The translations under genes and the position numbers were made by a program. From assembly GCA_903831085.1 (NCBI GenBank), contig CAIKWE010000020.1:1-64000 (forward strand): a DNA stretch of 64,000 nucleotides, read 5' to 3'. The notes below the pieces were generated by a model that saw only the letters and a program-made list of their open reading frames with translations, did not search any database and was not told the origin of the DNA. Position 1 is the stretch's first letter; each line of letters starts with the position of its first letter. Shown here piece after piece: positions 1 through 64,000 of this stretch. The stretch comes from an uncultured Verrucomicrobiota bacterium. GTDB taxonomy: Bacteria; Verrucomicrobiota; Kiritimatiellia; Kiritimatiellales; Tichowtungiaceae.

Positions 1-1
1 A

Positions 2-436
2 GCAATGCTTCAACAGGCGACGGAGGGTAATCTGAGTTTTGAAGTGTCTGATATGGAGCTTCAGCGGGGCGGGGTTTCCTACACCTTTGACACGATAACG
101 CACCTTCAGGCCGAGCACCCCGGCGCGGAGCTGTTTTTCATTGTCGGGCTCGATTCGCTGACAATTCTCCATTCGTGGCGGAATGTCGAACAACTGCTCG
201 GAATGTGCACGGTGGTGCCGTTTGCGCGCGGCGGCGAAGACCCGGCGCGGGTTGCGGAAAAAATTCGTCTTTCCGAACCTTGGAAAACAAAGCTTTTGGA
301 GCGATTGATCCGGATTCACGAGATCGAAATTTCCGCTTCTGAGATCCGGATGAGGCTGGCCGAAGGGCTGAGTATCCGCTATCTTGTGCCGCCTGAAGTG
401 GAAATGTATATTGCGGAGCATGGATTATATGTCTGA
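2..436 (+). CDS. nadD: nicotinate-nucleotide adenylyltransferase, C-terminal part (5' end outside window)
   Basis: Transfers AMP from ATP to nicotinate mononucleotide in cytoplasmic NAD synthesis. The reading frame is already open at base 2 and the gene starts upstream of the window; the first ATG seen at base 5 is internal. Family signatures are GGVSYTFDT, FFIVGLDSL followed by WRN, and the C-terminal ISASEIRMRL...SIRYLVPPEV block ending in HGLY. About 144 residues of a usual 190-220 are present, so the N-terminal HxGH nucleotidyltransferase motif is missing only because of the cut. The stop overlaps the start of rsfS by 17 bases, the common nadD-rsfS pairing. NAD kinase (nadK) lies elsewhere in the window at 47.9 kb. 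Confidence 0.93.
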   Translation, partial: AMLQQATEGNLSFEVSDMELQRGGVSYTFDTITHLQAEHPGAELFFIVGLDSLTILHSWRNVEQLLGMCTVVPFARGGEDPARVAEKIRLSEPWKTKLLERLIRIHEIEISASEIRMRLAEGLSIRYLVPPEVEMYIAEHGLYV

Positions 437-890
437 AGAAAAAGTGAAAAAGGCGAAGGTCGTGAAGAAGGTTGCCGTGAAAGCCCCGAAGGCGAAAACT
501 GTAAAAAAGGTTCCTGCTGCGGCTTCCAAGGCAAAAGCCGTGAAGAAGGATTCCGGGCTTCCTGAAGTTATTTTGAAGTCGGTCAAATTTCTCGACGACA
601 AAAAGGCGGAGAATATTGTGATTCTCGATCTGCGTAAGGTGGCCAATATTTCCGAATATTTCGTCGTGGCCACCGCCGCCAACGCTCCGCACCTCAAAGC
701 GCTGAGTGATGGCCTGCAGCGACTGTTCAAAAACGAGCAGTATGAAGGCTACCGCGTCGCCGGCACCGGTGACAGCGGATGGATTATTGCAGACTACTAC
801 GGCGTGATGGTTCACGTTTTCAGCTCCGAAATGCGTAATCTCTACGACCTCGAAAAACTTTGGAAAGACGCCAAGCGAATCACGCTGTGA
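420..890 (+). CDS. rsfS: ribosomal silencing factor RsfS with basic N-terminal extension
   Basis: RsfS binds ribosomal protein L14 and blocks joining of the 30S and 50S subunits when nutrients are short. The RsfS domain covers about residues 44-156 and shows [20 protein letters not shown], and the [15 protein letters not shown] strand. Residues 5-42 are an Ala/Lys-rich tail ([25 protein letters not shown]) resembling histone H1 tails and absent from typical 105-130 residue RsfS. The start is ATG 420 (MDYMSEEK) or ATG 429; a GGAG at about 415 is better spaced for 429. The gene overlaps nadD upstream, and its TGA overlaps the GTG start of yjbQ. Confidence 0.92.
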
Positions 891-1303
891 AGTCCTATCG
901 CAAAGAACTCTGGTTCAAGGCACCCAAGCGGCGCGTCTTTATCAATATCACGCCGGATGTGAACGAATGTCTGCGCGAGAGCGGCATTCAGGAGGAATTT
1001 TGTCTCGTCAATGCCATGCACATTACCGCCAGTGTTTTCATCAACGACGACGAAGGCGGTCTGCATCAGGACTTTGAAAAATGGCTCGAAAAGATGGCTC
1101 CGGAAAAGCCGCACAGCCAATACGCCCACAACGGATTTGAAGATAATGCCGACGCCCACCTTAAGCGCCAGATCATGGGGCGCGAGGTCGTTTGCGCCGT
1201 TACCGGCGGTAAACTCGACTTCGGTCCGTGGGAGCAGATTTTCTACGGCGAATTCGACGGCCTACGCGACAAACGGGTTCTCGTAAAAATCATTGGAGAA
1301 TAA
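887..1303 (+). CDS. yjbQ: YjbQ/UPF0047 family protein
   Basis: A member of the UPF0047 (YjbQ) family, small cytoplasmic proteins with a conserved His/Glu-lined pocket and weak thiamine-phosphate synthase activity in some members. Visible signatures are the N-terminal [11 protein letters not shown]...[18 protein letters not shown] with [27 protein letters not shown], and the C-terminal [16 protein letters not shown]. The 138-residue length is normal. I chose GTG 887 because the family starts at this point and it overlaps the rsfS stop as GTGA; the longer frame from 860 lies wholly inside rsfS. A Rho-independent terminator follows. The last ~30 bases of this gene reappear at 3208-3241 as part of a downstream segmental duplication. 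Confidence 0.88.
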
Positions 1304-1310
1304 AGAGAAC

Positions 1311-1338
1311 AAAAAAGCGGCTCATCGAGCCGCTTTTT
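1311..1338. terminator. bidirectional Rho-independent terminator after yjbQ
   Basis: The perfect stem GCGGCTC / GAGCCGC with a short loop is flanked by an A-run on the left and a T-run on the right, so it can work in both directions. The minus-strand ORF that follows has its stop codon inside this hairpin. A near-identical copy lies at 3251-3278. Confidence 0.85.
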
Positions 1339-1573
1339 CCGTGTCCATCGTCGTCGTTACTGGGTGTCTATCAGATTCTTTTTTTACTCCACTGCGGAGA
1401 CTGACCCAGATGGATAAAATTGTTCCGGCCACAATTGGACCGGCAAACGCACCTAGAATGACTCCGCGCATGACCCCATCTGGTCCGTTGACGACAAATC
1501 CTGTCACCGCGAAAATGATTACACCGAGGAATGCTGTCACCGCAATAAACAAGCCAAGTTGCGTCAGGCTCAT
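1322..1573 (-). CDS. small two-helix membrane protein, copy 1
   Basis: An 83-residue hypothetical protein with two hydrophobic segments (about residues 6-28 and 37-58) separated by a Gly/Asp-rich loop (VVNGPDGVMRG), so probably a small inner-membrane hairpin. A ribosome site AGGAAAG lies about 11 bases before ATG 1573. A paralogue of 67 residues lies at 3300-3503 and is nearly identical through ...GTILSIWVSLRSGV. After that point this copy carries an extra hydrophilic tail ending in DTEKAAR. Comparing the DNA, this copy has one base fewer in the A-run at about 1378-1386, which moves the frame past the stop used by copy 2 and into the terminator. Function unknown. It is first in a duplicated cassette with the exported protein at 1619. 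Confidence 0.6.
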   Translation of the reverse strand: MSLTQLGLFIAVTAFLGVIIFAVTGFVVNGPDGVMRGVILGAFAGPIVAGTILSIWVSLRSGVKKESDRHPVTTTMDTEKAAR

Positions 1574-1618
1574 GCTTTTTTACCATCTTTCCTGCCTAAA
1601 CGGGAGGACTCGCCCAGA

Positions 1619-3007
1619 TTATTTATCCTCAACGAGAATCTTATAAAATCCAATATCCCCATCCATAGCCTGCTGGCTTAAAGATATGATTTCACCTGTT
1701 TGTTTGGTCTGGCGTACGCATCCCGGAACCGGCGTGAATATACTGGTCATATTGGTAGAGAATAGCAATGTGAAATATTTACCACTAGCGGCAGGGAAAC
1801 TCACAGTGTTGGTTCCAATGCCGGAAGGTGCCGGAGAGGGGACAATATTCAGTTGGGCAACAAAAAAACTGGTCGAATCCAGCGGATTGGTGCCGTAGGC
1901 AATTTCGTCACCGTCAGACATCCCGTCGCCATCCGTATCAGCCAGCTTCGGATTGGTTCCGCGCTGGTATTCCTGCAGGTTGGTCAGGCCGTCACTGTCC
2001 GCGTCGGCGGACGCATCATTCACCAGCGGGTTCAAACCGTTAGTCGCTTCCCAGCCGTCAGGCATGCCGTCCGCATCGGAGTCGGCGCTAAGCGGGTTGG
2101 TTCCCAAGGTAACTTCCTGACCATCCGTAAGTCCGTCACCGTCCGTATCCGCAAGTCTCGGATTGGTGCCGCGCTGGTATTCCTGAAGGTTCGTGAGACC
2201 GTCATTGTCCGCGTCAAGCAGAGCGTCCAGACTGTTGGTTGGATTCAGACCGTTAGCATTTTCCCAGACATCTGGCATGCCGTCACGGTCACTGTCTTTG
2301 GGGCCAGCGCGCAGGTTGTCGATACCGTACGTCATCGTGTCACGCGTGTTGTCGCTGTCCGTAACCCAGCGAATATAAAAATTCTGTCCCACCGCAATAG
2401 AAGGCAATGTCGCGGGCAGCGGGATGATGCCGCCGATATTCCGTTTGGAGAGCTTCTGCGCGTCCATCTGTGCATCCGTGAGCCATGTATCAGTCGTGAT
2501 GGTCGGGGATGAATTTGAGACGGCACAGTCAAGCTGCGGAAGAGAAATCCAAGTTGTTCCATTGGTTGAGATCTGTCCGAACAGCTTGTCCACTATTTTA
2601 CCTTTGCTTACCCAGTTGCACTCCATATCGTAATACAGTTCAATCTCTGTCAATTTGCTTCCGGTGTTATTGACGAACTTGGTTGTAAAGCATCCCGTCT
2701 TGTCCTTGCCAAGACCCAGCGAGCGATCTGTATTGCCGACGGCACCGGCATTGAACCCATCGTGGGTATTTCCCGACATGCGATCACTCGGGACTTTCAG
2801 TTTTTGTGAGTGATCATCTTCCCCCGCTTTGGGTTCCACGCTCCAGAGAGGCACCCCGTTTAGTTTCGGTGCGCTTGTTGACGTCCCCATGGAGTCAAAC
2901 GTTTCCAGCATGCCGAACTGGTAGGAGTACGCCGCAGTCGGCAGGACGCCGAAAGAACGCAATGCAAGCGTTGTCGTGATGAAAATTATATAACAGACCT
3001 CTTTCAT
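1619..3007 (-). CDS. exported beta-sandwich protein with six TSP3-type calcium repeats
   Basis: A predicted 462-residue secreted protein. The signal peptide covers about residues 1-25 (MKEVCYIIFITTTLALRS). A beta-rich domain follows (about 30-235; FDSMGTSTSAPKLNG, ELYYDMECNW, KLSKRNIGGII, YIRWVTDS, TYGIDNLR). A stretch at about 238-365 has six DxDxDG loops (DSDRDG, DADNDG, DTDGDG, DSDADG, DADSDG, DTDGDG), typical thrombospondin type 3 calcium sites, itself internally duplicated (two LTNLQEYQRGTNP units). The C-terminal module (STNM...VPGCVR...GFYKILVEDK) recurs in other exported proteins here. ATG 3007 is chosen over the longer frame because the paralogue at 3546 begins at the equivalent methionine. 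Substrate and function are unknown. Confidence 0.75.
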   Translation of the reverse strand: MKEVCYIIFITTTLALRSFGVLPTAAYSYQFGMLETFDSMGTSTSAPKLNGVPLWSVEPKAGEDDHSQKLKVPSDRMSGNTHDGFNAGAVGNTDRSLGLGKDKTGCFTTKFVNNTGSKLTEIELYYDMECNWVSKGKIVDKLFGQISTNGTTWISLPQLDCAVSNSSPTITTDTWLTDAQMDAQKLSKRNIGGIIPLPATLPSIAVGQNFYIRWVTDSDNTRDTMTYGIDNLRAGPKDSDRDGMPDVWENANGLNPTNSLDALLDADNDGLTNLQEYQRGTNPRLADTDGDGLTDGQEVTLGTNPLSADSDADGMPDGWEATNGLNPLVNDASADADSDGLTNLQEYQRGTNPKLADTDGDGMSDGDEIAYGTNPLDSTSFFVAQLNIVPSPAPSGIGTNTVSFPAASGKYFTLLFSTNMTSIFTPVPGCVRQTKQTGEIISLSQQAMDGDIGFYKILVEDK

Positions 3008-3250
3008 GTGTAGTAGTTTACCTCTCATCCAAATGGCCCGTCAATGTATATTTTTCAATATATTTAACTGTTTTTTGTAATTATTTAGGCAGTCAAGTGT
3101 AGCGGGAAGCGAAACTAATTGTAGGGTAGTGCCTTACAGAATAAATTTGGATGGGTCTCCAATTGAATCTGCGGGCGTTAAAAAAGCGTTTTTGGATTAC
3201 GGCGAGCAATAAACGGGTTCTCGTCAAAATCATTGGAGAATAGAGAGAAC

Positions 3251-3278
3251 AAAAAAGCGGCTCAGCGAGCCGCTTTTT
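3251..3278. terminator. Rho-independent terminator, duplicated copy
   Basis: The same GCGGCTC...GAGCCGC stem with flanking A- and T-runs as at 1311-1338. It was carried along with a short yjbQ 3' fragment, so on the plus strand it has no complete gene to terminate. It lies downstream of the minus-strand gene at 3300. Confidence 0.75.
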
Positions 3279-3299
3279 CGTGTCCGTCGTCATCGGCAA

Positions 3300-3503
3300 T
3301 CAGATTCTTTTTCTCACTCCACTACGGAGACTTACCCAGACGGACAAAATTGTTCCGGCCACAATTGGACCAGCAAACGCACCTAGAATGACTCCGCGCA
3401 TGACCCCATCTGATCCGTTGACGACAAATCCTGTCGACGCGAAAATGGTTGCACCGAGGAATGCTGTCGCCATGACAAACAAGTTAAGTTGAGTCAGACT
3501 CAT
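3300..3503 (-). CDS. small two-helix membrane protein, copy 2
   Basis: A 67-residue paralogue of the protein at 1322-1573, with the same two hydrophobic segments and the VVNGSDGVMRGVILGAFAG central block. It ends in RKRI just after the second helix, which is probably the ancestral end, because copy 1 reaches past it only through a one-base difference in an A-run. The ribosome site AGGAAAGGTGGT precedes ATG 3503. Preservation of the frame in both copies suggests a real gene. It lies just downstream of the exported protein at 3546, as in unit 1. Function unknown. Confidence 0.6.
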   Translation of the reverse strand: MSLTQLNLFVMATAFLGATIFASTGFVVNGSDGVMRGVILGAFAGPIVAGTILSVWVSLRSGVRKRI

Positions 3504-3545
3504 GCTTTACCACCTTTCCTGCCTAACCGGGCGGACTCGCCCGGA

Positions 3546-4517
3546 TTATTTATCCTCAATGAGGACTTTATAAAATCCAATATCCCCATCCGTAGTCTGG
3601 CTTAAAGACAAGAGTTTACCTGTTGTTTCGGTCAGGCGTACGCATCCCGGAACCGGTGTGAATGTACCGGTCATGCTGGTAGAGGACAGCAATGTGTAAT
3701 ATTTACCACTAGTGGCAGTGAAACTCACAGTGTTGGTTCCAGTGCCAGAAATGGGGGGAACCGCCAGTTGGGGAACACAATCGACAAAGGTGCGCAGGTT
3801 ATCAATGCCATAGGTCATATTTTTGCAGGAGGACACATAATCCGTGGCCCAGCGAATATAAAACTTCTGTCCCGGTTTGATGGGGGGCACCGTTCCTGAT
3901 AGCGATATGATGCCACCGATATTTCGTTTAGAGAGAGACTGTCTGTCCATTTCGGCATCCGAAAGCCAGGTCAAGGCCTGATTCGCATTTGTATTACTGA
4001 CGGTCGCATCGAGTGCCGGAAGACGATTCCATGTCACACCGTCGGTTGATATTGAAGCGAGCAAACTGGCGGATCTAACCTGCTGACTGCCGGTGTAGCG
4101 AACCCAGCAACACTCCAGATCGTAGTAGAGCTCAATTTCGGTCAAATCTTTTCCGGTTTCGTTTGAAAAGCCGGCTATCAGGAATGAATTTTCTGCCATC
4201 CCGCCGGTTTTGCCAAAAGCTAGCATACGGTCAGTGCCGGTTCCTGCATTAAAACCTTTTGTTTCGCCGCCCCACGTGTCGTTTGTTGAAACAATCAGGT
4301 TCTGCGCAAACTCAACTCCGTTGGCAAATACGCTCCAGAGAGTTTGCCCGTTCAGCATGGGAGCCTTTGTTGACATTTGCATGGAATCGAACGTTTCGAT
4401 CAGGCCGGATTTGTAAGAGTATGCCGCCGCTGGCAGTGGCAGAACGGCGGGAGGAACGGCAAAAGAGCTCAGCGAGAGCGCCGTTGTAACGACTATTATG
4501 GAGAAAACTTTTTTCAT
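3546..4517 (-). CDS. exported beta-sandwich protein, paralogue without TSP3 repeats
   Basis: A 323-residue exported protein homologous to 1619-3007. It has a signal peptide (MKKVFSIIVVTTALSLSSFA), the shared domain (FDSMQMSTKAPMLNG, ELYYDLECCW, SLSKRNIGGII, YIRWATDY, TYGIDNLR) and the same C-terminal module (STSMTGTFTPVPGCVR...GFYKVLIEDK). Where unit 1 has about 130 residues of TSP3 calcium repeats, this copy has a short linker (TFVDCVPQ), so the repeats were gained or lost after duplication. It lies upstream of small membrane protein copy 2 on the same strand. Function unknown. Confidence 0.75.
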   Translation of the reverse strand: MKKVFSIIVVTTALSLSSFAVPPAVLPLPAAAYSYKSGLIETFDSMQMSTKAPMLNGQTLWSVFANGVEFAQNLIVSTNDTWGGETKGFNAGTGTDRMLAFGKTGGMAENSFLIAGFSNETGKDLTEIELYYDLECCWVRYTGSQQVRSASLLASISTDGVTWNRLPALDATVSNTNANQALTWLSDAEMDRQSLSKRNIGGIISLSGTVPPIKPGQKFYIRWATDYVSSCKNMTYGIDNLRTFVDCVPQLAVPPISGTGTNTVSFTATSGKYYTLLSSTSMTGTFTPVPGCVRLTETTGKLLSLSQTTDGDIGFYKVLIEDK

Positions 4518-4763
4518 GTGTAGTGTTATACCCTACATCAGAAGCGGCGGTCAACATATATTCTCTAACTTTTTTGATGTTTTTAATAGGCATCAGATAA
4601 CTGGAGTGTAGTGGGAAAATAACCCCGTTATAGGCAAAAACATCACAACTTTGTAGGCAAAGGTATTACAACGGAATTTTGGATTAGCCTTTGAATTGGG
4701 CCTGTAGGTGTAAAGAGGCGTTTTTAGGATGAGTTCTCTGGGTTTAGGCGTTACTGTCCCGGA

Positions 4764-7634
4764 ATGCATTTGATCGCCAAAGTCGCTGTCGACCTCTCTC
4801 TAGACCGGGAGTTCGACTATCTGATCCCCGAACCGCTCCGCCCTCTGGTCGAGATCGGCTCGCGGATCGAGGTGCCGTTCCGGTCGCGCAATGTCACCGG
4901 CTTCGTGGTCGGGTTTGCGGACAAGTCAGCTTTTGACGACCTCAAGCCGATCGGCAAAGTGCTGGGCGAAAAATCGCTGGTCAACGAAACGGTAATGGAA
5001 TTGGCGCGCTGGATGTCCGCCTATTATCTCGCTCCCTTCGAAACCTGTGTGCGCGCCGTTCTTCCTGCCGTCGTCCGTAACAAAGAAAGCGGTGGCAAGA
5101 AACAACTGACGGTTTCTTTGGTTAGCAATGTGGAAGAGGTAATGTGGCAGAGGCTTCCAGCCTCTGCGGCCAGCGGCAGGGATGCCGCTTCCACCATCAA
5201 CTATTTTGATCCTAAAGAACCGGTTGCCGATCTGAAAGGTACGCTTCCGCACTGGCGGCAGGATGGAACAACTTACTTCGTGACATTTCGACTTGCCGAT
5301 TCCTTGCCTCAGAAAAAGCTCAAGCAATGGACAAAAGAAAAAGAGCAGTGGTTGAGGGAACATCCTGAACCGCATAATGAGGCGACTCGGCATGAGTACT
5401 ATCAGATGTTTCCTGATCGACTGCAAAACTGGCTGGATGCAGGAGCTGGAAGTTGCCGACTTGCCAATCCTGAGGACAGAGAGATTGTAGAAGGTGCGCT
5501 GAAGAAATTTGATGGCGACCGATACCGGCTACAGGAGTTTGTTGTCATGCCCAACCATGTGCATGTACTGGTTTCACCGCTGGCGGACAATCTTCTATCT
5601 GATATTCTACACAGCTGGAAATCTTATACGGCGAGCGAATTAAACCGGCTCAGCGAAAGTTCAGGTGTCGTTTGGCAGAAAGAGTCATTCGACCACATTG
5701 TTCGAAGCGCAGAGCAACTGGCCCGTATTCGGAAATACATTCGTGATAATCCTTCTCAGTGTGGCAGAGGCTTCCAGCCTCTGCATACAGCGGCAGAGAT
5801 GCCGCTGCCACCTTTATCCGCTAAACAGCAGACGGTGATCCAATGCTTGGAAACGAACGGCCCGATGCTTTTGTCCGAGCTGACGGAAGCCGCAGGCGTG
5901 ACCGCCGCGCCGGTGAAGGCGCTGGGGAAAAAAGGTCTGGTGAAAATTTCCAACGAGTCGGTTTACCGCGATCCGCACGAAGGCATCGAACTGCTGAAGA
6001 CCGAACCGCTGCCGCTAATGGAACAGCAGACCGTCGCGCTGAAACAGATTATTGAAGCAATGGATGAGCCGGAACCGCCGGTGGTTCTGTTGCACGGCGT
6101 AACCGGCTCGGGCAAGACAGAAGTTTATTTGCAGGCCATTTCCCATGCGCTGGAGCAGGGTCGCGGTGCGATTGTGCTTGTTCCGGAAATCGCGCTGACG
6201 CCGCAAACCGTCGACCGTTTCCGCTCGCGCTTTGCCGATAAGCCGGAGCGGGTGGCCGTTCTGCACAGTTCACTTTCGGACGGCGAGCGCTACGACGAGT
6301 GGCATCGCATCCGCTCCGGCGAAGCGAAGATTGTGGTCGGTGCGCGCTCGGCGCTGTTTGCGCCGGTGCACAACCTCGGCCTGATCGTGGTGGACGAGGA
6401 GCACGAGCCGACCTACAAGCAGGACGAAGCGCCGCGCTACAGCGCCCGCGACACGGCGGTGATGCGCGGAAAGATGGAGAAGTGCGCGGTGGTGCTTGGC
6501 TCGGCGACGCCCGCGCTCGAATCGTACTGCAATGCGAAGAGCGGCAAGTACCGCTATGCCGACCTGCCGATCCGCGTGGACGACCGCCAGATGCCGCTGA
6601 TGCGGATTATTGACATGCGCATTGCGGCTCAGCAGGAAGGCAAGCCGGTTCTGTTTTCGCGCGAGCTGGTCGAAGCAATCCGCATCCGGCTCGACCGCGC
6701 CGAGCAGACGATGATTTTTCTGAACCGCCGCGGCTTTTCCGCGTCGCTGCTTTGTCCCGAGTGCGGCTATGTGGCGGAATGCGACCATTGCAGTGTCGGC
6801 ATGACCTATCACAAAGCGCGGGCGCGGCTGGTCTGCCATATCTGCGGTGAAGAAAAGGCTGTGCCGAAACACTGTCCCGCCTGCCAGTCGCCGGAGTTCC
6901 GCCATGGCGGTGCCGGCACCGAAAAAATTGAAGAAGTAATGACGAAACTTTTCCCGAAGGCGCGGATTGAGCGGATGGATTCCGACACGATGAGGCGCAA
7001 AAACGCGCACCGCGATGTGCTGGGAAAATTCCGGACGGGCAAAATTGATATTCTGATCGGCACGCAGATGATCGCCAAGGGGCTGGATTTTCCGAACGTC
7101 ACGCTGGTCGGTGTGGTGAATCCCGATCACGCGTTGCACATGGCCGACTTCCGCGCGGGCGAGCGGGTGTTTCATCTGCTGACGCAGGTGGCGGGGCGCG
7201 CGGGGCGTGGCGAGGCGGCGGGCGAGGTGATTGTGCAAACCTACACGCCGCACCATCCGGCGGTGCAGGCCGCGCGGCGCGGTGATTTTGAGGGCTTCTG
7301 CGATCAGGAACTGGCGTTCCGCAAAGAGCTTGGCTATCCGCCGTACAGTCATTTAACGTGCATTACCCTGCGCGGAAAAAATGAGACCGAGGTGCAGGCG
7401 GCGGCGGGAAAACTTTTCCAAAGATTGGAATCCTGCGTGGCGGGCAAAGCCGTACTTTCACCGGCGATTCCCGCGCCGATTGCCCGGATGCGCGGCGAAT
7501 ACCGCTGGCAGATTTTATTGCGCGCGGCGCGGACAAAGACGATGAATGACGCCATCCGCGCGGCATTCGGGGCGATCAAGTGGCCGAAGACGGTCAAGGT
7601 GACGGTGGATGTGGATGCGACGTCTCTCTTGTAG
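4764..7634 (+). CDS. priA: primosomal helicase PriA with an in-frame REP-associated transposase insert
   Basis: PriA restarts collapsed replication forks; it is an SF2 3'-5' helicase that binds fork DNA and loads the primosome. The 956-residue ORF equals a normal PriA (about 735) plus about 220 inserted residues. Residues 1-126 are the 3'-DNA-binding domain (REFDYLIP, YYLAPFETCVRAVLP). Residues about 127-350 are a Y1 (HUH) transposase. PriA resumes with LSAKQQTVIQCLE and GPMLLSEL. Helicase motifs follow: Walker A GVTGSGKT (445-452), VDEEHEPTYKQ, zinc cysteines CPECGY, CDHC, CHICGE and CPAC, and QMIAKGLDFPNV with QVAGRAGRG. The insert lies in the linker before the winged-helix region, where a surface domain may be tolerated. 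The frame stays open throughout. Confidence 0.93.
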   Translation: MHLIAKVAVDLSLDREFDYLIPEPLRPLVEIGSRIEVPFRSRNVTGFVVGFADKSAFDDLKPIGKVLGEKSLVNETVMELARWMSAYYLAPFETCVRAVLPAVVRNKESGGKKQLTVSLVSNVEEVMWQRLPASAASGRDAASTINYFDPKEPVADLKGTLPHWRQDGTTYFVTFRLADSLPQKKLKQWTKEKEQWLREHPEPHNEATRHEYYQMFPDRLQNWLDAGAGSCRLANPEDREIVEGALKKFDGDRYRLQEFVVMPNHVHVLVSPLADNLLSDILHSWKSYTASELNRLSESSGVVWQKESFDHIVRSAEQLARIRKYIRDNPSQCGRGFQPLHTAAEMPLPPLSAKQQTVIQCLETNGPMLLSELTEAAGVTAAPVKALGKKGLVKISNESVYRDPHEGIELLKTEPLPLMEQQTVALKQIIEAMDEPEPPVVLLHGVTGSGKTEVYLQAISHALEQGRGAIVLVPEIALTPQTVDRFRSRFADKPERVAVLHSSLSDGERYDEWHRIRSGEAKIVVGARSALFAPVHNLGLIVVDEEHEPTYKQDEAPRYSARDTAVMRGKMEKCAVVLGSATPALESYCNAKSGKYRYADLPIRVDDRQMPLMRIIDMRIAAQQEGKPVLFSRELVEAIRIRLDRAEQTMIFLNRRGFSASLLCPECGYVAECDHCSVGMTYHKARARLVCHICGEEKAVPKHCPACQSPEFRHGGAGTEKIEEVMTKLFPKARIERMDSDTMRRKNAHRDVLGKFRTGKIDILIGTQMIAKGLDFPNVTLVGVVNPDHALHMADFRAGERVFHLLTQVAGRAGRGEAAGEVIVQTYTPHHPAVQAARRGDFEGFCDQELAFRKELGYPPYSHLTCITLRGKNETEVQAAAGKLFQRLESCVAGKAVLSPAIPAPIARMRGEYRWQILLRAARTKTMNDAIRAAFGAIKWPKTVKVTVDVDATSLL
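5144..5195. repeat. REP-like paired hairpin, left flank of the transposase
   Basis: Two hairpins in 52 bases: GCAGAGGC-TTCCA-GCCTCTGC, then AGCGGCA-GGGA-TGCCGCT, with GTGG at the left end and CCAC near the right. Same orientation and nearly the same sequence as 5761-5812. It is translated in the priA frame. Confidence 0.85.
5761..5812. repeat. REP-like paired hairpin, right flank of the transposase
   Basis: Same architecture as 5144-5195: GCAGAGGC...GCCTCTGC, then AGCGGCA...TGCCGCT, with fully complementary outer ends GTGGCAG and CTGCCAC. The pair brackets the transposase inside priA. Confidence 0.85.
7415..7430. repeat. TTTCCAA-N3-TTGGAA palindrome inside priA
   Basis: A copy of the window-wide near-palindrome, within the codons for KLFQRLES of PriA. 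Confidence 0.6.
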
Positions 7635-7653
7635 CGGAACGGAGGAATGAACT

Positions 7654-8556
7654 ATGTATTTTGCGACCTATGAAAAAGACGGCGCTGTCGCCATCGGAGT
7701 TTTGACGCAGGACAAGAGCTCGATCATTCCACTCGCCGCTGCGGAGCGCCAGTGCCTGAAAACCGCGACACTGCCGGAGACGATGCTGGAATTTCTTGAT
7801 CAGGGCCAAAGCGCTGTCGATACGGTTAGAAAACTTTTAGCGCAATCCGCCGTCTGTCCGCAGATTCCGCTGTCTGCGGTCAAGCTGCTGGCGCCCATTC
7901 CCCGTCCGCGGAAAAATATTTTCTGCATCGGGAAAAATTATGTGGATCACGTTCTGGAGTTTGACAAAACGAAATCCGCCGATGCGGCGCTTCCCAAGCA
8001 CCCGGTCATCTTTTCCAAGCCGCCGACGGCGGTTATCGGGCCTGATGAATTGATCAACAGTCACAGTCAGATCACGCGCGAACTGGACTACGAAGTGGAG
8101 CTGGCGGTCGTCATTGGAAAAAAGGGAACCTGTATTTCCCGCGAGCAGGCCGAGGATTATATTTTCGGGTACACGATACTCAACGATGTCACGGCGCGGG
8201 ATTTGCAGAAAGCGCACATGCAGTGGTTCCGCGGCAAAGGTCTCGATACCTTTGCGCCTATGGGGCCTTATCTGGTGCACAAAAGCGTTGTCGCCGATGC
8301 CGGGAACCTGTCGATCTCGTTAAAGGTGAATGGTGAAATCCGCCAAAACTCCCGCACGAGCGAACTCATTTTTAAAATTCCTGAACTGATTGCCGTGATA
8401 TCAGCCGGTCTAACGCTGGAACCCGGCGACATCATTGCCACCGGCACACCCGCCGGAGTCGGCATGGGATTCACGCCGCCCCGCTTTCTGAAAAAAGGTG
8501 ACCGGCTGGAATTGAGTATTGGCGAACTGGGCGTCTTAAAGAATACTGTCGGATAA
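7654..8556 (+). CDS. fumarylacetoacetate hydrolase (FAH) family protein
   Basis: A 300-residue FAH-superfamily enzyme, which cleaves or isomerises C-C bonds in beta-diketone or acylpyruvate-like acids using a divalent metal. The catalytic C-terminal domain runs from about residue 80: FCIGKNYVDHVLEF, PVIFSKPPTAVIGP, the metal-ligand block LDYEVELAVVIGKKG (two Glu), GYTILNDVTARDLQ (Asp ligand), KGLDTFAPMGPYLV, and LEPGDIIATGTPAGVGMG. The exact substrate cannot be assigned; these features fit acylpyruvase, oxaloacetate tautomerase/decarboxylase or hydroxyhepta-dienedioate isomerase types. GGAGG ten bases before ATG 7654 supports the start. It follows priA by 19 bases. Confidence 0.88.
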   Translation: MYFATYEKDGAVAIGVLTQDKSSIIPLAAAERQCLKTATLPETMLEFLDQGQSAVDTVRKLLAQSAVCPQIPLSAVKLLAPIPRPRKNIFCIGKNYVDHVLEFDKTKSADAALPKHPVIFSKPPTAVIGPDELINSHSQITRELDYEVELAVVIGKKGTCISREQAEDYIFGYTILNDVTARDLQKAHMQWFRGKGLDTFAPMGPYLVHKSVVADAGNLSISLKVNGEIRQNSRTSELIFKIPELIAVISAGLTLEPGDIIATGTPAGVGMGFTPPRFLKKGDRLELSIGELGVLKNTVG

Positions 8557-8585
8557 GGATCAATAATTTTTGAAAGGAGTCTCGT

Positions 8586-9020
8586 ATGGCGGTGAAAACG
8601 GTAAAAGTGGAATCGGTGCTGGATGCAAAGTTTAAGCTGGAGAGCACAGTTCACGGGCACAAGGTGATTGTTGATCAGCCGGTGAACGCGGGCGGAACGG
8701 ACGGCGGGCCGTCGCCGCTGGAATACTTGATGGTTTCGCTGGCCGGATGTATCGGCGCGATCAGCCGCATTGTCGCGATGCAGAAGCGGATTACGCTGCG
8801 CGGCATGAAAATCACCGTCGAAGGCGACATCAACACGGATGGACTGCTCGGCAAGCCGACCGACGACCCGGTCGGCTTTAAGGAGTTCCGCGTTCTGGTC
8901 GACATCGATGCCGACATGACGGCGGAAGAAAAAGAAACTTTTATTCACGAAGTGGACGCCCGCTGCCCGGTCTCGTTTAATTTACTCAACCAGACACCGG
9001 TTAAAATTTCCGCCGTCTAA
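8586..9020 (+). CDS. OsmC/Ohr family protein
   Basis: A 144-residue OsmC-family protein, thiol-dependent reductases of organic peroxides and related substrates. The two peroxidatic cysteines are present in SLAGCIGA and DARCPVSFNLL. TDGGPSPLEYLMVSLAG is the usual central helix motif. AAAGGAGTC stands before ATG 8586. It lies 29 bases after the FAH-family gene, probably in the same transcript. Its stop overlaps by 4 bases, tail to tail, with the exonuclease on the other strand. Confidence 0.9.
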   Translation: MAVKTVKVESVLDAKFKLESTVHGHKVIVDQPVNAGGTDGGPSPLEYLMVSLAGCIGAISRIVAMQKRITLRGMKITVEGDINTDGLLGKPTDDPVGFKEFRVLVDIDADMTAEEKETFIHEVDARCPVSFNLLNQTPVKISAV

Positions 9021-9604
9021 CTTTTGATCAGGCCAAGACCGGCCATGTGCAAGTAGATTTCGCGGCCGAGCCAGGCGTCGGTGGCGGCGTAGCGGATCTG
9101 GGATTCGGTCAGTTCGTTTTTCGCCCAGTTGGAGGTCTGTTCCCGTTTTGAAACGCGGAAGCCGAGTAACAAGGCGGCCAGCCCGCGCAGTCCGAGGTTT
9201 TTGATGTGCGCCTGTTTGGCCTGCGTTGCTAGTTCCACAAATCCGGCGGGTTCAAATCCAGCCAGTTTTCTGAGCTCACTCAGATCGTCGCGGATTGACA
9301 CTCCGGTTTTGATGATGTCCGGGCTGGAGAGGATTTCGCGCAGTCCGTTGGTAAGACCAGTGAGTTTGATCTGAAACAGGAAGACCTCTTTTTCCGTTGC
9401 CAGTTGCAGGAGCGAAGGCTGGTAGCTTTCGCCGACGCGAAAAGACGGACGGGTTTCGGTGTCGAACCCAAGCAGGGTTTCTAGTTTCAGTTTGGCGACG
9501 GCCTGTTCCGCTTCTTCCAATGTTCGGACGAGATGAACCGGCCCTTCATATTGCTTCATCGGCAGATGGTTGATGTCGTCTTTGGTGATGTGCAGATTTG
9601 TCAT
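9017..9604 (-). CDS. RNase D-like 3'-5' exonuclease (DEDDy)
   Basis: A stand-alone 3'-5' exonuclease domain of 195 residues from the RNase D/WRN branch of the DnaQ-like superfamily. The DEDDy motifs are FDTETRPSF (D and E, motif I), GVSIRDDLSELRKL (motif II) and YAATDAWLGREIY (Tyr and Asp, motif III). There is no HRDC domain, so it is shorter than RNase D. I use ATG 9604; the longer frame starts with TTG at 9619. It may process RNA or single-stranded DNA ends; the substrate is not deducible. Confidence 0.87.
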   Translation of the reverse strand: MTNLHITKDDINHLPMKQYEGPVHLVRTLEEAEQAVAKLKLETLLGFDTETRPSFRVGESYQPSLLQLATEKEVFLFQIKLTGLTNGLREILSSPDIIKTGVSIRDDLSELRKLAGFEPAGFVELATQAKQAHIKNLGLRGLAALLLGFRVSKREQTSNWAKNELTESQIRYAATDAWLGREIYLHMAGLGLIKS

Positions 9605-9611
9605 GAGAATA

Positions 9612-9635
9612 TTTTTCAACAGAAGGTAACGAAGG
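9612..9635. repeat. solo arm of the AGAAGG hairpin repeat
   Basis: Reads CAACAGAAGGTAACGAAGG, the left-arm consensus of the family also seen at 46.8, 47.7, 51.7 and 53.1 kb. A full element follows at 9736-9837. Confidence 0.7.
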
Positions 9636-9651
9636 AAGAATCACAAAAACT

Positions 9652-9699
9652 GTAGCCGTTCGCCTGTGGCGAACGAGTCGCCCGCAGGGCGACTGCTAC
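9652..9699. repeat. REP-like double hairpin
   Basis: Two adjacent hairpins, GTTCGCC-TGT-GGCGAAC and GTCGCCC-GCA-GGGCGAC, enclosed by GTAGC and GCTAC. This is the architecture of REP doublets mobilised by RAYTs, with different stems from the copies in priA. It lies between two AGAAGG repeats. Confidence 0.75.
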
Positions 9700-9735
9700 A
9701 AACAGATGTTCATGTGACGTTGTCATGGGGAAATA

Positions 9736-9837
9736 TTTCTAACAGAAGGTAACGAAGGGAAACGAAGGATGGATTGGGAGCCTTTATTCCGGTGAATTTG
9801 AATCTACTTCGTTGTCCTTTGTTTCCTTCTGTAAAAA
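9736..9837. repeat. AGAAGG-family intergenic hairpin element
   Basis: The left arm CTAACAGAAGGTAACGAAGG and the right arm CCTTTGTTTCCTTCTGTAAA are inverted relative to each other across about 40 bases. It ends 16 bases before the rpoN stop codon (minus strand). Confidence 0.75.
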
Positions 9838-9853
9838 CTGGATCAATTTCCTG

Positions 9854-11266
9854 TCAGGTTTGGCGGCGGAGGCGGGCGGGGAGAATTTTGAGCTGTTCGC
9901 GGTATTTGGCGACGGTGCGGCGGGCAATATCGAGTCCCTGTTTGGAGAGTTCTTCGGCGATGCGCTCGTCGGAAAGCGGACGGCGTTTGCTTTCCGTACG
10001 GACGATGTCGGCTAGCGCACTTTTTATGGCGGCGTTGGAGATGATGCGTCCGTCGGCCTGAACGACGCCGGTGGTGAAGAAGTATTTGAATTCAAAGGTT
10101 CCCTGCGGCGTGGACATATATTTGCCGTTGCAGGCGCGGCTGACGGTGGTTTCGTGGACTTCCAGAATATCCGCGATCGTTTTCATGGTAAGTGGCTTGA
10201 GTCCGGCAACACCTTCTTCGAGAAAGTCCTCCTGCACACGGACGATTTCGCAGGCGATGCGGTAGATGGTGTCCTGCCGCTGATCGATACTGCGGATGAA
10301 AAATTTGCTCTTGGCGATTTTTTCGCGGATGTATTTGCGGGTGTCGGCGGCGGTGGTTTTGTCTTTGAGCAGTTCGAGGTATTTGAGGCTGATGAAAAGG
10401 CGCGGGTAAGGGCTCTTGTTCTGGGTGACGGTCCAGACGCCGTTTTTTTTCTCCACGCTGATTTCCGGAATGACGTATTCGGTTTGGTCGGCGGTGTAGT
10501 TGCGTCCGGGCTTTGGATCGAGGTCGGCAATCGCGGCGGCGAGTTCTTTGACTTTTTCGGTCTGCAGACGCATGGCGCGGGCGATCTGCTCGTACTGGTG
10601 GGCGCCGAGTTTATCGAGGTGGTCGCGCACGAGAACCGCTTCGAGGGAATCGCCTTTGCCTTGATGGCGGAGCTGAAGCAGGAGGCATTCTTTGAGGTCG
10701 CGCGCGCCGACGCCGACGGGATCAAAGCCCTGAATGACGGTGATGATGCGCTCGAAGAGTTCTTCAGGAAATTCGGGGGTGGAGCCGATAATGCCGTCGA
10801 TGTCCAGTTGGAGATAACCGTCGTCGTCAATACTGCCGATCAATACTTCGGCGATACCGCGCTCGCGGGCATCGAGTCCGGCGAGAGCCATTTGTTCCAG
10901 TAGGTGCTTTTGAAGCGATGCGGCACCTTCAATGGAGTCCATCATGAACTGACGTTGCTCGTCGCTGGCCTGTGAGCGGAATTCGCGGTTGCTGCGGAAG
11001 TCCGCATCCCACTCGGCGAGCTCAGTCAGTTCACCGATTTCACGCTCTTCGCGCAGTTCCTCACGGGCGGCTTCGGCAAAATCGGTGGGCTGCTCGGTTT
11101 CAGGGGCTTCGCGTTCGAGGGTGGGGTTCTGATCCATTTCCTCACGGATCATGGTCTGGAGGTCGAGAATAGGAGCCTGGAGGATTTTCAGGGACTGGAG
11201 CATCTGCGGGGTGAGCGACTGCTCCATCCGCTGCACCTGAACATGTCCTAGATACTGCTCTGCCAT
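9854..11266 (-). CDS. rpoN: RNA polymerase sigma-54 factor
   Basis: Sigma-54 directs RNA polymerase to -24/-12 promoters and needs AAA+ activators. Region I at the N-terminus is Gln/Leu-rich (QRMEQSLTPQMLQSLKILQ). An acidic linker follows (residues about 50-90). The core-binding region and the helix-turn-helix MKTIADILEVHETTVSRACNGKY then FKYFF come next. The RpoN box reads IARRTVAKYREQL, essentially ARRTVAKYRE. The 470 residues are normal. It is the only sigma gene in the window and lies divergent to the metallohydrolase at 11357. Confidence 0.96.
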   Translation of the reverse strand: MAEQYLGHVQVQRMEQSLTPQMLQSLKILQAPILDLQTMIREEMDQNPTLEREAPETEQPTDFAEAAREELREEREIGELTELAEWDADFRSNREFRSQASDEQRQFMMDSIEGAASLQKHLLEQMALAGLDARERGIAEVLIGSIDDDGYLQLDIDGIIGSTPEFPEELFERIITVIQGFDPVGVGARDLKECLLLQLRHQGKGDSLEAVLVRDHLDKLGAHQYEQIARAMRLQTEKVKELAAAIADLDPKPGRNYTADQTEYVIPEISVEKKNGVWTVTQNKSPYPRLFISLKYLELLKDKTTAADTRKYIREKIAKSKFFIRSIDQRQDTIYRIACEIVRVQEDFLEEGVAGLKPLTMKTIADILEVHETTVSRACNGKYMSTPQGTFEFKYFFTTGVVQADGRIISNAAIKSALADIVRTESKRRPLSDERIAEELSKQGLDIARRTVAKYREQLKILPARLRRQT

Positions 11267-11356
11267 TTGGGTTTACAAACTCCCCGTCCTGTCTAACAAT
11301 TGCGGGCTGATTAATAACACACAACAGCTCCGGCTGTAACATCCAATTTTAATTCT

Positions 11357-12130
11357 ATGACCTTGAAACTTTGTGTACTGGCCAGCGGCAGTTCCGGCAA
11401 CTGCACGTTTATCGGCACGGAAAGAACCCGCATTCTGATTGATGCCGGGCTTTCGGCCCGTAAAACGGCGGAACGGCTGGCGGATATCGGCGAGCGGGTG
11501 GAGAATATCAACGCCATCTGCGTGAGCCACGAACACGGCGACCATATCGCGGGCATCCGGGTTCTCCAGAAAAACCACGCCATTCCGGTCTATGCCAACG
11601 CCGGGACGCTGGAGCGCATCGGCGGCGACATTAAAGGCGCTTGTTTTACAACCAGTTCGCCATTTTCTATCGGCGATTTTTCCATCCATCCCTTTCCGGT
11701 GCCGCACGACGCCAGCGATCCCGTGGGATTCATCTTTTCAGCGGGAGGCTGGAATATCGGCATCGCGACGGATATCGGAATGGTGACAAATGCGTTGCGC
11801 GAACGGCTTCGTAAATGCCACGCCGTGGTCATCGAGGCCAACCATGACGAGATGCTTTTGCATGAGGCGGACCGTCCGTGGAGCCTCAAACAGCGCATCC
11901 GCGGCAATCAGGGGCACCTCTCCAATCGGGCGGCGGCGGCGCTGATGGCCGAAATCGCGGGCGAAGGGTTGCAGCATCTTTTTCTTGCGCACCTGAGCGA
12001 GGATTGTAACAGTCCGCAGCACGCCCGCAAAACCTTTGAGACTCTGCTGGCGGAGGCGGGCCATACTCACGTTAATGTGTGGCTGACCTGCGCGGAATGC
12101 GTAAGTGAACAACTGATTTTAGAAGGATAG
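11357..12130 (+). CDS. MBL-fold metallohydrolase, YycJ/WalJ-like
   Basis: A 257-residue metallo-beta-lactamase-fold hydrolase. The N-terminus LCVLASGSSGNCTFIGT is typical of the YycJ (WalJ) branch, exonucleases linked to cell-wall and DNA metabolism. The metal-binding motif is SHEHGDHIAGI (HxHxDH). Further ligands lie in PFPVPHDASDPVGF, IATDIGMV, EANHDEMLL and HLSEDCNSP. It is the first gene of a plus-strand run and is followed after 5 bases by lpxK, so the two are probably co-transcribed. Confidence 0.88.
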   Translation: MTLKLCVLASGSSGNCTFIGTERTRILIDAGLSARKTAERLADIGERVENINAICVSHEHGDHIAGIRVLQKNHAIPVYANAGTLERIGGDIKGACFTTSSPFSIGDFSIHPFPVPHDASDPVGFIFSAGGWNIGIATDIGMVTNALRERLRKCHAVVIEANHDEMLLHEADRPWSLKQRIRGNQGHLSNRAAAALMAEIAGEGLQHLFLAHLSEDCNSPQHARKTFETLLAEAGHTHVNVWLTCAECVSEQLILEG

Positions 12131-12135
12131 ATTTT

Positions 12136-13284
12136 ATGCCAAACCGCTCAAATGAACGGCTGGAGCAGAGATTACTTAAAGTGATCTCCAAGGAGACCCG
12201 AGGGAAAGGTGCCGCCTGTCTGCGCGGATTCCTGAAGTCGCTATCCTGGATTTTCAGCGTAATCGTGCAGGTGAGACTGCTGCTTTTCAGGCATCGTATT
12301 ATCCGCGCCAGCACGCTGGGCTGTCAGGTGATCAGCGTCGGTAACGTGACGGTTGGCGGAACCGGAAAAACCCCGATTGTGGAGACCTTTGCGCGTTCAC
12401 TTCAGCAGAAGGGTCGCAAGGTGGCGATTCTCAGCCGCGGCTATAAGAGCCGTAAGACGCCGCTGTGGGAAAGGATTCTCAAGAGAGGAGAACTTCCGCC
12501 GCGTGTTGTATCGGACGGCGAACGGCTGCTGCTCAACTCGGATATGGCGGGCGACGAACCGTACATGCTGGCGTCCAACCTTCCGGATGTGGTGGTGCTG
12601 GTGGATAAGGACCGCGTGAAGTCCGGCAAATACGCTATTCGTGAATTCGGCTGCGACACGCTGGTGCTCGACGACGGCTTCCAATATCTCAAGTTGCAGA
12701 ATCGGCTCGATATTGTGCTAGTGGATTACACCAATCCGTTCGGCTACGACCGCGTGCTGCCGCGCGGTCTCCTGCGCGAGCCGATGCGGAACCTCAAGCG
12801 CGCCGGCTTTATTTTCATCACCAAGTGCCCGCCGGAAGGCGCGCCGGAACTGAAAGCGAAACTCCGCGGACTCAACCCGCATGCTGAGATATCCGAGTGC
12901 CGCCACAGCTCAAAATATCTGGAAAACCTCTACACCCGCGAACAGATCGGTCTCGATTTTCTGCAGGGTCGGAAAGTGGCCGCCGTTTCCGGGATTGCCG
13001 TGCCGGAAAGCTTTGAGAAAGGACTGCGCGGTCTGGGCGCAGAACTCGTTCACAGCGCACGGTATGCCGACCATCACCGCTACACTCAGCAGGAAATTAT
13101 CGAAACGATCAACCATGCGGCCGAAGCCGGGGCGGAAGTGATTGTCACCACGGAGAAAGATGCGGTGCGCTTTCCGCTGATCGACCGTTGCGACCTGCCG
13201 GTTATCTACCTGCGCGTGGAGATCGAAATGCTTTCCGGCTCCGATGCGTTTAAGGAATGGATCGACCGCATCTGCTTCAAGTAA
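12136..13284 (+). CDS. lpxK: tetraacyldisaccharide 4'-kinase
   Basis: LpxK phosphorylates the 4' position of the lipid A disaccharide at the inner membrane, so the organism makes lipid A. The Walker A variant is [17 protein letters not shown] (about residues 71-87). Also seen are [19 protein letters not shown] followed by [23 protein letters not shown] and [12 protein letters not shown]. The N-terminal hydrophobic segment (about 36-56) is the membrane anchor. The 382 residues are slightly long because of about 35 extra N-terminal residues. It is closely spaced after the metallohydrolase. Confidence 0.95.
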
Positions 13285-13474
13285 AACCTGAGTGTGGAGG
13301 CCGACTGAAATGCTTGGAGCCTCAGCGGGTTCCGTGGTACAACCTGACACCATGAAAAAACCTGACTTAAAAGTTCTGGAACTGTTCCGGATGTTTACCC
13401 CAAGCAGTTTATGGAGTAGGGGCGGGTGCTGAAAAACAGGTTTTTTAGACGGGTAAATAATCAAAAAGCCATAA

Positions 13475-14509
13475 ATGAAACGCATTGTTCATATCATAGC
13501 AAGCAAGGGGATGGGGGGGATGGAGATTCATCTGCTCACCCTGTGTAATGCGTTGGCGGGGCATCATCAGATAACGGTCGTGGCACCTTCCTGGATGGCG
13601 GGCCGATTTGATGCGGCGGTAACGGTTGTGCCGTTTGACGGGTTGCTGAAGAGCCGTTTTAATATAGTGACGATTTTTAAGTTGCGTCAGTTGTTAACAA
13701 AGATTAAGCCAGATCTTGTTCATGTGCATGGCAGTAAATCGGCATCGCTTGTGACAGTTCCCTTTTTGTTCGACGCATTCATTCGTGTTGCAACGGTTCA
13801 CGGCATAAAGAGGCAGGTCGGTCTGTTCCGTCATTTCGATCATATCATCGCGGTCAGCGACGCGGTCAAGAAGCAGATCCTTACAGGTCCCCGGGCGCGG
13901 ATCGACAGTTCAAAAGTGACCGTCATTCTGAATGGTGTCGCGCGTGGCTTGCATCCGGTCATTCGCTCGCCCATCACTCATGTTCCGCCTGTCGTTCTGG
14001 CCGTCGGGCGCCTGGTGCCGGTCAAAGGGTTTGACGTACTCATCGAGGCGTGGACGTGTGTGAAGGACGCTCGGTTGCAGATTGCCGGTGACGGACCCGA
14101 ACGGGAACATCTTGCAGCGTTGATCAAGAAGTATAACCTTCAGGAGCGGGTGAGATTGCTCGGTCAGCGGACTGACATTCTGGATCTATTGACTCAAAGT
14201 GATTTGATGGTGATCTCCTCCCGCAGGGAGGGCATGCCGCTTGTGCTGGCGGAAGCGCTTCACGCAGAGTGTCCGGTCGTTTCCACGGCTGTTGGTGGGA
14301 TGGTCGGATTTCTGCCGGAGGGTGTGTTGACCCGTTCTGAAGGCACAGAGGCCTTGGCGGCCAAGATCAATGAAGCGCTTTCAGACCTGCCGGGCTTTTC
14401 TAAACGTTTGGAGCCCCTTTATCGTTTTTCGCGGACTGAAATGACGGTTGAATCCATGGCTCGGAAGACAGAGAGTGTATATGAAAAAGCAGTCGAATCT
14501 CCCCGTTGA
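13475..14509 (+). CDS. glycosyltransferase family 4
   Basis: A 344-residue GT-B fold glycosyltransferase. The N-terminal acceptor domain has the Gly-rich start IVHIIASKGMGGMEIHLLTLC and PDLVHVHGSKSA. The donor domain shows VVLAVGRLVPVKGFDVLIEAW, LQIAGDGPEREHLAAL and the E-x7-E site SRREGMPLVLAEALHAECPVV. Such enzymes build lipopolysaccharide or exopolysaccharide at the cytoplasmic membrane; the sugar cannot be read from sequence. It sits between lpxK and a polysaccharide deacetylase, which suggests envelope glycan synthesis. Confidence 0.9.
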   Translation: MKRIVHIIASKGMGGMEIHLLTLCNALAGHHQITVVAPSWMAGRFDAAVTVVPFDGLLKSRFNIVTIFKLRQLLTKIKPDLVHVHGSKSASLVTVPFLFDAFIRVATVHGIKRQVGLFRHFDHIIAVSDAVKKQILTGPRARIDSSKVTVILNGVARGLHPVIRSPITHVPPVVLAVGRLVPVKGFDVLIEAWTCVKDARLQIAGDGPEREHLAALIKKYNLQERVRLLGQRTDILDLLTQSDLMVISSRREGMPLVLAEALHAECPVVSTAVGGMVGFLPEGVLTRSEGTEALAAKINEALSDLPGFSKRLEPLYRFSRTEMTVESMARKTESVYEKAVESPR

Positions 14510-14564
14510 GATTTACTTGTTTTCCCAGAACTAATTTCGTGTTAATCACTAACAGAAACAGGTC

Positions 14565-15341
14565 ATGTCAGTTCTCATATCTATCGTAATTGTCTTGCTG
14601 GTGGTGTGTCTTATCGCACTTTCCTGTCGGTATTATTTTCCGTTTCGACTCCCCATTCAAGCCCGCTATCCTCGGGTATTGCTTTATCATGCTTGTGATA
14701 AAACGGGTTCCCCTGGCATGCCCCGTCGGCTCATTATGCATCCGGACATTCTCGAAAGACAATTCGTCTGGCTCAAGAAGAAGGGTTATTCATTTCTCAC
14801 CGCTTCGGAACTGATTCGTCGCGGATCTGTGAAGGATGATCTGAAACCCATCTGCATCACCTTTGACGATGGGTTCGAGGACAATTACATCTATTTGTTC
14901 CCGTTACTCAAAAAACATCAGATCAAGGCCACCTTGTTTGCGGCTCAACGAAGTGTCTTTCCCGGGAAGACCATGTTGAATGAATCTCAGATTAAGGAGA
15001 TGTCGGATAGCGGTCTTGTCGAATTCGGTGGTCATACCCAGACCCATCTCGATCTCACCTCTACGGAAAAAACTGTGGCGGAGTCTGAGATTCGAGCGAA
15101 CAAACAATGGCTTGAAGCCCTGACCGGCAAACCCTGCGTTACCTTTGCCTATCCCTTCGGGAAATATACCGAACACGACATCCTGATCCTGAAACGACTT
15201 GGCTTCACCTCGGCCTTTACCTGTGAAAGGGCGATTCGTCCTGTCAGCGATCCCTTCCAAATCCCGCGGCTTTATGTGAACGGCAAGATCAAGCCTTTCC
15301 AGTTCCCCCTGCTTTTATCACGGGGGAAGTTCCGGTCGTAA
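14565..15341 (+). CDS. membrane-anchored polysaccharide deacetylase
   Basis: A NodB-homology deacetylase of 258 residues with an N-terminal membrane anchor (about residues 2-24, LISIVIVLLVVCLIALSC). Catalytic motifs are ITFDDGFEDN (motif 1, catalytic Asp plus metal Asp) and FGGHTQTHLDL (motif 2, two metal His), then FAYPFGKYTEHD (motif 3). It removes acetyl groups from N-acetylated glycans or sugars on lipid carriers. It lies 55 bases after the glycosyltransferase on the same strand, which supports a joint role in surface polysaccharide modification. Confidence 0.9.
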   Translation: MSVLISIVIVLLVVCLIALSCRYYFPFRLPIQARYPRVLLYHACDKTGSPGMPRRLIMHPDILERQFVWLKKKGYSFLTASELIRRGSVKDDLKPICITFDDGFEDNYIYLFPLLKKHQIKATLFAAQRSVFPGKTMLNESQIKEMSDSGLVEFGGHTQTHLDLTSTEKTVAESEIRANKQWLEALTGKPCVTFAYPFGKYTEHDILILKRLGFTSAFTCERAIRPVSDPFQIPRLYVNGKIKPFQFPLLLSRGKFRS

Positions 15342-15484
15342 GTAAAGGAGCCAAAAGAAATCACTTCATCTCAAAGCTGTGTTCCTGTCAGGTTTTACGC
15401 CAGAAAGCATTTGCGAAGAGATCAGGCACCTCGTGGCAACAGTGCGAAATTTGCTCGGAAGGAAGAAGGCTGAGAATGGATACA

Positions 15485-15513
15485 AAAAAAGGATGCCTGA
15501 AAAGGCACCCTTT
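15485..15513. terminator. bidirectional Rho-independent terminator
   Basis: The stem AAAGGATGCC / GGCACCCTTT with a TGAAAA loop lies between the converging deacetylase and PEP-CTERM genes. The A-run to the left serves the minus-strand gene. Confidence 0.7.
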
Positions 15514-15533
15514 GTGGCGGGCCGAAGTCCCGA

Positions 15534-16124
15534 TTACCGGTTGTTCCGACGGCGGATCCGGCTAGCCGTTAGCGTGATAATTCCGCCAAGCCCGATCAAT
15601 CCGATTGCTGCCGGTTCAGGAACCACCTGCGCCACGGTCGGGCCGCTGTCAATGGCGTTTCCGTTGACAAAGTCGGTATTTAGTTCAAGCGATTGGTTAA
15701 AGTCCATTCCCGTGACATCCCGCAGGGTTTCCATGGGGGTATAGAAATACCAGTCACCGGCCTCGGCACCGCTGTCCTGGAATATGCGCGCATAAACGTA
15801 ACCCTGAACAAACGCCTGTGTATACATTTTAGATCCAAAATCACTCCATCCGGTGGTGTTGACACCTTCGGTAAGAGTTATTGTATCCCAGACCACATCA
15901 TTGCCGGTCGCCACACCACCCACACCCACAGCATCGGCATACAGATCCACGCTGAATACAAGCTGTGCAAACGTTGAATTGCCTGTTGCGTTACCCAAAA
16001 TCCCCACTGAAGGATCTTCAGTAAAGTAAAACCCTAGACTCCCCATCCAGTTGACTCTCACTTCGCCGTACGACGCTACAGCCAGCCCCATCAGAAAAAT
16101 CATTGCCCTTGTTTTCTTGTTCAT
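15534..16124 (-). CDS. PEP-CTERM sorting domain protein
   Basis: A 196-residue exported protein: signal peptide about residues 1-20 (MNKKTRAMIFLMGLAVASYG) and a mature region rich in aromatic and small residues. The C-terminal PEP-CTERM signal VPEPAAIGLIGLGGI is followed by a short hydrophobic helix and SRIRRRNNR. Proteins with this tail are cut by exosortase and attached to or released at the cell surface, often with exopolysaccharide. No exosortase gene is in the window. The gene lies 23 bases after the exported protein at 16148 on the same strand. The function of the mature part is unknown. Confidence 0.88.
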   Translation of the reverse strand: MNKKTRAMIFLMGLAVASYGEVRVNWMGSLGFYFTEDPSVGILGNATGNSTFAQLVFSVDLYADAVGVGGVATGNDVVWDTITLTEGVNTTGWSDFGSKMYTQAFVQGYVYARIFQDSGAEAGDWYFYTPMETLRDVTGMDFNQSLELNTDFVNGNAIDSGPTVAQVVPEPAAIGLIGLGGIITLTASRIRRRNNR

Positions 16125-16147
16125 TCGGTTATTCTCTTGTTAAAAAA

Positions 16148-16795
16148 TCAGTCAATAGCATACGGACGGAGCTCGTCCACAGAACCAAATTTAGTCGTCT
16201 TGAAGAAAAAGGCCTGACCTGGGTTTAGTTTCAGGCTTTCAGTGCCGGACGACCACCCAGAGCGAGACTTCGAGTATGTTGTCCATGCATTGTTTTTCCA
16301 AATAGAAATTAGATCCCCAGAGGCTGCTGTTTTTGCGAGAGTTGTATTCGTGAAGGCCGTCGCGACAGGATACGGGTAGGAGACCAGTGCATAGCCGTTT
16401 GCCTTGTAGACAGTAGTTGTTTCTGCTACTGGAACAGTCCCTGAGAAAATCACATTAGTAGTCTGAAAATTTTTCGGCAGGGTTAAGAATGCGCCCGTTC
16501 CCTTTTCAATTCTATTTGTTCCGAAAAGTGCCCACCCCGATCTTGATTTTGAAGCGACATTATAGCGCTGAGCCGTCGCATCCCAAATGTAAACCATGGA
16601 GCCTGTCGGAAGATTTCCAAACAAACCATTTATGGTATTGCTTTCGGTATTAAAATCGAGAGCGACAAGAACGTATTGATTCGAAGGTATGGTTATCTTT
16701 GTGTACCCTAGAACACTTCCGACCGTATTGGAAGCGGCATAAGAAACTCCCGCGAGCACCAAAGTAACGGCAAACACCATGCTCAACTTTTTCAT
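16148..16795 (-). CDS. exported protein of unknown function
   Basis: 215 residues with a signal peptide (MKKLSMVFAVTLVLAGVSYA). The mature part begins ASNTVGSVLGYTKITIP and has two related halves, each with a SKSRSGW motif (about residues 82-88 and 173-179) and hydrophobic strands. No catalytic motif is visible. Proteins of this kind, starting with a VGYxKI(T/P) strand and carrying internal Trp/Gly repeats, look like surface or cell-envelope beta-rich domains. It is probably co-transcribed with the PEP-CTERM gene downstream. No known domain recognised. Confidence 0.65.
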   Translation of the reverse strand: MKKLSMVFAVTLVLAGVSYAASNTVGSVLGYTKITIPSNQYVLVALDFNTESNTINGLFGNLPTGSMVYIWDATAQRYNVASKSRSGWALFGTNRIEKGTGAFLTLPKNFQTTNVIFSGTVPVAETTTVYKANGYALVSYPYPVATAFTNTTLAKTAASGDLISIWKNNAWTTYSKSRSGWSSGTESLKLNPGQAFFFKTTKFGSVDELRPYAID

Positions 16796-17184
16796 AATTC
16801 CCTCCCATGGTTAGTAGAGTACATCCACCAACTTTCACCAAGCTAAGACATGAGAACCAATTTAGCGAGTTTTTTTTTATAAATTCTCGGGGATAAAAAC
16901 AGCAAAAAACCTCATAAGACGTTCTTTCTCAATGTGTTGGGGTTATGGATGCAGTGACATGAATTTGGGGTAGTATTTTCAGCCTGAAACGGCGGATTTT
17001 TGCAAAGGGGCGGCGAAGGTAATGGCGGGTGAGTCGGTGTCCGTGGACAGATGGGCCACCCATCCCGACACGGATGGTTCCGTTTGCGACCCATGAGCTT
17101 ACTTTACGAATTTTTTCCGTGTATTTCGTGCGTTCCGTGGTTTACTCTCCGGCCTCTCGATTTTCAGCCCGTGAGGTATGATTT
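16796..17184. other. intergenic region, 389 bases
   Basis: Divergent promoter region between the exported-protein operon and aconitase. It contains an AT-rich patch (about 16868-16915). I see no credible ORF, RNA gene or hairpin terminator. GAGG at about 17173 is a plausible ribosome site for the GTG start at 17185. Confidence 0.5.
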
Positions 17185-19806
<2,622 letters not shown>

Positions 19807-19849
19807 GTGCTGAGTTGCTTATCGTTTATAGTTTATCGCTCATCGCTTT

Positions 19850-20014
19850 CTAAAAATATTCCTGCGCGATTTTCCAGCCGATGAACACGCCGGCGATACT
19901 GCCGAGGTTGCTGATCATAAACGCTCCGAAAAAAGCAAAGCCGAGTTTTTCGCCGATCCACCAGCCGATCCAGCCGCCGACTAAAATGCCGATCCAGATG
20001 AGGAGTTTGGTCAT
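19850..20014 (-). CDS. small membrane protein
   Basis: A 54-residue protein, two hydrophobic helices with Gly-rich faces (LLIWIGILVGGWIGWWIGEK and FGAFMISNLGSIAGVFIGW), ending in KIAQEYF. The start ATG 20014 is preferred because upstream codons of the longer frame overlap the intergenic palindrome. It resembles small two-helix inner-membrane proteins (GlsB/YeaQ-like in topology), but I cannot assign a family. It converges with aconitase. Confidence 0.5.
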   Translation of the reverse strand: MTKLLIWIGILVGGWIGWWIGEKLGFAFFGAFMISNLGSIAGVFIGWKIAQEYF

Positions 20015-20058
20015 GAGCCGAAGTTTAATCCAGTGATTGGAAAAAAGCCCCTCGAAAA

Positions 20059-20074
20059 TTTCCAAACATTGGAA
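20059..20074. repeat. TTTCCAA-N3-TTGGAA palindrome
   Basis: Reads TTTCCAAACATTGGAA. Located between the divergent small membrane protein and the NYN gene. Confidence 0.6.
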
Positions 20075-20120
20075 CCCTTTGGTCTTGCAACCATCCGCCA
20101 ATCCGACGTTCCATTATTCC

Positions 20121-20591
20121 ATGGATTTTGACTGGCTCATCATAGACGGCTACAACCTGATGCATCAGGACGATGCATTGGACGGACGTCGCGACGATTT
20201 GCAGACCGCCCGTCAGCGTCTGGTGCGCCGGATTGAACAGTCTGCGTCAGGAATGGCGCGTAAGATCACGGTGGTGTTCGATGGCCGCGAAGGCGGCCGC
20301 GACGTCGCCCTCGACGCGCCAAATCTTGAAGTGCTCTTTTCGCCATCCAACCGCACGGCGGACGGCTTAATTGAGCAGATGGTTCACGCTGCGGAAAACC
20401 CGGAGCGGATTCTGGTGGTCACGTCCGACTGGATTGAACAGCGGCTGGTTTCTGTTTTCGGCGCTTCGGTGATTTCCTGTCGCGAGTTTCTACAGCGTTG
20501 TGAGACACCCGCCATCGTATCGAAAAAACCGAAATCTTCGAAAGGTTCCACGCTGGGCGATTTCTTTCCGGAAAAAACACATGAAAAGTAA
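20121..20591 (+). CDS. YacP-like NYN domain ribonuclease
   Basis: A 156-residue NYN (PIN-like) domain of the YacP/Rae1 type. Acidic active-site motifs are WLIIDGYNLMH (residues about 4-14), VVFDGREGG, SNRTADGLIEQM and VVTSDWIEQRLV. Members cleave mRNA on the ribosome or trim RNA. ATG 20121 is used because the domain begins there; the frame upstream overlaps the palindrome. The last 11 bases overlap rimO, so the two genes are translationally linked. Confidence 0.86.
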   Translation: MDFDWLIIDGYNLMHQDDALDGRRDDLQTARQRLVRRIEQSASGMARKITVVFDGREGGRDVALDAPNLEVLFSPSNRTADGLIEQMVHAAENPERILVVTSDWIEQRLVSVFGASVISCREFLQRCETPAIVSKKPKSSKGSTLGDFFPEKTHEK

Positions 20592-21933
20592 AACCAAAAA
20601 ATCCGCCCGCCCGCCGGTCGTGGCGATGGTCAGTCTTGGTTGCGCCAAGAACACGGTGGATTCGGAACTCATTCTCGGACGGTTCGTCGAAAGCGGCTGG
20701 CTGATTGCCGAGGATCCTGCGGATGCGGATATCTGTCTCGTCAATACCTGCGGCTTTATTCAGGATGCGCGTGAAGAAGCGGCGAGCGTTTTGCATGAAC
20801 TGCGCGGACTCAAAGAGGGCGGCGGGCCGCGGGCCGTCGTTGCGCTTGGCTGTCTCGTTAAGCGCGTCGCCGACAGTCCCGAATTGGAATCATTTCTGGA
20901 AGCCGCCGACGCCCGCGCCTCGTTCAACGACTACAGCCGCCTGCCGGAAATCTGCGCCAGACTGCTTGGCGAGAAGAGTGAAGAACTGGAACCTGAAAGC
21001 TACAGCGAATTCCTGATCCGGCCGCGTCTGCGGTTCGGTTCGCCGCACACCGCTTACCTGAAAATTTCCGAAGGCTGTTCCAATCCCTGCGCTTTCTGCT
21101 CGATTCCGAAAATCCGCGGCAAGCAGGTCAGCCGTCCGATGGACGACATCCTCGCCGAGGCGCACGCATTGATTGAAGGGGGCGCGGTTGAAATCAATTT
21201 GATCGCGCAGGACACCACGGCCTACGGCAAGGAATGGGACGGCGAACTGCATCTCAAGACGCTGCTTTGCAGACTGCGCGATGAGATCAAAGAGGACATC
21301 TGGCTCCGGCTGATGTATGTTTGTCCGCAACATCTGACCCGCGACGTGCTGGAGGTGCTGGCTTCCGATCCGCGGTTCTGCCCGTACATCGACATGCCGC
21401 TTCAGCATATTTCCGACAACGTGCTCACCGTGATGGGCCGTCAGATCAACCGTTTCCAAACATTGGAAAAGCTGGATTTGATTCGGGAGATTCTTCCGGA
21501 CTGTGCCATCCGCACCGCCTTTATTGCCGGCCATCCCGGCGAAACGGAAGGGGATTTTAATGAACTGCTGGCGTTTGTTCGCGAAGGACGCTTCACCCAT
21601 GCGGGAGTTTTCACCTATTCTGCCGAGCCGGGAACGCTTTCTGCCGAAATGGCGGATAGCGTACCGGAGGCCGTTAAACTGGAACGGCGCGCGCTTTTGA
21701 TGGAAGCCCAGCGCGAAGTTTCCACCGCGCGCTGCGCCGCGCAGATCGGTCTTACAGTTGAGGTGATGATTGACGGTCCCGGTGAAGAAGGACTGACGGC
21801 CCGCTCTCAGCGCCAAGCGCCGGAAGTCGACGGTGTCTTTCTTCTGCCGCCGTTCGATGCGGTTCCCGGCGACCGGTTCGATGTGAAAATCAGCGGCGCC
21901 ATGGCCTACGACCTGATCGCCGAGCCGGTCTAA
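20581..21933 (+). CDS. rimO: ribosomal protein S12 methylthiotransferase RimO
   Basis: RimO adds a methylthio group to the conserved aspartate of ribosomal protein S12 using radical SAM chemistry. The N-terminal UPF0004 domain has VSLGCAKNTVDSE and VNTCGFIQDAREE. The radical SAM cluster is EGCSNPCAFCSIP (CxxxCxxC). DTTAYGKEWDG and MPLQHISDNVLTVMGR follow. The C-terminal TRAM domain covers about the last 65 residues. ATG 20581 gives 450 residues, normal for the family; the longer frame starts inside the NYN gene. An iterated palindrome lies in its codons at 21453-21469. Confidence 0.95.
   Translation: MKSKTKKSARPPVVAMVSLGCAKNTVDSELILGRFVESGWLIAEDPADADICLVNTCGFIQDAREEAASVLHELRGLKEGGGPRAVVALGCLVKRVADSPELESFLEAADARASFNDYSRLPEICARLLGEKSEELEPESYSEFLIRPRLRFGSPHTAYLKISEGCSNPCAFCSIPKIRGKQVSRPMDDILAEAHALIEGGAVEINLIAQDTTAYGKEWDGELHLKTLLCRLRDEIKEDIWLRLMYVCPQHLTRDVLEVLASDPRFCPYIDMPLQHISDNVLTVMGRQINRFQTLEKLDLIREILPDCAIRTAFIAGHPGETEGDFNELLAFVREGRFTHAGVFTYSAEPGTLSAEMADSVPEAVKLERRALLMEAQREVSTARCAAQIGLTVEVMIDGPGEEGLTARSQRQAPEVDGVFLLPPFDAVPGDRFDVKISGAMAYDLIAEPV
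21453..21469. repeat. TTTCCAA-N3-TTGGAAA palindrome inside rimO
   Basis: Reads TTTCCAAACATTGGAAA, encoding FQTLEK in RimO; the arms are perfect. Confidence 0.65.
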
Positions 21934-22074
21934 CGGCCGCGTTTAAACGCCACACACGAAGACTACGGATCATCATACGGCTGAGCTGTATGGCCTTGTA
22001 ATTAATGACATCAGGGGAGATAATGTATAACTGTGTTAAGGATGCACTCCGCATCAAAACACGGAGATAAAATT

Positions 22075-25000
22075 GTGCGCTTCTCCCCAATATATTTCCG
22101 GTTTTTCAGAGCGGCATGGATTCTGACCGTCGGGCTGGCTCTGGCGGGCGGGGCGGGGGCCACTGATTTCCCGGTGTCCACCGTGGCGCAAATCACCACC
22201 GCACTGGCCAGCGCGGCTCCCGGCGACACGATCACCATGACCAACAAGGTCTGGACGGATGCCGACATCCTGTTCAAGAAGAGCGGCACGGCGGCCAACC
22301 CCATCACGTTGCGGGCGCAGACACCGGGGCAGGTGATTCTGGACGGAGCTTCCCGCTTGCGTATTGCGGGCAGCTGGCTCGTCGTGGACGGCCTGCGGTT
22401 CCAGTCCGGTTATGTACCCGATGCGAATACGGAGATCATCTCTTTTCGTGAAAGTTCCTCGTCGTCGGCTTCGCAGGCCACCAACTGCGCGCTGATCAAT
22501 TGCGCCATTATCGATTACAGAGGAACCTGGACGAATGATTGCAAATGGGTTTCGCTCTATGGCCGGAGCAACCGGGTGGAGAATTGTTTTTTCGCGGGCA
22601 AGACGAACCTAGGCACGACGCTGGTGGTCTGGCTGCCCGCGACGAATGCGACCTATGCCAATTATCATGTTATCCGCCGCAATCATTTCGGGTTGCGCCC
22701 CGAGCTGGGGTTTAACGGCGGTGAAACCATTCGCGTTGGCACGAGCGGCGAGGAGTTCACCAGTTCACGGACGCTGGTGGAGGAAAACCTTTTCCAATCA
22801 TGCAACGGCGAAGTCGAAATTATTTCCAGCAAGTCGTGCGACAACCTTTACCGCTATAACACGTTCGATTCCTGCGCAGGCACGCTTACGCTGCGCCACG
22901 GCGACCGGTGCACGGTGGAAGGCAACTGGTTCTTCGGCCACGGCCTGCCGGACACGGGCGGCGTGCGCATCATCGGCGAGGACCACACGGTGTTTAACAA
23001 TTATTTCGACGGACTCACCGGTTCAGGCACGTACTCGGCGTTGTGCATGATGAACGGCATCACGAATTCGCCTTCCACCGGGTATTTCCAGGTCAAGCGT
23101 GCGCGAGTCCTGTTCAATACCTTTGTGAACTGCTCGAACAATTTTGCCATCGGGGTAGTCAATGAAAGTACACTTCCCCCGATTGATTGCACCAACGCCA
23201 ACAACATCGTGTACGGTTCGGCCGCCCCGCTCGTCAATATTGTGACCCCGCCGACCAATTTTCTCTGGGAAGGAAATTATTTTTATGGCGCAACGGTCGG
23301 CATCACCAATTCCGGAATCGCGACGAATGACCCGTTGCTGGTCTTGAGCAGCGACGGTTTATGGCGTCCGGCGACTAACAGTCCTGTACTCGGCGCGGCG
23401 GCGGGAAGTTATACGTTCGTAACGAACGATTTTGACGGCCAGCCGCGCACCGGGGCGAAGGATATTGGTTGTGACCAAGCCTCAGCCTCGGCGCAAACGC
23501 GCCGGCCGTTGGGGCCGACGGACGTCGGGCCGGATTGGATACACATAAATCTTTCCGGCGGGCCGTCCAACCAGACGGTGGCCGTTGGCAGCAATGTCAG
23601 CTTTTCCGTGGTGACTGCGGGAACGCCTCCGTTTTTCTATCAGTGGCAGAAAAACGGCACGAACCTGGTGGACGGCGGAAAAGTTTCAGGCGCGACAACG
23701 AATACCCTGACGGTAACGGGCATACTACGGTCAGACGTGGCCGACTACCGGGTTGTTGTCACCAATACGATGTACGGTGTTGTGACCAGCACGGTCGCCA
23801 CGCTGACGATCGACCCGGCTACCGTGACCAATGATGTTTCTGTCACGAGCACGAATGTGTTTCTTGATGACCGATGGGCCGACGGCACACGCATAGATAC
23901 GAGTTTGCCAACGGATTCGGCGTGGTATGCATACTCCGCTTCAACCCTGACGGCTGAGACCAACAGACTGGTGGGCACACCTGATGCCTTAGCCACGCGG
24001 ACCTGGTGGACCTATTTCACGAGTAATTCCGCCGGGCCTGTGCGGCTGGGCACATCGGACACGCTGCGGGTCACGCTGGCATTCACGCCGTACGGCGTGA
24101 ATGCGGGCAACACTTCGCGTGGTTTGCGTATTGGTCTTTTCAATTCCAGCGGCGGCACACGGACGGTGGTGGACGGTTCCAACCCCAACGGAACCAATCA
24201 TACGGGGTACATGCTGGGTATGAACTTCGGGCAGATTTTTGGCGGCACCACCATGAAATTCCAGGAACGCACAAATCTAACCAGCAGCGGGCTGGTTGTT
24301 ACAGATACCGACTACAAGGAATTAAGTTCCGGCGGTCCGGCGGCAGGCAGCGGCGGGTTCAGCAACGGTGTTCCGTATATCCTGCAACTGCTCGTGAAAC
24401 GGAATATTAATTCCGTGGATCTCACCGCGACATTTTTCTGCACCAATGGCGGCTGGAGCAGCCTTTCGTTCGCCGGCGCGGACACGAACGATTTCACTTC
24501 CGCCTTTGATACCTTTGTCTTCCGCCCGGCGCTGCAGGCGCAAACGGCCACGAACTTCACCTTCACGCAATTCAAGGTGGAGCTAGTGGCCACCGACAAT
24601 CAACCGCCGGTGGCGGGAACCTTCGCCACAAACACTGCGATGAGCCAGTCTATCAATATTCCCGTGACAAACCTGCTGGCCGCGGCCACGGACGCGGATG
24701 GCGATGCGATGAGTATCACCGCCGTCAGCGCCTTGAGCGCTAAAACCGGCACGGTCACGCTTATCGGTGGCAACATCACCTACACTCCTCCCGGCGGTTA
24801 TGCTGGCGACGACCAGTTCAGCTACACTCTGACCGACTATCGCGGAGCCAGCAACACGGGTTATGTCGGTGTCACGATCACGGGTTCCACTTACACACTG
24901 ACAAGCAGTGCAGGAGCCAATGGCGCGGTTTCACCGGCGAGCACCAACGTGTTGGCGGGTAACAGCGCAAGCTTCGTGATCACGGCGAGCAATTACTACC

Positions 25001-25491
25001 GGATCGCGACGCTGAAGACCAATAACGCGGACGTGACCGGCGTGTCGTTTGATAACAACAGCACGACCACCAACTTCATCTGGAGCAACGTGCAGACATC
25101 GGGCATATTGGCCGCGACCTTCACGGTGCAGGTGACCACCAACGACGCGGCGCCCGTGCCGTACGAGTGGCTGGCAGGATACGGGCTCACTAATTACGAT
25201 ACGGACGCCATCGCTGACCAGGATCTTGACGGACTGAGCGCCTGGCAGGAATACATTGCCGGAACCGATCCGACCAACGCGGCGTCCTGCTTCAAGGCGA
25301 CCCAGAATACCCCGAACAAGGTCAGCTGGAGCGCGGTTTCCGGACGGGTTTATTCGGTGTACTGGTCGACGAATCTGATGAACGGCTTCCAGCCATTGGA
25401 AACCAACATTCTGTATCCGCAGGGCAGTTACACCAACGCGACTCCCGACCCGAGAGTGAATAATTATCAAATCAAAGTCCGGTTGCAGTAA
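22075..25491 (+). CDS. secreted PL6-like polysaccharide lyase with Ig-like and C-terminal modules
   Basis: A 1138-residue secreted protein. GTG 22075 is chosen because GGAG lies eight bases before it and a clean signal peptide follows (RAAWILTVGLALAGGAGA). Residues about 30-480 form a right-handed beta-helix typical of PL6 (chondroitinase B/alginate lyase): PGDTITMTNKVW, NPITLRAQTPGQVILDG, GLRFQSGYV, RHGDRCTVEGNWFFGHG, DHTVFNNYFDG, and the closing RRPLGPTDVGPDW. An Ig-like domain, a jelly-roll-like region, a cadherin-like domain (ATDADGDAMSITAV) and the C-terminal module shared with 25859-32395 follow. It degrades an acidic (uronate-containing) polysaccharide by inference. Confidence 0.85.
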   Translation: MRFSPIYFRFFRAAWILTVGLALAGGAGATDFPVSTVAQITTALASAAPGDTITMTNKVWTDADILFKKSGTAANPITLRAQTPGQVILDGASRLRIAGSWLVVDGLRFQSGYVPDANTEIISFRESSSSSASQATNCALINCAIIDYRGTWTNDCKWVSLYGRSNRVENCFFAGKTNLGTTLVVWLPATNATYANYHVIRRNHFGLRPELGFNGGETIRVGTSGEEFTSSRTLVEENLFQSCNGEVEIISSKSCDNLYRYNTFDSCAGTLTLRHGDRCTVEGNWFFGHGLPDTGGVRIIGEDHTVFNNYFDGLTGSGTYSALCMMNGITNSPSTGYFQVKRARVLFNTFVNCSNNFAIGVVNESTLPPIDCTNANNIVYGSAAPLVNIVTPPTNFLWEGNYFYGATVGITNSGIATNDPLLVLSSDGLWRPATNSPVLGAAAGSYTFVTNDFDGQPRTGAKDIGCDQASASAQTRRPLGPTDVGPDWIHINLSGGPSNQTVAVGSNVSFSVVTAGTPPFFYQWQKNGTNLVDGGKVSGATTNTLTVTGILRSDVADYRVVVTNTMYGVVTSTVATLTIDPATVTNDVSVTSTNVFLDDRWADGTRIDTSLPTDSAWYAYSASTLTAETNRLVGTPDALATRTWWTYFTSNSAGPVRLGTSDTLRVTLAFTPYGVNAGNTSRGLRIGLFNSSGGTRTVVDGSNPNGTNHTGYMLGMNFGQIFGGTTMKFQERTNLTSSGLVVTDTDYKELSSGGPAAGSGGFSNGVPYILQLLVKRNINSVDLTATFFCTNGGWSSLSFAGADTNDFTSAFDTFVFRPALQAQTATNFTFTQFKVELVATDNQPPVAGTFATNTAMSQSINIPVTNLLAAATDADGDAMSITAVSALSAKTGTVTLIGGNITYTPPGGYAGDDQFSYTLTDYRGASNTGYVGVTITGSTYTLTSSAGANGAVSPASTNVLAGNSASFVITASNYYRIATLKTNNADVTGVSFDNNSTTTNFIWSNVQTSGILAATFTVQVTTNDAAPVPYEWLAGYGLTNYDTDAIADQDLDGLSAWQEYIAGTDPTNAASCFKATQNTPNKVSWSAVSGRVYSVYWSTNLMNGFQPLETNILYPQGSYTNATPDPRVNNYQIKVRLQ
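25387..25401. repeat. palindrome variant inside the PL6-like gene
   Basis: TTCCAGCCATTGGAA, a one-mismatch copy of the iterated palindrome, in the codons for FQPLET. Confidence 0.5.
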
Positions 25492-25858
25492 GACGGAGTA
25501 ATATTTGCTCAAGCGGGTAGAAAAGCGGTTCCGGTCGTTTTCCAATAGATGGAACCCTCTGCTTCTTCCACGCCAAGGATCTCCGTACTACCTCTAAATC
25601 CTAATGATAAACACGGTTAATCATTGCACGTTTTACGTAAATACGGAACTGACGGAAGCGACATCGTAATGGGAACCCTGAAATTTTCATCTTCTGGGCG
25701 AAAGGAATGACAACCGCTCTTCATTCTTGTAATCTTGAGCAGGAAGTGGGAAAATAGTTCCCAGTCGTTGGTGCGTGGGCGGGGGGCCATCAAGAAACAC
25801 AATGCTTTCAGCTATAAGTAAAAGATAAACTATAGAATGACAAGTTAGGGTTATAATT
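25492..25858. other. intergenic region between the two giant secreted-protein genes
   Basis: 367 bases with a palindrome copy at 25539-25554 (TTTCCAATAGATGGAA). No convincing terminator, RNA gene or ORF was seen. The two flanking genes share a C-terminal module and may be co-expressed. Confidence 0.45.
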
Positions 25859-28800
25859 ATGAAAAAAGTATCCTTACCGCCAGTCCGGTTGAAATGGTTT
25901 TTGCCCGCGCTCTGCGGCTTTCTAACGGTCTTGTCCGTCCACGCCGCGCCCGTTGTGCTGGAAGCGCAGGAAGCGGATGATACCACCGCCACCTACACGC
26001 TGATCGAAAGCGTTCTAGGATCGGGCACCGCCAGCGAAGTGCCGGACGACATCCATCCGGAATTCGGGCCGCATATCACGCGGACATGGGCCGACGCGCT
26101 CGGCAAATATGTTTTCAATTTTTTCCTTCATGTTACCCCGGATGACGACCCGACGGATCCTCTTCTTACGGATCGGCAGCGAATCGAAATCAAAACCATG
26201 AGCGGCTCGCCCGCCTACGTGGTGGCCACCAACCGTCAGACCACCGCATTCCGCTGGTGGTTCAAGATCGATTCCGGCTTCCAGCCTTCCCCCAGTTTCA
26301 CGCACATTCATCAAATCAAGGCCGTCAACGACATTGCTAATGACTCAACGCCGCTCATTACCCTTACCCCGCGCGCCGGAAGTCCGGAGAAAATGCAGAT
26401 CATGTTCGCGCCATCTGACGCGGCGGGTCAGAGCGAAATAGCGTCTGCAAACCTGTCCGGTTTTAAAGGGGAGTGGATTGAAGCGAACGAGAAAATATTC
26501 AACGCCACCAACGGGACATATGAAATCGTGCTGAAACGGGTTCGTGACGGCAGCGTTCTGCTTTCCTATACCAACAACAATATCATCATGTGGCGCGGCG
26601 GAAACTCCGCCTCGATCAACCGGCCGAAATGGGGCCTCTATCGCAGCCTTAACGACGTGAGCTATCTCCGCGACGAAGTGGTGCAATTTGCCGATTTCTC
26701 CATCGCCAAAAACAGCGACACGTTTTCAAACATTGCGCCTTCGATCACAATGTCACCAACCAATCTGACGGTGGTTGAAGGTCAAGATGCCGCCTTTTCC
26801 GCCGAAGCGTCCGGCACTGCGGCATTAAAATACCAGTGGCGGTTTAACACCTCGAACAGTCTGTCCTGGGCCACCAACGCCACCATGACCATCGGGAATG
26901 TTCGATCCACCAATGCCGGCACCTATCTGGTGGTGGTATCGAATTGGTACGGAGCCGTGACTAGCACCGTGGCGACGCTTACAGTTAATGCGGCGACCGC
27001 GCCCACCATCACGCAACAGCCGCAGAATGTTGACGCGGTCAGCGGAATGAGTCTGAACTTCAGCGTGACCGTCAGCGGAAGCGATCCGTTCACGTATCAG
27101 TGGCGCAAAGACGGTTCGCCGGTTTCCGGCGGAACGAACAATCCCTTGAGTTTCATAAATGTCGATCCGATCAGTGCCGGCAATTACGATGTGATTGTGG
27201 CCAATGTGGCCGGTTCGGTCACCAGCGCGGTCGCCATTCTTACCGTTGTTGCCGAAAGCAACACGGTTTTCTCTACAGCGGGCGGCACGAATTGGGTTTG
27301 TCCGGCTGACGTTACCTCCATCCGGGTGCAATGCTGGGGCGGTGGCGGCGCGGGCGGAAGCGCGAAGCGCACCAGTGGTACCACCTCGCAGTATGGCGGC
27401 GGCGGCGCGGGCGGCGCGTATGCCAAGTACACTTCTTATCCCGTCACTCCGGGGAACACCTACTACATCAACGTAGGAGCCGGGGCGGCAAACAGCGCCA
27501 CGAATGATAACACTACCGTGGCGGGCGGCGACTCCTGGTTCAACACGAACAATGCGCCTTCATCCATCATCATCGCCAAGGGTGGTGCAGGCGGGGAAAG
27601 TGCGATTGGAAGTACAACCACAACTGGATATGGAGTGCGCGGGACGGGCACAACGAATGGCAGCGCCGGTACCGTCGTGTATGCAGGTGGCAGCGGTTTC
27701 ACGGCCGTCAGCAGCAAGGCCGGCGGCGGCGGCAGCAGCGCTGGGACCGCCACCAACGGAACGTCAGCAACATCACAAACAGGTGCGACGGCACCTACTG
27801 GCGGTGGCAACGGGGGAACCGGCCCGACAACCAGTCCTGGTGTTGGCGGCAATGGTTCGGCTCCCGGTGGCGGCGGCGCCGGTGCCCGGTCGAGCAGCAC
27901 CACGCTGTACGCAGGCGGAAACGGATCTGTAGGTAAGGTGGTTCTGACTTATGCGGTCGCAGCACCGCCGGTCGTCACGAACCAGCCCGCCAGCCAGTCG
28001 GTTAAGGTCGGTGATACGGCCACATTCACGGTCGGGATCAGCGGCGCGGTTCCGCTCACTTACCGCTGGTGGTTCAACGGCTCAGATCTTGGAGCCACCG
28101 CAACCAACAGCACACTGGTTATCGCAAACGCGCAGTTGTCTCATGCGGGAAACTATAAGGTGGTGATAACAAACACTTATGGCGCGGCGACCAGCACGGT
28201 CGCCTCGCTGACGGTTGAGGCTGTCGCGACAACCTTATCGTTGCTCTCCGTAGATTTTGAAAGCGACACGCTTAATCTCAAGCCGACGACGTCGGGCGCG
28301 ATCGTTCGTCCGGCAACCAGTACGGTCACCAACTATGTGACCGTGGTGAGCAGCAGCACGAATAAGGCCGGAACAGGCCAGGGAGTCAGGTTCCTTGATA
28401 ACTCAACCAACGCAAGTACAGCGCTGGAATACAACTTTGTCTCCAATTCCGCTTCGCAGATTTCTCTGGTGCAGGCCAGTTTCAATTTTTCCTGCATCAC
28501 CAGCAACAGCGGTACCACCAGTTATATTTCCATAGGACTTGGGGCATACAGCAACGGTTACAGTCTATCATCCTCAGCACTCCGCTGGAATGAGTTTCGG
28601 CTATATCAGAACAACACACTGAGAATCACCACAAACGGGGGCTCTGCGGCGGGCACTTACTCCCTTAACCCGGCTGGCACCTCAAACACACTGGTTATGT
28701 TCGCGAACGATTCAACGGCGTCGATGGCGTATACCTTCAACGGAGATCAGACGCTGGCGGCCGATTCGGTTGCCTATTGGCTGAATGGCACAAAGATTTC

Positions 28801-31800
28801 CACAGTACTTCTGGATACCGAGGTCTTAAGCACAACGAACAACTTCGGCAAGATCGGCTTTGGCACATCGACGGGCGGAACCAGCATGGATTATGCGTTC
28901 GACAATATTCAGGTTTGGCAAATTCTGCCGCCCTCGACATCGAGTGTCTCCGCGACGGCGTCCGCGCCGATTGGAAGCGGAACCGGAACCGGCGGATTGA
29001 CGGTTCCTCAAGGATCGAGCATCACTCTGACCGAAACCCCGAGCGGTGGTACGGCACCGTTCACTTATGCCTGGAAGAAAGTCGGATCGGGTACTGTGCT
29101 GAGCACAACCAATACCTGCCTGATTGCTTCACCCACCAACGGCGCTCAATACACCTGCGATGTCGCCGCCACCTGGGACGGTGTGACGAACACTTCGCCG
29201 GTGGTCACAGTGACGGTTGTTCCCCTCGTCTCCGCGACGGCGGCCAAGCCGACCGGAAATGGAAGCGGAACCGGCGGGTTGACGACTTACTCGCAAAGAA
29301 CGCGCATGATCCTGACCGAAACCCCGAGCGGTGGCACAGCGCCGTTCACTTATGCCTGGAAGAAAGTCGGGTCAGGCACCGTGCTGGGCACCAACAGCAC
29401 CTTGACCATTTCTCCGCTGGTCAACGGCGACCAGTACGTCTGCGATGTCGCCTCCACTGCGGATGGCGTCACGAACACTTCGCCGACGGCCACGTTGACG
29501 GTCACCACGTCTCTTAATTCTAACAAGGTTGTCCTTATCAAGGCGGATGACGTCAGGGTAATCAACTGGTACAGCCCGACCTGGACTAATTTCATCGTCG
29601 CCTCCGGCAATCTGGGTATCAAAATCGGCCTCGGCATTATTGCCACCAACATAACCGATGCATCCGCGTCCACATGGCTGCGGGCGAAGGATGCCACGGG
29701 CGAAGTCGAATTCTGGGATCATGGCTGGGATCACACCCAATGGGACGTCGTTAACGGATCGACCACCACCACCGTTTCTGAATTCGAAGGATCCGGTCTG
29801 GCGTACATGCGGCAGCATCTGGCGAACGCCCAGTCCAACATTCTCGCTTCTTTGGGCAAGCCCGCGATTGCCTTCGGCACCGGGTACAACGGGTTCGATA
29901 CGAATACCGCCGCCGTCATCAATGAAACGCCCGCTCTGCGGCTGTTATTTACCCGCGACCTTGCTCTGGCCGGAAGCATTGTGACTTCTGGCGTGGTGAT
30001 GGTGGACATTATCAGTGAAAGCGGCGGGACTGGAAAACCCGATGCGGCGTTGTTCAAGGCCGCCTATCCGGGCGGGCCGACGGGACCGGTTTCACTTCAG
30101 CATCACCCCGCCAATTTCGACTCCACAGGCACCACCCAATATATGGCCATCGTGGAATACCTGCTGACTAACGGCTACGCGTTTCTAACGCCGTCGGAAT
30201 ACGTCGCAGCCTTTGCTCCGAATACCGCGCCGAGCGTGAGCCTGACGGCTCCGACCAATGGAGCGACCTTCACGGCACCGGCATCGATCACGATGACAGC
30301 CACGGCCGCGGACACGGACGGCACGGTCACGAACGTAGACTTTTATAACGGCGCGACACTGCTTGGATCCGACGCTACCTCGCCGTATGCTTTTACATGG
30401 ACGAATGTGGCGGCGGGTTCGTACAGTCTGACGGCCCGAGCGACGGATAACGACGGAGCGGTCAGCACCTCGGCGGTCGTGACAGTCACTGTCGCAAGTC
30501 CCGTTTACACCTTGACGGTTAACAGCGGAACCGGCGGAGGCTCGTACACCAACGGGCGGCAGGTGGCGGTTGCGGCCTACGCTCCGGCGTCCGGGAAAGT
30601 TTTCAGCCAGTGGACCGGCGATATCCAATACCTGAATAACGCCACGTACACGAACGCTACTGTCACCATGTCGACCAATGCGGTTACTCTGACGGCGACG
30701 TATGTGGACGTCTATTACCCTCTGACGGTCAACAACGGAACCGGTGGCGGCGGAACCTATACCAACGGAATGCGGGTGGCGATTGCGGCGAATGCTCCGG
30801 CTTCCGGCAAGGCCTTCGACCATTGGATTGGCGACACGCAATATGTGGACAATGCCGGCTCCCTGAACACCACGGTGACGATGCCGGCGCAGGCTATCAG
30901 CCTGACGGCGACGTATGTGGATGTCTATTATTCCCTGACGATCAACTACGGCACCGGTGGCGGTTTGACGTACGTCAAAGAACAGCAGGTGGCGATCCTG
31001 GCGAACGACCCGGCGGTCGGCAAGGCCTTCGACAAGTGGACCGGCGACACGCAATTTGTGGGCAACGCCAGCTCTGCCAGTACCACGGTGACTATGCCCT
31101 CGCAGGATGTTGTTCTGACCGCGACGTATGTGGACGTTTATTATCCCCTGACGGTCAACAGCGGTACCGGCGACGGCTCATACACCAACGGGCGGCAGGT
31201 GGCGATCTCAGCGGATGCTCCGGCATCCGGAAAAGCCTTCAGCCAGTGGACCGGCGATATTCAGTATGTGAATAACGTCACGTACACAAACGCTTTGGTC
31301 ACCATGTCGACCAATGCAGTCACTTTGACCGCGACGTATTCGAACCTCTATTATGCTCTGACGGTCAACAGCGGTACTGGCGACGGTTCGTACACCAACG
31401 GACAGCAGGTGGCGATTGCGGCGGATGTGGTCTCTGGGAAGACCTTTTTGGCATGGACCGGCGATACGCAGGCTGTGGCCAGCGTCAGCTCTTCGAACAC
31501 CACGGTGACGATGCCGGCACAAGCCATCGCCCTGACGGCGACGTACGTGGACACCACGTACGCCCTGACGGTCACCAGCGGAACCGGCGGCGGCTCGTAC
31601 ACCAACGGACAGCAGGTGGCGATTGCGGCGGATGCTCCGGCGTCCGGGAAGATCTTTGACCAGTGGATCGGCGACACCGCATATGTGGTCAGTTCCAATT
31701 CCGCGAGCACCACGGTAACGATGCCGGCACAGGCGATCAGTCTGACCGCGACATACAAAGACGCCGCTGTTTATCACTTGCTGACGGCTAACGGGGCGGC

Positions 31801-32395
31801 CGGCGGTTCGGTTTCGCCGTCGAGCACCAACGTGTTGGCCGGTAACAGCGCGACATTCGCGATTACGGCGAGCAACTATTACCGGATCGCCTCGCTAACC
31901 ACCAATGGAACCGCGGTAACGGGCATGTCGTTTGACAACAACAGCACGGCCACCAACTTTATTTGGAGCAATGTGCAGACCTCAGGCGTATTGGCCGCGA
32001 CCTTCACGGAGCAGGTGGCTACCAACTCGGCGGCTTCGGGCGCGAATGTGCCGTACCGGTGGATGGCGGGATACGGGTTGACCAACAGTGGAGCCACGTT
32101 CGATCAGGCGGTCGCCGCCGACCAGGACGGTGACGGACTGACCGTCTGGCAGGAATACATCGCCGGAACCGATCCGACCAATGGCACGTCCTGTCTCAAG
32201 GCGACCCAGAACACCCGTAATACGGTCAGCTGGAGTCCGGTTTCCGGACGAGTCTATTCGGTGTACTGGTCGACGAATCTGGTGAAAGGGTTCACGGCTC
32301 TGAACACCAATATCCCGTATACGCAAAGCAGCTACACCAACGCGGCTCCGGACTCCAGAGCGAACTATTATCAGATCAAAGTCCGGTTGCAGTAA
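25859..32395 (+). CDS. giant secreted multidomain protein: lyase-like and deacetylase-like domains plus repeats
   Basis: 2178 residues. The signal peptide ends near VLSVHAA. Residues about 32-290 are a jelly-roll lyase-like domain (HPEFGPHITRTWADALGKYV, DRQRIEIKT, FRWWFKIDSGFQPSP, THIHQIKA, RPKWGLYRSL) like heparin-lyase-type folds. Two Ig-like domains follow, then a glycine-rich domain (about 480-700), a third Ig-like domain, a jelly-roll-like region and two GTGGL...TLTETPSGGTAPFTYAWKKV repeats. Residues about 1220-1450 are NodB-like (VVLIKADDVR, FWDHGWDHTQWD, LQHHPANFD). Another Ig-like domain, six InlB-type repeats of about 70 residues (about 1550-1970) and the shared C-terminal module end it. 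Probably degrades or remodels an acetylated uronate polysaccharide outside the cell. Confidence 0.8.
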   Translation: MKKVSLPPVRLKWFLPALCGFLTVLSVHAAPVVLEAQEADDTTATYTLIESVLGSGTASEVPDDIHPEFGPHITRTWADALGKYVFNFFLHVTPDDDPTDPLLTDRQRIEIKTMSGSPAYVVATNRQTTAFRWWFKIDSGFQPSPSFTHIHQIKAVNDIANDSTPLITLTPRAGSPEKMQIMFAPSDAAGQSEIASANLSGFKGEWIEANEKIFNATNGTYEIVLKRVRDGSVLLSYTNNNIIMWRGGNSASINRPKWGLYRSLNDVSYLRDEVVQFADFSIAKNSDTFSNIAPSITMSPTNLTVVEGQDAAFSAEASGTAALKYQWRFNTSNSLSWATNATMTIGNVRSTNAGTYLVVVSNWYGAVTSTVATLTVNAATAPTITQQPQNVDAVSGMSLNFSVTVSGSDPFTYQWRKDGSPVSGGTNNPLSFINVDPISAGNYDVIVANVAGSVTSAVAILTVVAESNTVFSTAGGTNWVCPADVTSIRVQCWGGGGAGGSAKRTSGTTSQYGGGGAGGAYAKYTSYPVTPGNTYYINVGAGAANSATNDNTTVAGGDSWFNTNNAPSSIIIAKGGAGGESAIGSTTTTGYGVRGTGTTNGSAGTVVYAGGSGFTAVSSKAGGGGSSAGTATNGTSATSQTGATAPTGGGNGGTGPTTSPGVGGNGSAPGGGGAGARSSSTTLYAGGNGSVGKVVLTYAVAAPPVVTNQPASQSVKVGDTATFTVGISGAVPLTYRWWFNGSDLGATATNSTLVIANAQLSHAGNYKVVITNTYGAATSTVASLTVEAVATTLSLLSVDFESDTLNLKPTTSGAIVRPATSTVTNYVTVVSSSTNKAGTGQGVRFLDNSTNASTALEYNFVSNSASQISLVQASFNFSCITSNSGTTSYISIGLGAYSNGYSLSSSALRWNEFRLYQNNTLRITTNGGSAAGTYSLNPAGTSNTLVMFANDSTASMAYTFNGDQTLAADSVAYWLNGTKISTVLLDTEVLSTTNNFGKIGFGTSTGGTSMDYAFDNIQVWQILPPSTSSVSATASAPIGSGTGTGGLTVPQGSSITLTETPSGGTAPFTYAWKKVGSGTVLSTTNTCLIASPTNGAQYTCDVAATWDGVTNTSPVVTVTVVPLVSATAAKPTGNGSGTGGLTTYSQRTRMILTETPSGGTAPFTYAWKKVGSGTVLGTNSTLTISPLVNGDQYVCDVASTADGVTNTSPTATLTVTTSLNSNKVVLIKADDVRVINWYSPTWTNFIVASGNLGIKIGLGIIATNITDASASTWLRAKDATGEVEFWDHGWDHTQWDVVNGSTTTTVSEFEGSGLAYMRQHLANAQSNILASLGKPAIAFGTGYNGFDTNTAAVINETPALRLLFTRDLALAGSIVTSGVVMVDIISESGGTGKPDAALFKAAYPGGPTGPVSLQHHPANFDSTGTTQYMAIVEYLLTNGYAFLTPSEYVAAFAPNTAPSVSLTAPTNGATFTAPASITMTATAADTDGTVTNVDFYNGATLLGSDATSPYAFTWTNVAAGSYSLTARATDNDGAVSTSAVVTVTVASPVYTLTVNSGTGGGSYTNGRQVAVAAYAPASGKVFSQWTGDIQYLNNATYTNATVTMSTNAVTLTATYVDVYYPLTVNNGTGGGGTYTNGMRVAIAANAPASGKAFDHWIGDTQYVDNAGSLNTTVTMPAQAISLTATYVDVYYSLTINYGTGGGLTYVKEQQVAILANDPAVGKAFDKWTGDTQFVGNASSASTTVTMPSQDVVLTATYVDVYYPLTVNSGTGDGSYTNGRQVAISADAPASGKAFSQWTGDIQYVNNVTYTNALVTMSTNAVTLTATYSNLYYALTVNSGTGDGSYTNGQQVAIAADVVSGKTFLAWTGDTQAVASVSSSNTTVTMPAQAIALTATYVDTTYALTVTSGTGGGSYTNGQQVAIAADAPASGKIFDQWIGDTAYVVSSNSASTTVTMPAQAISLTATYKDAAVYHLLTANGAAGGSVSPSSTNVLAGNSATFAITASNYYRIASLTTNGTAVTGMSFDNNSTATNFIWSNVQTSGVLAATFTEQVATNSAASGANVPYRWMAGYGLTNSGATFDQAVAADQDGDGLTVWQEYIAGTDPTNGTSCLKATQNTRNTVSWSPVSGRVYSVYWSTNLVKGFTALNTNIPYTQSSYTNAAPDSRANYYQIKVRLQ
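30505..31770 (+). repeat. six tandem InlB-type (about 210-base) repeats
   Basis: Six in-frame units begin Y-x-L-T-V-N-S-G-T-G-G-G-S-Y-T-N-G and end V-T-L-T-A-T-Y-V-D-V-Y. Units 1 and 4 are close relatives (FSQWTGDIQY, TMSTNAVTLTATY), as are units 2, 5 and 6 (TVTMPAQAI), which points to duplication of blocks. The units are stalk-like repeats of the InlB B-repeat/Flg_new type. Confidence 0.8.
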
Positions 32396-32415
32396 CAGGT
32401 CTGAGAAGGACGAAT

Positions 32416-32446
32416 ACCCGCTCCGATATCTCGGGGCGGGTTTTCT
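32416..32446 (+). terminator. Rho-independent terminator after the giant gene
   Basis: The stem ACCCGCTCCG / CGGGGCGGGT with an ATATCT loop is followed by TTTTCTTT, 20 bases after the stop codon. Confidence 0.85.
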
Positions 32447-32452
32447 TTAATC

Positions 32453-32504
32453 CGGTGCGGGGAGCGCCACCAGCCATTTCTACCGCATCAAGGCGTGGAG
32501 ATAA
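32453..32504 (+). pseudogene. possible C-terminal remnant of an exported protein
   Basis: A short open stretch reads SGAGSATSHFYRIKAWR then stop. FYRIK endings close many exported proteins in this window (YYQIKVRLQ, FYKILVEDK), so this may be the tail of a decayed gene. Very short; low certainty. Confidence 0.3.
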
Positions 32505-32528
32505 AAAAAATCTCTGAGATACAGAAAG

Positions 32529-32603
32529 TGGAGCGGGAGACGGGAGTCGAACCCGCGACGTCAAGCTTGGGAAGCTTGCATTCTGCCACTGAATTACTCC
32601 CGC
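32529..32603 (-). tRNA. tRNA-Gly (anticodon CCC)
   Basis: On the minus strand the sequence folds as a full cloverleaf. The acceptor stem is GCGGGAG/CTCCCGC with discriminator T and an encoded CCA (32529-32531). The anticodon stem is CAAGC/GCTTG with loop TTCCCAA, so the anticodon is CCC. The T arm is GCGGG-TTCGACT-CCCGT. The U73 discriminator and G1-C72 pair fit glycine. A plus-strand reading frame through it (giving ETGVEPATS) is an artefact of this tRNA. Confidence 0.95.
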
Positions 32604-32656
32604 TACGGAGAAGGCGCAGATTGTTCCGTGCAGAGGGTATTTTTTCAAGCGGGAAG

Positions 32657-32735
32657 TTTCCAATCCTTGGAAAAATCCACTTTGTTTTTCCAGTCATTGG
32701 AAGAAGCGGCTCGCAATTTTTCCAAAGTTTGGAAA
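32657..32735. repeat. cluster of three iterated palindromes
   Basis: TTTCCAATCCTTGGAAA (32657-32673), TTTCCAGTCATTGGAA (32687-32702) and TTTCCAAAGTTTGGAAA (32719-32735) lie 32 and 30 bases apart between the tRNA and the MATE gene. This is the densest group in the window. Confidence 0.75.
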
Positions 32736-32749
32736 CATTAGATCACCTC

Positions 32750-34159
32750 ATGGACACAACGCACCCATCCGCATCCTCTTCATACCGCGAGTTATTGCGG
32801 ATTGCCGTGCCGCTGATCATCACTTCAGCCTTTTTCACCGTGCAGAATTTCTGCGACCGTATGTTTCTGGCGTGGTACAGCCCGGCCACACTGCAGGCGG
32901 CTGTCCCGGCCGGCATTCTTTTTTTCACGCTGGTGTGCGGCTTTATGTCCACCGCCGCGTTCGCCAACAGTCTGGTGGCGCAGTATTACGGCAGCGGCGA
33001 CCTGCGCAGTTGCAGTCGCTCGGTGGCGCAGGCTATTTTTCTGGCGCTTTTTTCGTTTCCGTTGATTCTGTTGCTGATTCCAGTCGGGCTCTGGATGCTT
33101 TCGCTCAGCGGCCACGCTCCGGATGTGATGGCGGCCGAAAAAACCTACCTCAAGGTACTGATGGCCGGCGGTTTGTTTTTGCCGCTCTCCTCCGCCGTCA
33201 GCAGTTTTTTTTCCGGACGCGGTCTGACGAAAGTGATCATGCTTTGTGCGTTGCTCGGAACGGTCGTGAACATGATTCTGAACTGGCTGCTGATTTTCGG
33301 TGTCGGGCCGTTTCCGGAAATGGGGATCGCGGGTGCGGCACTGGCCTCGGTGATTGCGGGCTTCGTCTCGCCGGTCATCATGCTGGTGATTTACTTTTCG
33401 CCGAAAAACAATCGGCTCTACGATACGCGCCGCCTCTTCTATTTTGACGCGCCGTTGTTCCGCCGCCTGCTCCGTTTCGGTGTTCCGGCGGGAATCCACA
33501 TGGCGCTGGATATCGGGGCATTCTCTCTGTTTGTTCTGCTGGTGGGGCGGCTCGGCGAAACGGCTTTTATGGCGGCTAACATTGCGTTGAGCGTCAACAT
33601 GATTGCCTTCATGCCGTCGGTCGGCATCGGTCAGGCGGCCGCTACGATGGTAGGGCAGCACATCGGACGGCGTGACTTTGACGGAGCCTCTGCAGTCGGC
33701 TGGCGCGCGGTGCACATCGGCTGGATTTACACCGTCTGCGCGGCGCTGACCTTTGTGCTGATGCCCGAGGTGTACATCCGCCTTTTCGCGCGCGGCGATG
33801 TTCCGTTCGACCAAATTTTTAATCTGGCCCGCACACTGCTTTTATTCGCCGCCTGCTGGGGACTGATGGATTCCACCAATCTGATTCTCTCCGGCGCGCT
33901 GCGCGGTTCAGGCGATACGCACTTTGTCATGTGGTACGAGACCTCGATGGCGTGGTTTTTCTTTGCGGCGGGCGAACTGCTGATTGTGCTGGTGTTTAAG
34001 CTGGGCGTGGTGGCGGCCTGGGCCTGGGCTCTGGTTTACATCTGCCTGCTGGCGTTAGGCTTGACGGCTCGTTTCCGATCGAAGCGCTGGCAGAATATTG
34101 AATTGATCGAGCGTGCGCCGGTTATTTCAGAAGCTTCTGAAGGTATTCCGATCGCTTAA
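32750..34159 (+). CDS. MATE family efflux transporter
   Basis: An inner-membrane multidrug/toxin exporter driven by a Na+ or H+ gradient. At 469 residues with about 12 hydrophobic helices it is normal for the family. Visible blocks are YRELLRIAVPLIITSAFFTVQNFCDRMFL, TAAFANSLVAQYYG, LVNMILNWLLIFGVG, FGVPAGIHMALDIGAFSLFVLLVG and VGIGQAAATMVGQHIGR with GALRGSGDTHF. ATG 32750 is used; the ORF upstream runs back through the tRNA and is not protein coding. Tail-to-tail overlap of 4 bases with the next gene. Confidence 0.9.
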   Translation: MDTTHPSASSSYRELLRIAVPLIITSAFFTVQNFCDRMFLAWYSPATLQAAVPAGILFFTLVCGFMSTAAFANSLVAQYYGSGDLRSCSRSVAQAIFLALFSFPLILLLIPVGLWMLSLSGHAPDVMAAEKTYLKVLMAGGLFLPLSSAVSSFFSGRGLTKVIMLCALLGTVVNMILNWLLIFGVGPFPEMGIAGAALASVIAGFVSPVIMLVIYFSPKNNRLYDTRRLFYFDAPLFRRLLRFGVPAGIHMALDIGAFSLFVLLVGRLGETAFMAANIALSVNMIAFMPSVGIGQAAATMVGQHIGRRDFDGASAVGWRAVHIGWIYTVCAALTFVLMPEVYIRLFARGDVPFDQIFNLARTLLLFAACWGLMDSTNLILSGALRGSGDTHFVMWYETSMAWFFFAAGELLIVLVFKLGVVAAWAWALVYICLLALGLTARFRSKRWQNIELIERAPVISEASEGIPIA

Positions 34160-34521
34160 GCGGCTGTTTTTTTCCAGTTGAGGATCACTTGCATGATTTC
34201 ACGCACCCAGACGCATTCACACTCCACCGGGCAGGGATCCAGCGATTCTTTCCGCAGGCAGAACTCCGGGCAGCCGCCCGGGCATTTGCCGTGCGGCGCC
34301 AGTATCGTGCGGTTACTCAGCCCGGTGAATTTCTGAACCGGAATGGCCAGCGTGGTGCCGCAGTCTTTGCTCAGATGGCTGAAATAAAACAGCCCGCCTT
34401 TCAGGTCTTCAAAATTCACCTGATACCCAGCCAGTTCCAGTTCCGGCTCGGACAGAAAATCATCCAGCGTTTTCCAAGGCTTGGAACAGCATGTACAGAT
34501 TTTGAAGGGGATTGCTTTCAT
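34156..34521 (-). CDS. cysteine-rich conserved hypothetical protein
   Basis: A 121-residue cytoplasmic protein with ten cysteines, starting FKICTCCSKPWKTLDDFLSEPELELAGYQ, then SKDCGTTLA and a C-terminal cluster (GKCPGGCPEFCL, DPCPVECECVW). The pattern suggests metal binding (zinc or iron-sulfur). I do not recognise a characterised family. The iterated palindrome at 34471-34486 lies in its 5' codons (KPWKTLDDF). It converges with the MATE gene and follows PPi-PFK on the same strand with a 10-base gap, so it may be co-transcribed with it. Confidence 0.65.
   Translation of the reverse strand: MKAIPFKICTCCSKPWKTLDDFLSEPELELAGYQVNFEDLKGGLFYFSHLSKDCGTTLAIPVQKFTGLSNRTILAPHGKCPGGCPEFCLRKESLDPCPVECECVWVREIMQVILNWKKTAA
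34471..34486. repeat. TTTCCAA-N3-TTGGAA palindrome inside the Cys-rich gene
   Basis: Reads TTTCCAAGGCTTGGAA near the start of the 121-residue ORF. Confidence 0.6.
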
Positions 34522-34531
34522 AAAGCGGCAA

Positions 34532-35761
34532 CTAGTGGTGAACGTGAACTTTTGACCCCTTGGTTTGGCCGATGGCCGCTAACAGTTTGCCGAACCATTT
34601 AACGTCGATGTCAAACGGCTTGCCGCCTTTGATGCGAGGAAACTCGATAGCACGCAGTGTGTTGCCCTGATCCTCGTCCTCGCCGACCACTCCGCTGACG
34701 CGTTGGAGAGCGCACTCGACGGCTTTATTGGCACAGCGCTTGATCAGCTTGAGGTCTTCCTTGTTGGCGGCGGCGGCGCGGGCGAAGTAACCGCTTTTTT
34801 GCACGAGAACTTTTTCCGCAATCAGCATTTCCGCGAACTGTTTGCCGAACCATTTACCGGGGTTGACAGCGTCGAGTTTGACGTGGCCGAAGGCATCGCG
34901 CGGCACCACTTCGCCCGCAGCGGTCATCTGTGCGACGATTGCTTCCAGTCCGGCACCTTCGGAGATGAAGATATTCACGCAGTCGTGCTCATCCATGATT
35001 TTTTTCAGGCGGGCGGCCTCGGCCTGAATGTCGATGGCCATTTCCGGAATGAAGATCGCATGAACATCCTTGCGTATTTTACTCAGTCCGATGCCGGGAA
35101 CAAATTTCATTTTGGCCAGACGGTCGCGGTAAACCTGCGCGGTGTAAGCGGTCAGCCAGCCGCAGTTGCGGCCCATCACTTCATGGATAATCAGCATGCG
35201 CGGATTGGCATTATGCTCGGCCACGACATTTTCAAAATATTTCGCGCCTTCTTCGGCGGCGGTCCATGCGCCGAGGCTTTGGCGGATCGGGAACACATCG
35301 TTGTCAATGGTCTTCGGCAGGCCGACCACGGTCAGATCGTAGTTGTTGTGTTTCAGATAGGCGGCCAGATCGGCCGCTGTGGTGTTGGTGTCGTCGCCGC
35401 CGATCGTGTGGAGCACGTCCACGCCGTCTTTCACCAGCTGACGCGCCGCGACTTCCAGCGGGTTTTCACCTTCCTTAACGAGGCCGCGCTTCACGCAGTC
35501 CTTCACATTGGTCAGTTTCACGCGGCTGTTGCCGATCGGGCTTCCGCCGTGTTTGTGCAGAATGGCGGCATTTTTACGGATGCCTGAGGTCACGGCAATG
35601 GACTCGCCGAGCAGCAAACCTTTATAGCCGCTGGTGTAGCAGATCATTTTCACTTTCGGGGCGACTTTCGAGTACTGCTCGATCAGTCCGCCGATGGCGG
35701 AGGAGAGGCAGGGGGCCAGGCCGCCTGCGGTGAGAAGGGCAACTTTCTTCACATCTTTCAT
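34532..35761 (-). CDS. pfp: pyrophosphate-dependent 6-phosphofructokinase
   Basis: Phosphorylates fructose 6-phosphate, using pyrophosphate rather than ATP, in glycolysis or reversibly in gluconeogenesis. The PPi type is indicated by TIGGDDTNTTAADL, where the second Asp replaces the Gly of ATP-PFKs. PKTIDNDVFP, HEVMGRNCGWLTAY and EGAGLEAIVAQM are also present. Start ATG 35761 has AAGGAAAGG at nine bases; it gives 409 residues. The longer frame from 35929 has no family match. The family is common in PVC and anaerobic bacteria. Confidence 0.92.
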   Translation of the reverse strand: MKDVKKVALLTAGGLAPCLSSAIGGLIEQYSKVAPKVKMICYTSGYKGLLLGESIAVTSGIRKNAAILHKHGGSPIGNSRVKLTNVKDCVKRGLVKEGENPLEVAARQLVKDGVDVLHTIGGDDTNTTAADLAAYLKHNNYDLTVVGLPKTIDNDVFPIRQSLGAWTAAEEGAKYFENVVAEHNANPRMLIIHEVMGRNCGWLTAYTAQVYRDRLAKMKFVPGIGLSKIRKDVHAIFIPEMAIDIQAEAARLKKIMDEHDCVNIFISEGAGLEAIVAQMTAAGEVVPRDAFGHVKLDAVNPGKWFGKQFAEMLIAEKVLVQKSGYFARAAAANKEDLKLIKRCANKAVECALQRVSGVVGEDEDQGNTLRAIEFPRIKGGKPFDIDVKWFGKLLAAIGQTKGSKVHVHH

Positions 35762-35951
35762 GGCACAAATCCTTTCCTTAGATTTACGGTTCAAAAATGA
35801 ACGCCCATGATGAAAGGTTCGGCCTCCAAGGCAAGGCAAAAAAACGTTTCTAGGGGTTGACTTCATTGCCTCGCACCGCTTTAATGCGCCCTCGTTTCGT
35901 CGGAGGATTATCACAAAAGTGAACGCCATAAGTGAGTTACTCTAAAACGGC

Positions 35952-35967
35952 GGCCCCCAAAGGGGCT
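35952..35967 (+). promoter_or_regulatory. hairpin in the rpsD leader
   Basis: GCCCC-CAAA-GGGGC in the 5' leader of rpsD, about 45 bases before the start codon. S4 autoregulates its own mRNA in several bacteria through a leader structure, so this could be part of one. Not followed by a T-run. Confidence 0.3.
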
Positions 35968-36012
35968 TAATCGGGCGGAACAGCAGGCAACAGAAACCAA
36001 AACGGAGAGAAA

Positions 36013-36615
36013 ATGAAGTATAACGGTCCTAAGATTAAGAAGTCGCGCCGGCTGGGCATTGCCCTTTCGCCGAAAAGCGCAAAGTTCCTCGAACGCCGCC
36101 CGAATCCGCCGGGACAGCACGGCCCGTCGCGCCGTCGCGGCAAACTGTCTGACTACGGCAAACAGCTCATCGAAAAACAGCGTTTGCGCTACCAGTACAA
36201 TCTGGCTGAACGCCAGTTGCACGGCTATTATGTCAAAGCGTCACGCAAAATCGGTAACACCGCCGACATCATGCTTCAGCTTCTCGAAACCCGCCTTGAC
36301 ACCGTGGTGCTTCGCGCCGGTTTCGCCCGCTCCATCTACCAGGCCCGCCAGCTGGTCGGTCACGCCCACTTCCGCGTCAACGGCAAGAAGGTCAACATTC
36401 CTTCCTACCAGGTGCGTATTGGCGATGTGATCACTGTCCGCGAAACGAGCCGTGAACTGGAAATTTTCCCGGCCGCCCAGCAGATTGCCACCACGCCGGA
36501 ATATCTGACCGTGGACGACAAGAAGCTGACTGCCAGTCTGCATCGCCTGCCGGAACACGGCGAAGTGCCGGTGCAGTGCGAAGCCTCGCTGGTTGTCGAG
36601 TTCTACTCGCGCTAA
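36013..36615 (+). CDS. rpsD: 30S ribosomal protein S4
   Basis: S4 nucleates 30S assembly on the 5' domain of 16S rRNA. The 200 residues show KYNGPKIKKSRRLGI, PPGQHGPSRRRGKLSDYGKQL, EKQRLRYQYNLAERQ and an S4 RNA-binding domain (LETRLDTVVLRAGFARSIYQARQLVGHAHFRVNGKKVNIPSYQV). It stands alone here instead of in the alpha operon. GGAGAG precedes the ATG. A terminator follows at 36641. The N-terminus lacks the usual four zinc cysteines (C- form). Confidence 0.97.
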   Translation: MKYNGPKIKKSRRLGIALSPKSAKFLERRPNPPGQHGPSRRRGKLSDYGKQLIEKQRLRYQYNLAERQLHGYYVKASRKIGNTADIMLQLLETRLDTVVLRAGFARSIYQARQLVGHAHFRVNGKKVNIPSYQVRIGDVITVRETSRELEIFPAAQQIATTPEYLTVDDKKLTASLHRLPEHGEVPVQCEASLVVEFYSR

Positions 36616-36625
36616 ACAAACCTTA

Positions 36626-36642
36626 TTTCCAGGGTTTGGAAA
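36626..36642. repeat. palindrome variant after rpsD
   Basis: TTTCCAGGGTTTGGAAA, one mismatch, directly before the terminator hairpin. Confidence 0.55.
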
Positions 36643-36674
36643 AAAAAGCCCGCTGTTCATCGGCGGGCTTTTTT
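36641..36674 (+). terminator. Rho-independent terminator of rpsD
   Basis: The stem GCCCGC / GCGGGC with TGTTCATCG-type loop is flanked by A7 and T6. An identical core occurs at 43301-43326. Confidence 0.9.
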
Positions 36675-36707
36675 GCTTTAGTGTCCGTAACAAACGAAAG
36701 GGCTGCC

Positions 36708-36914
36708 ATGAAACGTTTTGTGCTGGATCGCCGCGAAGATGAAACCGGAGTTTCCGGAACAGGATGTATTGCCGAAGGGGTTCTCTTCGACAACGGCAAA
36801 TGTGCGCTGGCCTGGCTTTCGCGCTACCACTCCGTCACCGTCTTCGACAACATCGAAGAACTCGAAGCCGTTCATGGCCACGACGGGAAAACCGTTATCC
36901 AGTGGATTGACTGA
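36708..36914 (+). CDS. conserved hypothetical protein, 68 residues
   Basis: A short protein, FVLDRREDETGVSGTGCIAEG followed by FDNGKCALAWLSRYHSVTVFDN and GHDGKTVIQWID. The pattern (DxTGVSGTGxVAEG, WLS, SVxxF, HGHxGxTxIxW) is that of a small conserved protein found in many bacteria and phages, of unknown function. The start is ATG 36708; the upstream part of the frame overlaps rpsD. No known partner. It has no close downstream gene on this strand. Confidence 0.65.
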   Translation: MKRFVLDRREDETGVSGTGCIAEGVLFDNGKCALAWLSRYHSVTVFDNIEELEAVHGHDGKTVIQWID

Positions 36915-37041
36915 TCCGGTGAAGCGCCTGTTCAGGTGTTCTTTTATTGTACCCTTACGGAAGCGGTTGTTAATGACAGATCGGCACGAGCGGAAAGTGT
37001 TCCAGTGCCGATGTGCGTTGGGGTAGATTTCGCAACCCGTT

Positions 37042-37977
37042 TTAAAAACTGTACGACATTCTCAGCGTGAATATTTCCTGTGCCGTCAACTGATCGCCGT
37101 TGACGTTCTGGTAAACGGGAAGGGCCACATCGGCGTACAGTGACACAGCGTTCATGTGGAATTCCACGCCGGGCGAGAGAAGAATACGGTCATATCCGCT
37201 ATCCGCGAAATTTGCTTCGGAGCCGCAGTCCCGCCAGTGATGCGAGCCAATGGCCTGCGCAACCGGAACAATCTTGACACCCCCGAGGTTCCAGCCCCGG
37301 TAGTAGATTCCGGCCACACCATTGAGCTCAGCCCCGGGACGATATTCGCGTGTCGTCAGAGCCGGTTGATCCAGTTGGCCGGTCAGAAACCAATCCCATC
37401 TTTTGATCCCGGGAACTGTTCCCCGAAGGAATCCACCGAGCAGAATATCCGTACTTCCCGTTCCGATTTGGGTGTCCCGATCAAAACCGGGTTTATCGTG
37501 GTCACCCGTCGGCAGCTTCAAGCCAAAGGTGAGGCCGGATGACATGTCGGGTGAAAAACCCGAATAGATGCCTTTGATACGCACATCGCCCACGCCCTCA
37601 TGCCTGACGCGTACAATACTGCCGCCGCCTCCGTCCGTTTTGAAGATCCGGTTCTCATAAGGCACTTCCACAACCGCACCCCATTGCTGGTTGAACATAT
37701 ACTGTATACCGAGGGTATAGAATTCGGTCCGGATCTGCTTGTCGCTGTTATCTGCGGAGGGCGCGCTGGACGAACCGCTCCAGTTCCTGTCCTGATTCAC
37801 GAAATTGTATTCCAGAAAAGCCACGCCGCCTTCACCTGTAGAGGGCAGCATGGAACCCGTTCGCACATCAAACAAACTGCAACCGCAGCCGCAGGCCTGG
37901 CTAAGGCCGGGTGTCAGCATACCAATCAGTGTGACCATAAATAACGCGATATCTCCCCGGAGAAGTCTCTTTCCCAT
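37042..37977 (-). CDS. outer-membrane beta-barrel protein of a multicopper-oxidase operon
   Basis: 311 residues with a signal peptide (about 1-28) and a striking ACGCGCSLFDVRTGSMLP at the start of the mature chain. A long alternating polar/hydrophobic strand pattern follows, with the sequence ending in aromatic Phe (LRMSYSF), as outer-membrane barrels do. The Cys cluster suggests a metal site or disulfides. It is the last gene of a minus-strand run with the multicopper oxidase (39580), the 254-residue exported protein and the 239-residue anchored protein. Likely role: passage or handling of the oxidised metal; this is inference. Confidence 0.65.
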   Translation of the reverse strand: MGKRLLRGDIALFMVTLIGMLTPGLSQACGCGCSLFDVRTGSMLPSTGEGGVAFLEYNFVNQDRNWSGSSSAPSADNSDKQIRTEFYTLGIQYMFNQQWGAVVEVPYENRIFKTDGGGGSIVRVRHEGVGDVRIKGIYSGFSPDMSSGLTFGLKLPTGDHDKPGFDRDTQIGTGSTDILLGGFLRGTVPGIKRWDWFLTGQLDQPALTTREYRPGAELNGVAGIYYRGWNLGGVKIVPVAQAIGSHHWRDCGSEANFADSGYDRILLSPGVEFHMNAVSLYADVALPVYQNVNGDQLTAQEIFTLRMSYSF

Positions 37978-38010
37978 AACTTTTCCCCTTCCGATGTCTT
38001 GTCGTACGAT

Positions 38011-38730
38011 TTATTCGACCGTGATCACATCGCTTCGCACTCCGCCCACGACAACGGCCACTTTACTGCCGCTCTTCATCAATTCGTTCGGATTGGGGAT
38101 CAGTACGGTATAAGTCTTTCCGTCAACCAACCGGTTGGGCGGCGGCGGGAAGGTTCCTGCTTCGAGCATCTGCAGAGCCATCGAGCGCGCTCTGGAGTGC
38201 GGCGAAAACGGCCAGTCTTTCAACTGGGACGGGCACAGCGGAATTTGTGTTCCGCTGGACGAATCAGTAAGATAATTTCCTGAGCTGTTTGCCGACAATA
38301 AGTTTGCGAGGTTGGAATCTGTAACCTGATAAGTCATCACAACAGCCTTGCTTTCCGGAGCCAACCAAACGCCAGACACCCGGACCCCCCATTTTTTTTC
38401 TATCGGCCCGGGCGGAGCCAGCGGTGGCACAACCGTCGATACCTGCCTGCTGGAAGAAGGCGGCGAAACACGCGTTGACGCTGCGGTCGGTGCTGCTTCG
38501 TCGGACAGTTCCATGTAACCGTCACTCGGCAGAATCATGTTCGCTGGCTTTCCGGCGGCAATCGGCGGCGGCGTGGTATCAACCGAATCGTGATGATTCT
38601 GAAGCGGAATCGCAATAAGTGCAGTCACACCAGCCAACAACAACACCAGCAATGCAACAAAACTTGGCCGAATACGATCATCATCCGGCTGATTTCCACC
38701 GTCCATTTTTTTCCCCGATAAGGTATTCAT
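38011..38730 (-). CDS. single-pass membrane-anchored hypothetical protein
   Basis: 239 residues. Residues about 23-44 form one hydrophobic helix (SFVALLVLLLAGVTALIAI). A Pro/Ser-rich linker follows and a C-terminal domain (about 105-239) with VRVSGVWLAPESKAVVMTYQVTDSN and NPNELMKSGSKVAVVVGG. The orientation suggests the domain is periplasmic. No family recognised. It lies 33 bases upstream of the outer-membrane barrel gene and 22 bases after the 254-residue exported protein, within the oxidase operon. Confidence 0.55.
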   Translation of the reverse strand: MNTLSGKKMDGGNQPDDDRIRPSFVALLVLLLAGVTALIAIPLQNHHDSVDTTPPPIAAGKPANMILPSDGYMELSDEAAPTAASTRVSPPSSSRQVSTVVPPLAPPGPIEKKWGVRVSGVWLAPESKAVVMTYQVTDSNLANLLSANSSGNYLTDSSSGTQIPLCPSQLKDWPFSPHSRARSMALQMLEAGTFPPPPNRLVDGKTYTVLIPNPNELMKSGSKVAVVVGGVRSDVITVE

Positions 38731-38752
38731 TTTTACCTCCCGATGAAATGGT

Positions 38753-39517
38753 TCAACGCGTGCGGAAAAAAGCCTTTGGTGAACTCACCGGTTCAGAGTA
38801 CGTGTAGCTGCCCGTAAAGTTGGTCACCGTGCCAACAGGAGCCCAATCTCCTGCCACCAAGTCAGTCGCACGCTGGATCTCGGTTACACTGCCGGATGGG
38901 CCTGTGACAGTAATCATGACAACAAACTCTCCTTCATCGTTCGTTATAGCGACAGCCAGTTGAGGTCTGGGCGCGAGCTCGTAAGTAATATCGGACACAT
39001 CAAAATATGTTCCGTCGGTTGAGAAATACATGGCGACCTGGTCGAACGAAAGGCCGCTGTAGTCCAAAATACCCAACGCACTTCCACCAAGCGACGGATT
39101 GAGCGGGTCGTAGGGCTCGAAGTTGTTTGCGGCGATCAGGTTGTTGGTGATCTCCGTTCCACCCATCAGGAAGCTGATGAACATTGCATCGCTAACGGCG
39201 CCCTGAACGCCCCAAAGTCCGAAGTTGAACTTCAAGGAAGTCGCCGGATAGTTGAAGTCAAACAGAAGTCCGCCGCCGGTCGTCCCGAAAATACCAAGCG
39301 TATCCACTGATGCCGAATCAACTCCGCTGCCCAGATCATCATATCTGAACGTGACATTACCGATGGTGTATCCATCGGGATTCACAGCCGTGGTGATATC
39401 CACGGTGTTGCTTCCGAGAACCGTAAAATCAACGTTCGTCAGCTCGGCATGAACAACTCCTGGAAAGATCAAGCTGGCGAACGATATTACCGCAAGGATC
39501 AGTTTTCTGTTTTTCAT
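38753..39517 (-). CDS. exported protein with C-terminal surface module
   Basis: 254 residues with a signal peptide ending near VVHAE. The mature part has a beta-rich domain (PDGYTIGNVTFRYDDLGSG, LLFDFNYPATSLKFNFGLWG) that looks like a carbohydrate-binding or adhesion-type sandwich. The last ~65 residues (VTEIQRATDLVAGDWAPVGT, FFRTR) resemble the C-terminal module of other exported proteins in this window. It is the second gene of the oxidase operon. Function unknown. Confidence 0.6.
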   Translation of the reverse strand: MKNRKLILAVISFASLIFPGVVHAELTNVDFTVLGSNTVDITTAVNPDGYTIGNVTFRYDDLGSGVDSASVDTLGIFGTTGGGLLFDFNYPATSLKFNFGLWGVQGAVSDAMFISFLMGGTEITNNLIAANNFEPYDPLNPSLGGSALGILDYSGLSFDQVAMYFSTDGTYFDVSDITYELAPRPQLAVAITNDEGEFVVMITVTGPSGSVTEIQRATDLVAGDWAPVGTVTNFTGSYTYSEPVSSPKAFFRTR

Positions 39518-39579
39518 TTTTCTCCTTCATGAAACGAAAAGCAAAACCGGCGGGAGAAAGCCCCCGCCAGCGATGCTAT

Positions 39580-42500
39580 TTACAGCGTGGTTACCGACAA
39601 AACTCCCGAATAGCTGGACACGCCTGCTGCATTGAAGGCTCGTACCCGGTAGAGATATGTCGTCTTCGTTGTCAGTCCGGTGTTCCGGTAAGTTACGGAA
39701 TTGGCTGCGGTCTGAGCAATCTGCGTCCAGCTGACTCCGCCATTGGTGCTTCTCTCCACATAGAATCCCAGTTCATTACTGGAATTATCTTTCCAGGTAA
39801 TGATGACGTAATTCGCCGTGCGTAGCGACAAGGTCAGGTTCGTCGGTGCCGACGGCAGGATGGCCGGCATGGTGACCGTGGCAACGTTCGAGAATCTTGA
39901 GTTGCCGTTCACACTGGTGGCCATCAGCCGGTAGTAATATGTGGTTTTCTCTATTACTGATGCGTCGACGTAATTCGTCACATTTGCTCCGACCGTGAAA
40001 GTGGCCAATCCCTGCGTGAAAGCGGAATCCGTGGCACGCTGAATGGTAAACCCATCTTCGTTAAGCGACTTATCCTGCCATGCGAGAGACACTCGTGCGA
40101 TTATTCCGGTCATGACAGAAGCTGTCAGATTAGTCGGCGCCGGAGGTGGAACCTTGACGACGATCGCCCGCATCATGTCGTTTTCCTCATGACCGAGCAG
40201 ATGGCAATGCCACATGTATTCCCAACCGAAGTTAGCAACCACGTTGGAAACGGCCATCGGATTTCCGGTAAGCGGATCCACACCCATGAACCCCATTGTG
40301 GAGCCCAACGGCAGGTGCGGCGCCAGCGGCCGAATGCTATCGGGTAACGGGAATGGAAGCGTCGGCTTATCAGCGCGCGTCGCGATAATGATATCTTCTA
40401 ACGGGCTCATGCGGACGGTATCTTTCCAACCCAGTTCATTGGGGTCGGGCGGACGGATCATGCCGTCCCAACCGACACGGTTGACCACCTGCACGTTAAC
40501 CAGATGGAAGTGAATGCCGTGTGTATCAACACCGTTGTGAGTGATCTTCCAGATCTGGGTTTCGCCGTCATTGAATAGCTCGGTTACCGGATCTATGTAG
40601 CCTAGCGGAATCGTGGTCTGGATCAGCGAGGTGGTGAACGGCAGTTCGACGCCCAGAGTAGCATTCATTCGCCCGTACATATCGAATAGCTCCTGAATGG
40701 TCTTTGGCTGCATAGGTATCGCGTTGGTAAGCGAAGCCTTTGCTGTAGCACCCATTCCCCGCCCGGCAATCCCTGTAATCAAGACGGTTGGCGCATAGGT
40801 ATAACCTCTGCCCGGGTTGACCACATTGATGGCCTGAACAGCTCCTCCAGACACCGAGGCTGTAACGACCGCTCCGGTGCCGCCGCCGCCGATCAGGCGT
40901 ACCGTAGGCGACACGATATAGCCGCTACCACCTGCGGTGACAGTGACACTTCCGAGAGACTGTGGTTGCAGTGCCAAAGAAGTGTCCTGAATGCGGGAAT
41001 AGATATCGATATAATTGGTACCGTATGTCTGTCCATAGGCAGCCTGCTGGACAACAATCTTCGGTTGTGTGTTAGTGAAAGCTTTTGGCAGAGCGGTTCG
41101 CAACAACGGCAGTTGAGTCGCCATATAATCAGATCCGGGGGTGCTGTTCGCTACACGGAACTGCATGATCGTGCGTGTGTTCGGTCCATAGCCGGGCGGA
41201 GTCGAGGGTGCGCCGCCTTGGTCATTGTCGCCGCCGGTCATCGAAAAGTCCGGATCGCCCGTATAAAAATCATACCTCGGGTCGAATGCCGGTACCGGTG
41301 CAGGCGCATCGTTGTAGAGAATAATCGTCTTGCCGGCAAACTGGGAGAAGTCAACGACCACATCGGCACGTTCTGCCGGTGACATGAAAAGGGATTTGTT
41401 CAGGACGTTCAGCACAACGATATTCCGGCGGTTGTAGTCGTAGCCGACCGGCGTATTGGTGATCACTACCGGTGCAGGCAGCAGCCCGCCTTCGGTGCCG
41501 ATCTGAACCATCCGCGGTCCTTCCAGCAACGGATCAGGTACGCCGCCATCTCTTTGATCCATTGTCGGATACCACGGTGGTATGTTCGTACCCGAAACAG
41601 CCGGGATCATTCGGACTTCCGTGTTGGTGAAGGTATGGCCGCTGGCGTTGGTATAAATAGCCGGATCGGCCACATACAGTTGCAAATTGACCATGCGTTC
41701 GTTGCAGACATTCAGAATCCGCAGCCGGTAGGCCTTCGGTTCAACGTTGACGTAAGGATAGGCTGTGCCGTTTATCACCGGCGTGTCCATAAAGGATTCC
41801 GGCACGGCGGAGACCGTCGGCGGATAAGGATACATTACGGGAAATACCGGCCAGAACCATGGGCCGTAATCCCAGCGACCGTACATATTCGCTCCGGAAT
41901 TGTCGGACGCATAGGGATCTTGGTTAGGCACATAGACATGCGGGTACCATAGACTGCCGCCGCCGCCCCATTTGGCGGAGTCCCACAGCGGGTCGGTTGC
42001 CGATGTATATCGGGAAGGATCATTTGTAGCGGTTTGCGTGGTGGCGTCACTGACGAAGGTCTTGTCCTGAATGATCAGCGGGATGGTGTTCGTAGGAATC
42101 GGCAAAGTCCATTCACCGGTACCCGGCGGATCCGAGACCAGATAGCCTGCGGCTTCGCCGCCATACACGTTAAGGCGGGTGAGCCCCATGGAATGGTCAT
42201 GATAGAACATCATCCGGCCGCTGTTCTGATTGGGCCAGTAGAAGGTCAGCGAACCGTCGGTCGGCGCCCCCATGTCAGGCACGTTGCCCGCAGAGACGCC
42301 TTTCTTATAGGAAGTCGTTTCTCCAGCTGGTGCCGTCCACTGATGGGGCATTCCGTCACTGATCCACGGATTGACGCCGCCATGCAGGTGTAGCGTGGCG
42401 CGGTTCTGCGTGTACTGTTCGTACATCGGCATGCCGTTGGCATCCGTACCGATCTGTACAGGGCCGTCCCCGGCGCCCATGATCGTTGTATCCACCGGAA

Positions 42501-43044
42501 GGAACAGGTCGCCATTGGAACCGGTGGGCAGCCGGTTGGTAAATTTGATGCGTGTCGGCCGTCCGGCTGTGGCAACGATGACGGGTCCGAGATAATGCGG
42601 TTCAGTGACGGCCACGCCGTTAACCTCCTGTACATATCCGCGCAACTTGGTTCCGCCGGTTGCCGTCGGGCTGGTCTTAGCGCCCACGACCGGTGGTAAA
42701 TCCGAATGCATCTGCTCGCGGTATTCAACGAGCGCGATTTCATAATAGTCCGACCCCGGATACGTTGCCGTGTTTGGTGTTGCGACGGGCAGATATTGTC
42801 CCAGATTATTGGTTTGTGTTGGGCCCAGTCCTGGTAATGAGTCAACGAACTTCCGTAAAGGCGGGCTGTAGGCAAAATTCGGCACAGTGTAGTCAGTGAA
42901 CGGGTTGGGTCCATTCTGCGCGAAGCTCTGTTCAAGCCCCGGCAATACAGTCAAAAGCGCCAGCAGGGTCGTTTTTGATATTCTCGAGCGTATGGAGAGC
43001 CAGATTCTTCTCACGTTATTCTGTTTGGCTTCCTGAGTATTCAT
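39580..43044 (-). CDS. multicopper oxidase with inserted repeat domain and two C-terminal FN3 domains
   Basis: 1154 residues with a signal peptide ending near EQSFAQ. Copper ligands are LHLHGGVNPWISDG, MFYHDHSMGLTRLNVYGG, THGIHFHLVNVQVV and YMWHCHLLGHEENDMM, the type 1 and trinuclear centres of a CotA/bilirubin-oxidase-like enzyme. A domain at about residues 695-770 (VTVTAGGSGYIVSP, VNPGRGYTYAPTV) interrupts the oxidase core before the third cupredoxin region. Two FN3 domains follow (about 970-1154). Likely oxidises metal ions such as Mn(II), Fe(II) or Cu(I), or phenols, in the periplasm or outside. AAAGGA precedes ATG 43044. Confidence 0.88.
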   Translation of the reverse strand: MNTQEAKQNNVRRIWLSIRSRISKTTLLALLTVLPGLEQSFAQNGPNPFTDYTVPNFAYSPPLRKFVDSLPGLGPTQTNNLGQYLPVATPNTATYPGSDYYEIALVEYREQMHSDLPPVVGAKTSPTATGGTKLRGYVQEVNGVAVTEPHYLGPVIVATAGRPTRIKFTNRLPTGSNGDLFLPVDTTIMGAGDGPVQIGTDANGMPMYEQYTQNRATLHLHGGVNPWISDGMPHQWTAPAGETTSYKKGVSAGNVPDMGAPTDGSLTFYWPNQNSGRMMFYHDHSMGLTRLNVYGGEAAGYLVSDPPGTGEWTLPIPTNTIPLIIQDKTFVSDATTQTATNDPSRYTSATDPLWDSAKWGGGGSLWYPHVYVPNQDPYASDNSGANMYGRWDYGPWFWPVFPVMYPYPPTVSAVPESFMDTPVINGTAYPYVNVEPKAYRLRILNVCNERMVNLQLYVADPAIYTNASGHTFTNTEVRMIPAVSGTNIPPWYPTMDQRDGGVPDPLLEGPRMVQIGTEGGLLPAPVVITNTPVGYDYNRRNIVVLNVLNKSLFMSPAERADVVVDFSQFAGKTIILYNDAPAPVPAFDPRYDFYTGDPDFSMTGGDNDQGGAPSTPPGYGPNTRTIMQFRVANSTPGSDYMATQLPLLRTALPKAFTNTQPKIVVQQAAYGQTYGTNYIDIYSRIQDTSLALQPQSLGSVTVTAGGSGYIVSPTVRLIGGGGTGAVVTASVSGGAVQAINVVNPGRGYTYAPTVLITGIAGRGMGATAKASLTNAIPMQPKTIQELFDMYGRMNATLGVELPFTTSLIQTTIPLGYIDPVTELFNDGETQIWKITHNGVDTHGIHFHLVNVQVVNRVGWDGMIRPPDPNELGWKDTVRMSPLEDIIIATRADKPTLPFPLPDSIRPLAPHLPLGSTMGFMGVDPLTGNPMAVSNVVANFGWEYMWHCHLLGHEENDMMRAIVVKVPPPAPTNLTASVMTGIIARVSLAWQDKSLNEDGFTIQRATDSAFTQGLATFTVGANVTNYVDASVIEKTTYYYRLMATSVNGNSRFSNVATVTMPAILPSAPTNLTLSLRTANYVIITWKDNSSNELGFYVERSTNGGVSWTQIAQTAANSVTYRNTGLTTKTTYLYRVRAFNAAGVSSYSGVLSVTTL

Positions 43045-43137
43045 ATTCCATTTCCTTTCACATCTGGAATTTCATAACACACATTCTCATCTTGCGCTTC
43101 GATCTTAATACGACCAAAAAGTAAAAACAAGTAAAAA

Positions 43138-43156
43138 TGTCGGGATTCCCCCGACA
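43138..43156 (-). promoter_or_regulatory. hairpin with T-run in the 5' leader of the oxidase operon
   Basis: TGTCGGG-GGAAT-CCCGACA (minus strand) is followed by TTTTTAC, about 90 bases before the oxidase start codon. It looks like an intrinsic terminator or attenuator in the leader. Confidence 0.45.
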
Positions 43157-43300
43157 GGAGATTGTCGCATGTTCTGCCACCGTTCCGCGCTTCACATCTT
43201 AGACGGTGCGGTCTTCTTAACCTTTGGTTATTTAGGTTTTATGCACGACGATCCGCAAGGGGGCCAATTTTTATCATGTCGCCGGCGAATAACCGAAAAC

Positions 43301-43326
43301 CCCGCTGTTCATCGGCGGGCTTTTTT
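43301..43326 (+). terminator. terminator with no gene on its upstream side
   Basis: The CCCGC-TGTTCATC-GGCGGG core and T6 match the rpsD terminator at 36641-36674. No plus-strand ORF ends here, so it could mark a short RNA (about 43170-43326) or be a transplanted copy. It lies 16 bases before the exonuclease start. Confidence 0.6.
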
Positions 43327-43341
43327 GTTTATCGTCCTGAT

Positions 43342-43911
43342 ATGTTGATTCGCGAAGCAACGCTGACCGTTCTTGATTTTGAAACCACCGGTTCCGTGCC
43401 GCGGTTCGACACCGAACCGTGGCAGGTTGCGGCGGTCGTCCTGAAAAACGGACGTGTCGATCCGCAGCAGATTTTCGAAAGCCTCGTTCGTGTAGACATT
43501 AACCGTCCGTTCAACGCCTACGCGCCGGGCAAGCACCATAAACTGCGCGAAGAGATTGCCGTTGCAGACGAGGTTTCCAAGGTTTGGAAAAAGCTGGAAG
43601 GGTGGGTGACCGGCCGTCCGCTCGCCGCGCACAACGTCGCGACCGAGAAGAAATTTTTACGGCAGCTGGCACCGATGCACCGCTTCGGGCCGTGGATCGA
43701 CACCCTCGCTCTGGCGCGGCAGGCCTGGCCGGAAGCGCCGAGTCACAAACTCGAAGATTTAATCGCCGGACTGAAACTTGAAGCACGGGTCCGTGAACTC
43801 TGTCCGCATGGCGAAGCCCACGACGCCCTCTACGACGCTGTCGCCTGCGCCGTCCTTCTCGAATACCTCCTTACCCAGCCCGGCTGGGGAGAATTGCAGA
43901 TCGCCGATTGA
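43342..43911 (+). CDS. DnaQ-like 3'-5' exonuclease
   Basis: A 189-residue DEDDh exonuclease domain. Motif I is VLDFETTGSV. Further blocks are RPLAAHNVATEKKFL (motif II area), PWIDTLALARQAW, and CPHGEAHDALYDAVACAVLLEYL (motif III with His and Asp). It resembles the DNA polymerase III epsilon subunit/DnaQ-like stand-alone nucleases. ATG 43342 gives the family-like length. An iterated palindrome lies in its codons at 43574-43590 (VSKVWKKL). The last ~40 bases appear again in diverged form at 44741, after the ORF6N gene. Confidence 0.82.
   Translation: MLIREATLTVLDFETTGSVPRFDTEPWQVAAVVLKNGRVDPQQIFESLVRVDINRPFNAYAPGKHHKLREEIAVADEVSKVWKKLEGWVTGRPLAAHNVATEKKFLRQLAPMHRFGPWIDTLALARQAWPEAPSHKLEDLIAGLKLEARVRELCPHGEAHDALYDAVACAVLLEYLLTQPGWGELQIAD
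43574..43590. repeat. TTTCCAA-N3-TTGGAAA palindrome inside the exonuclease gene
   Basis: Reads TTTCCAAGGTTTGGAAA. Confidence 0.65.
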
Positions 43912-43918
43912 TGATTTT
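43881..43918. repeat. direct repeat, left copy, flanking the ORF6N gene
   Basis: 38 bases (CGGCTGGGGAGAATTGCAGA...CCGATTGATGATTTT) at the end of the exonuclease gene; 32 of 38 match 44741-44778. Confidence 0.6.
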
Positions 43919-43930
43919 TAAACTCTGAAA

Positions 43931-43985
43931 GGCGCGGTCACCGCCCGCACCCACAGTAACTGTAGCCGTGTCCGGTGGGCGCGGT
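43931..43985. repeat. REP-like sequence after the exonuclease
   Basis: GGCGCGGTCACCGCCCGC, then TGTAGCCGTGTCCGGTGGGCGCGG. A similar TGTAGCCGCG...GGCGGGCGCGG lies at 48945-48975. GC-rich inverted segments of this kind are typical REP-type repeats. Confidence 0.55.
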
Positions 43986-43986
43986 T

Positions 43987-44033
43987 TTTTCAATTCTTGG
44001 AAAATCTATTTTCCGCGCTTCCAATCTCTGGAA
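43987..44033. repeat. two palindrome variants before the ORF6N gene
   Basis: TTTTCAATTCTTGGAAAA (43987-44004) and TTCCAATCTCTGGAA (44019-44033), 15 bases apart, 22 bases before the start codon of the ORF6N gene. Confidence 0.55.
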
Positions 44034-44054
44034 AAGAATGGCAAATAGTTTGAT

Positions 44055-44738
44055 ATGAAAGAGCTGAAACCGATCGACCCCCTGATTCTGACTTTGCGCG
44101 GGCAACGGGTGATTCTCGATGCCGATCTGGCAGAGATTTACGGTGTGTCAACAAAACGGCTCAACGAGCAGGTTAAACGGAATGCTGACCGGTTTCCCGA
44201 AGATTTTATGTTCCAGTTAACCGCTCAGGAGTGGGATAACTTGAAGTCGCAAATTGCGACCTCAAGCTCAGAAGTAGTTGGAAATGAAGGAGATGGCTCT
44301 TTAAGGTCGCAAATTGCGACCTTAAACCAACCCGTTGATATTGAAGTGGATAGGTTGAACCGGTCGCAAATTGCGACCAGTTCCCATGGCGCTCCTTTAA
44401 GGTCACAATCTGTGACCTTAAAGGATGGTCGAGGGCAGCACCGGAAATACATGCCGTACGCCTTTACTGAGCACGGCGCGATTATGGCGGCGACGGTGCT
44501 GAACAGTCCGGAAGCGGTGGCAATGAGCGTGTTTGTGGTGCGGGCGTTTGTCCTGATGCGCGAACGGCTGGTGGCGAACGCGGAAATTCTCCGTCGGCTG
44601 GCGGAAATTGATAAAACTCTGCTGGAACACAACGGAGCGCTGGCGGTGATCTGGGAACAGCTTCAGCCTTTATTGAATCCGCCGCCGGAACCGCCGCGCA
44701 AAAAGATCGGCTTTGATTTTTATCAGGTAGACGAATAA
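44055..44738 (+). CDS. ORF6N domain protein with expanded SQIAT repeats
   Basis: 227 residues. The N-terminal ORF6N domain (about residues 7-60) shows ILTLRGQRVILDADLAEIYGVSTKRLNEQVKRN and RFPEDFMFQLTAQEW. ORF6N proteins are DNA-binding phage or mobile-element regulators. After it, instead of the usual single SQIATSS segment, four copies occur: LKSQIATSS, LRSQIATLN, NRSQIATSS, LRSQSVTLK, encoded by near-identical GGTCGCAAATTGCGACC palindromes. The chain then rejoins the usual GRGQHRKYMPYAFTEHGAIMAATVLNSPEA. The segment (44741-44778) after the stop repeats the end of the exonuclease gene. Probably acquired. Confidence 0.8.
   Translation: MKELKPIDPLILTLRGQRVILDADLAEIYGVSTKRLNEQVKRNADRFPEDFMFQLTAQEWDNLKSQIATSSSEVVGNEGDGSLRSQIATLNQPVDIEVDRLNRSQIATSSHGAPLRSQSVTLKDGRGQHRKYMPYAFTEHGAIMAATVLNSPEAVAMSVFVVRAFVLMRERLVANAEILRRLAEIDKTLLEHNGALAVIWEQLQPLLNPPPEPPRKKIGFDFYQVDE
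44246..44421. repeat. four in-frame copies of a GGTCGCAAATTGCGACC palindrome
   Basis: Copies near 44248-44263 (GTCGCAAATTGCGACC), 44309-44325, 44363-44379 and 44401-44417 (GGTCACAATCTGTGACC, diverged). The spacing is 61, 54 and 38 bases, and all stay in the ORF6N frame. Confidence 0.7.
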
Positions 44739-44740
44739 TC

Positions 44741-44778
44741 CGGCTGGGAGCAATTGGCGATTGCCGATTGATGATTTT
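44741..44778. repeat. direct repeat, right copy, flanking the ORF6N gene
   Basis: 38 bases ending TTGCCGATTGATGATTTT, 32 of 38 identical to 43881-43918 at the end of the exonuclease gene. Confidence 0.6.
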
Positions 44779-44792
44779 CCAACCCTTGGAAA
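44776..44792. repeat. TTTCCAA-N3-TTGGAAA palindrome
   Basis: Reads TTTCCAACCCTTGGAAA, downstream of the ORF6N gene. Confidence 0.65.
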
Positions 44793-44871
44793 ATCTGTTC
44801 TCTGCGAGGACTTCGGCTTGTGCCCAGCCTTGAGATGATCTAAAACGGCATCAATCACTCGGGAGGCTTAT

Positions 44872-45342
44872 ATGTTGCGCAGACTAATGATTATTGTCGG
44901 GTTGGTTCTGGTTCTCACGGTTGGTATCCGCACCGATGTGCGGGCGGAGGAAGTAAAGACGATTGATTCGACTCCGCCGGAGTCGATTGTGATCAGCCTG
45001 GACGAATTCTACGCCCAGCACGCTCTCAAGCCGGGCGACCCGACGCGCTCTGACAGAGTATTCACCTCGCCGCGCTGTGCGGTCAACCTGGTCAGCAACA
45101 AAGGGCCGTTGCTCGGACGCCACATCCACTCCAGCTGCGATGAAGTTGTCTTTGTGTACAAAGGCAGCGGCGAAATGTACATCAATGACAAATGGATTCC
45201 GGTCAAGGCTGGCGATCTGCATGTCTGCCCGAAAGGTGTTGCTCATACGACCCGTGTCACCGGCGACGAGACCATGGAAGTGATTTCCATCTTCACTCCG
45301 CCTCAGGCCGGAGGCAACGACCGCATCATGCTGGATAAATAG
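44872..45342 (+). CDS. periplasmic cupin-domain protein
   Basis: 156 residues with a signal peptide (MLRRLMIIVGLVLVLTVGIRTDVRA). The cupin barrel has motif 1 GRHIHSSCDEVVFVYKGSGEMYI (two His, Glu) and motif 2 KAGDLHVCPKGVAHTTRV (His ligand), so a metal site is likely. Small exported cupins act as metal-dependent dioxygenases or isomerases or as ligand-binding proteins; which it is cannot be read here. It is followed on the opposite strand by pyrC, whose end lies 29 bases away. Confidence 0.8.
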   Translation: MLRRLMIIVGLVLVLTVGIRTDVRAEEVKTIDSTPPESIVISLDEFYAQHALKPGDPTRSDRVFTSPRCAVNLVSNKGPLLGRHIHSSCDEVVFVYKGSGEMYINDKWIPVKAGDLHVCPKGVAHTTRVTGDETMEVISIFTPPQAGGNDRIMLDK

Positions 45343-45370
45343 ATTTTTCCGCAACGGCCTTCAGGAAGAT

Positions 45371-46759
45371 TTAACGATCGAATTCAAGGCGCTGTCCAAG
45401 GACGGCGCCGTTTATTTTTCCGTTCTGCCAGGCGATCTGGCCGGAGACGATGGTGGTGTCGACCGATGAGCGGAAGGTAACTCCTTCGAACGGCGACCAG
45501 CCGCATTTGTAGAGAATGTTTTCTTTGGCGACGGTCTGCGGTTTGTTCAGGTCAACCAGCACCAGGTCGGCCCAGTAGCCTTCGCGGATGAAGCCGCGCT
45601 CTTTGACGTTAAAGATGCGCGCCGGATTATGGGCAATCTTGGCGACGATGGTTTCCAGCGAAAGCAGCCCGCTGTGGAAGTGTTCGAGGATAGCGGGCAG
45701 GACGGACTGGATGACCGGCATGCCGGACGGCGCGGTCCAGTAGGTTCCCTGCTTTTCCTGCAAGGTGTGCGGCGCGTGGTCGGTGCCGATGGTGTCGATC
45801 CGGTCGGTGAGCAGTCCGCGTTGCAGGGCGGCGCGGTCGGATGCGCGTTTAATCGCCGGGTTGCATTTCACCAGCGCGCCTTTGGTTTCGTAGGCGGTGC
45901 TGTCGAAATAGAGGTGGTGGATGCAGGCCTCGGCGGTGATTTTGCGGACGGTTTCGTCGCGCTCGATATAAAACTCATTTTCGCGCGGACTGCTGATACG
46001 CGCCGTTCCGCCGTCAAAAAGTTCCAGTTCGCGGGCGGTGCTGATATGCAGAACGTGCAGGCGTGTGCCGTGTTTGCTGGCGAGTTCAACCGCCAGCGCG
46101 CTGGAGCGGTAGCAGGCTTCTTCGCTGCGGATATGCGGGTGGGCGGCGAACGGTGTTTCGTCGCCGTGGAGCTCGCGGAAAATGTCTTCGTGCTTTTTGA
46201 TGATGCCGGAGTCCTCGCAGTGCGCGGCGAGGTTGATTGGGCATTCACGGAAGAGATCGTCCAAGGTTTGGAAACGGTCGACCAGCATATCGCCGGTGGA
46301 GGAGCCCATGTAAACTTTCACGCCGCAGACATTCTTTGGATCGACCGCTTTGACTTCATCAAGGTTGTTGAGCGCGGCGCCGAGGTAGAAGGAATAGTTG
46401 ACGGCCATTTTCTGCGCGGCGATGGTGAACTTTTCTTCGAGCCGTTCATTGGTGACGGACGGCGGGCTGGTGTTCGGCATTTCCATCACGGAGGTGACGC
46501 CTCCGGCGGCGGCGGCGCGCGATTCGCTTTGCATGTCGCCTTTATGTGTCAGTCCCGGTTCACGGAAGTGGACGTGGCAGTCGATCATACCAGGCAGGAG
46601 AGCTTTGCCGTCGGCATCAATGACGATGTCCGCCTGCGCGTCGATGGTGTTGTCGATGCGGTCAATCCGTCCGTGGCGGATCAGGACGTCGGCGGCGCGA
46701 ATCACGCCGTCGCTGACTAAGTCAGCGTTCTTGATTAAAATGCTTGGAATGGTGCTCAT
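45371..46759 (-). CDS. pyrC: dihydroorotase
   Basis: Cyclises carbamoyl aspartate to dihydroorotate in pyrimidine synthesis. The 462-residue amidohydrolase shows the metal motif DCHVHFREPGLTHKGDM, VMEMPNTSPP, GVKVYMGSSTG (carboxylated Lys), LAAHCED, LHVLHIST, and GTDHAPHTLQEKQ. Sequences of this length and motif set are class I dihydroorotases, sometimes annotated as allantoinase; the NTSPP and HAPH context favours dihydroorotase. A palindrome variant lies in its codons at 46260-46274 (RFQTLDD). ATG 46759 fits the family. Confidence 0.92.
   Translation of the reverse strand: MSTIPSILIKNADLVSDGVIRAADVLIRHGRIDRIDNTIDAQADIVIDADGKALLPGMIDCHVHFREPGLTHKGDMQSESRAAAAGGVTSVMEMPNTSPPSVTNERLEEKFTIAAQKMAVNYSFYLGAALNNLDEVKAVDPKNVCGVKVYMGSSTGDMLVDRFQTLDDLFRECPINLAAHCEDSGIIKKHEDIFRELHGDETPFAAHPHIRSEEACYRSSALAVELASKHGTRLHVLHISTARELELFDGGTARISSPRENEFYIERDETVRKITAEACIHHLYFDSTAYETKGALVKCNPAIKRASDRAALQRGLLTDRIDTIGTDHAPHTLQEKQGTYWTAPSGMPVIQSVLPAILEHFHSGLLSLETIVAKIAHNPARIFNVKERGFIREGYWADLVLVDLNKPQTVAKENILYKCGWSPFEGVTFRSSVDTTIVSGQIAWQNGKINGAVLGQRLEFDR
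46260..46274. repeat. palindrome variant inside pyrC
   Basis: TCCAAGGTTTGGAAA within the pyrC codons. Confidence 0.45.
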
Positions 46760-46803
46760 AAATTTCCGACAGGATAACAGGATGAACGGGATTCGAGAAA
46801 TAA

Positions 46804-46835
46804 TTTTACAGAAGGAAACGAAGGTAACTAAGGGG
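46804..46835. repeat. solo arm of the AGAAGG hairpin repeat
   Basis: TTACAGAAGGAAACGAAGG then GTAACTAAGG. There is no inverted partner nearby. Between pyrC and lgt. Confidence 0.65.
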
Positions 46836-46853
46836 TAAATTACGCATTACGGA

Positions 46854-47699
46854 TTACTTGTTTTTCTCAAAACCATCATTCCGCTGCCACAGACGTTTCT
46901 TAGCGATGATGATGATGGCTCCGACGACCATGACGCTGGAGTAGAGCTGACCTTTGGTGAGCCAGCCGAAGTAGACCGTGCTGTCGGGTTCGCGGAAAAA
47001 TTCGCTGGCGATGCGCACAATGGCGTAAATGACGAGGAAGGCGGCGCTCAGGGAGCCTTCGCGTTTGCCCCAGGCGGTGCGGCGGATAAGCCACAAGGCA
47101 ATGAAAAGGAAGAGACCTTCGCCGAATGCTTCGTAAAGTTGTGACGGATGGCGCGGGGTCGGCGCGGGGTCTTGTACTTGCGGGAAGACGACGCCCCACG
47201 GAACTTCGGTCGGGCGTCCCCAGAGTTCGCCGTTGATGAAGTTTGCGACGCGTCCGAAAAAGAGGCCGATCGGCGTGACGAGGGCGAGGCAGTCGGTGAG
47301 GTTCCAGAAGGGAATCTTCTTTTTCCATGCCGTCCAGAGCACCACCAGAATCACGCCAATCAGTCCGCCATGGCTGGACATGCCGCCTTCCCAGACGCGG
47401 AAAAGGAAAAGCGGGTCATGGATGAAAACGTCCCATGCGTAAAAGAGGACGTAACCGAGCCGTCCGCCGAGGAAGACGCCGTAGATGGCGATGTGAACGA
47501 TGAAGTTACCGAGATCCTGAGGCGGTACGGCGAATTCGCTGCGTTTGGACATCCGGAGCAGGATCAGATATCCGCCGAGAAAGCCGAGCAAGTAAGCGAT
47601 TCCGTACCAGCGGACAGCCAGCGGGCCCCAGAGGTGGAAGATGACGGGATCAAAATTGTGGACGTAGAAGGAGAGAAACACTGGAAGAAAAGAAGTCAT
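46854..47699 (-). CDS. lgt: prolipoprotein diacylglyceryl transferase
   Basis: Lgt transfers diacylglycerol to the lipobox cysteine of prolipoproteins at the inner membrane. 281 residues and seven hydrophobic segments fit. Signatures are RWYGIAYLLGFLGGYLIL, GVFLGGRLGYVLFYAW, GGMSSHGGLIGV, FGRVANFINGELWGRPTEV and HPSQLYEAFGEGL. ATG 47699 is used; the frame two codons longer starts with TTG. It serves lipoproteins such as the ApbE homologue at 59437. Encoded on the same strand as pyrC. Confidence 0.95.
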   Translation of the reverse strand: MTSFLPVFLSFYVHNFDPVIFHLWGPLAVRWYGIAYLLGFLGGYLILLRMSKRSEFAVPPQDLGNFIVHIAIYGVFLGGRLGYVLFYAWDVFIHDPLFLFRVWEGGMSSHGGLIGVILVVLWTAWKKKIPFWNLTDCLALVTPIGLFFGRVANFINGELWGRPTEVPWGVVFPQVQDPAPTPRHPSQLYEAFGEGLFLFIALWLIRRTAWGKREGSLSAAFLVIYAIVRIASEFFREPDSTVYFGWLTKGQLYSSVMVVGAIIIIAKKRLWQRNDGFEKNK

Positions 47700-47721
47700 A
47701 CACAATTAACCTGATTGATAT

Positions 47722-47826
47722 TTTTAACAGAAGGAAACGAAGGAAAACCAAGGATGAGAGGAGCGGAAAGAAATCCATTTTTTATTAGTTTTTACCACCT
47801 CCGTTACCCTTTGTTGCCTTCTGTAG
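47722..47826. repeat. AGAAGG-family hairpin element
   Basis: Left arm ACAGAAGGAAACGAAGG (47722-47753 region), right arm CCCTTTGTTGCCTTCTGTA (47808-47825). The inner part is diverged and AT-rich. Located between the starts/ends of lgt and nadK. Confidence 0.7.
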
Positions 47827-47871
47827 AAATAAAGACGAGTTTTTATCATGGCTGGAGTTCCTATTTATGCA

Positions 47872-48756
47872 TTATTCCAATTTTCCAGTATTCCAGTCAC
47901 CCATTCTTCCTCTCCAGTGGAGTTTTTCGCTCAGGACGGAAAAATAGCTGTAGCCGGGCAGGTGCAGGAAGGTGACGGGTTTGTCGCTGCGGGCGATCCG
48001 GATGGCGTCGCCTTCGCCGAGTTCCTCGACATCCTGTCCGTCTGCGGAGAACAGCAGTTTTTTATGCGCGTGCCGGATCGTGATTTCAATGGCACTGCGG
48101 TCGGGCAGGATAATCGGACGGTTGCTGAGCGTGTGCGGACAGATAACGCTGATACCGAACACATCGGTGCATGGCTGGATGATCGGCCCGCCGGAGGCGA
48201 GGAAATGACCGGTGCTTCCGGTCGGCGTGGTGACGACCATGCCGTCGCAGGCAAAGGTAGTGATCGGCTCGCCGTCCACGGCGAGTTCGAGCGTGACGAT
48301 ATGGGAAGAACCGCCAAAGCCGACGACGGCGTCGTTGAGAATCCGGTAGGGGCCGATAAGTTTTCCGCCGCGCAGAACGGTGCAGTTCGCCACCGTACGG
48401 ACATCGCGTTTGCATTTACCGGCGGCCAGCGCGTCGAGGGCGGATTCGAGCTGGTCTTCGCCGACGCCGGTCAGGAAGCCGAGACTGCCGAGGTTGATTC
48501 CAAGGATTGGAACATCCGCTCCGTTCAGGAGTTTTGCGCAGAACAGGACGGTGCCGTCGCCGCCGAGCGCGAACAGAACGTCGACGGTTTTCGCGAACTG
48601 GTCAAAGCCGATAATGGTTGCGGAGGGCAGATAGGCGGCGGTCTGTTCGTCGGCGAACAGCTCGATGCCGAGCGCTTTCGCCTTGCGGGCGAGACGCTCA
48701 AAGATGTCGGCGGCGTGCGGCCGTTTCGGGTTTGCTATGACACCAGCCTTTTTCAT
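47872..48756 (-). CDS. nadK: NAD kinase
   Basis: Phosphorylates NAD to NADP. The 294 residues show VLFALGGDGTVLFCAK (catalytic GGDG), ILGINLGSLGFLTG, DAVVGFGG, VVTTPTGSTGHFLASGGPIIQP (substrate loop; most enzymes have GSTAYSLSAGGP), and VICPHTLSNRPIILP. The protein ends near LHWRGRMGD. Start ATG 48756 with MKKAGVIANPKRPHA. Downstream in the window order it stands opposite to hisF. Complements nadD at the left end of the window. Confidence 0.93.
   Translation of the reverse strand: MKKAGVIANPKRPHAADIFERLARKAKALGIELFADEQTAAYLPSATIIGFDQFAKTVDVLFALGGDGTVLFCAKLLNGADVPILGINLGSLGFLTGVGEDQLESALDALAAGKCKRDVRTVANCTVLRGGKLIGPYRILNDAVVGFGGSSHIVTLELAVDGEPITTFACDGMVVTTPTGSTGHFLASGGPIIQPCTDVFGISVICPHTLSNRPIILPDRSAIEITIRHAHKKLLFSADGQDVEELGEGDAIRIARSDKPVTFLHLPGYSYFSVLSEKLHWRGRMGDWNTGKLE
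48498..48512. repeat. palindrome inside nadK
   Basis: TTCCAAGGATTGGAA within the codons VPILGIN of nadK. Confidence 0.55.
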
Positions 48757-49055
48757 GGCTGGATGTTGCCAGAACGGGGCTCCCGCACAAGATTTTACGG
48801 GGAAAAAGCAATGCCGCCAGGACTGATACCACGATGTTCTGTAAAGGCGCGGCCACCCTTCGGCAGTGCTCAGGGCAGGCCGTCCGTCCTCCTTCGCGTT
48901 TCACGCTACGGCGTGACAGGCACCTACAGTGAGAAAGATTTTCTGTAGCCGCGCACGGCGGGCGCGGTAATTAAAACCGAATATCATGCGGGTTTGATAT
49001 GATTTATCTGGCGGGGACTTGTCGGGCAGGGCCAATAGTGGTTAACTCCAAACCT
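48757..49055. other. intergenic region with REP-like repeats
   Basis: GC-rich repetitive stretch of about 200 bases: GGCGCGGCCACCCTTCGG..., a hairpin GTTTCACGCTACGGCGTGAC (48898-48919), CTACAGTGAGAAAGATTTTC and TGTAGCCGCGCACGGCGGGCGCGG (48945-48971). Related to the REP-like repeat at 43931. No ORF with family match; frames of about 85 codons are on the wrong side of hisF. Confidence 0.5.
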
Positions 49056-49814
<759 letters not shown>

Positions 49815-49862
49815 CGCCGGATGTCACCGGATTCCGAACCCGCCACAGGGTTCGCGTACGTG

Positions 49863-50675
49863 TCAACCGCCTAGCTCTGTCTTTATTAGTGCTTCGATTT
49901 TTGCGTCATATTTCTCCGCATCGGCGACATCTTCAAAGACATCAACCTGTGCTTCGATCAGATCAAGAAAGTCTCGCGCCGCAAGATAGAATGACTTCCA
50001 GGCAACGCTAAAAGGAAGCACCCAATCGTATCCCGAGGTAAATTCTCCCGTAGTCTTTGTGGTTCCGAGACCGCGCTTATAAAGGGATGCGGCTTCGAAA
50101 TTGGAATGGGAATAGGCAGAAAGAAGAACGTAGAATTTATACAGATGCGGTTCGTCCAATTCCTTGAGCATTTCCCACATGTTTGGTGCCTGCGTTGGGA
50201 TCACATACCCCTTCTCCGTCAGCAGTTGGCAGAGCTCAGAATCAAAGTATGTGTAGTTTGTTCTGCGTGCGTGGTATCTCCTAACCAATCCGTCCGGTGT
50301 ATATTTGCTTTCAGCTAGTTTTTTGGCCTGACTCGTTCCACTACGGAGAAAAAGAATCCATCTCACTTCGCGCTCGAATGGGTCAATCGGTATAAACATC
50401 CATCGAGCACGTATGCTGGTTTCGAAAATCGTTCTTGCGATTAGGTGCGCGGAGGGAGCAAGGACAAGATCATTCCGGGCTAAGACCGTAATTGACTCGA
50501 GGTGTCTTAACATCAGTTTCAGGAGAGTATAGAATTCGATTTCTGACTCATATCTCCCAATTGGTCTTTGCTCCAAGACGCCTAGGCCATGTAAGTAAGC
50601 TGTAATCAAAACATCGCAGTGATCGCATAATGCAATCACTTCGCCGGTTGGCGGTTGTTGTATCGTAGTTGTCAC
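49863..50675 (-). CDS. DUF5677-like helical protein
   Basis: A 270-residue protein, mostly helical. LIARTIFETSIRARWMFI, LLSAYSHSNFEAASLY and the tail FYLAARDFLDLIEAQ resemble DUF5677-type proteins (HEPN-like fold, function unknown). No signal peptide or membrane segment is seen. The coding region looks poorer in GC than its neighbours, suggesting recent acquisition. Alternative: another HEPN family. A start at ATG 50675 is accepted. Its neighbours (hisF and a small secreted protein) give no clue to role. Confidence 0.6.
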   Translation of the reverse strand: MTTTIQQPPTGEVIALCDHCDVLITAYLHGLGVLEQRPIGRYESEIEFYTLLKLMLRHLESITVLARNDLVLAPSAHLIARTIFETSIRARWMFIPIDPFEREVRWILFLRSGTSQAKKLAESKYTPDGLVRRYHARRTNYTYFDSELCQLLTEKGYVIPTQAPNMWEMLKELDEPHLYKFYVLLSAYSHSNFEAASLYKRGLGTTKTTGEFTSGYDWVLPFSVAWKSFYLAARDFLDLIEAQVDVFEDVADAEKYDAKIEALIKTELGG

Positions 50676-50857
50676 GTTAGCTGATGAATCTCGTAATAGG
50701 TAAAACAGGCTGGTTGATCGGATAAGATCATTGATAGATCATCACATCTCCTCAGATCAACGGTGCAGGGAACCTCGGCTCGTTTAGCGACATAATGTTC
50801 CATCGTTTCGAAACTGATCCGTGCTTCGAAAGCACAATCAGTATGTGCGCTCCAGTT

Positions 50858-51064
50858 CTAGTCTTTTTCGATCCATGTATGACCATTGGTGCATTTCCAT
50901 TTGATACCAGCGACGCAAACACCATTTGGCATCGGTACGCCCAAGCACTCCAGGCCGGTGTTGGGATCAACGAACGGACAATTCATGGATGATGCTATCG
51001 CAGAAATTCCGCTGACAATAGCGATCGCTATCGCGACGATAATCATGACCTGTTTTCTTTTCAT
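50858..51064 (-). CDS. small exported Cys-rich protein
   Basis: A 68-residue protein too small to be found easily. It starts with a hydrophobic helix (MIIVAIAIAIVSGISAIA), then SMNCPFVDPNTGLECLGVP, VCVAGIKWKCTNGHTW. Four cysteines and a GHTW near the end suggest a zinc-ribbon-like or disulfide-bonded knuckle, held at the membrane. A strong ribosome site AGGAGGTGTAGGAGAT sits before ATG 51064. No family recognised. The 180 bases downstream hold no gene. Confidence 0.65.
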   Translation of the reverse strand: MKRKQVMIIVAIAIAIVSGISAIASSMNCPFVDPNTGLECLGVPMPNGVCVAGIKWKCTNGHTWIEKD

Positions 51065-51268
51065 ATCTCCTACACCTCCTGTTTTTTCTTTCGAACAGTG
51101 TTATTAGGCTTACTTCAGTTTTTAACGGGTTGAATTATCAACGGCTTGAATGTAGCGCGATGGTTCAGGAGCGACAACCCGAAACACTTGTTTTAAATCA
51201 GTTTCGGGAAGAGGCTGGCAAGGCCCCATTCGGCTGTGTATATTCCCAGCTTTCAAACGGAGAAAATC

Positions 51269-51682
51269 ATGAGCAAGGAACTTGAAGAAGGGCAGAAACT
51301 CGAACTCGACTGGAACAAGCTGGAGAAGGCGGTTGCCGGTACCAAAGGAATTATTCCGGTTGCCGTGCAGAACGCCGATACCAAGGCAGTGATCCTGGTC
51401 GCTTACATCAATCAATTGGCGTTCGAAGAATCGCTGAAGCGCAAGATGCTGGTGCTGTGGAGTTCGTCGCGGCAGGAGCTGTGGATTAAAGGGCTGACGT
51501 CCGGCGAAACCTTTGAACTGCTGGAAGCGCGCGTCAACTGCGAGCAGAACTCGCTTTTGTTTATCGTGCGTCCTAACCGCGGCGGCATCTGCCATACCAA
51601 AAACACCAAAGGCGAGCCGCGCGACTGCTATTACCGCAAGATCGATCCCGGCACGCTGGCGCTCGAAAACCTAAATCCATAA
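51269..51682 (+). CDS. hisI: phosphoribosyl-AMP cyclohydrolase (divergent HisI)
   Basis: Opens the ring of PR-AMP in histidine synthesis; metal-dependent. Blocks are GIIPVAVQNADTKAVILVAYIN, VLWSSSRQELWIKGLTSGETF, then VNCEQNSLLFIV and GGICHTKNTKGEPRDCYYRK. The usual DCDxD metal/catalytic block is replaced by NCEQN, keeping the Cys but not the Asps; GICHT with a distant C (RDCYY) remains. So it is a HisI homologue with an altered metal site, perhaps a variant branch. ATG 51269 has GGAG at 8 bases. 137 residues. hisF is 1.5 kb upstream. Confidence 0.8.
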   Translation: MSKELEEGQKLELDWNKLEKAVAGTKGIIPVAVQNADTKAVILVAYINQLAFEESLKRKMLVLWSSSRQELWIKGLTSGETFELLEARVNCEQNSLLFIVRPNRGGICHTKNTKGEPRDCYYRKIDPGTLALENLNP

Positions 51683-51693
51683 ACAGAAGAAAA

Positions 51694-51777
51694 TTTTCAC
51701 AGAAGGAAACGAAGGTAAACAAAGGCGGGCGGAAACGGAACCAAGACCTTCGTTATCCTTCGTTTCCTTCTGTAAAA
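51694..51777. repeat. AGAAGG-family hairpin element between hisI and the SGNH gene
   Basis: Left arm TTTTCACAGAAGGAAACG..., right arm TTCGTTTCCTTCTGTAAAA, near-perfect inverted repeat of about 30 bases around a 20-base centre. It is the best-preserved copy in the window. Directly after the hisI stop, it may act as a transcription end signal. Confidence 0.85.
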
Positions 51778-51796
51778 CATAACCGAGGAGATGTTC

Positions 51797-53080
51797 ATGA
51801 ACCGATTTATCAGGATACTGACCGTCGCAGCCTTGCTGACTTTTTCTTTGCGCGCCGAAGAGGCGCTGAAGCCGAAAACGCTGGCGGGCTTCGGTTCGTC
51901 CGTCTGCAAAGGCGTCGGCGATAAGGCGCAGGGCGGTTACATTACACGGCTCCAGACGCGGATGGCTCAGGACGGCTGGGCGGTTACCAATGTTTCGCGC
52001 GGCGGCGACACCACGGTGAAAATCCAAAACCGCTGGGCACCCGTGCTGGATGAAAACGGCGCGATGAAGACGAATCAGACCGGCCCGTTTCTTCTGCCGG
52101 TAAAAGCCTCGTATGTGCTGATCGGTCTGTCGCTCGCGAACGAGAAGTTTCTGGATGAGCAGTTCCGGCGCAATCTGCCGGGTCTGATTGAAACCTGCCG
52201 CACCAACGGCATGAATGTGACGGTTGCGAACTGCTACGCCACCGGCGATATCAGCGAAGAAAACTATGCCAAAGTGCGCCAGATGAATCTGTTCATCAGC
52301 CAGCTTGATCTGCCGAGCATCAATTTTCTCGGCAGTGTGGACGACGGTCGGGGCGGCTGGGTGCCGGGAATCTGGAATGATCCAAAACATCCCAACACGC
52401 AGGGGCACGAAGAAATGTTCCGCGCCATCGTGCCGTCGCTCTGGCCGGCGCTGGATCAAGGTAAGCCGCGCCCTGAGCGCGCCGCCGGAAACGGAATGAA
52501 ACTGAATAAACGGTCTGTCGAATTTGTTCCCGCCGATCCGGTGCATGCTTTTGCTGAAGTGTTCTGGGTGAAAGCCTCCGTGGACGGGCAGATCGCCTTC
52601 ATCGAAGCGGAGCCGGTTTCCGCCGTGGATACAGAAGTGCCCGCGAAAGATAAGACGAGACCTGATCGTAAATTTATTTTTTCGGGCCAGAAGGCGGTTG
52701 CTTCGCTTTCGGTGAAAAACGGACAGCTTCAGTACAAAGGGCTGGCGGAGAATCCGGTTTCCGCTGAACTTTCCAAAGATTGGAACATGGTCGTGATCGC
52801 GCACTGGTATGCGCGTGGCGAAACCGAACTCTACGTCAACGGCGTCAAAGCCGGTTCGGCGCAGGAACGCTACATGCCGTCGCGTTTCACCCTCGGCGGC
52901 GCGGAATTCCGCGACTGGTTGGTTTACCGCTCCGCGCTCAACAGCGATGAGATTGCGCTGCTGAAAGGCGGCGGCATGTATCCATCCAGTCTCGAAGTGT
53001 ACGCCACGCTGAACGACAGTAAAACCGGCGACGGCCTCGTCAACCGCGCGCAAAGCCTTTCGACCATCACGCTGAAGTGA
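51797..53080 (+). CDS. exported SGNH hydrolase with C-terminal LamG-like domain
   Basis: 427 residues with a signal peptide (MNRFIRILTVAALLTFSLRA). The SGNH blocks are AGFGSSVCKG (GxS with Ser35 as likely nucleophile; Ser34 replaces the usual Asp), SRGGDTT, IGLSLANE (block III with Asn), and HPNTQGHEEMF (catalytic His). Residues about 235-427 form a LamG/concanavalin-like region (AHWYARGETELYVNGVKAGSA). Such enzymes deacetylate or de-esterify polysaccharides. ATG 51797 has GAGGAG at 8 bases, better than the ATG at 51791. Confidence 0.85.
   Translation: MNRFIRILTVAALLTFSLRAEEALKPKTLAGFGSSVCKGVGDKAQGGYITRLQTRMAQDGWAVTNVSRGGDTTVKIQNRWAPVLDENGAMKTNQTGPFLLPVKASYVLIGLSLANEKFLDEQFRRNLPGLIETCRTNGMNVTVANCYATGDISEENYAKVRQMNLFISQLDLPSINFLGSVDDGRGGWVPGIWNDPKHPNTQGHEEMFRAIVPSLWPALDQGKPRPERAAGNGMKLNKRSVEFVPADPVHAFAEVFWVKASVDGQIAFIEAEPVSAVDTEVPAKDKTRPDRKFIFSGQKAVASLSVKNGQLQYKGLAENPVSAELSKDWNMVVIAHWYARGETELYVNGVKAGSAQERYMPSRFTLGGAEFRDWLVYRSALNSDEIALLKGGGMYPSSLEVYATLNDSKTGDGLVNRAQSLSTITLK
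52770..52785. repeat. palindrome inside the SGNH gene
   Basis: TTTCCAAAGATTGGAA, in the codons for ELSKDWNM. Confidence 0.6.
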
Positions 53081-53082
53081 TG

Positions 53083-53097
53083 TTCCAGACATTGGAA
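53083..53097. repeat. palindrome variant after the SGNH gene
   Basis: TTCCAGACATTGGAA, directly after the stop codon at 53080. Confidence 0.5.
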
Positions 53098-53133
53098 ACC
53101 CATGAACTCGAGAACCCGATCCGGAGAAGAATA

Positions 53134-53205
53134 TTTTAACAGAAGGAAACGAAGGGGAACAAAGGAAGAACGCTCTGGGACTAAACCTTCGTTTCCTTCT
53201 GTAAA
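53134..53205. repeat. AGAAGG-family hairpin element before the Gre-like gene
   Basis: Left arm TTAACAGAAGGAAACGAAGG, right arm CCTTCGTTTCCTTCTGTAAA; 20-base arms, nearly perfect, about 30-base loop. Confidence 0.85.
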
Positions 53206-53237
53206 CACGACTTCCGTTTACAAGGTTTGGAAAAACT

Positions 53238-53705
53238 ATGAATAAAACCGCATTATTGCGCGCCATCATCGCCGAACTGGAAGCCGATCTCCGCCGTCAG
53301 CAGGCGGCGAACAAACAGGCTTCCGCCGGCGCGACAGACGGCGAGGCGCGCGCCGAAACCAAGTGGGACACCTGCGGACTCGAATCGTCGTATTTAGCGC
53401 GCGGCCATGCCTTGCAGTTCAAAGCGCTGGCCGTCGCGCTCGAAGAATTGAAAACCTTTATGATTCCGGTTTATGACGGCCAGCCGATCGGTGTCGGCGC
53501 GCTGGTTGAAGCGGAACTGGATAAAGAAAAGATGCTCTGCTTCCTGCTTCCCTGCGCCGGCGGAATCGAGCTGGACTTCGAGGGCAGGCTGGTCTCTGTC
53601 ATTACACCCGAGTCGCCGATCGGCGCGGCGCTGCTCGATAAGAAGAAGGGCGAAAAATTTTCCTTCCGCGCCGGTTCGTCCGGAAGAATTCTGGCGGTGG
53701 CATGA
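53238..53705 (+). CDS. GreA/GreB-family transcription factor-like protein
   Basis: 155 residues. The N-terminal part (about 1-75) is a predicted helical hairpin or coiled coil (LLRAIIAELEADLRRQQAANK, ALQFKALAVALEELKTF). The C-terminal part (about 80-155) resembles the GreA/GreB FKBP-like domain: IGVGALVEAELD, ELDFEGRLVSVITPESPIGAALLDKKKGEKFSF. Standard GreA stimulates RNA polymerase transcript cleavage; whether the catalytic acidic tip residues are kept is not clear, so it may be a secondary-channel regulator. The start codon of the next gene overlaps its stop by 4 bases. Confidence 0.7.
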   Translation: MNKTALLRAIIAELEADLRRQQAANKQASAGATDGEARAETKWDTCGLESSYLARGHALQFKALAVALEELKTFMIPVYDGQPIGVGALVEAELDKEKMLCFLLPCAGGIELDFEGRLVSVITPESPIGAALLDKKKGEKFSFRAGSSGRILAVA

Positions 53706-54385
53706 GCGCGCCTCACAGACATCGCCCGAAAGGGTTGGAGATCATCTACGAAGACCGCGATCTGGTCGTGATCAATAAAGATGCCGGTCTGCTGAGCATG
53801 AGTCCCTCGCGGTATGAAATGCAAACGGCGGAATATCTCCTGACCGACTATCTGCGTAAAGGGGCGGCGCGTTCCCGTCTGCGGGCCTATACGGTTCACC
53901 GGCTTGACCGCGAAACCTCCGGCCTGCTGATCTTCGCCAAGACCGAAGCGGTGCAGAACTGGCTTAAAGACCATTGGAAAGAGGTCGAGAAGGAGTACCG
54001 CGCGATCGTACACGGATCGCTGAAAGAAAAGGCCGGAACGCTTTCGAGTTATCTGGCGGAGAACGAGGCGCAGTTTGTCTATTCAACCACTCAGGCCAAG
54101 GGCAAATGGTCGGAAACGCAGTATGAAGTGACCCGCGAGAATAAACTGTTCAGCGAACTGAAAATCAACCTGCTGACGGGACGCAAAAATCAGATCCGGG
54201 TGCATTTTGCGGAACTGGGCCATCCGGTGGTCGGCGACGTCAAATACGGACTCAAAGATAAAAAGTTTGAGCGCATGGCGCTGCACGCTCGGTCCATTGC
54301 TTTTAATCATCCGCACAGCGGAAAGCGGATGGCTTTCGAAGCGCCGGTTCCGAAATTTTTCACCAAGCTGATGAATCCGGTGTAA
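53702..54385 (+). CDS. RluA-family pseudouridine synthase
   Basis: Isomerises uridine to pseudouridine in rRNA or tRNA. The catalytic motif is VHRLDRETSGLLIFAK with the Asp. Also seen are LEIIYEDRDLVVINKDAGLLSM, LLTGRKNQIRVHFAELGHPVVGDVKYG and MALHARSIAFNHPHSGKRMAFEAP. There is no N-terminal S4 domain, as in RluA/RluC-like short members (227 residues). Overlaps the Gre-like gene by ATGA, implying translational coupling. Target position unknown. Confidence 0.9.
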   Translation: MSAPHRHRPKGLEIIYEDRDLVVINKDAGLLSMSPSRYEMQTAEYLLTDYLRKGAARSRLRAYTVHRLDRETSGLLIFAKTEAVQNWLKDHWKEVEKEYRAIVHGSLKEKAGTLSSYLAENEAQFVYSTTQAKGKWSETQYEVTRENKLFSELKINLLTGRKNQIRVHFAELGHPVVGDVKYGLKDKKFERMALHARSIAFNHPHSGKRMAFEAPVPKFFTKLMNPV

Positions 54386-54432
54386 TCAAAAGCCGTGTTG
54401 TAAACAGCGCCGAAAGGGCGTAGTACACCGTT

Positions 54433-54743
54433 ATGAAAAAGTGTCCATTCTGCGCGGAAGAAATTCAGGACGATGCCATCTTCTGCCGGTTCTGCAAACA
54501 GTTCCTGATGCAGAAAAAGAAGGTGCCGTGGTATCTGCGGCCCGGTTGGCTCACGACGGGGTGCTTTGCGTCGGCCCGTTTGCAATTCCGCTCTTCTGGG
54601 TGCACCCGAACTTTACTCTCCGTAAAAAGCTCGTCTGGACGGCTGTGGTTTTGATTCTGAGCTGGGGTTTATGGCTGTTGATGGAGAAATTTGTCCAGTC
54701 GATTGGAGACTATTACGGAATTCTCGATCAGCTGACAAAGTAG
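54433..54743 (+). pseudogene. zinc-ribbon membrane protein gene with a frameshift
   Basis: The N-terminal frame starts at ATG 54433: [24 protein letters not shown] (two CxxC knuckles) then [10 protein letters not shown]. The expected second half, [23 protein letters not shown] and the helix [14 protein letters not shown] ending in YYGILDQLTK, is in the +2 frame. The shift is at the G-run 54558-54561 (4 Gs, 5 needed). So either the gene is broken, the assembly has an error, or a frameshift is used. The 104-residue restored product has a zinc ribbon plus one or two membrane segments, a known hypothetical family. Confidence 0.75.
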
Positions 54744-54747
54744 GGCT

Positions 54748-55779
54748 CTATTTATTTTTCCATCCCTTTTCGCGGACGGAGCGCTCGTTGGCGGCGGTTT
54801 CCTGCCGCATGCGGATAAAGTTTTCGTAACGCGCCTTCGGAATCGTTCCGGCTTCGACCGCCGCTTCAATCGCGCAGCCTTTGGTTTTGGTGTGCGCGCA
54901 GTCTCTGAACTGACACTGGACGGCGAGCGCAGTGAGTTCATCAAAGGTGTCTTTGATTCCGGCTCCGGTATCCAGATGGCCGAGTTCGCGCATGCCGGGC
55001 GTGTCGATCACCAGCGCGCCGTTGTTCAGCACAATCAGCTCGCGCCACGTCGTGGTATGAATGCCTTTGCCGTCACTTTCGCGGACGGGCAGGGTGAAGT
55101 ATAAATCCTCTTCGCCGAGCAGACTGTTGATCAACGACGTTTTACCGACGCCCGACGCGCCGAGCAGGCAGTACGTTTTGGCTGGCTCAAACAGCTTCTG
55201 CACTTTTTTCAGTCCGGAGCCGCTGGTGTTGCTGAAGGCGAAGACCGGCACGTTTGGCAAACGGGCTTCCACTTCCGCCAGCCGCGCCTTCAGCTCTTTG
55301 GCGGGCAGCAGATCTTTTTTGCACAGCAGAACGACCGGCTCGATACCGCTTTCATTGACGATGGAAAGGTAGCGTTCCAGCTTCGGCAGATTAAAGCCCA
55401 TGTCGAGCGTATGAACGACAAACGCGGTGTCGATGTTCGCGGCGATCAGCTGATGGCTGACTTCTTTGCCCGCCGTCTTGCGCTTCAGTGTATTCTGCCG
55501 TTCGAGAACGGAATGAATCATCGCGAAGTCACCCTCACAAAAATTGCTCGCAAGCACCCAGTCGCCGACCGTCAGGTAGTCGTTTGTTTCGCGGGCGGCG
55601 CGGCGCAACTTGCCGGTGGTTTTTGCCGGACGGGTATCGTCACCGTCGCTGATGTCGCACCAGCCTTTATGAACAGCGGTGATGCGGGCCGGTTTCCAAC
55701 CTTCGGAAACAGAGGCGTCCAGCTGCTTCTGAAACCATGGAGTAAAACCGAATTGTTCGAGTGTCATAGGGGTGATCAT
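54748..55779 (-). CDS. rsgA: ribosome small subunit-dependent GTPase RsgA
   Basis: Late 30S maturation GTPase. OB-fold domain at the N-terminus, then a circularly permuted GTPase: G4 (VVLLCKKDLL) comes before G1 (LLGASGVGKTSLINSL) and G3 (VIDTPGMREL). The zinc-binding end is CQFRDCAHTKTKGCAIEAAVEAG (Cys, His, Cys). 343 residues. ATG 55779 lies in an ATGA overlap with the stop of the AbiEii-like gene, so rsgA is coupled to the toxin-antitoxin pair. Its end converges with the zinc-ribbon gene. Confidence 0.94.
   Translation of the reverse strand: MITPMTLEQFGFTPWFQKQLDASVSEGWKPARITAVHKGWCDISDGDDTRPAKTTGKLRRAARETNDYLTVGDWVLASNFCEGDFAMIHSVLERQNTLKRKTAGKEVSHQLIAANIDTAFVVHTLDMGFNLPKLERYLSIVNESGIEPVVLLCKKDLLPAKELKARLAEVEARLPNVPVFAFSNTSGSGLKKVQKLFEPAKTYCLLGASGVGKTSLINSLLGEEDLYFTLPVRESDGKGIHTTTWRELIVLNNGALVIDTPGMRELGHLDTGAGIKDTFDELTALAVQCQFRDCAHTKTKGCAIEAAVEAGTIPKARYENFIRMRQETAANERSVREKGWKNK
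55693..55709. repeat. palindrome variant inside rsgA
   Basis: TTTCCAACCTTCGGAAA near the 5' end of rsgA. Confidence 0.5.
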
Positions 55780-56552
55780 TGCTTATTCCACAGAAAATCA
55801 GGATTCAGACCTTTTGTCTCAAATTGAATCTCTGGTCTCAGCAGGTTGCCGATTTCGGTCAGGAAGTCGGGGTGAGCCAGTTTTTCTTCGAGGTTGAGCC
55901 GGAGCTGTTTGTCGGTAACCGGCGTGCCGTCGGTTTTCATGATCTGATGAAAGGCCTGCATGACAACCGACCAGTCGATGTCGGCGTGCTGGTCGGCGTA
56001 CCAGAGGTCGAACAGGTCGCGGCCTTTGCGCCGCTGGTAGAGTGCGCGAACTTTGGTGGCGAGCAGTTCTTCCAGTTTAAATGTGGTGAGGGCAACTTTG
56101 CCGCTGAACCACGGCGAATCAACGGAATAACTTTTTTTGACCGGGCCGAAGACAAACTGGTGTTCACGGCAGTTGATCTCAATTTTCAACCGCATGTTGA
56201 TCACCGGTTCGACCTCGGTTTGAAACCGGAAGAGCAGGGTGGTGTTGCGGTCTTTTTGTTTGATTTTCGGAGCGTCAAGAAAATGGAACCGCTTGCGGAG
56301 TCGGTCAACAACCGGCCCGATTGGTTCGGGGCGAATTTGAACCAGATCAATATCTTCGGAATAGCGCGGAGCGGGAGCGAAATAGAGCTTATGCAGCGCG
56401 GTGCCGCCGCGAAAGGCGAGTGCGTCCGCAAGCAGATCGTCAGAGAAAATGTCAATCAGTGATCGGGAAATAACCAGATCCTGCTCCACCTGCGCATCGC
56501 TGACCCACGGCGCGGTCTGTTTCCATGCGGTAATAAAGGCGCGGGGAATCAC
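55776..56552 (-). CDS. AbiEii-type nucleotidyltransferase toxin
   Basis: A 258-residue protein of the AbiEii/DUF1814 nucleotidyltransferase family, toxin of the AbiE type IV system (GTP-dependent tRNA/RNA-modifying toxin by family). Signatures are DALAFRGGTALHKLYFAPAPRYSEDIDLVQ (GGTxLxK and DID), LRLKIEIN-type strand (NMRLKIEINCREHQ) and LLATKVRALYQRRKGRDLFDLWYA (KxRxLxxRxKxRDxxDLWY). The start is GTG 56552 overlapping the antitoxin stop as GTGA; its own stop overlaps rsgA as ATGA. So all three are read as one operon. Confidence 0.9.
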   Translation of the reverse strand: MIPRAFITAWKQTAPWVSDAQVEQDLVISRSLIDIFSDDLLADALAFRGGTALHKLYFAPAPRYSEDIDLVQIRPEPIGPVVDRLRKRFHFLDAPKIKQKDRNTTLLFRFQTEVEPVINMRLKIEINCREHQFVFGPVKKSYSVDSPWFSGKVALTTFKLEELLATKVRALYQRRKGRDLFDLWYADQHADIDWSVVMQAFHQIMKTDGTPVTDKQLRLNLEEKLAHPDFLTEIGNLLRPEIQFETKGLNPDFLWNKQ

Positions 56553-57346
56553 AGCTCAGTCTCCAGATCAGCGTTAATGGATATTTTCCATTTTTTATTG
56601 ATGGGGTTGCCACCCTTGGCTTCTGCCGGATTGAGCGGGATGTGGAAGAAGTTTCGGGTCTGAAGTTCGGTGTACAGTGTGTCTGCCAACTCTTCCCTAT
56701 TGAAAACAGTATCCAACAGGAAGCCGAGACGTTGCAATGCGGTCGATGGAATGGATTTATCAGCGATCGGCTTTAGTTTTTCCGGAGTCATGAGTTCGCT
56801 TAATTCTTCAAGCACAGCAGTTACTGACGGAAGTCCGCCGGACTGTTTCAGATAAATCATTAGGTCGATTGCAGTCAGTTCCGGCGAGGATACGGCGATG
56901 TATCCGGACGGAGTTTTTTTCTGTTCGATGCCGGTCTGCGGCATTTCAGATTTAATCGGGAAGCAGATTTTCAGATTTTTGTATTGGATCAGGCGGATCG
57001 GCGGCTGGATGGTGATGACCGAGAAAGTTTGTGGTTGCTGGTGCCCGGCTCCGTGCAACGCCGCCGCCGACAGAAGTCCGGCATAATAGGGTCGGTTGAG
57101 ACAACGCATAAAGTCATTGATAAACATTTCCGGCGGCAGAATTCCTGCGTTTCGGTGCTCCGGCGGGATGATGACGTAAAATCCATTTCGAATCTGAAGA
57201 ATCAGCTTATTCCTGGTCAGTCGTTGCAGACACTGACGTATAGCTGCTTCATTCGCGTCGAACTGCTGATGCAGTTCATCGCGAGTAAAGTAGTAACGCC
57301 CGCTGGATAGAACGGATTCAATGTAACTGTCTAAGTATGGTTTCAT
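56549..57346 (-). CDS. AbiEi-type antitoxin/transcription repressor
   Basis: 265 residues. The N-terminal winged helix (about residues 5-65: YFTRDELHQQFDANEAAIRQCLQRLTRNKLILQIRNGFYVII) is the AbiEi_4-type DNA-binding domain. The C-terminal half (about 80-265, SAAALHGAGHQQPQTFSVIT, SPELTAIDLMIY) is the usual antitoxin domain. AbiEi proteins repress their own operon by binding inverted repeats. Here a perfect 17-base inverted repeat straddles the promoter and overlaps the start codon ATG 57346. The longer frame from 57391 uses TTG and crosses the operator, so it is rejected. Confidence 0.88.
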   Translation of the reverse strand: MKPYLDSYIESVLSSGRYYFTRDELHQQFDANEAAIRQCLQRLTRNKLILQIRNGFYVIIPPEHRNAGILPPEMFINDFMRCLNRPYYAGLLSAAALHGAGHQQPQTFSVITIQPPIRLIQYKNLKICFPIKSEMPQTGIEQKKTPSGYIAVSSPELTAIDLMIYLKQSGGLPSVTAVLEELSELMTPEKLKPIADKSIPSTALQRLGFLLDTVFNREELADTLYTELQTRNFFHIPLNPAEAKGGNPINKKWKISINADLETEL

Positions 57347-57403
57347 TAGTTTTTGTTTGCATAATGTATGGATAATCCATTCGTTTTGCAAACAAAAACT
57401 AAT
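57345..57403 (-). promoter_or_regulatory. AbiE operator and promoter
   Basis: Perfect 17-base inverted arms ATTAGTTTTTGTTTGCA (57345-57361) and TGCAAACAAAAACTAAT (57387-57403) around a 25-base spacer with an inner ATGGAT-A-ATCCAT palindrome (57368-57380). On the minus strand, TTGCAA and TACATT, 17 bases apart, form a candidate -35/-10, so the promoter sits between the arms. The near arm overlaps the AbiEi start codon, and no Shine-Dalgarno is seen. The far arm ends at the stop codon of aguB. Confidence 0.85.
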
Positions 57404-58284
57404 CAGTCCAAAAAGCGGGCGCTAAGACCGCGGTAGTCGTCGATCCGCCGGTCGCGCAGGAACGGCCAGGCGCGTCGGACGGTTTCGGTGCGTTTGCCGT
57501 CGAGCTCAACAATCAGTTCGGTTTCGCTGTCCGGTTTCGCCTGCGCCAGCAGTTCGCCCTGGCAACCGGCGATGAAGCTTGATCCCCAGAACTGCGCGCC
57601 GCCTTGGCCGCAGGGCGACGGCTCGAAGCCGGTACGGTTGATACTCAGCACCGGAATACCGTTAGCAATGGCGTGCGAACGCTGAATCGTGATCCATGCC
57701 TCGCGCTGGCGCGCCTTTTCGCCTTCCTTTTCGTTCGGATCCCAGCCGATGGCCGTCGGATAAATCAGCAAATCCGCGCCGGCCATCGCCATCAGGCGCG
57801 CGGCCTCCGGATACCACTGATCCCAGCAGACCAGCACGCCGAGCGTTCCGACCGATGTCTTGATTGGCGTAAAGCCGAGGTCGCCGGGCGTGAAGTAAAA
57901 TTTTTCGTAGTAACCGGGGTCGTCCGGAATGTGCATCTTGCGGTATTTCCCAGCGATTGTGCCGTCGCTGTCGAGCACGACCGCGGTGTTGTGGTAGATG
58001 CCCGCCGCGCGCCTTTCGAACAGCGAGGTGACAATTACAATGCCGAGTTCTTTGGCCAGCGCACCGAACGTTTCGGTGGACGGGCCGGGAATTTTTTCAG
58101 CGAGGTTGAAGCAATGCTTATCTTCAGTCTGGCAGAAATAGAGACCGGTGTGGAGTTCCTGCAAGGCAACCAGCTGCGCGCCTTTCGCCGCGCAGCGGCG
58201 GATAGCGGCGACACTTTTCTCAATATTGGCCTCGCGGTCAGCGGTGCACGATTGCTGAACCAGACCGACGGTCAGTTTTTCCAT
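57403..58284 (-). CDS. aguB: N-carbamoylputrescine amidase
   Basis: A nitrilase-superfamily amidase that turns N-carbamoylputrescine into putrescine, CO2 and ammonia. The Glu-Lys-Cys triad is seen in LVALQELHTGLYFC (Glu), GKYRKMHIPDDPGYYEKFYF (Lys) and LGVLVCWDQWYPEAARLMA (Cys). GADLLIYPTAIGWDPNEK and SHAIANGIPVLSINRTG are also typical. The start is ATG 58284, overlapping the aguA stop by one base (TGATG); the longer frame enters aguA and is rejected. 293 residues. Works with aguA in the agmatine route. Confidence 0.94.
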   Translation of the reverse strand: MEKLTVGLVQQSCTADREANIEKSVAAIRRCAAKGAQLVALQELHTGLYFCQTEDKHCFNLAEKIPGPSTETFGALAKELGIVIVTSLFERRAAGIYHNTAVVLDSDGTIAGKYRKMHIPDDPGYYEKFYFTPGDLGFTPIKTSVGTLGVLVCWDQWYPEAARLMAMAGADLLIYPTAIGWDPNEKEGEKARQREAWITIQRSHAIANGIPVLSINRTGFEPSPCGQGGAQFWGSSFIAGCQGELLAQAKPDSETELIVELDGKRTETVRRAWPFLRDRRIDDYRGLSARFLD

Positions 58285-59303
58285 CACAAAACCCCTTTGG
58301 GAATCTGCATCGTCACGCAATGGAGCGAGCCATGCTGCAGAATCAATGTGGAACAGTCTATACCGATGATTTCGCGATTCGGAAACGCTTTTCCGACGGT
58401 TTCCAAGGCCTGGAAGTCGGAGGGATCGTTGTAGGTCGGAACGAGCACCGCACCGTTGATGATCAGAAAGTTGGCGTAGGTGGCGGGCAGACGTTTGCCG
58501 TCCGCATCGAACTTCGCTTTCGGCCAGGGCAGGGGCAGAAGGCGGTATGGTTTGTTTTCCAATGTCCGGAAATTTTTCAGCTCGTTTTCCAATGCCTGGA
58601 AAGCCGGAAAGTGTTCGTCTGCCGGATCGCTGCATTGAACGTAGATAATCGTGTTGTCCGGGCAGAACCGGGCAAGTGTGTCGATATGCGCGTCGGTGTC
58701 GTCTCCGGCCAGACAGCCGTTTTCCAGCCAAAGAAATTTTCGAACCGCCAGTTCAGAAGTCAGTCTGGCCTCGAGCTGTTTTTTATCGAGGTGCTTGTTG
58801 CGGTTTGGATTGAGCAGGCATTCGGCGGTCGTCAGCAGGGTTCCTTGTCCGTCGCTCTCGATACTTCCGCCTTCGAGAATCAGATCGACAGTATGCAGCG
58901 GTGTTTTGCCGAACGCACCCGCCGCGTAGAGCTTGGTGGTGATCTGATTGTCGAGTCCGGCTTTGTGCTTTTTGCCCCACCCGTTGAAGGTGAAATCGAG
59001 CAGAACCGGTTTGTTGTTTTCGTAAATCGTGATTGGACCGAAGTCGCGCGCCCAGATGTCGTTGGATTCGATTTCGTAGAGGGCGATGTTTTTCATGTTC
59101 ACGCCGCGCGCCGCCAGTTTTGTATGGACGCACCCTTTGTCGGGAACGACGACAATCAGTTTTTCAAAACGGGTGATCGCTTCGGCAATGTCCATGAGGA
59201 CTGCCTCGGCCTCATTCAAATAGGGCGCCCAGTTGGTCTTCTCGTGCGGCCAGCAGATCAGCACCGCATCCTGCGGCTCCCATTCAGCGGGTAAACGTTT
59301 CAT
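58284..59303 (-). CDS. aguA: agmatine deiminase
   Basis: Deiminates agmatine to N-carbamoylputrescine and ammonia; the next enzyme, AguB, is encoded directly downstream. 339 residues of the peptidyl-arginine-deiminase-like fold: ESNDIWARDFGPITIY, DLILEGGSIESDGQGTLL, LENGCLAGDDTDAHIDTLARF, and ILQHGSLHCVTMQIPKGVL with the catalytic Cys near the end. Three iterated-palindrome copies lie in its codons (58400-58415, 58556-58572, 58586-58602). Together these give putrescine from arginine-derived agmatine. Confidence 0.95.
   Translation of the reverse strand: MKRLPAEWEPQDAVLICWPHEKTNWAPYLNEAEAVLMDIAEAITRFEKLIVVVPDKGCVHTKLAARGVNMKNIALYEIESNDIWARDFGPITIYENNKPVLLDFTFNGWGKKHKAGLDNQITTKLYAAGAFGKTPLHTVDLILEGGSIESDGQGTLLTTAECLLNPNRNKHLDKKQLEARLTSELAVRKFLWLENGCLAGDDTDAHIDTLARFCPDNTIIYVQCSDPADEHFPAFQALENELKNFRTLENKPYRLLPLPWPKAKFDADGKRLPATYANFLIINGAVLVPTYNDPSDFQALETVGKAFPNREIIGIDCSTLILQHGSLHCVTMQIPKGVL
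58400..58415. repeat. palindrome variant inside aguA
   Basis: TTTCCAAGGCCTGGAA in aguA codons. Confidence 0.5.
58556..58602. repeat. two palindromes inside aguA
   Basis: TTTCCAATGTCCGGAAA (58556-58572) and TTTCCAATGCCTGGAAA (58586-58602), 30 bases apart and in frame. Confidence 0.55.
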
Positions 59304-59346
59304 AAAAACTCCTCGAATCGGCGAATCCTAGCTGAGGCGTCCGGTT

Positions 59347-59363
59347 TTTCCAATGTTTGGAAA
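59347..59363. repeat. TTTCCAA-N3-TTGGAAA palindrome
   Basis: TTTCCAATGTTTGGAAA, between aguA and apbE. Confidence 0.65.
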
Positions 59364-59436
59364 ACGATTATATTTAGGCCCATGACAAGCCAAGCGGAAT
59401 CATGGTATATGGAACTGATTCCAGGAGCGATTGTCT

Positions 59437-60441
59437 ATGAGGATTAAGAGATCATTTTTGACAGGAATTTTTCTGATTCTGACTGTGGCGGGATGCCGGC
59501 AATCCGGCCGCTGGTATCAGGAGGTTCGCGATCTGTATTACGGCATTCCGGTACAGGTGCGCTATTACCCCGCGAATGAACAGCTGAGTAAACAGGTTTG
59601 GGCCTATCTGGAAAGCATCGACGATGTTTTTAACGACTATAAAGCGGGAAGTGAAATTTCGATTATCAACCGACGGAACGACACCGGCGATGTGACGCTG
59701 TCGCCTATGCTGGCGGATGCCTTTGGTAAAGCCCGGCAGGCATGGCAGTTCAGTGAGGGCGTGTTCGATATCACCTGCGCGCCGATACGCAATCTGTGGA
59801 AGCAGGCCGCCAAGCAGGGAGCCCTGCCGTCCGATGCGGAAGTGGCCGTCGTCCGTGAACGGTGCGGGCTGAATTGGGTTGAGCTGGACGGCACTCGGCT
59901 GACGCTTTTAAAAACCGGACTTCAGTTTGATTTCGGCGGCATTGTGAAAGGCATGGTTGCGGATCATGTGATTGAAATGCTGAAAGCGGGCGGCGCGCAG
60001 AGCGCACTGGTTCAAATCGGCGGAGAGACCGCCGCCTTCGGTCTATCGCAGAAAAAGAAACCGTTTCACATCGCCATACAGCATCCGGAAGTGCGCGACG
60101 GGGTGTGGAGCGTGATTCAGGATCCGGGCACCGGACTCTCCACTTCCACCAGCGGTAACTATGAAAATCCGATCCGGATCAACGGGCAGGTGTTCTACCA
60201 CATCGTGGATCCCCGCACCGGCTATCCGGCGAAGACGCAGATTGTGTCGGTGAGCATCGCCTTTCCGCAAACCGGCAAGAACTGGCTCGCGGACGCTCTT
60301 GCAACCACCGGCGTGCTGCTGGGGCCGGAAAAAACTTTTGAGATCATCAGGCCGTTCGGCGGCGAGGCGATGTTTCTTCTCAAGGAAAGTAACGGTGAGT
60401 TGCGTGAAGTCAGCAGTTCCGGCTGGAAGACCTTTAAATGA
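59437..60441 (+). CDS. apbE: ApbE-type FAD:protein FMN transferase lipoprotein
   Basis: Attaches FMN covalently to Thr/Ser of flavoproteins such as Rnf/Nqr subunits. The signal and lipobox LTVAGC (Cys about residue 20) make it a lipoprotein, processed by Lgt. Motifs are QFSEGVFDITCAPIRNLW, LKTGLQFDFGGIVKGMVAD, SALVQIGGETAAFG, and FYHIVDPRTGYPAKTQIV with SVSIAFPQTGKNWLADALATTGVLLG. ATG 59437 with GGAG at about 11 bases. 334 residues. The adjacent 60497 gene encodes an outer-membrane protein, perhaps functionally linked. Confidence 0.93.
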   Translation: MRIKRSFLTGIFLILTVAGCRQSGRWYQEVRDLYYGIPVQVRYYPANEQLSKQVWAYLESIDDVFNDYKAGSEISIINRRNDTGDVTLSPMLADAFGKARQAWQFSEGVFDITCAPIRNLWKQAAKQGALPSDAEVAVVRERCGLNWVELDGTRLTLLKTGLQFDFGGIVKGMVADHVIEMLKAGGAQSALVQIGGETAAFGLSQKKKPFHIAIQHPEVRDGVWSVIQDPGTGLSTSTSGNYENPIRINGQVFYHIVDPRTGYPAKTQIVSVSIAFPQTGKNWLADALATTGVLLGPEKTFEIIRPFGGEAMFLLKESNGELREVSSSGWKTFK

Positions 60442-60496
60442 TCCGTGGCGAAAAGGTTGATGCGAATCTTCAATAGCCACGAATCGGAGAATTTTA

Positions 60497-61258
60497 ATGA
60501 GCGTTTTTTATCGGCGGCGAGCTGTTGTCTTGAGTCTGCTCGCTTTATGCGCATGGAATCCGGTTCGGGCGGAGGATGCGGATCCGGTGCCGCACCCGAC
60601 TTCGGCGTGGATCGTCAGTCCGCTTTACGGAGTGGCGCAGAACGAAGACCTGAAAACGGGAGCAACCGATAGCAGTCCGGAGTACGGACTTTTTGTGATG
60701 TATGCCTCTCCACGTTTTATCGTCAACAACACGACTTTTTTTACGGATGTTAACCGGAGCGAGGTCTGGGGTAATATCGCGTCGGTTAGTCTTTACGGCG
60801 ATCCGAAGGCGGACCTGACCTGGTATCTGGGCGGCAGTTATGTCTGGCACCAGATAACGGCCGACCCCGTTAAAATAACCATTAGCGAGCCGCTTGGAAA
60901 AGTCGGATTCGTCTGGCGCGTTCGACCGATGCATCTGTCGATCAACCCCTACATCGGGTATGCGCCGCAAACCGTGTACACAAAAGTTTCGACACCCTTT
61001 AGGACGATCAAGAGCCGGGATCGTTCCGATCTCGCCGTGTACGGCGTTTCGGCCTACTGGCACTGGAGGATGCTCGGCGCGGACGCCAAGTATTATCTTA
61101 CGCAGGATCTGGATCACGACACGTTGAACAGCACGTTCCGTGTGTGGGGAACCGCCATGTTTTCTCAACACACCGGCATACTGGCGCGGTTTGAATACAC
61201 CGAGCAGAACACAACCAAAGACACTTCGCTCCTGATCGGCCCCGTGTTTGTCTTTTAG
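60497..61258 (+). CDS. outer-membrane beta-barrel-like protein
   Basis: 253 residues with a signal peptide (about 1-25, ending PVRAE). The mature part has repeated alternating strands (YGLFVMYASPRFIVNNTTFFTD, DLTWYLGGSYVWHQ, LAVYGVSAYWHWRMLGADAKYYL) and ends in Phe (LIGPVFVF), the mark of an outer-membrane barrel. No specific function can be assigned. It follows apbE by 55 bases on the same strand and overlaps the end of uspA tail to tail by 4 bases. Confidence 0.65.
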   Translation: MSVFYRRRAVVLSLLALCAWNPVRAEDADPVPHPTSAWIVSPLYGVAQNEDLKTGATDSSPEYGLFVMYASPRFIVNNTTFFTDVNRSEVWGNIASVSLYGDPKADLTWYLGGSYVWHQITADPVKITISEPLGKVGFVWRVRPMHLSINPYIGYAPQTVYTKVSTPFRTIKSRDRSDLAVYGVSAYWHWRMLGADAKYYLTQDLDHDTLNSTFRVWGTAMFSQHTGILARFEYTEQNTTKDTSLLIGPVFVF

Positions 61259-61674
61259 CGGTGCGGATTGTCCGGCTTAATCAGTAGCAGCGGAACGCTG
61301 ATTTTGTGCTTCAGGGTTTCCGAGACGCTTCCGAAGAGAAGGTCGCCGGGGAAATTGTGGCCGTGCAAAGCCATCGCCACCAGATCATAGCCGCCGGTTT
61401 CAATTTCCTTAAGAATCTGTTCGTCCGGCTCGCCGGCGAGAATGAGTTTGCGGACATCAACACCCTGCGCCCGCAGTTTTTCACCGTGTTTTTCGAGGCA
61501 GGCTTCGGCCTGTTTCTGGGCGGCGCGGCGCTGGTCGATGGTATGGGCGTGTATAACATGCAGCAGGCAGACCCGGGCGCGGTTCTGCTCGGCCAGCAGA
61601 GCGACGTGCTGAATAATGGCGTTGTCCACCGGCGAGCAGTCGATGGTGACGAGGATGTTTTTGTACACTTGCAT
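61255..61674 (-). CDS. universal stress protein (UspA family)
   Basis: A 139-residue UspA-fold protein: YKNILVTIDCSPVDNAIIQHV, HVIHAHTIDQRR, ILAGEPDEQILKEIETGGYDLVAMALHGHN and a C-terminal LLLIKP strand. The ATP-binding loop GHNFPGDLLFGSVSE is only a partial match to GxxG(x)9G(S/T), so ATP binding is uncertain. ATG 61674 has GAGGAAA at 5-9 bases. It lies 1 base after mntH on the same strand, so a shared mRNA is likely. Its end overlaps the outer-membrane protein gene. Confidence 0.85.
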   Translation of the reverse strand: MQVYKNILVTIDCSPVDNAIIQHVALLAEQNRARVCLLHVIHAHTIDQRRAAQKQAEACLEKHGEKLRAQGVDVRKLILAGEPDEQILKEIETGGYDLVAMALHGHNFPGDLLFGSVSETLKHKISVPLLLIKPDNPHR

Positions 61675-61675
61675 G

Positions 61676-62926
61676 TCAGTTTCCTCCGGCGAGGGTTGAG
61701 TAGAGCAGGTAAATGTTGAGAGCAATAACAACAGCGGAAATGATAACCGCCACGGCGAATTCCCCCGCTCCGCTCCGGAACCCGCCCATCACCTTGCGGT
61801 CGCGGCACAGGATCAGCAGCGGGATCAGGGTGAACGGCAGCTGAATGCTCAATACAACCTGACTGAGAATCAGGATGCGAAACGTGTCCATGCCGAGCAG
61901 GATGATGATGAAAGACGGAATGGCGGTGACTAACACGGCGACGCGGTAGAGCGGGGTGCGCGGGTCTTCTGGTTTGCCCAGAAAGCCGGTGATGACGTTC
62001 GCTTCGGCCATCGACGAGGTGATCGATGATCCGACACCGGCGAAAACAAGAGCCACCGCAAAGAGCAAACCGGCCAGTGGCCCGGCCAGTGGACGCAGCG
62101 TTGCGGAAGCCTGTTCGATGCTGGTAACGACGAGGTTGTTTTTTGAAAAAACCGCGGCGGCCACAATGATCATTGCGGAGTTAACGACCCAGCCCAGCAG
62201 CATGGCGACGGAGGTATCGAGTTTTTCATAACGGAGCAGTTCCATTTTTTCATTTTCTGAGATGCCCCATTTACGGCTGTGAATCACGTTGGAGTGCAGG
62301 AAAATATTATGCGGCATGACGATCGCGCCGAGGATCGCCATGGCGAAATAGATACTGCTCCGGTTTACGTGCGGAATAACAAGCGCAGGAACCGCGGCGG
62401 CCCAGTCGGGTTTGACGAGCACAAGCTCGATGAGATAACAGCAGGCGATAACACCGAGGAAGCCGATGATGATGGTTTCCAGTCGATGGTGGCGCTGGCT
62501 GACGACCAGAAAAACTTTGAGAATAACCGTCAGCAGTGCGCCTGCCCACAGCGGCAGACCGAAAAGCAGATGGAAGCCGATCGCTCCACCGATCAGTTCC
62601 GCCACATCCGTGGCGGCGCAGGCGATCACAATAGTCATGCCCAGAAACGCGGAAACCGGCACCGGAAAATATTCACGGATATTCACCGCCAGCGATTTTC
62701 CTGTGGCGATCCCGAGTTTGGCGGCCATGTGCTGGATGACGATCAGCATCAGCGTGCTGAGCGTGATCACCCAAAGCAGTTGATAGCCGAACTGCGAGCC
62801 GCCTTCGATGTTGGCGGCCCAGTTGCCGGGGTCAATGAACCCGACGGTTACGAGAAAGCCGGGTCCGAGAAAACTCAGAAACTGTTTCAGCGAAAAACCG
62901 TTTTGGGCGGATGGTACAGCGGCCAT
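61676..62926 (-). CDS. mntH: NRAMP-family divalent metal transporter
   Basis: Imports Mn(II)/Fe(II) with protons. 416 residues and about 11 helices. Signatures are TVGFIDPGNWAANIEGGSQFGYQLLW (DPGN metal site), AELIGGAIGFHLLFGLPLW, AILGAIVMPHNIFLHSNVI (MPHN on helix 6), and VGSSITSSMAEANVITGFLG. The M of helix 6 favours Mn over Ca/Mg. It precedes uspA; it is divergent from trpE. The multicopper oxidase in this window could use Mn(II), but no direct link is shown. Confidence 0.93.
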   Translation of the reverse strand: MAAVPSAQNGFSLKQFLSFLGPGFLVTVGFIDPGNWAANIEGGSQFGYQLLWVITLSTLMLIVIQHMAAKLGIATGKSLAVNIREYFPVPVSAFLGMTIVIACAATDVAELIGGAIGFHLLFGLPLWAGALLTVILKVFLVVSQRHHRLETIIIGFLGVIACCYLIELVLVKPDWAAAVPALVIPHVNRSSIYFAMAILGAIVMPHNIFLHSNVIHSRKWGISENEKMELLRYEKLDTSVAMLLGWVVNSAMIIVAAAVFSKNNLVVTSIEQASATLRPLAGPLAGLLFAVALVFAGVGSSITSSMAEANVITGFLGKPEDPRTPLYRVAVLVTAIPSFIIILLGMDTFRILILSQVVLSIQLPFTLIPLLILCRDRKVMGGFRSGAGEFAVAVIISAVVIALNIYLLYSTLAGGN

Positions 62927-62980
62927 GTACCATTTATAGCAAATTGCCGTCTGCCTCCGTGACGCTTTTCTGCGGGAGAT

Positions 62981-63027
62981 TTTCCAATGGAGGGAAAATC
63001 ACCTTGCTGGTTTTCCAAACCTTGGAA
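62981..63027. repeat. two palindrome copies upstream of trpE
   Basis: TTTCCAATGGAGGGAAA (62981-62997, diverged right arm) and TTTCCAAACCTTGGAA (63012-63027), in the divergent region between mntH and trpE. Confidence 0.55.
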
Positions 63028-63121
63028 CAAGCGGCCCGATTAAAAATGCAGGCCACCATGCAATGGCCTTGCGCCGGGCGGCGGTTGCGGGTACAAAAGC
63101 GCTTTAAAACAAGGCATTTTA

Positions 63122-64000
63122 ATGAGTGTGCAACCGAACAGAGAAGCGTTTTTACAGAAGGCGAAGCAGGGGAACCTGATTCCGGTCTGGAAGGAAATTC
63201 TGGCCGATCAGGAAACACCGGTTTCCGCCTACGAACGCGTACGAACCTTTCTGCGCGAAAAAGATCACGCCTCGCACACTTGGATGCTCGAAAGCGTCGA
63301 AGGCGGCGAGCATATCGGACGCTATTCCTTCATCGGCGGCAATCCGCGCGCCATTCTCCGCGCCCGCGGCACCGTCACCGAAATCACCGAAAGCGGAGAA
63401 TGCCGGGAAGTCCGCAATGCCGACCCGCTCAGCGTGCTCAAAGAATATATGAGCCGTTATCGGCCTGTCCGCGATCCAGCGCTGCCGCGCTTTACCGGCG
63501 GGGCGGTCGGGTTCCTCGGCTACGACATGATTTCCGTTTTTGAGCCGCGCGTTCCGGTGATCAAAAAAGACGTCATCGGCAATCCCGACATGGTGATGAT
63601 GATCACCAACGCCATCATTATTTTTGACCGCGTCAACCACACCATGAAAGTGGTGGCCAATGCCTATGTGAACGGCGACCCGGACAAAGCTTATGACGAG
63701 GCGTTGGCGGAGATCGACGAGCTGTGCGCGGCGCTGCTGCAGCCGGTTGATCGGGTGTTGATCGACGCGCATCTTGAAGTGGAGCCGGTCGTTCCGGAGT
63801 CCAACACCACGCCGGACGAATACCGGGGCATGGTCGCCAAGGCGCAGGAATATATTCGCTCCGGCGACATCATTCAGACGGTTCTTTCGCAGCGGTTCGA
63901 AGCGGACAACACGGCCGACTCGCTTGATGTTTACCGCGCGTTGCGCTCCATCAATCCGTCGCCCTATATGTTCTGTCTCGACCTCGCCGAAAGCGCGCTG
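63122..64000 (+). CDS. trpE: anthranilate synthase component I, N-terminal part (runs past window end)
   Basis: First committed step of tryptophan synthesis: chorismate plus ammonia (or glutamine via TrpG) to anthranilate. The first 293 residues are open to the end of the window. Visible are ESVEGGEHIGRYSFIGGNP, FTGGAVGFLGYDMISVFE, and SGDIIQTVLSQRFE with NPSPYMFCLDL near the cut; the chorismate-binding core is beyond. ATG 63122 has AAGGCATTTTA upstream. TrpE normally is about 490-500 residues, so about 40% is missing here only because of the window edge. Confidence 0.93.
   Translation, partial: MSVQPNREAFLQKAKQGNLIPVWKEILADQETPVSAYERVRTFLREKDHASHTWMLESVEGGEHIGRYSFIGGNPRAILRARGTVTEITESGECREVRNADPLSVLKEYMSRYRPVRDPALPRFTGGAVGFLGYDMISVFEPRVPVIKKDVIGNPDMVMMITNAIIIFDRVNHTMKVVANAYVNGDPDKAYDEALAEIDELCAALLQPVDRVLIDAHLEVEPVVPESNTTPDEYRGMVAKAQEYIRSGDIIQTVLSQRFEADNTADSLDVYRALRSINPSPYMFCLDLAESAL

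Follow-up and report, generated by a model that had tools for sequence, protein, structure and literature searches.

The window analysed here, a stretch of 64,000 nucleotides from an uncultured Verrucomicrobiota bacterium, carries a priA gene whose single open frame also encodes a REP-associated Y1/HUH transposase (RAYT) and the two REP double hairpins that flank it (Table 1). In the 956-residue product, the Pfam domains all score above their curated cut-offs and comprise the PriA 3'-DNA-binding domain (residues 6-101), Y1_Tnp (252-328), DEAD (439-584), Helicase_C, the zinc ribbon (673-698) and PriA_C (860-951). Membership of the PriA family is given by NF004066 (primosomal protein N', 885 bits against a cut-off of 813) and TIGR00595 (662 against 230), and the Y1 domain is matched by PF01797 with 32.5 bits against a cut-off of 23. 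The RAYT lies below the cut-off of the NCBI equivalog NF047646 (59.7 vs 80 bits); the other embedded RAYTs scanned scored 52.1-78.1 and 60.7-80.4 bits, and only that of locus L131 reached at least 80.

Table 1. Features of the priA locus, with positions in the window.
Feature	Position	Strand	Size or basis
priA ORF with embedded RAYT	4764..7634	+	956 aa, one frame open throughout
PriA 3'-DNA-binding domain (aa 6-101)	4779..5066	+	PF17764
Left REP double hairpin, GTGG ... CCAC, in-frame	5144..5195	+	Fold vs shuffles; dispersed copies
RAYT / Y1 HUH transposase domain (aa 143-335)	5190..5768	+	Profiles, alignment, AlphaFold2 model, Foldseek
HUH motif H265-V-H267	5556..5564	+	H columns invariant in RAYT alignment
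Catalytic tyrosine Y325	5736..5738	+	Nearly invariant alignment column
Right REP double hairpin, GTGG ... CCAC, in-frame	5761..5812	+	Repeat comparison, fold vs shuffles
PriA remainder from aa 352: DEAD, Helicase_C, Zn ribbon, PriA_C	5817..7634	+	Pfam/NCBIfam

Residues 265, 267 and 325 correspond to the HUH and Y columns (H123, H125 and Y183) of the RAYT alignment. The two REP copies, of 53 nt each, are 91% identical, with starts 617 nt apart, and as single-stranded DNA they fold into double hairpins (z -4.6 and -6.1) that none of 200 shuffles equalled in stability. The AlphaFold2 model of the RAYT has a mean pLDDT of 76.9, with a confident core and REP-encoded ends (model residues 1-26 and 229-241) below 50, and its best Foldseek match is 4er8, a RAYT with bound REP hairpin (E 1e-5). 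An earlier, sequence-only reading of this DNA had described one PriA ORF holding a Y1/HUH transposase with these three residues as catalytic, a flanking REP pair read through in frame, and an insert in the linker after the 3'-DNA-binding domain that leaves all PriA motifs in place. This anatomy is borne out by the open frame and the Pfam and NCBIfam domains, by the alignment columns, and by repeat comparison and folding.

The window belongs to a draft genome of 2.14 Mb in 60 contigs, 94.6% complete. No second priA, which the sequence-only reading had regarded as evidence against the fusion, was found in this draft, where the other two priA matches are parts of a single 1034-aa frame with 31-32% identity. 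The PriA copy is also the sole match to PF01797 at E <= 0.001 in this genome. A second, distant RAYT-like ORF on contig C11 (L115:11925-13067) scores 54.9 bits with NF047646 and 17.9 bits with PF01797, below the cut-off of 23; it presents the motifs MPNHFH and YIRNNP, ends in a stop codon of its own and may have a start. No match was seen between its two flanks, or between either flank and the window REP. A short repeat lies 3' of its stop.

Dispersed cognate REPs with up to 3 mismatches occur in the same genome at 9 places for the left hairpin and 14 for the right, where some places pair up as halves of a single element and L288, among the 14, resembles ordinary coding sequence; the reversed patterns gave 0. 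Certain copies lie within ORFs that are still open and that Pfam assigns to radical SAM/methyltransferase, Mur ligase, chorismate-binding/aminotransferase (twice) and PD-(D/E)XK proteins. REP pairs without a transposase are found in these ORFs at L117:2600-4429, L117:9281-12325, L116:3072-4388 and L115:5225-7039, while others of the dispersed REPs are outside any ORF longer than 160 aa. A REP pair is additionally seen in a 308-aa ORF (L283:940-1863 and L284:911-1834, one place in the genome), which has an SNPPY motif and by eye resembles a methyltransferase of the PrmC kind. Given the ORF on contig C11, the PriA RAYT is not the sole possible REP-moving enzyme of this genome. If the REPs still move, the PriA RAYT would be the likelier mover, since it is the only one of the two RAYT-like ORFs that is bracketed by these REPs.

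Embedding of this kind extends to other host proteins. RAYT relatives are present in 48 of the 58 related genomes, a set in which each genome has some match to the fusion query, the matches in some (such as G022, G039 and G042) being weak or to the RAYT only, so that PriA itself is evident in just part of the set. The 57 hit-bearing ORFs longer than 300 aa form 15 flank groups, including PriA (15), CCA/poly(A) polymerase (10), XseA (9) and B12-radical SAM proteins (9); the ORF selection favours in-frame cases, and these counts cover in-frame insertions. The classes (embedded, stand-alone, host gene) are manual assignments based on how far the ORFs extend and which families they match. Hosts were named by Pfam and NCBIfam for the scanned rows, a part of the 57 ORFs, and in this set comprise XseA, PolyA_pol/CCA, B12-rSAM/DUF4080, CmoB, MvaD, HypF, Eco57I and HsdR. 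With the hosts of the wider scan described next included, close in-frame relatives of the window RAYT reside in about 19 recognisable host protein families.

A wider scan of 84,980 species genomes gave 422 relatives, of which the best 80 were taken. In these and 4 viral relatives, 84 loci in total, the RAYT lies well inside a longer ORF in 27. The hosts among the best 80 of the 422 include CarB, valine- and leucine-tRNA ligases, GcpE/IspG, MetH, MmeI, Eco57I and HsdR, as well as adenosine deaminase, a dehydrogenase/oxidoreductase, a FabZ-like (FabA-like) protein and a DUF1156 protein. With regard to the valine-tRNA ligases, two hosts score above the cut-off of 704 bits (L131 with 783, L188 with 1047) and a third, L163, which is cut by the contig end, scores 664. 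The host domain is recognised on one side only in the adenosine deaminase (L138), the DUF1156 protein (L202), L163 and L190, and no Pfam family at E <= 1e-5 was found for the hosts of the internal RAYTs in L158 and L194 or the C-terminal ones in L180 and L192. TatD, ThiD-like and Fic proteins carry the RAYT as a C-terminal extension (L105, L107, L112 and L091:932-2695). Tandem runs of REP-encoded peptides stand beside the embedded RAYT in L084 and L090. Phage carriage was also considered and rejected; the viral contigs gave the 4 relatives mentioned, of which 3 are weak, and the ORFs that hold them measure 145-252 aa.

Among the matches listed, internal RAYTs come mostly from Verrucomicrobiota and Planctomycetota, with single cases in Flavobacterium branchiophilum NBRC 15030, Brocadia, Methylomirabilis, Ignavibacteriales, Methylobacter and Gallionellaceae. 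A further sample, of 115 genomes from the phylum, contained 24 genomes with matches at E <= 1e-40. Their 43 matches fall into 16 in frames of at least 444 aa and 27 in frames of 186-299 aa, with none between; half of the long-frame matches (8 of 16) belong to the window's own order.

The enzyme is well conserved. The HuH motif is kept in all 73 embedded and all 49 stand-alone rows and the strict Y pattern in 69 and 47 of them, respectively, and a tyrosine is visible by eye in three of the four remaining embedded rows. Of 18 pairs of PriA-embedded RAYTs, 14 gave a dN/dS of 0.06-0.19 and 4 could not be computed; dS was often close to saturation. The GC3 of these RAYTs is lower than that of either flanking part of PriA in 9 of 9 rows (0.47 in the window, against 0.73 and 0.75). 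Flank tests were applied to the 68 of 73 embedded rows with a full core and sufficient flank. Hairpins tagged with GTRG and CYAC occur on both flanks in 47 of these and in 21 of 47 stand-alone rows, compared with a fraction of 0.00 for shuffled flanks; both-side tags were not found in 21 of the 68, including most of the radical-SAM/HypF group. In 43 of the 68, the direct similarity of the two flanks equals or exceeds the 99% point of the values for mismatched pairs.

The transposase could be a passenger with a start of its own inside the ORF, its readthrough in the host frame being no more than tolerated, and the window does have an ATG at 5142, which the sequence-only reading had named as a possible start of a separate transposase. 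However, this ATG is not conserved in relatives and a separate start there is therefore unlikely. More generally, in 44 rows (PriA, XseA, PcnB, radical SAM and a single Fic fusion) no ATG position in the stretch from the host part to the RAYT core is common to the rows, and the methionines shared by the PcnB rows lie in the host part. Independent production of the RAYT is thus an improbable account, though it retains some weight.

The insert could instead be removed from the RNA or the protein, as an intron or intein would be. Like inteins, the embedded RAYTs are in frame, in housekeeping genes, in lineages sorted by site and patchy in presence, which is what favours hidden splicing. Nevertheless, no Rfam family, including any known intron RNA, scored above its gathering score in positions 4700-7700, where only four sub-threshold matches were obtained, and no Hint/intein domain is among the listed Pfam matches of the window ORF and the scanned embedded rows. 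The elements differ from inteins in having no splicing domain that could be found and a RAYT in place of the homing endonuclease. The insertion points speak against it too: the 20 host columns around them are at the 4th conservation percentile in PriA (26 rows) and the 6th in PcnB (30 rows), that is, in poorly conserved loops, while inteins sit in conserved motifs and not in such loops. In XseA the corresponding value is the 43rd percentile (27 rows), and the surroundings of the insertion are not notably variable there. Splicing of either kind is accordingly very unlikely.

The sequence-only reading had proposed comparing priA in related genomes at the insertion site, and this comparison shows that the arrangement recurs: RAYTs occupy the site in 14 relatives in which it is readable, and all PriA inserts are in the same linker. 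The frame continues across the site, filled or empty, in 28 of 29 rows, the 29th being unreadable there. The 28 rows comprise 10 with a RAYT of type A, 5 with type B, 5 with a lone REP plus 1 doubtful, 2 short and 5 without an insert. In the PriA tree, built from these 28 rows of the 58 genomes and omitting partial rows (L029, L041, L129, L130) and genomes for which no locus was fetched, RAYT presence requires 9 changes, and the clustering of type A labels is at chance level (102 of 500 shuffles as low). The window PriA (type A) falls in a supported group (98/93) with its closest relatives, G008 with type B, G004 with a full REP pair and G009 with a single hairpin. Despite their different REPs and RAYT types, most elements at the junctions listed have GTGG or GTAG at the start and CCAC or CTAC at the end, and their positions in PriA nearly coincide. 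The type B RAYT in L018 (PriA of G008) and L019 (PriA of G003) seems to contain a further in-frame REP-encoded stretch at the junction of its N-terminal part and HUH core. In L019 an H stands where the catalytic tyrosine is expected; this copy may be dead while keeping its frame.

This variability weighs on the proposal that the RAYT was recruited as an HUH nuclease for PriA, the new fork nuclease of the sequence-only reading. PriA acts at forks with single-stranded DNA, and the kept catalytic residues and visible purifying selection would agree with such a role. Yet the same RAYT family resides in many unrelated host proteins, and within PriA it is patchy, varying among close relatives, with two types at one site. 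A PriA-specific nuclease is rejected for these two reasons and can be given only a very small probability. An assembly or binning artefact, conceivable for a window from a draft genome of many contigs, has a negligible probability because the fusion recurs in other genomes, including G024; this recurrence also speaks against a mis-assembled insertion, which the sequence-only reading had named as a refutation.

Turnover at fixed sites appears in sequence comparisons as well. In G003 and G011 the PriA flanks are 95-96% identical while the RAYTs are 78% identical (dS 0.20-0.45 vs 1.86), and this contrast between near-identical flanks and divergent RAYTs points to replacement of the RAYT, a reading weakened by a faster RAYT clock and different GC3. 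Other PriA pairs are closer to common descent with a somewhat faster RAYT. At the XseA site, the insert, with ends GTAG...CTAC, is present in G007, G008, G013 and six genomes of the sister family, and the site is empty in the window genome, G004, G005 and G009. The RAYT tree groups by host gene, with 38 label changes compared to a shuffled mean of 82 (0 of 200 shuffles as low). A single PriA clade is not rejected (p-AU 0.83), and the branches behind XseA and PcnB have SH-aLRT values of 93 and 92 and are not starred. The rows from MvaD, CmoB, HypF and Fic lie close to or inside the groups of other hosts, as jumps between genes would give.

The nearest known system is the REPtron, formed by a RAYT (TnpAREP; 4er8) and its REPs, with which the window element shares a Y1 HUH enzyme, GTAG- or GTGG-headed hairpins on both sides and dispersed cognate REPs. 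In the papers covered, however, RAYTs are stand-alone genes beside REPs, whereas the window RAYT has no stop of its own and is part of a host protein. In the available part of PMC3733652, REPs are described within genes, often ones for repair, intragenic GTAG repeats are most numerous in Opitutus terrae, RAYT genes are taken as genes close to REPs, and Rickettsia-type (CGTC) repeats have no associated transposase gene; no RAYT inside a gene is reported in that part. Intragenic REPs and the Rickettsia palindromic elements, the latter a resemblance only, going by the descriptions in the excerpts of PMC3733652 and PMC10969869, are likewise in-frame palindromes in housekeeping genes, many for DNA repair, but they are short and carry no transposase, whereas the insert in the window brings the transposase along in the same frame. 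Furthermore, Y1 proteins of unexpected length were discarded in PMC6006769, according to the part available, and the available text of the Pontiella description (PMC7356697) does not mention 'transposase'. In-frame REPs are thus already published, while no description of in-frame RAYTs was found in searches of the open-access PMC literature.

The in-frame anatomy, the many hosts, the kept catalytic residues, the low dN/dS, the bilateral and dispersed REPs and the patchy presence in PriA can all be read from the sequences, and a REPtron in housekeeping proteins is a real and recurrent arrangement. The window element is probably an ORF-embedded REPtron, stopless and in frame in a permissive loop and translated together with its host protein. 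A stopless RAYT gene whose REP ends are open in the host frame would sit where a housekeeping gene encodes such a loop, and transcription and translation of that gene would yield the RAYT as one domain of its product. The fusion protein would be a working transposase and, by analogy with TnpAREP, which in the part of PMC8266576 available cleaves single-stranded REPs in vitro with a role for the GTAG tetranucleotide, would act on single-stranded REPs. Only in-frame copies in tolerant loops would survive, expressed through the host gene, and PriA would presumably stay functional without splicing. Among the three options of the sequence-only reading, a tolerated insertion and an intein-like element fit the ORF-embedded REPtron best.

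We infer that RAYT lineages hold fixed sites by movement rather than by descent. A broader proposal, which we put forward tentatively as the less probable side of the matter, is that these elements form a class of transposons whose transposase is never made except inside a host housekeeping protein, as one of its internal domains. Each lineage would be tied to one site (PriA, XseA, CCA polymerase), where it would spread or be exchanged in the manner of an intein allele but with no splicing, and the lone REPs would be landing pads or scars. On this proposal, PriA and XseA as hosts might in addition carry the enzyme to single-stranded DNA.

Embedded RAYTs are an autonomous counterpart to in-frame palindromic repeats, and they show a route by which a transposon can inhabit essential genes and leave them intact. 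They also make it testable how an element that does not splice comes to be distributed like an intein. For annotation, a match to a Y1 transposase calls for caution, as it can be a domain of a housekeeping protein.
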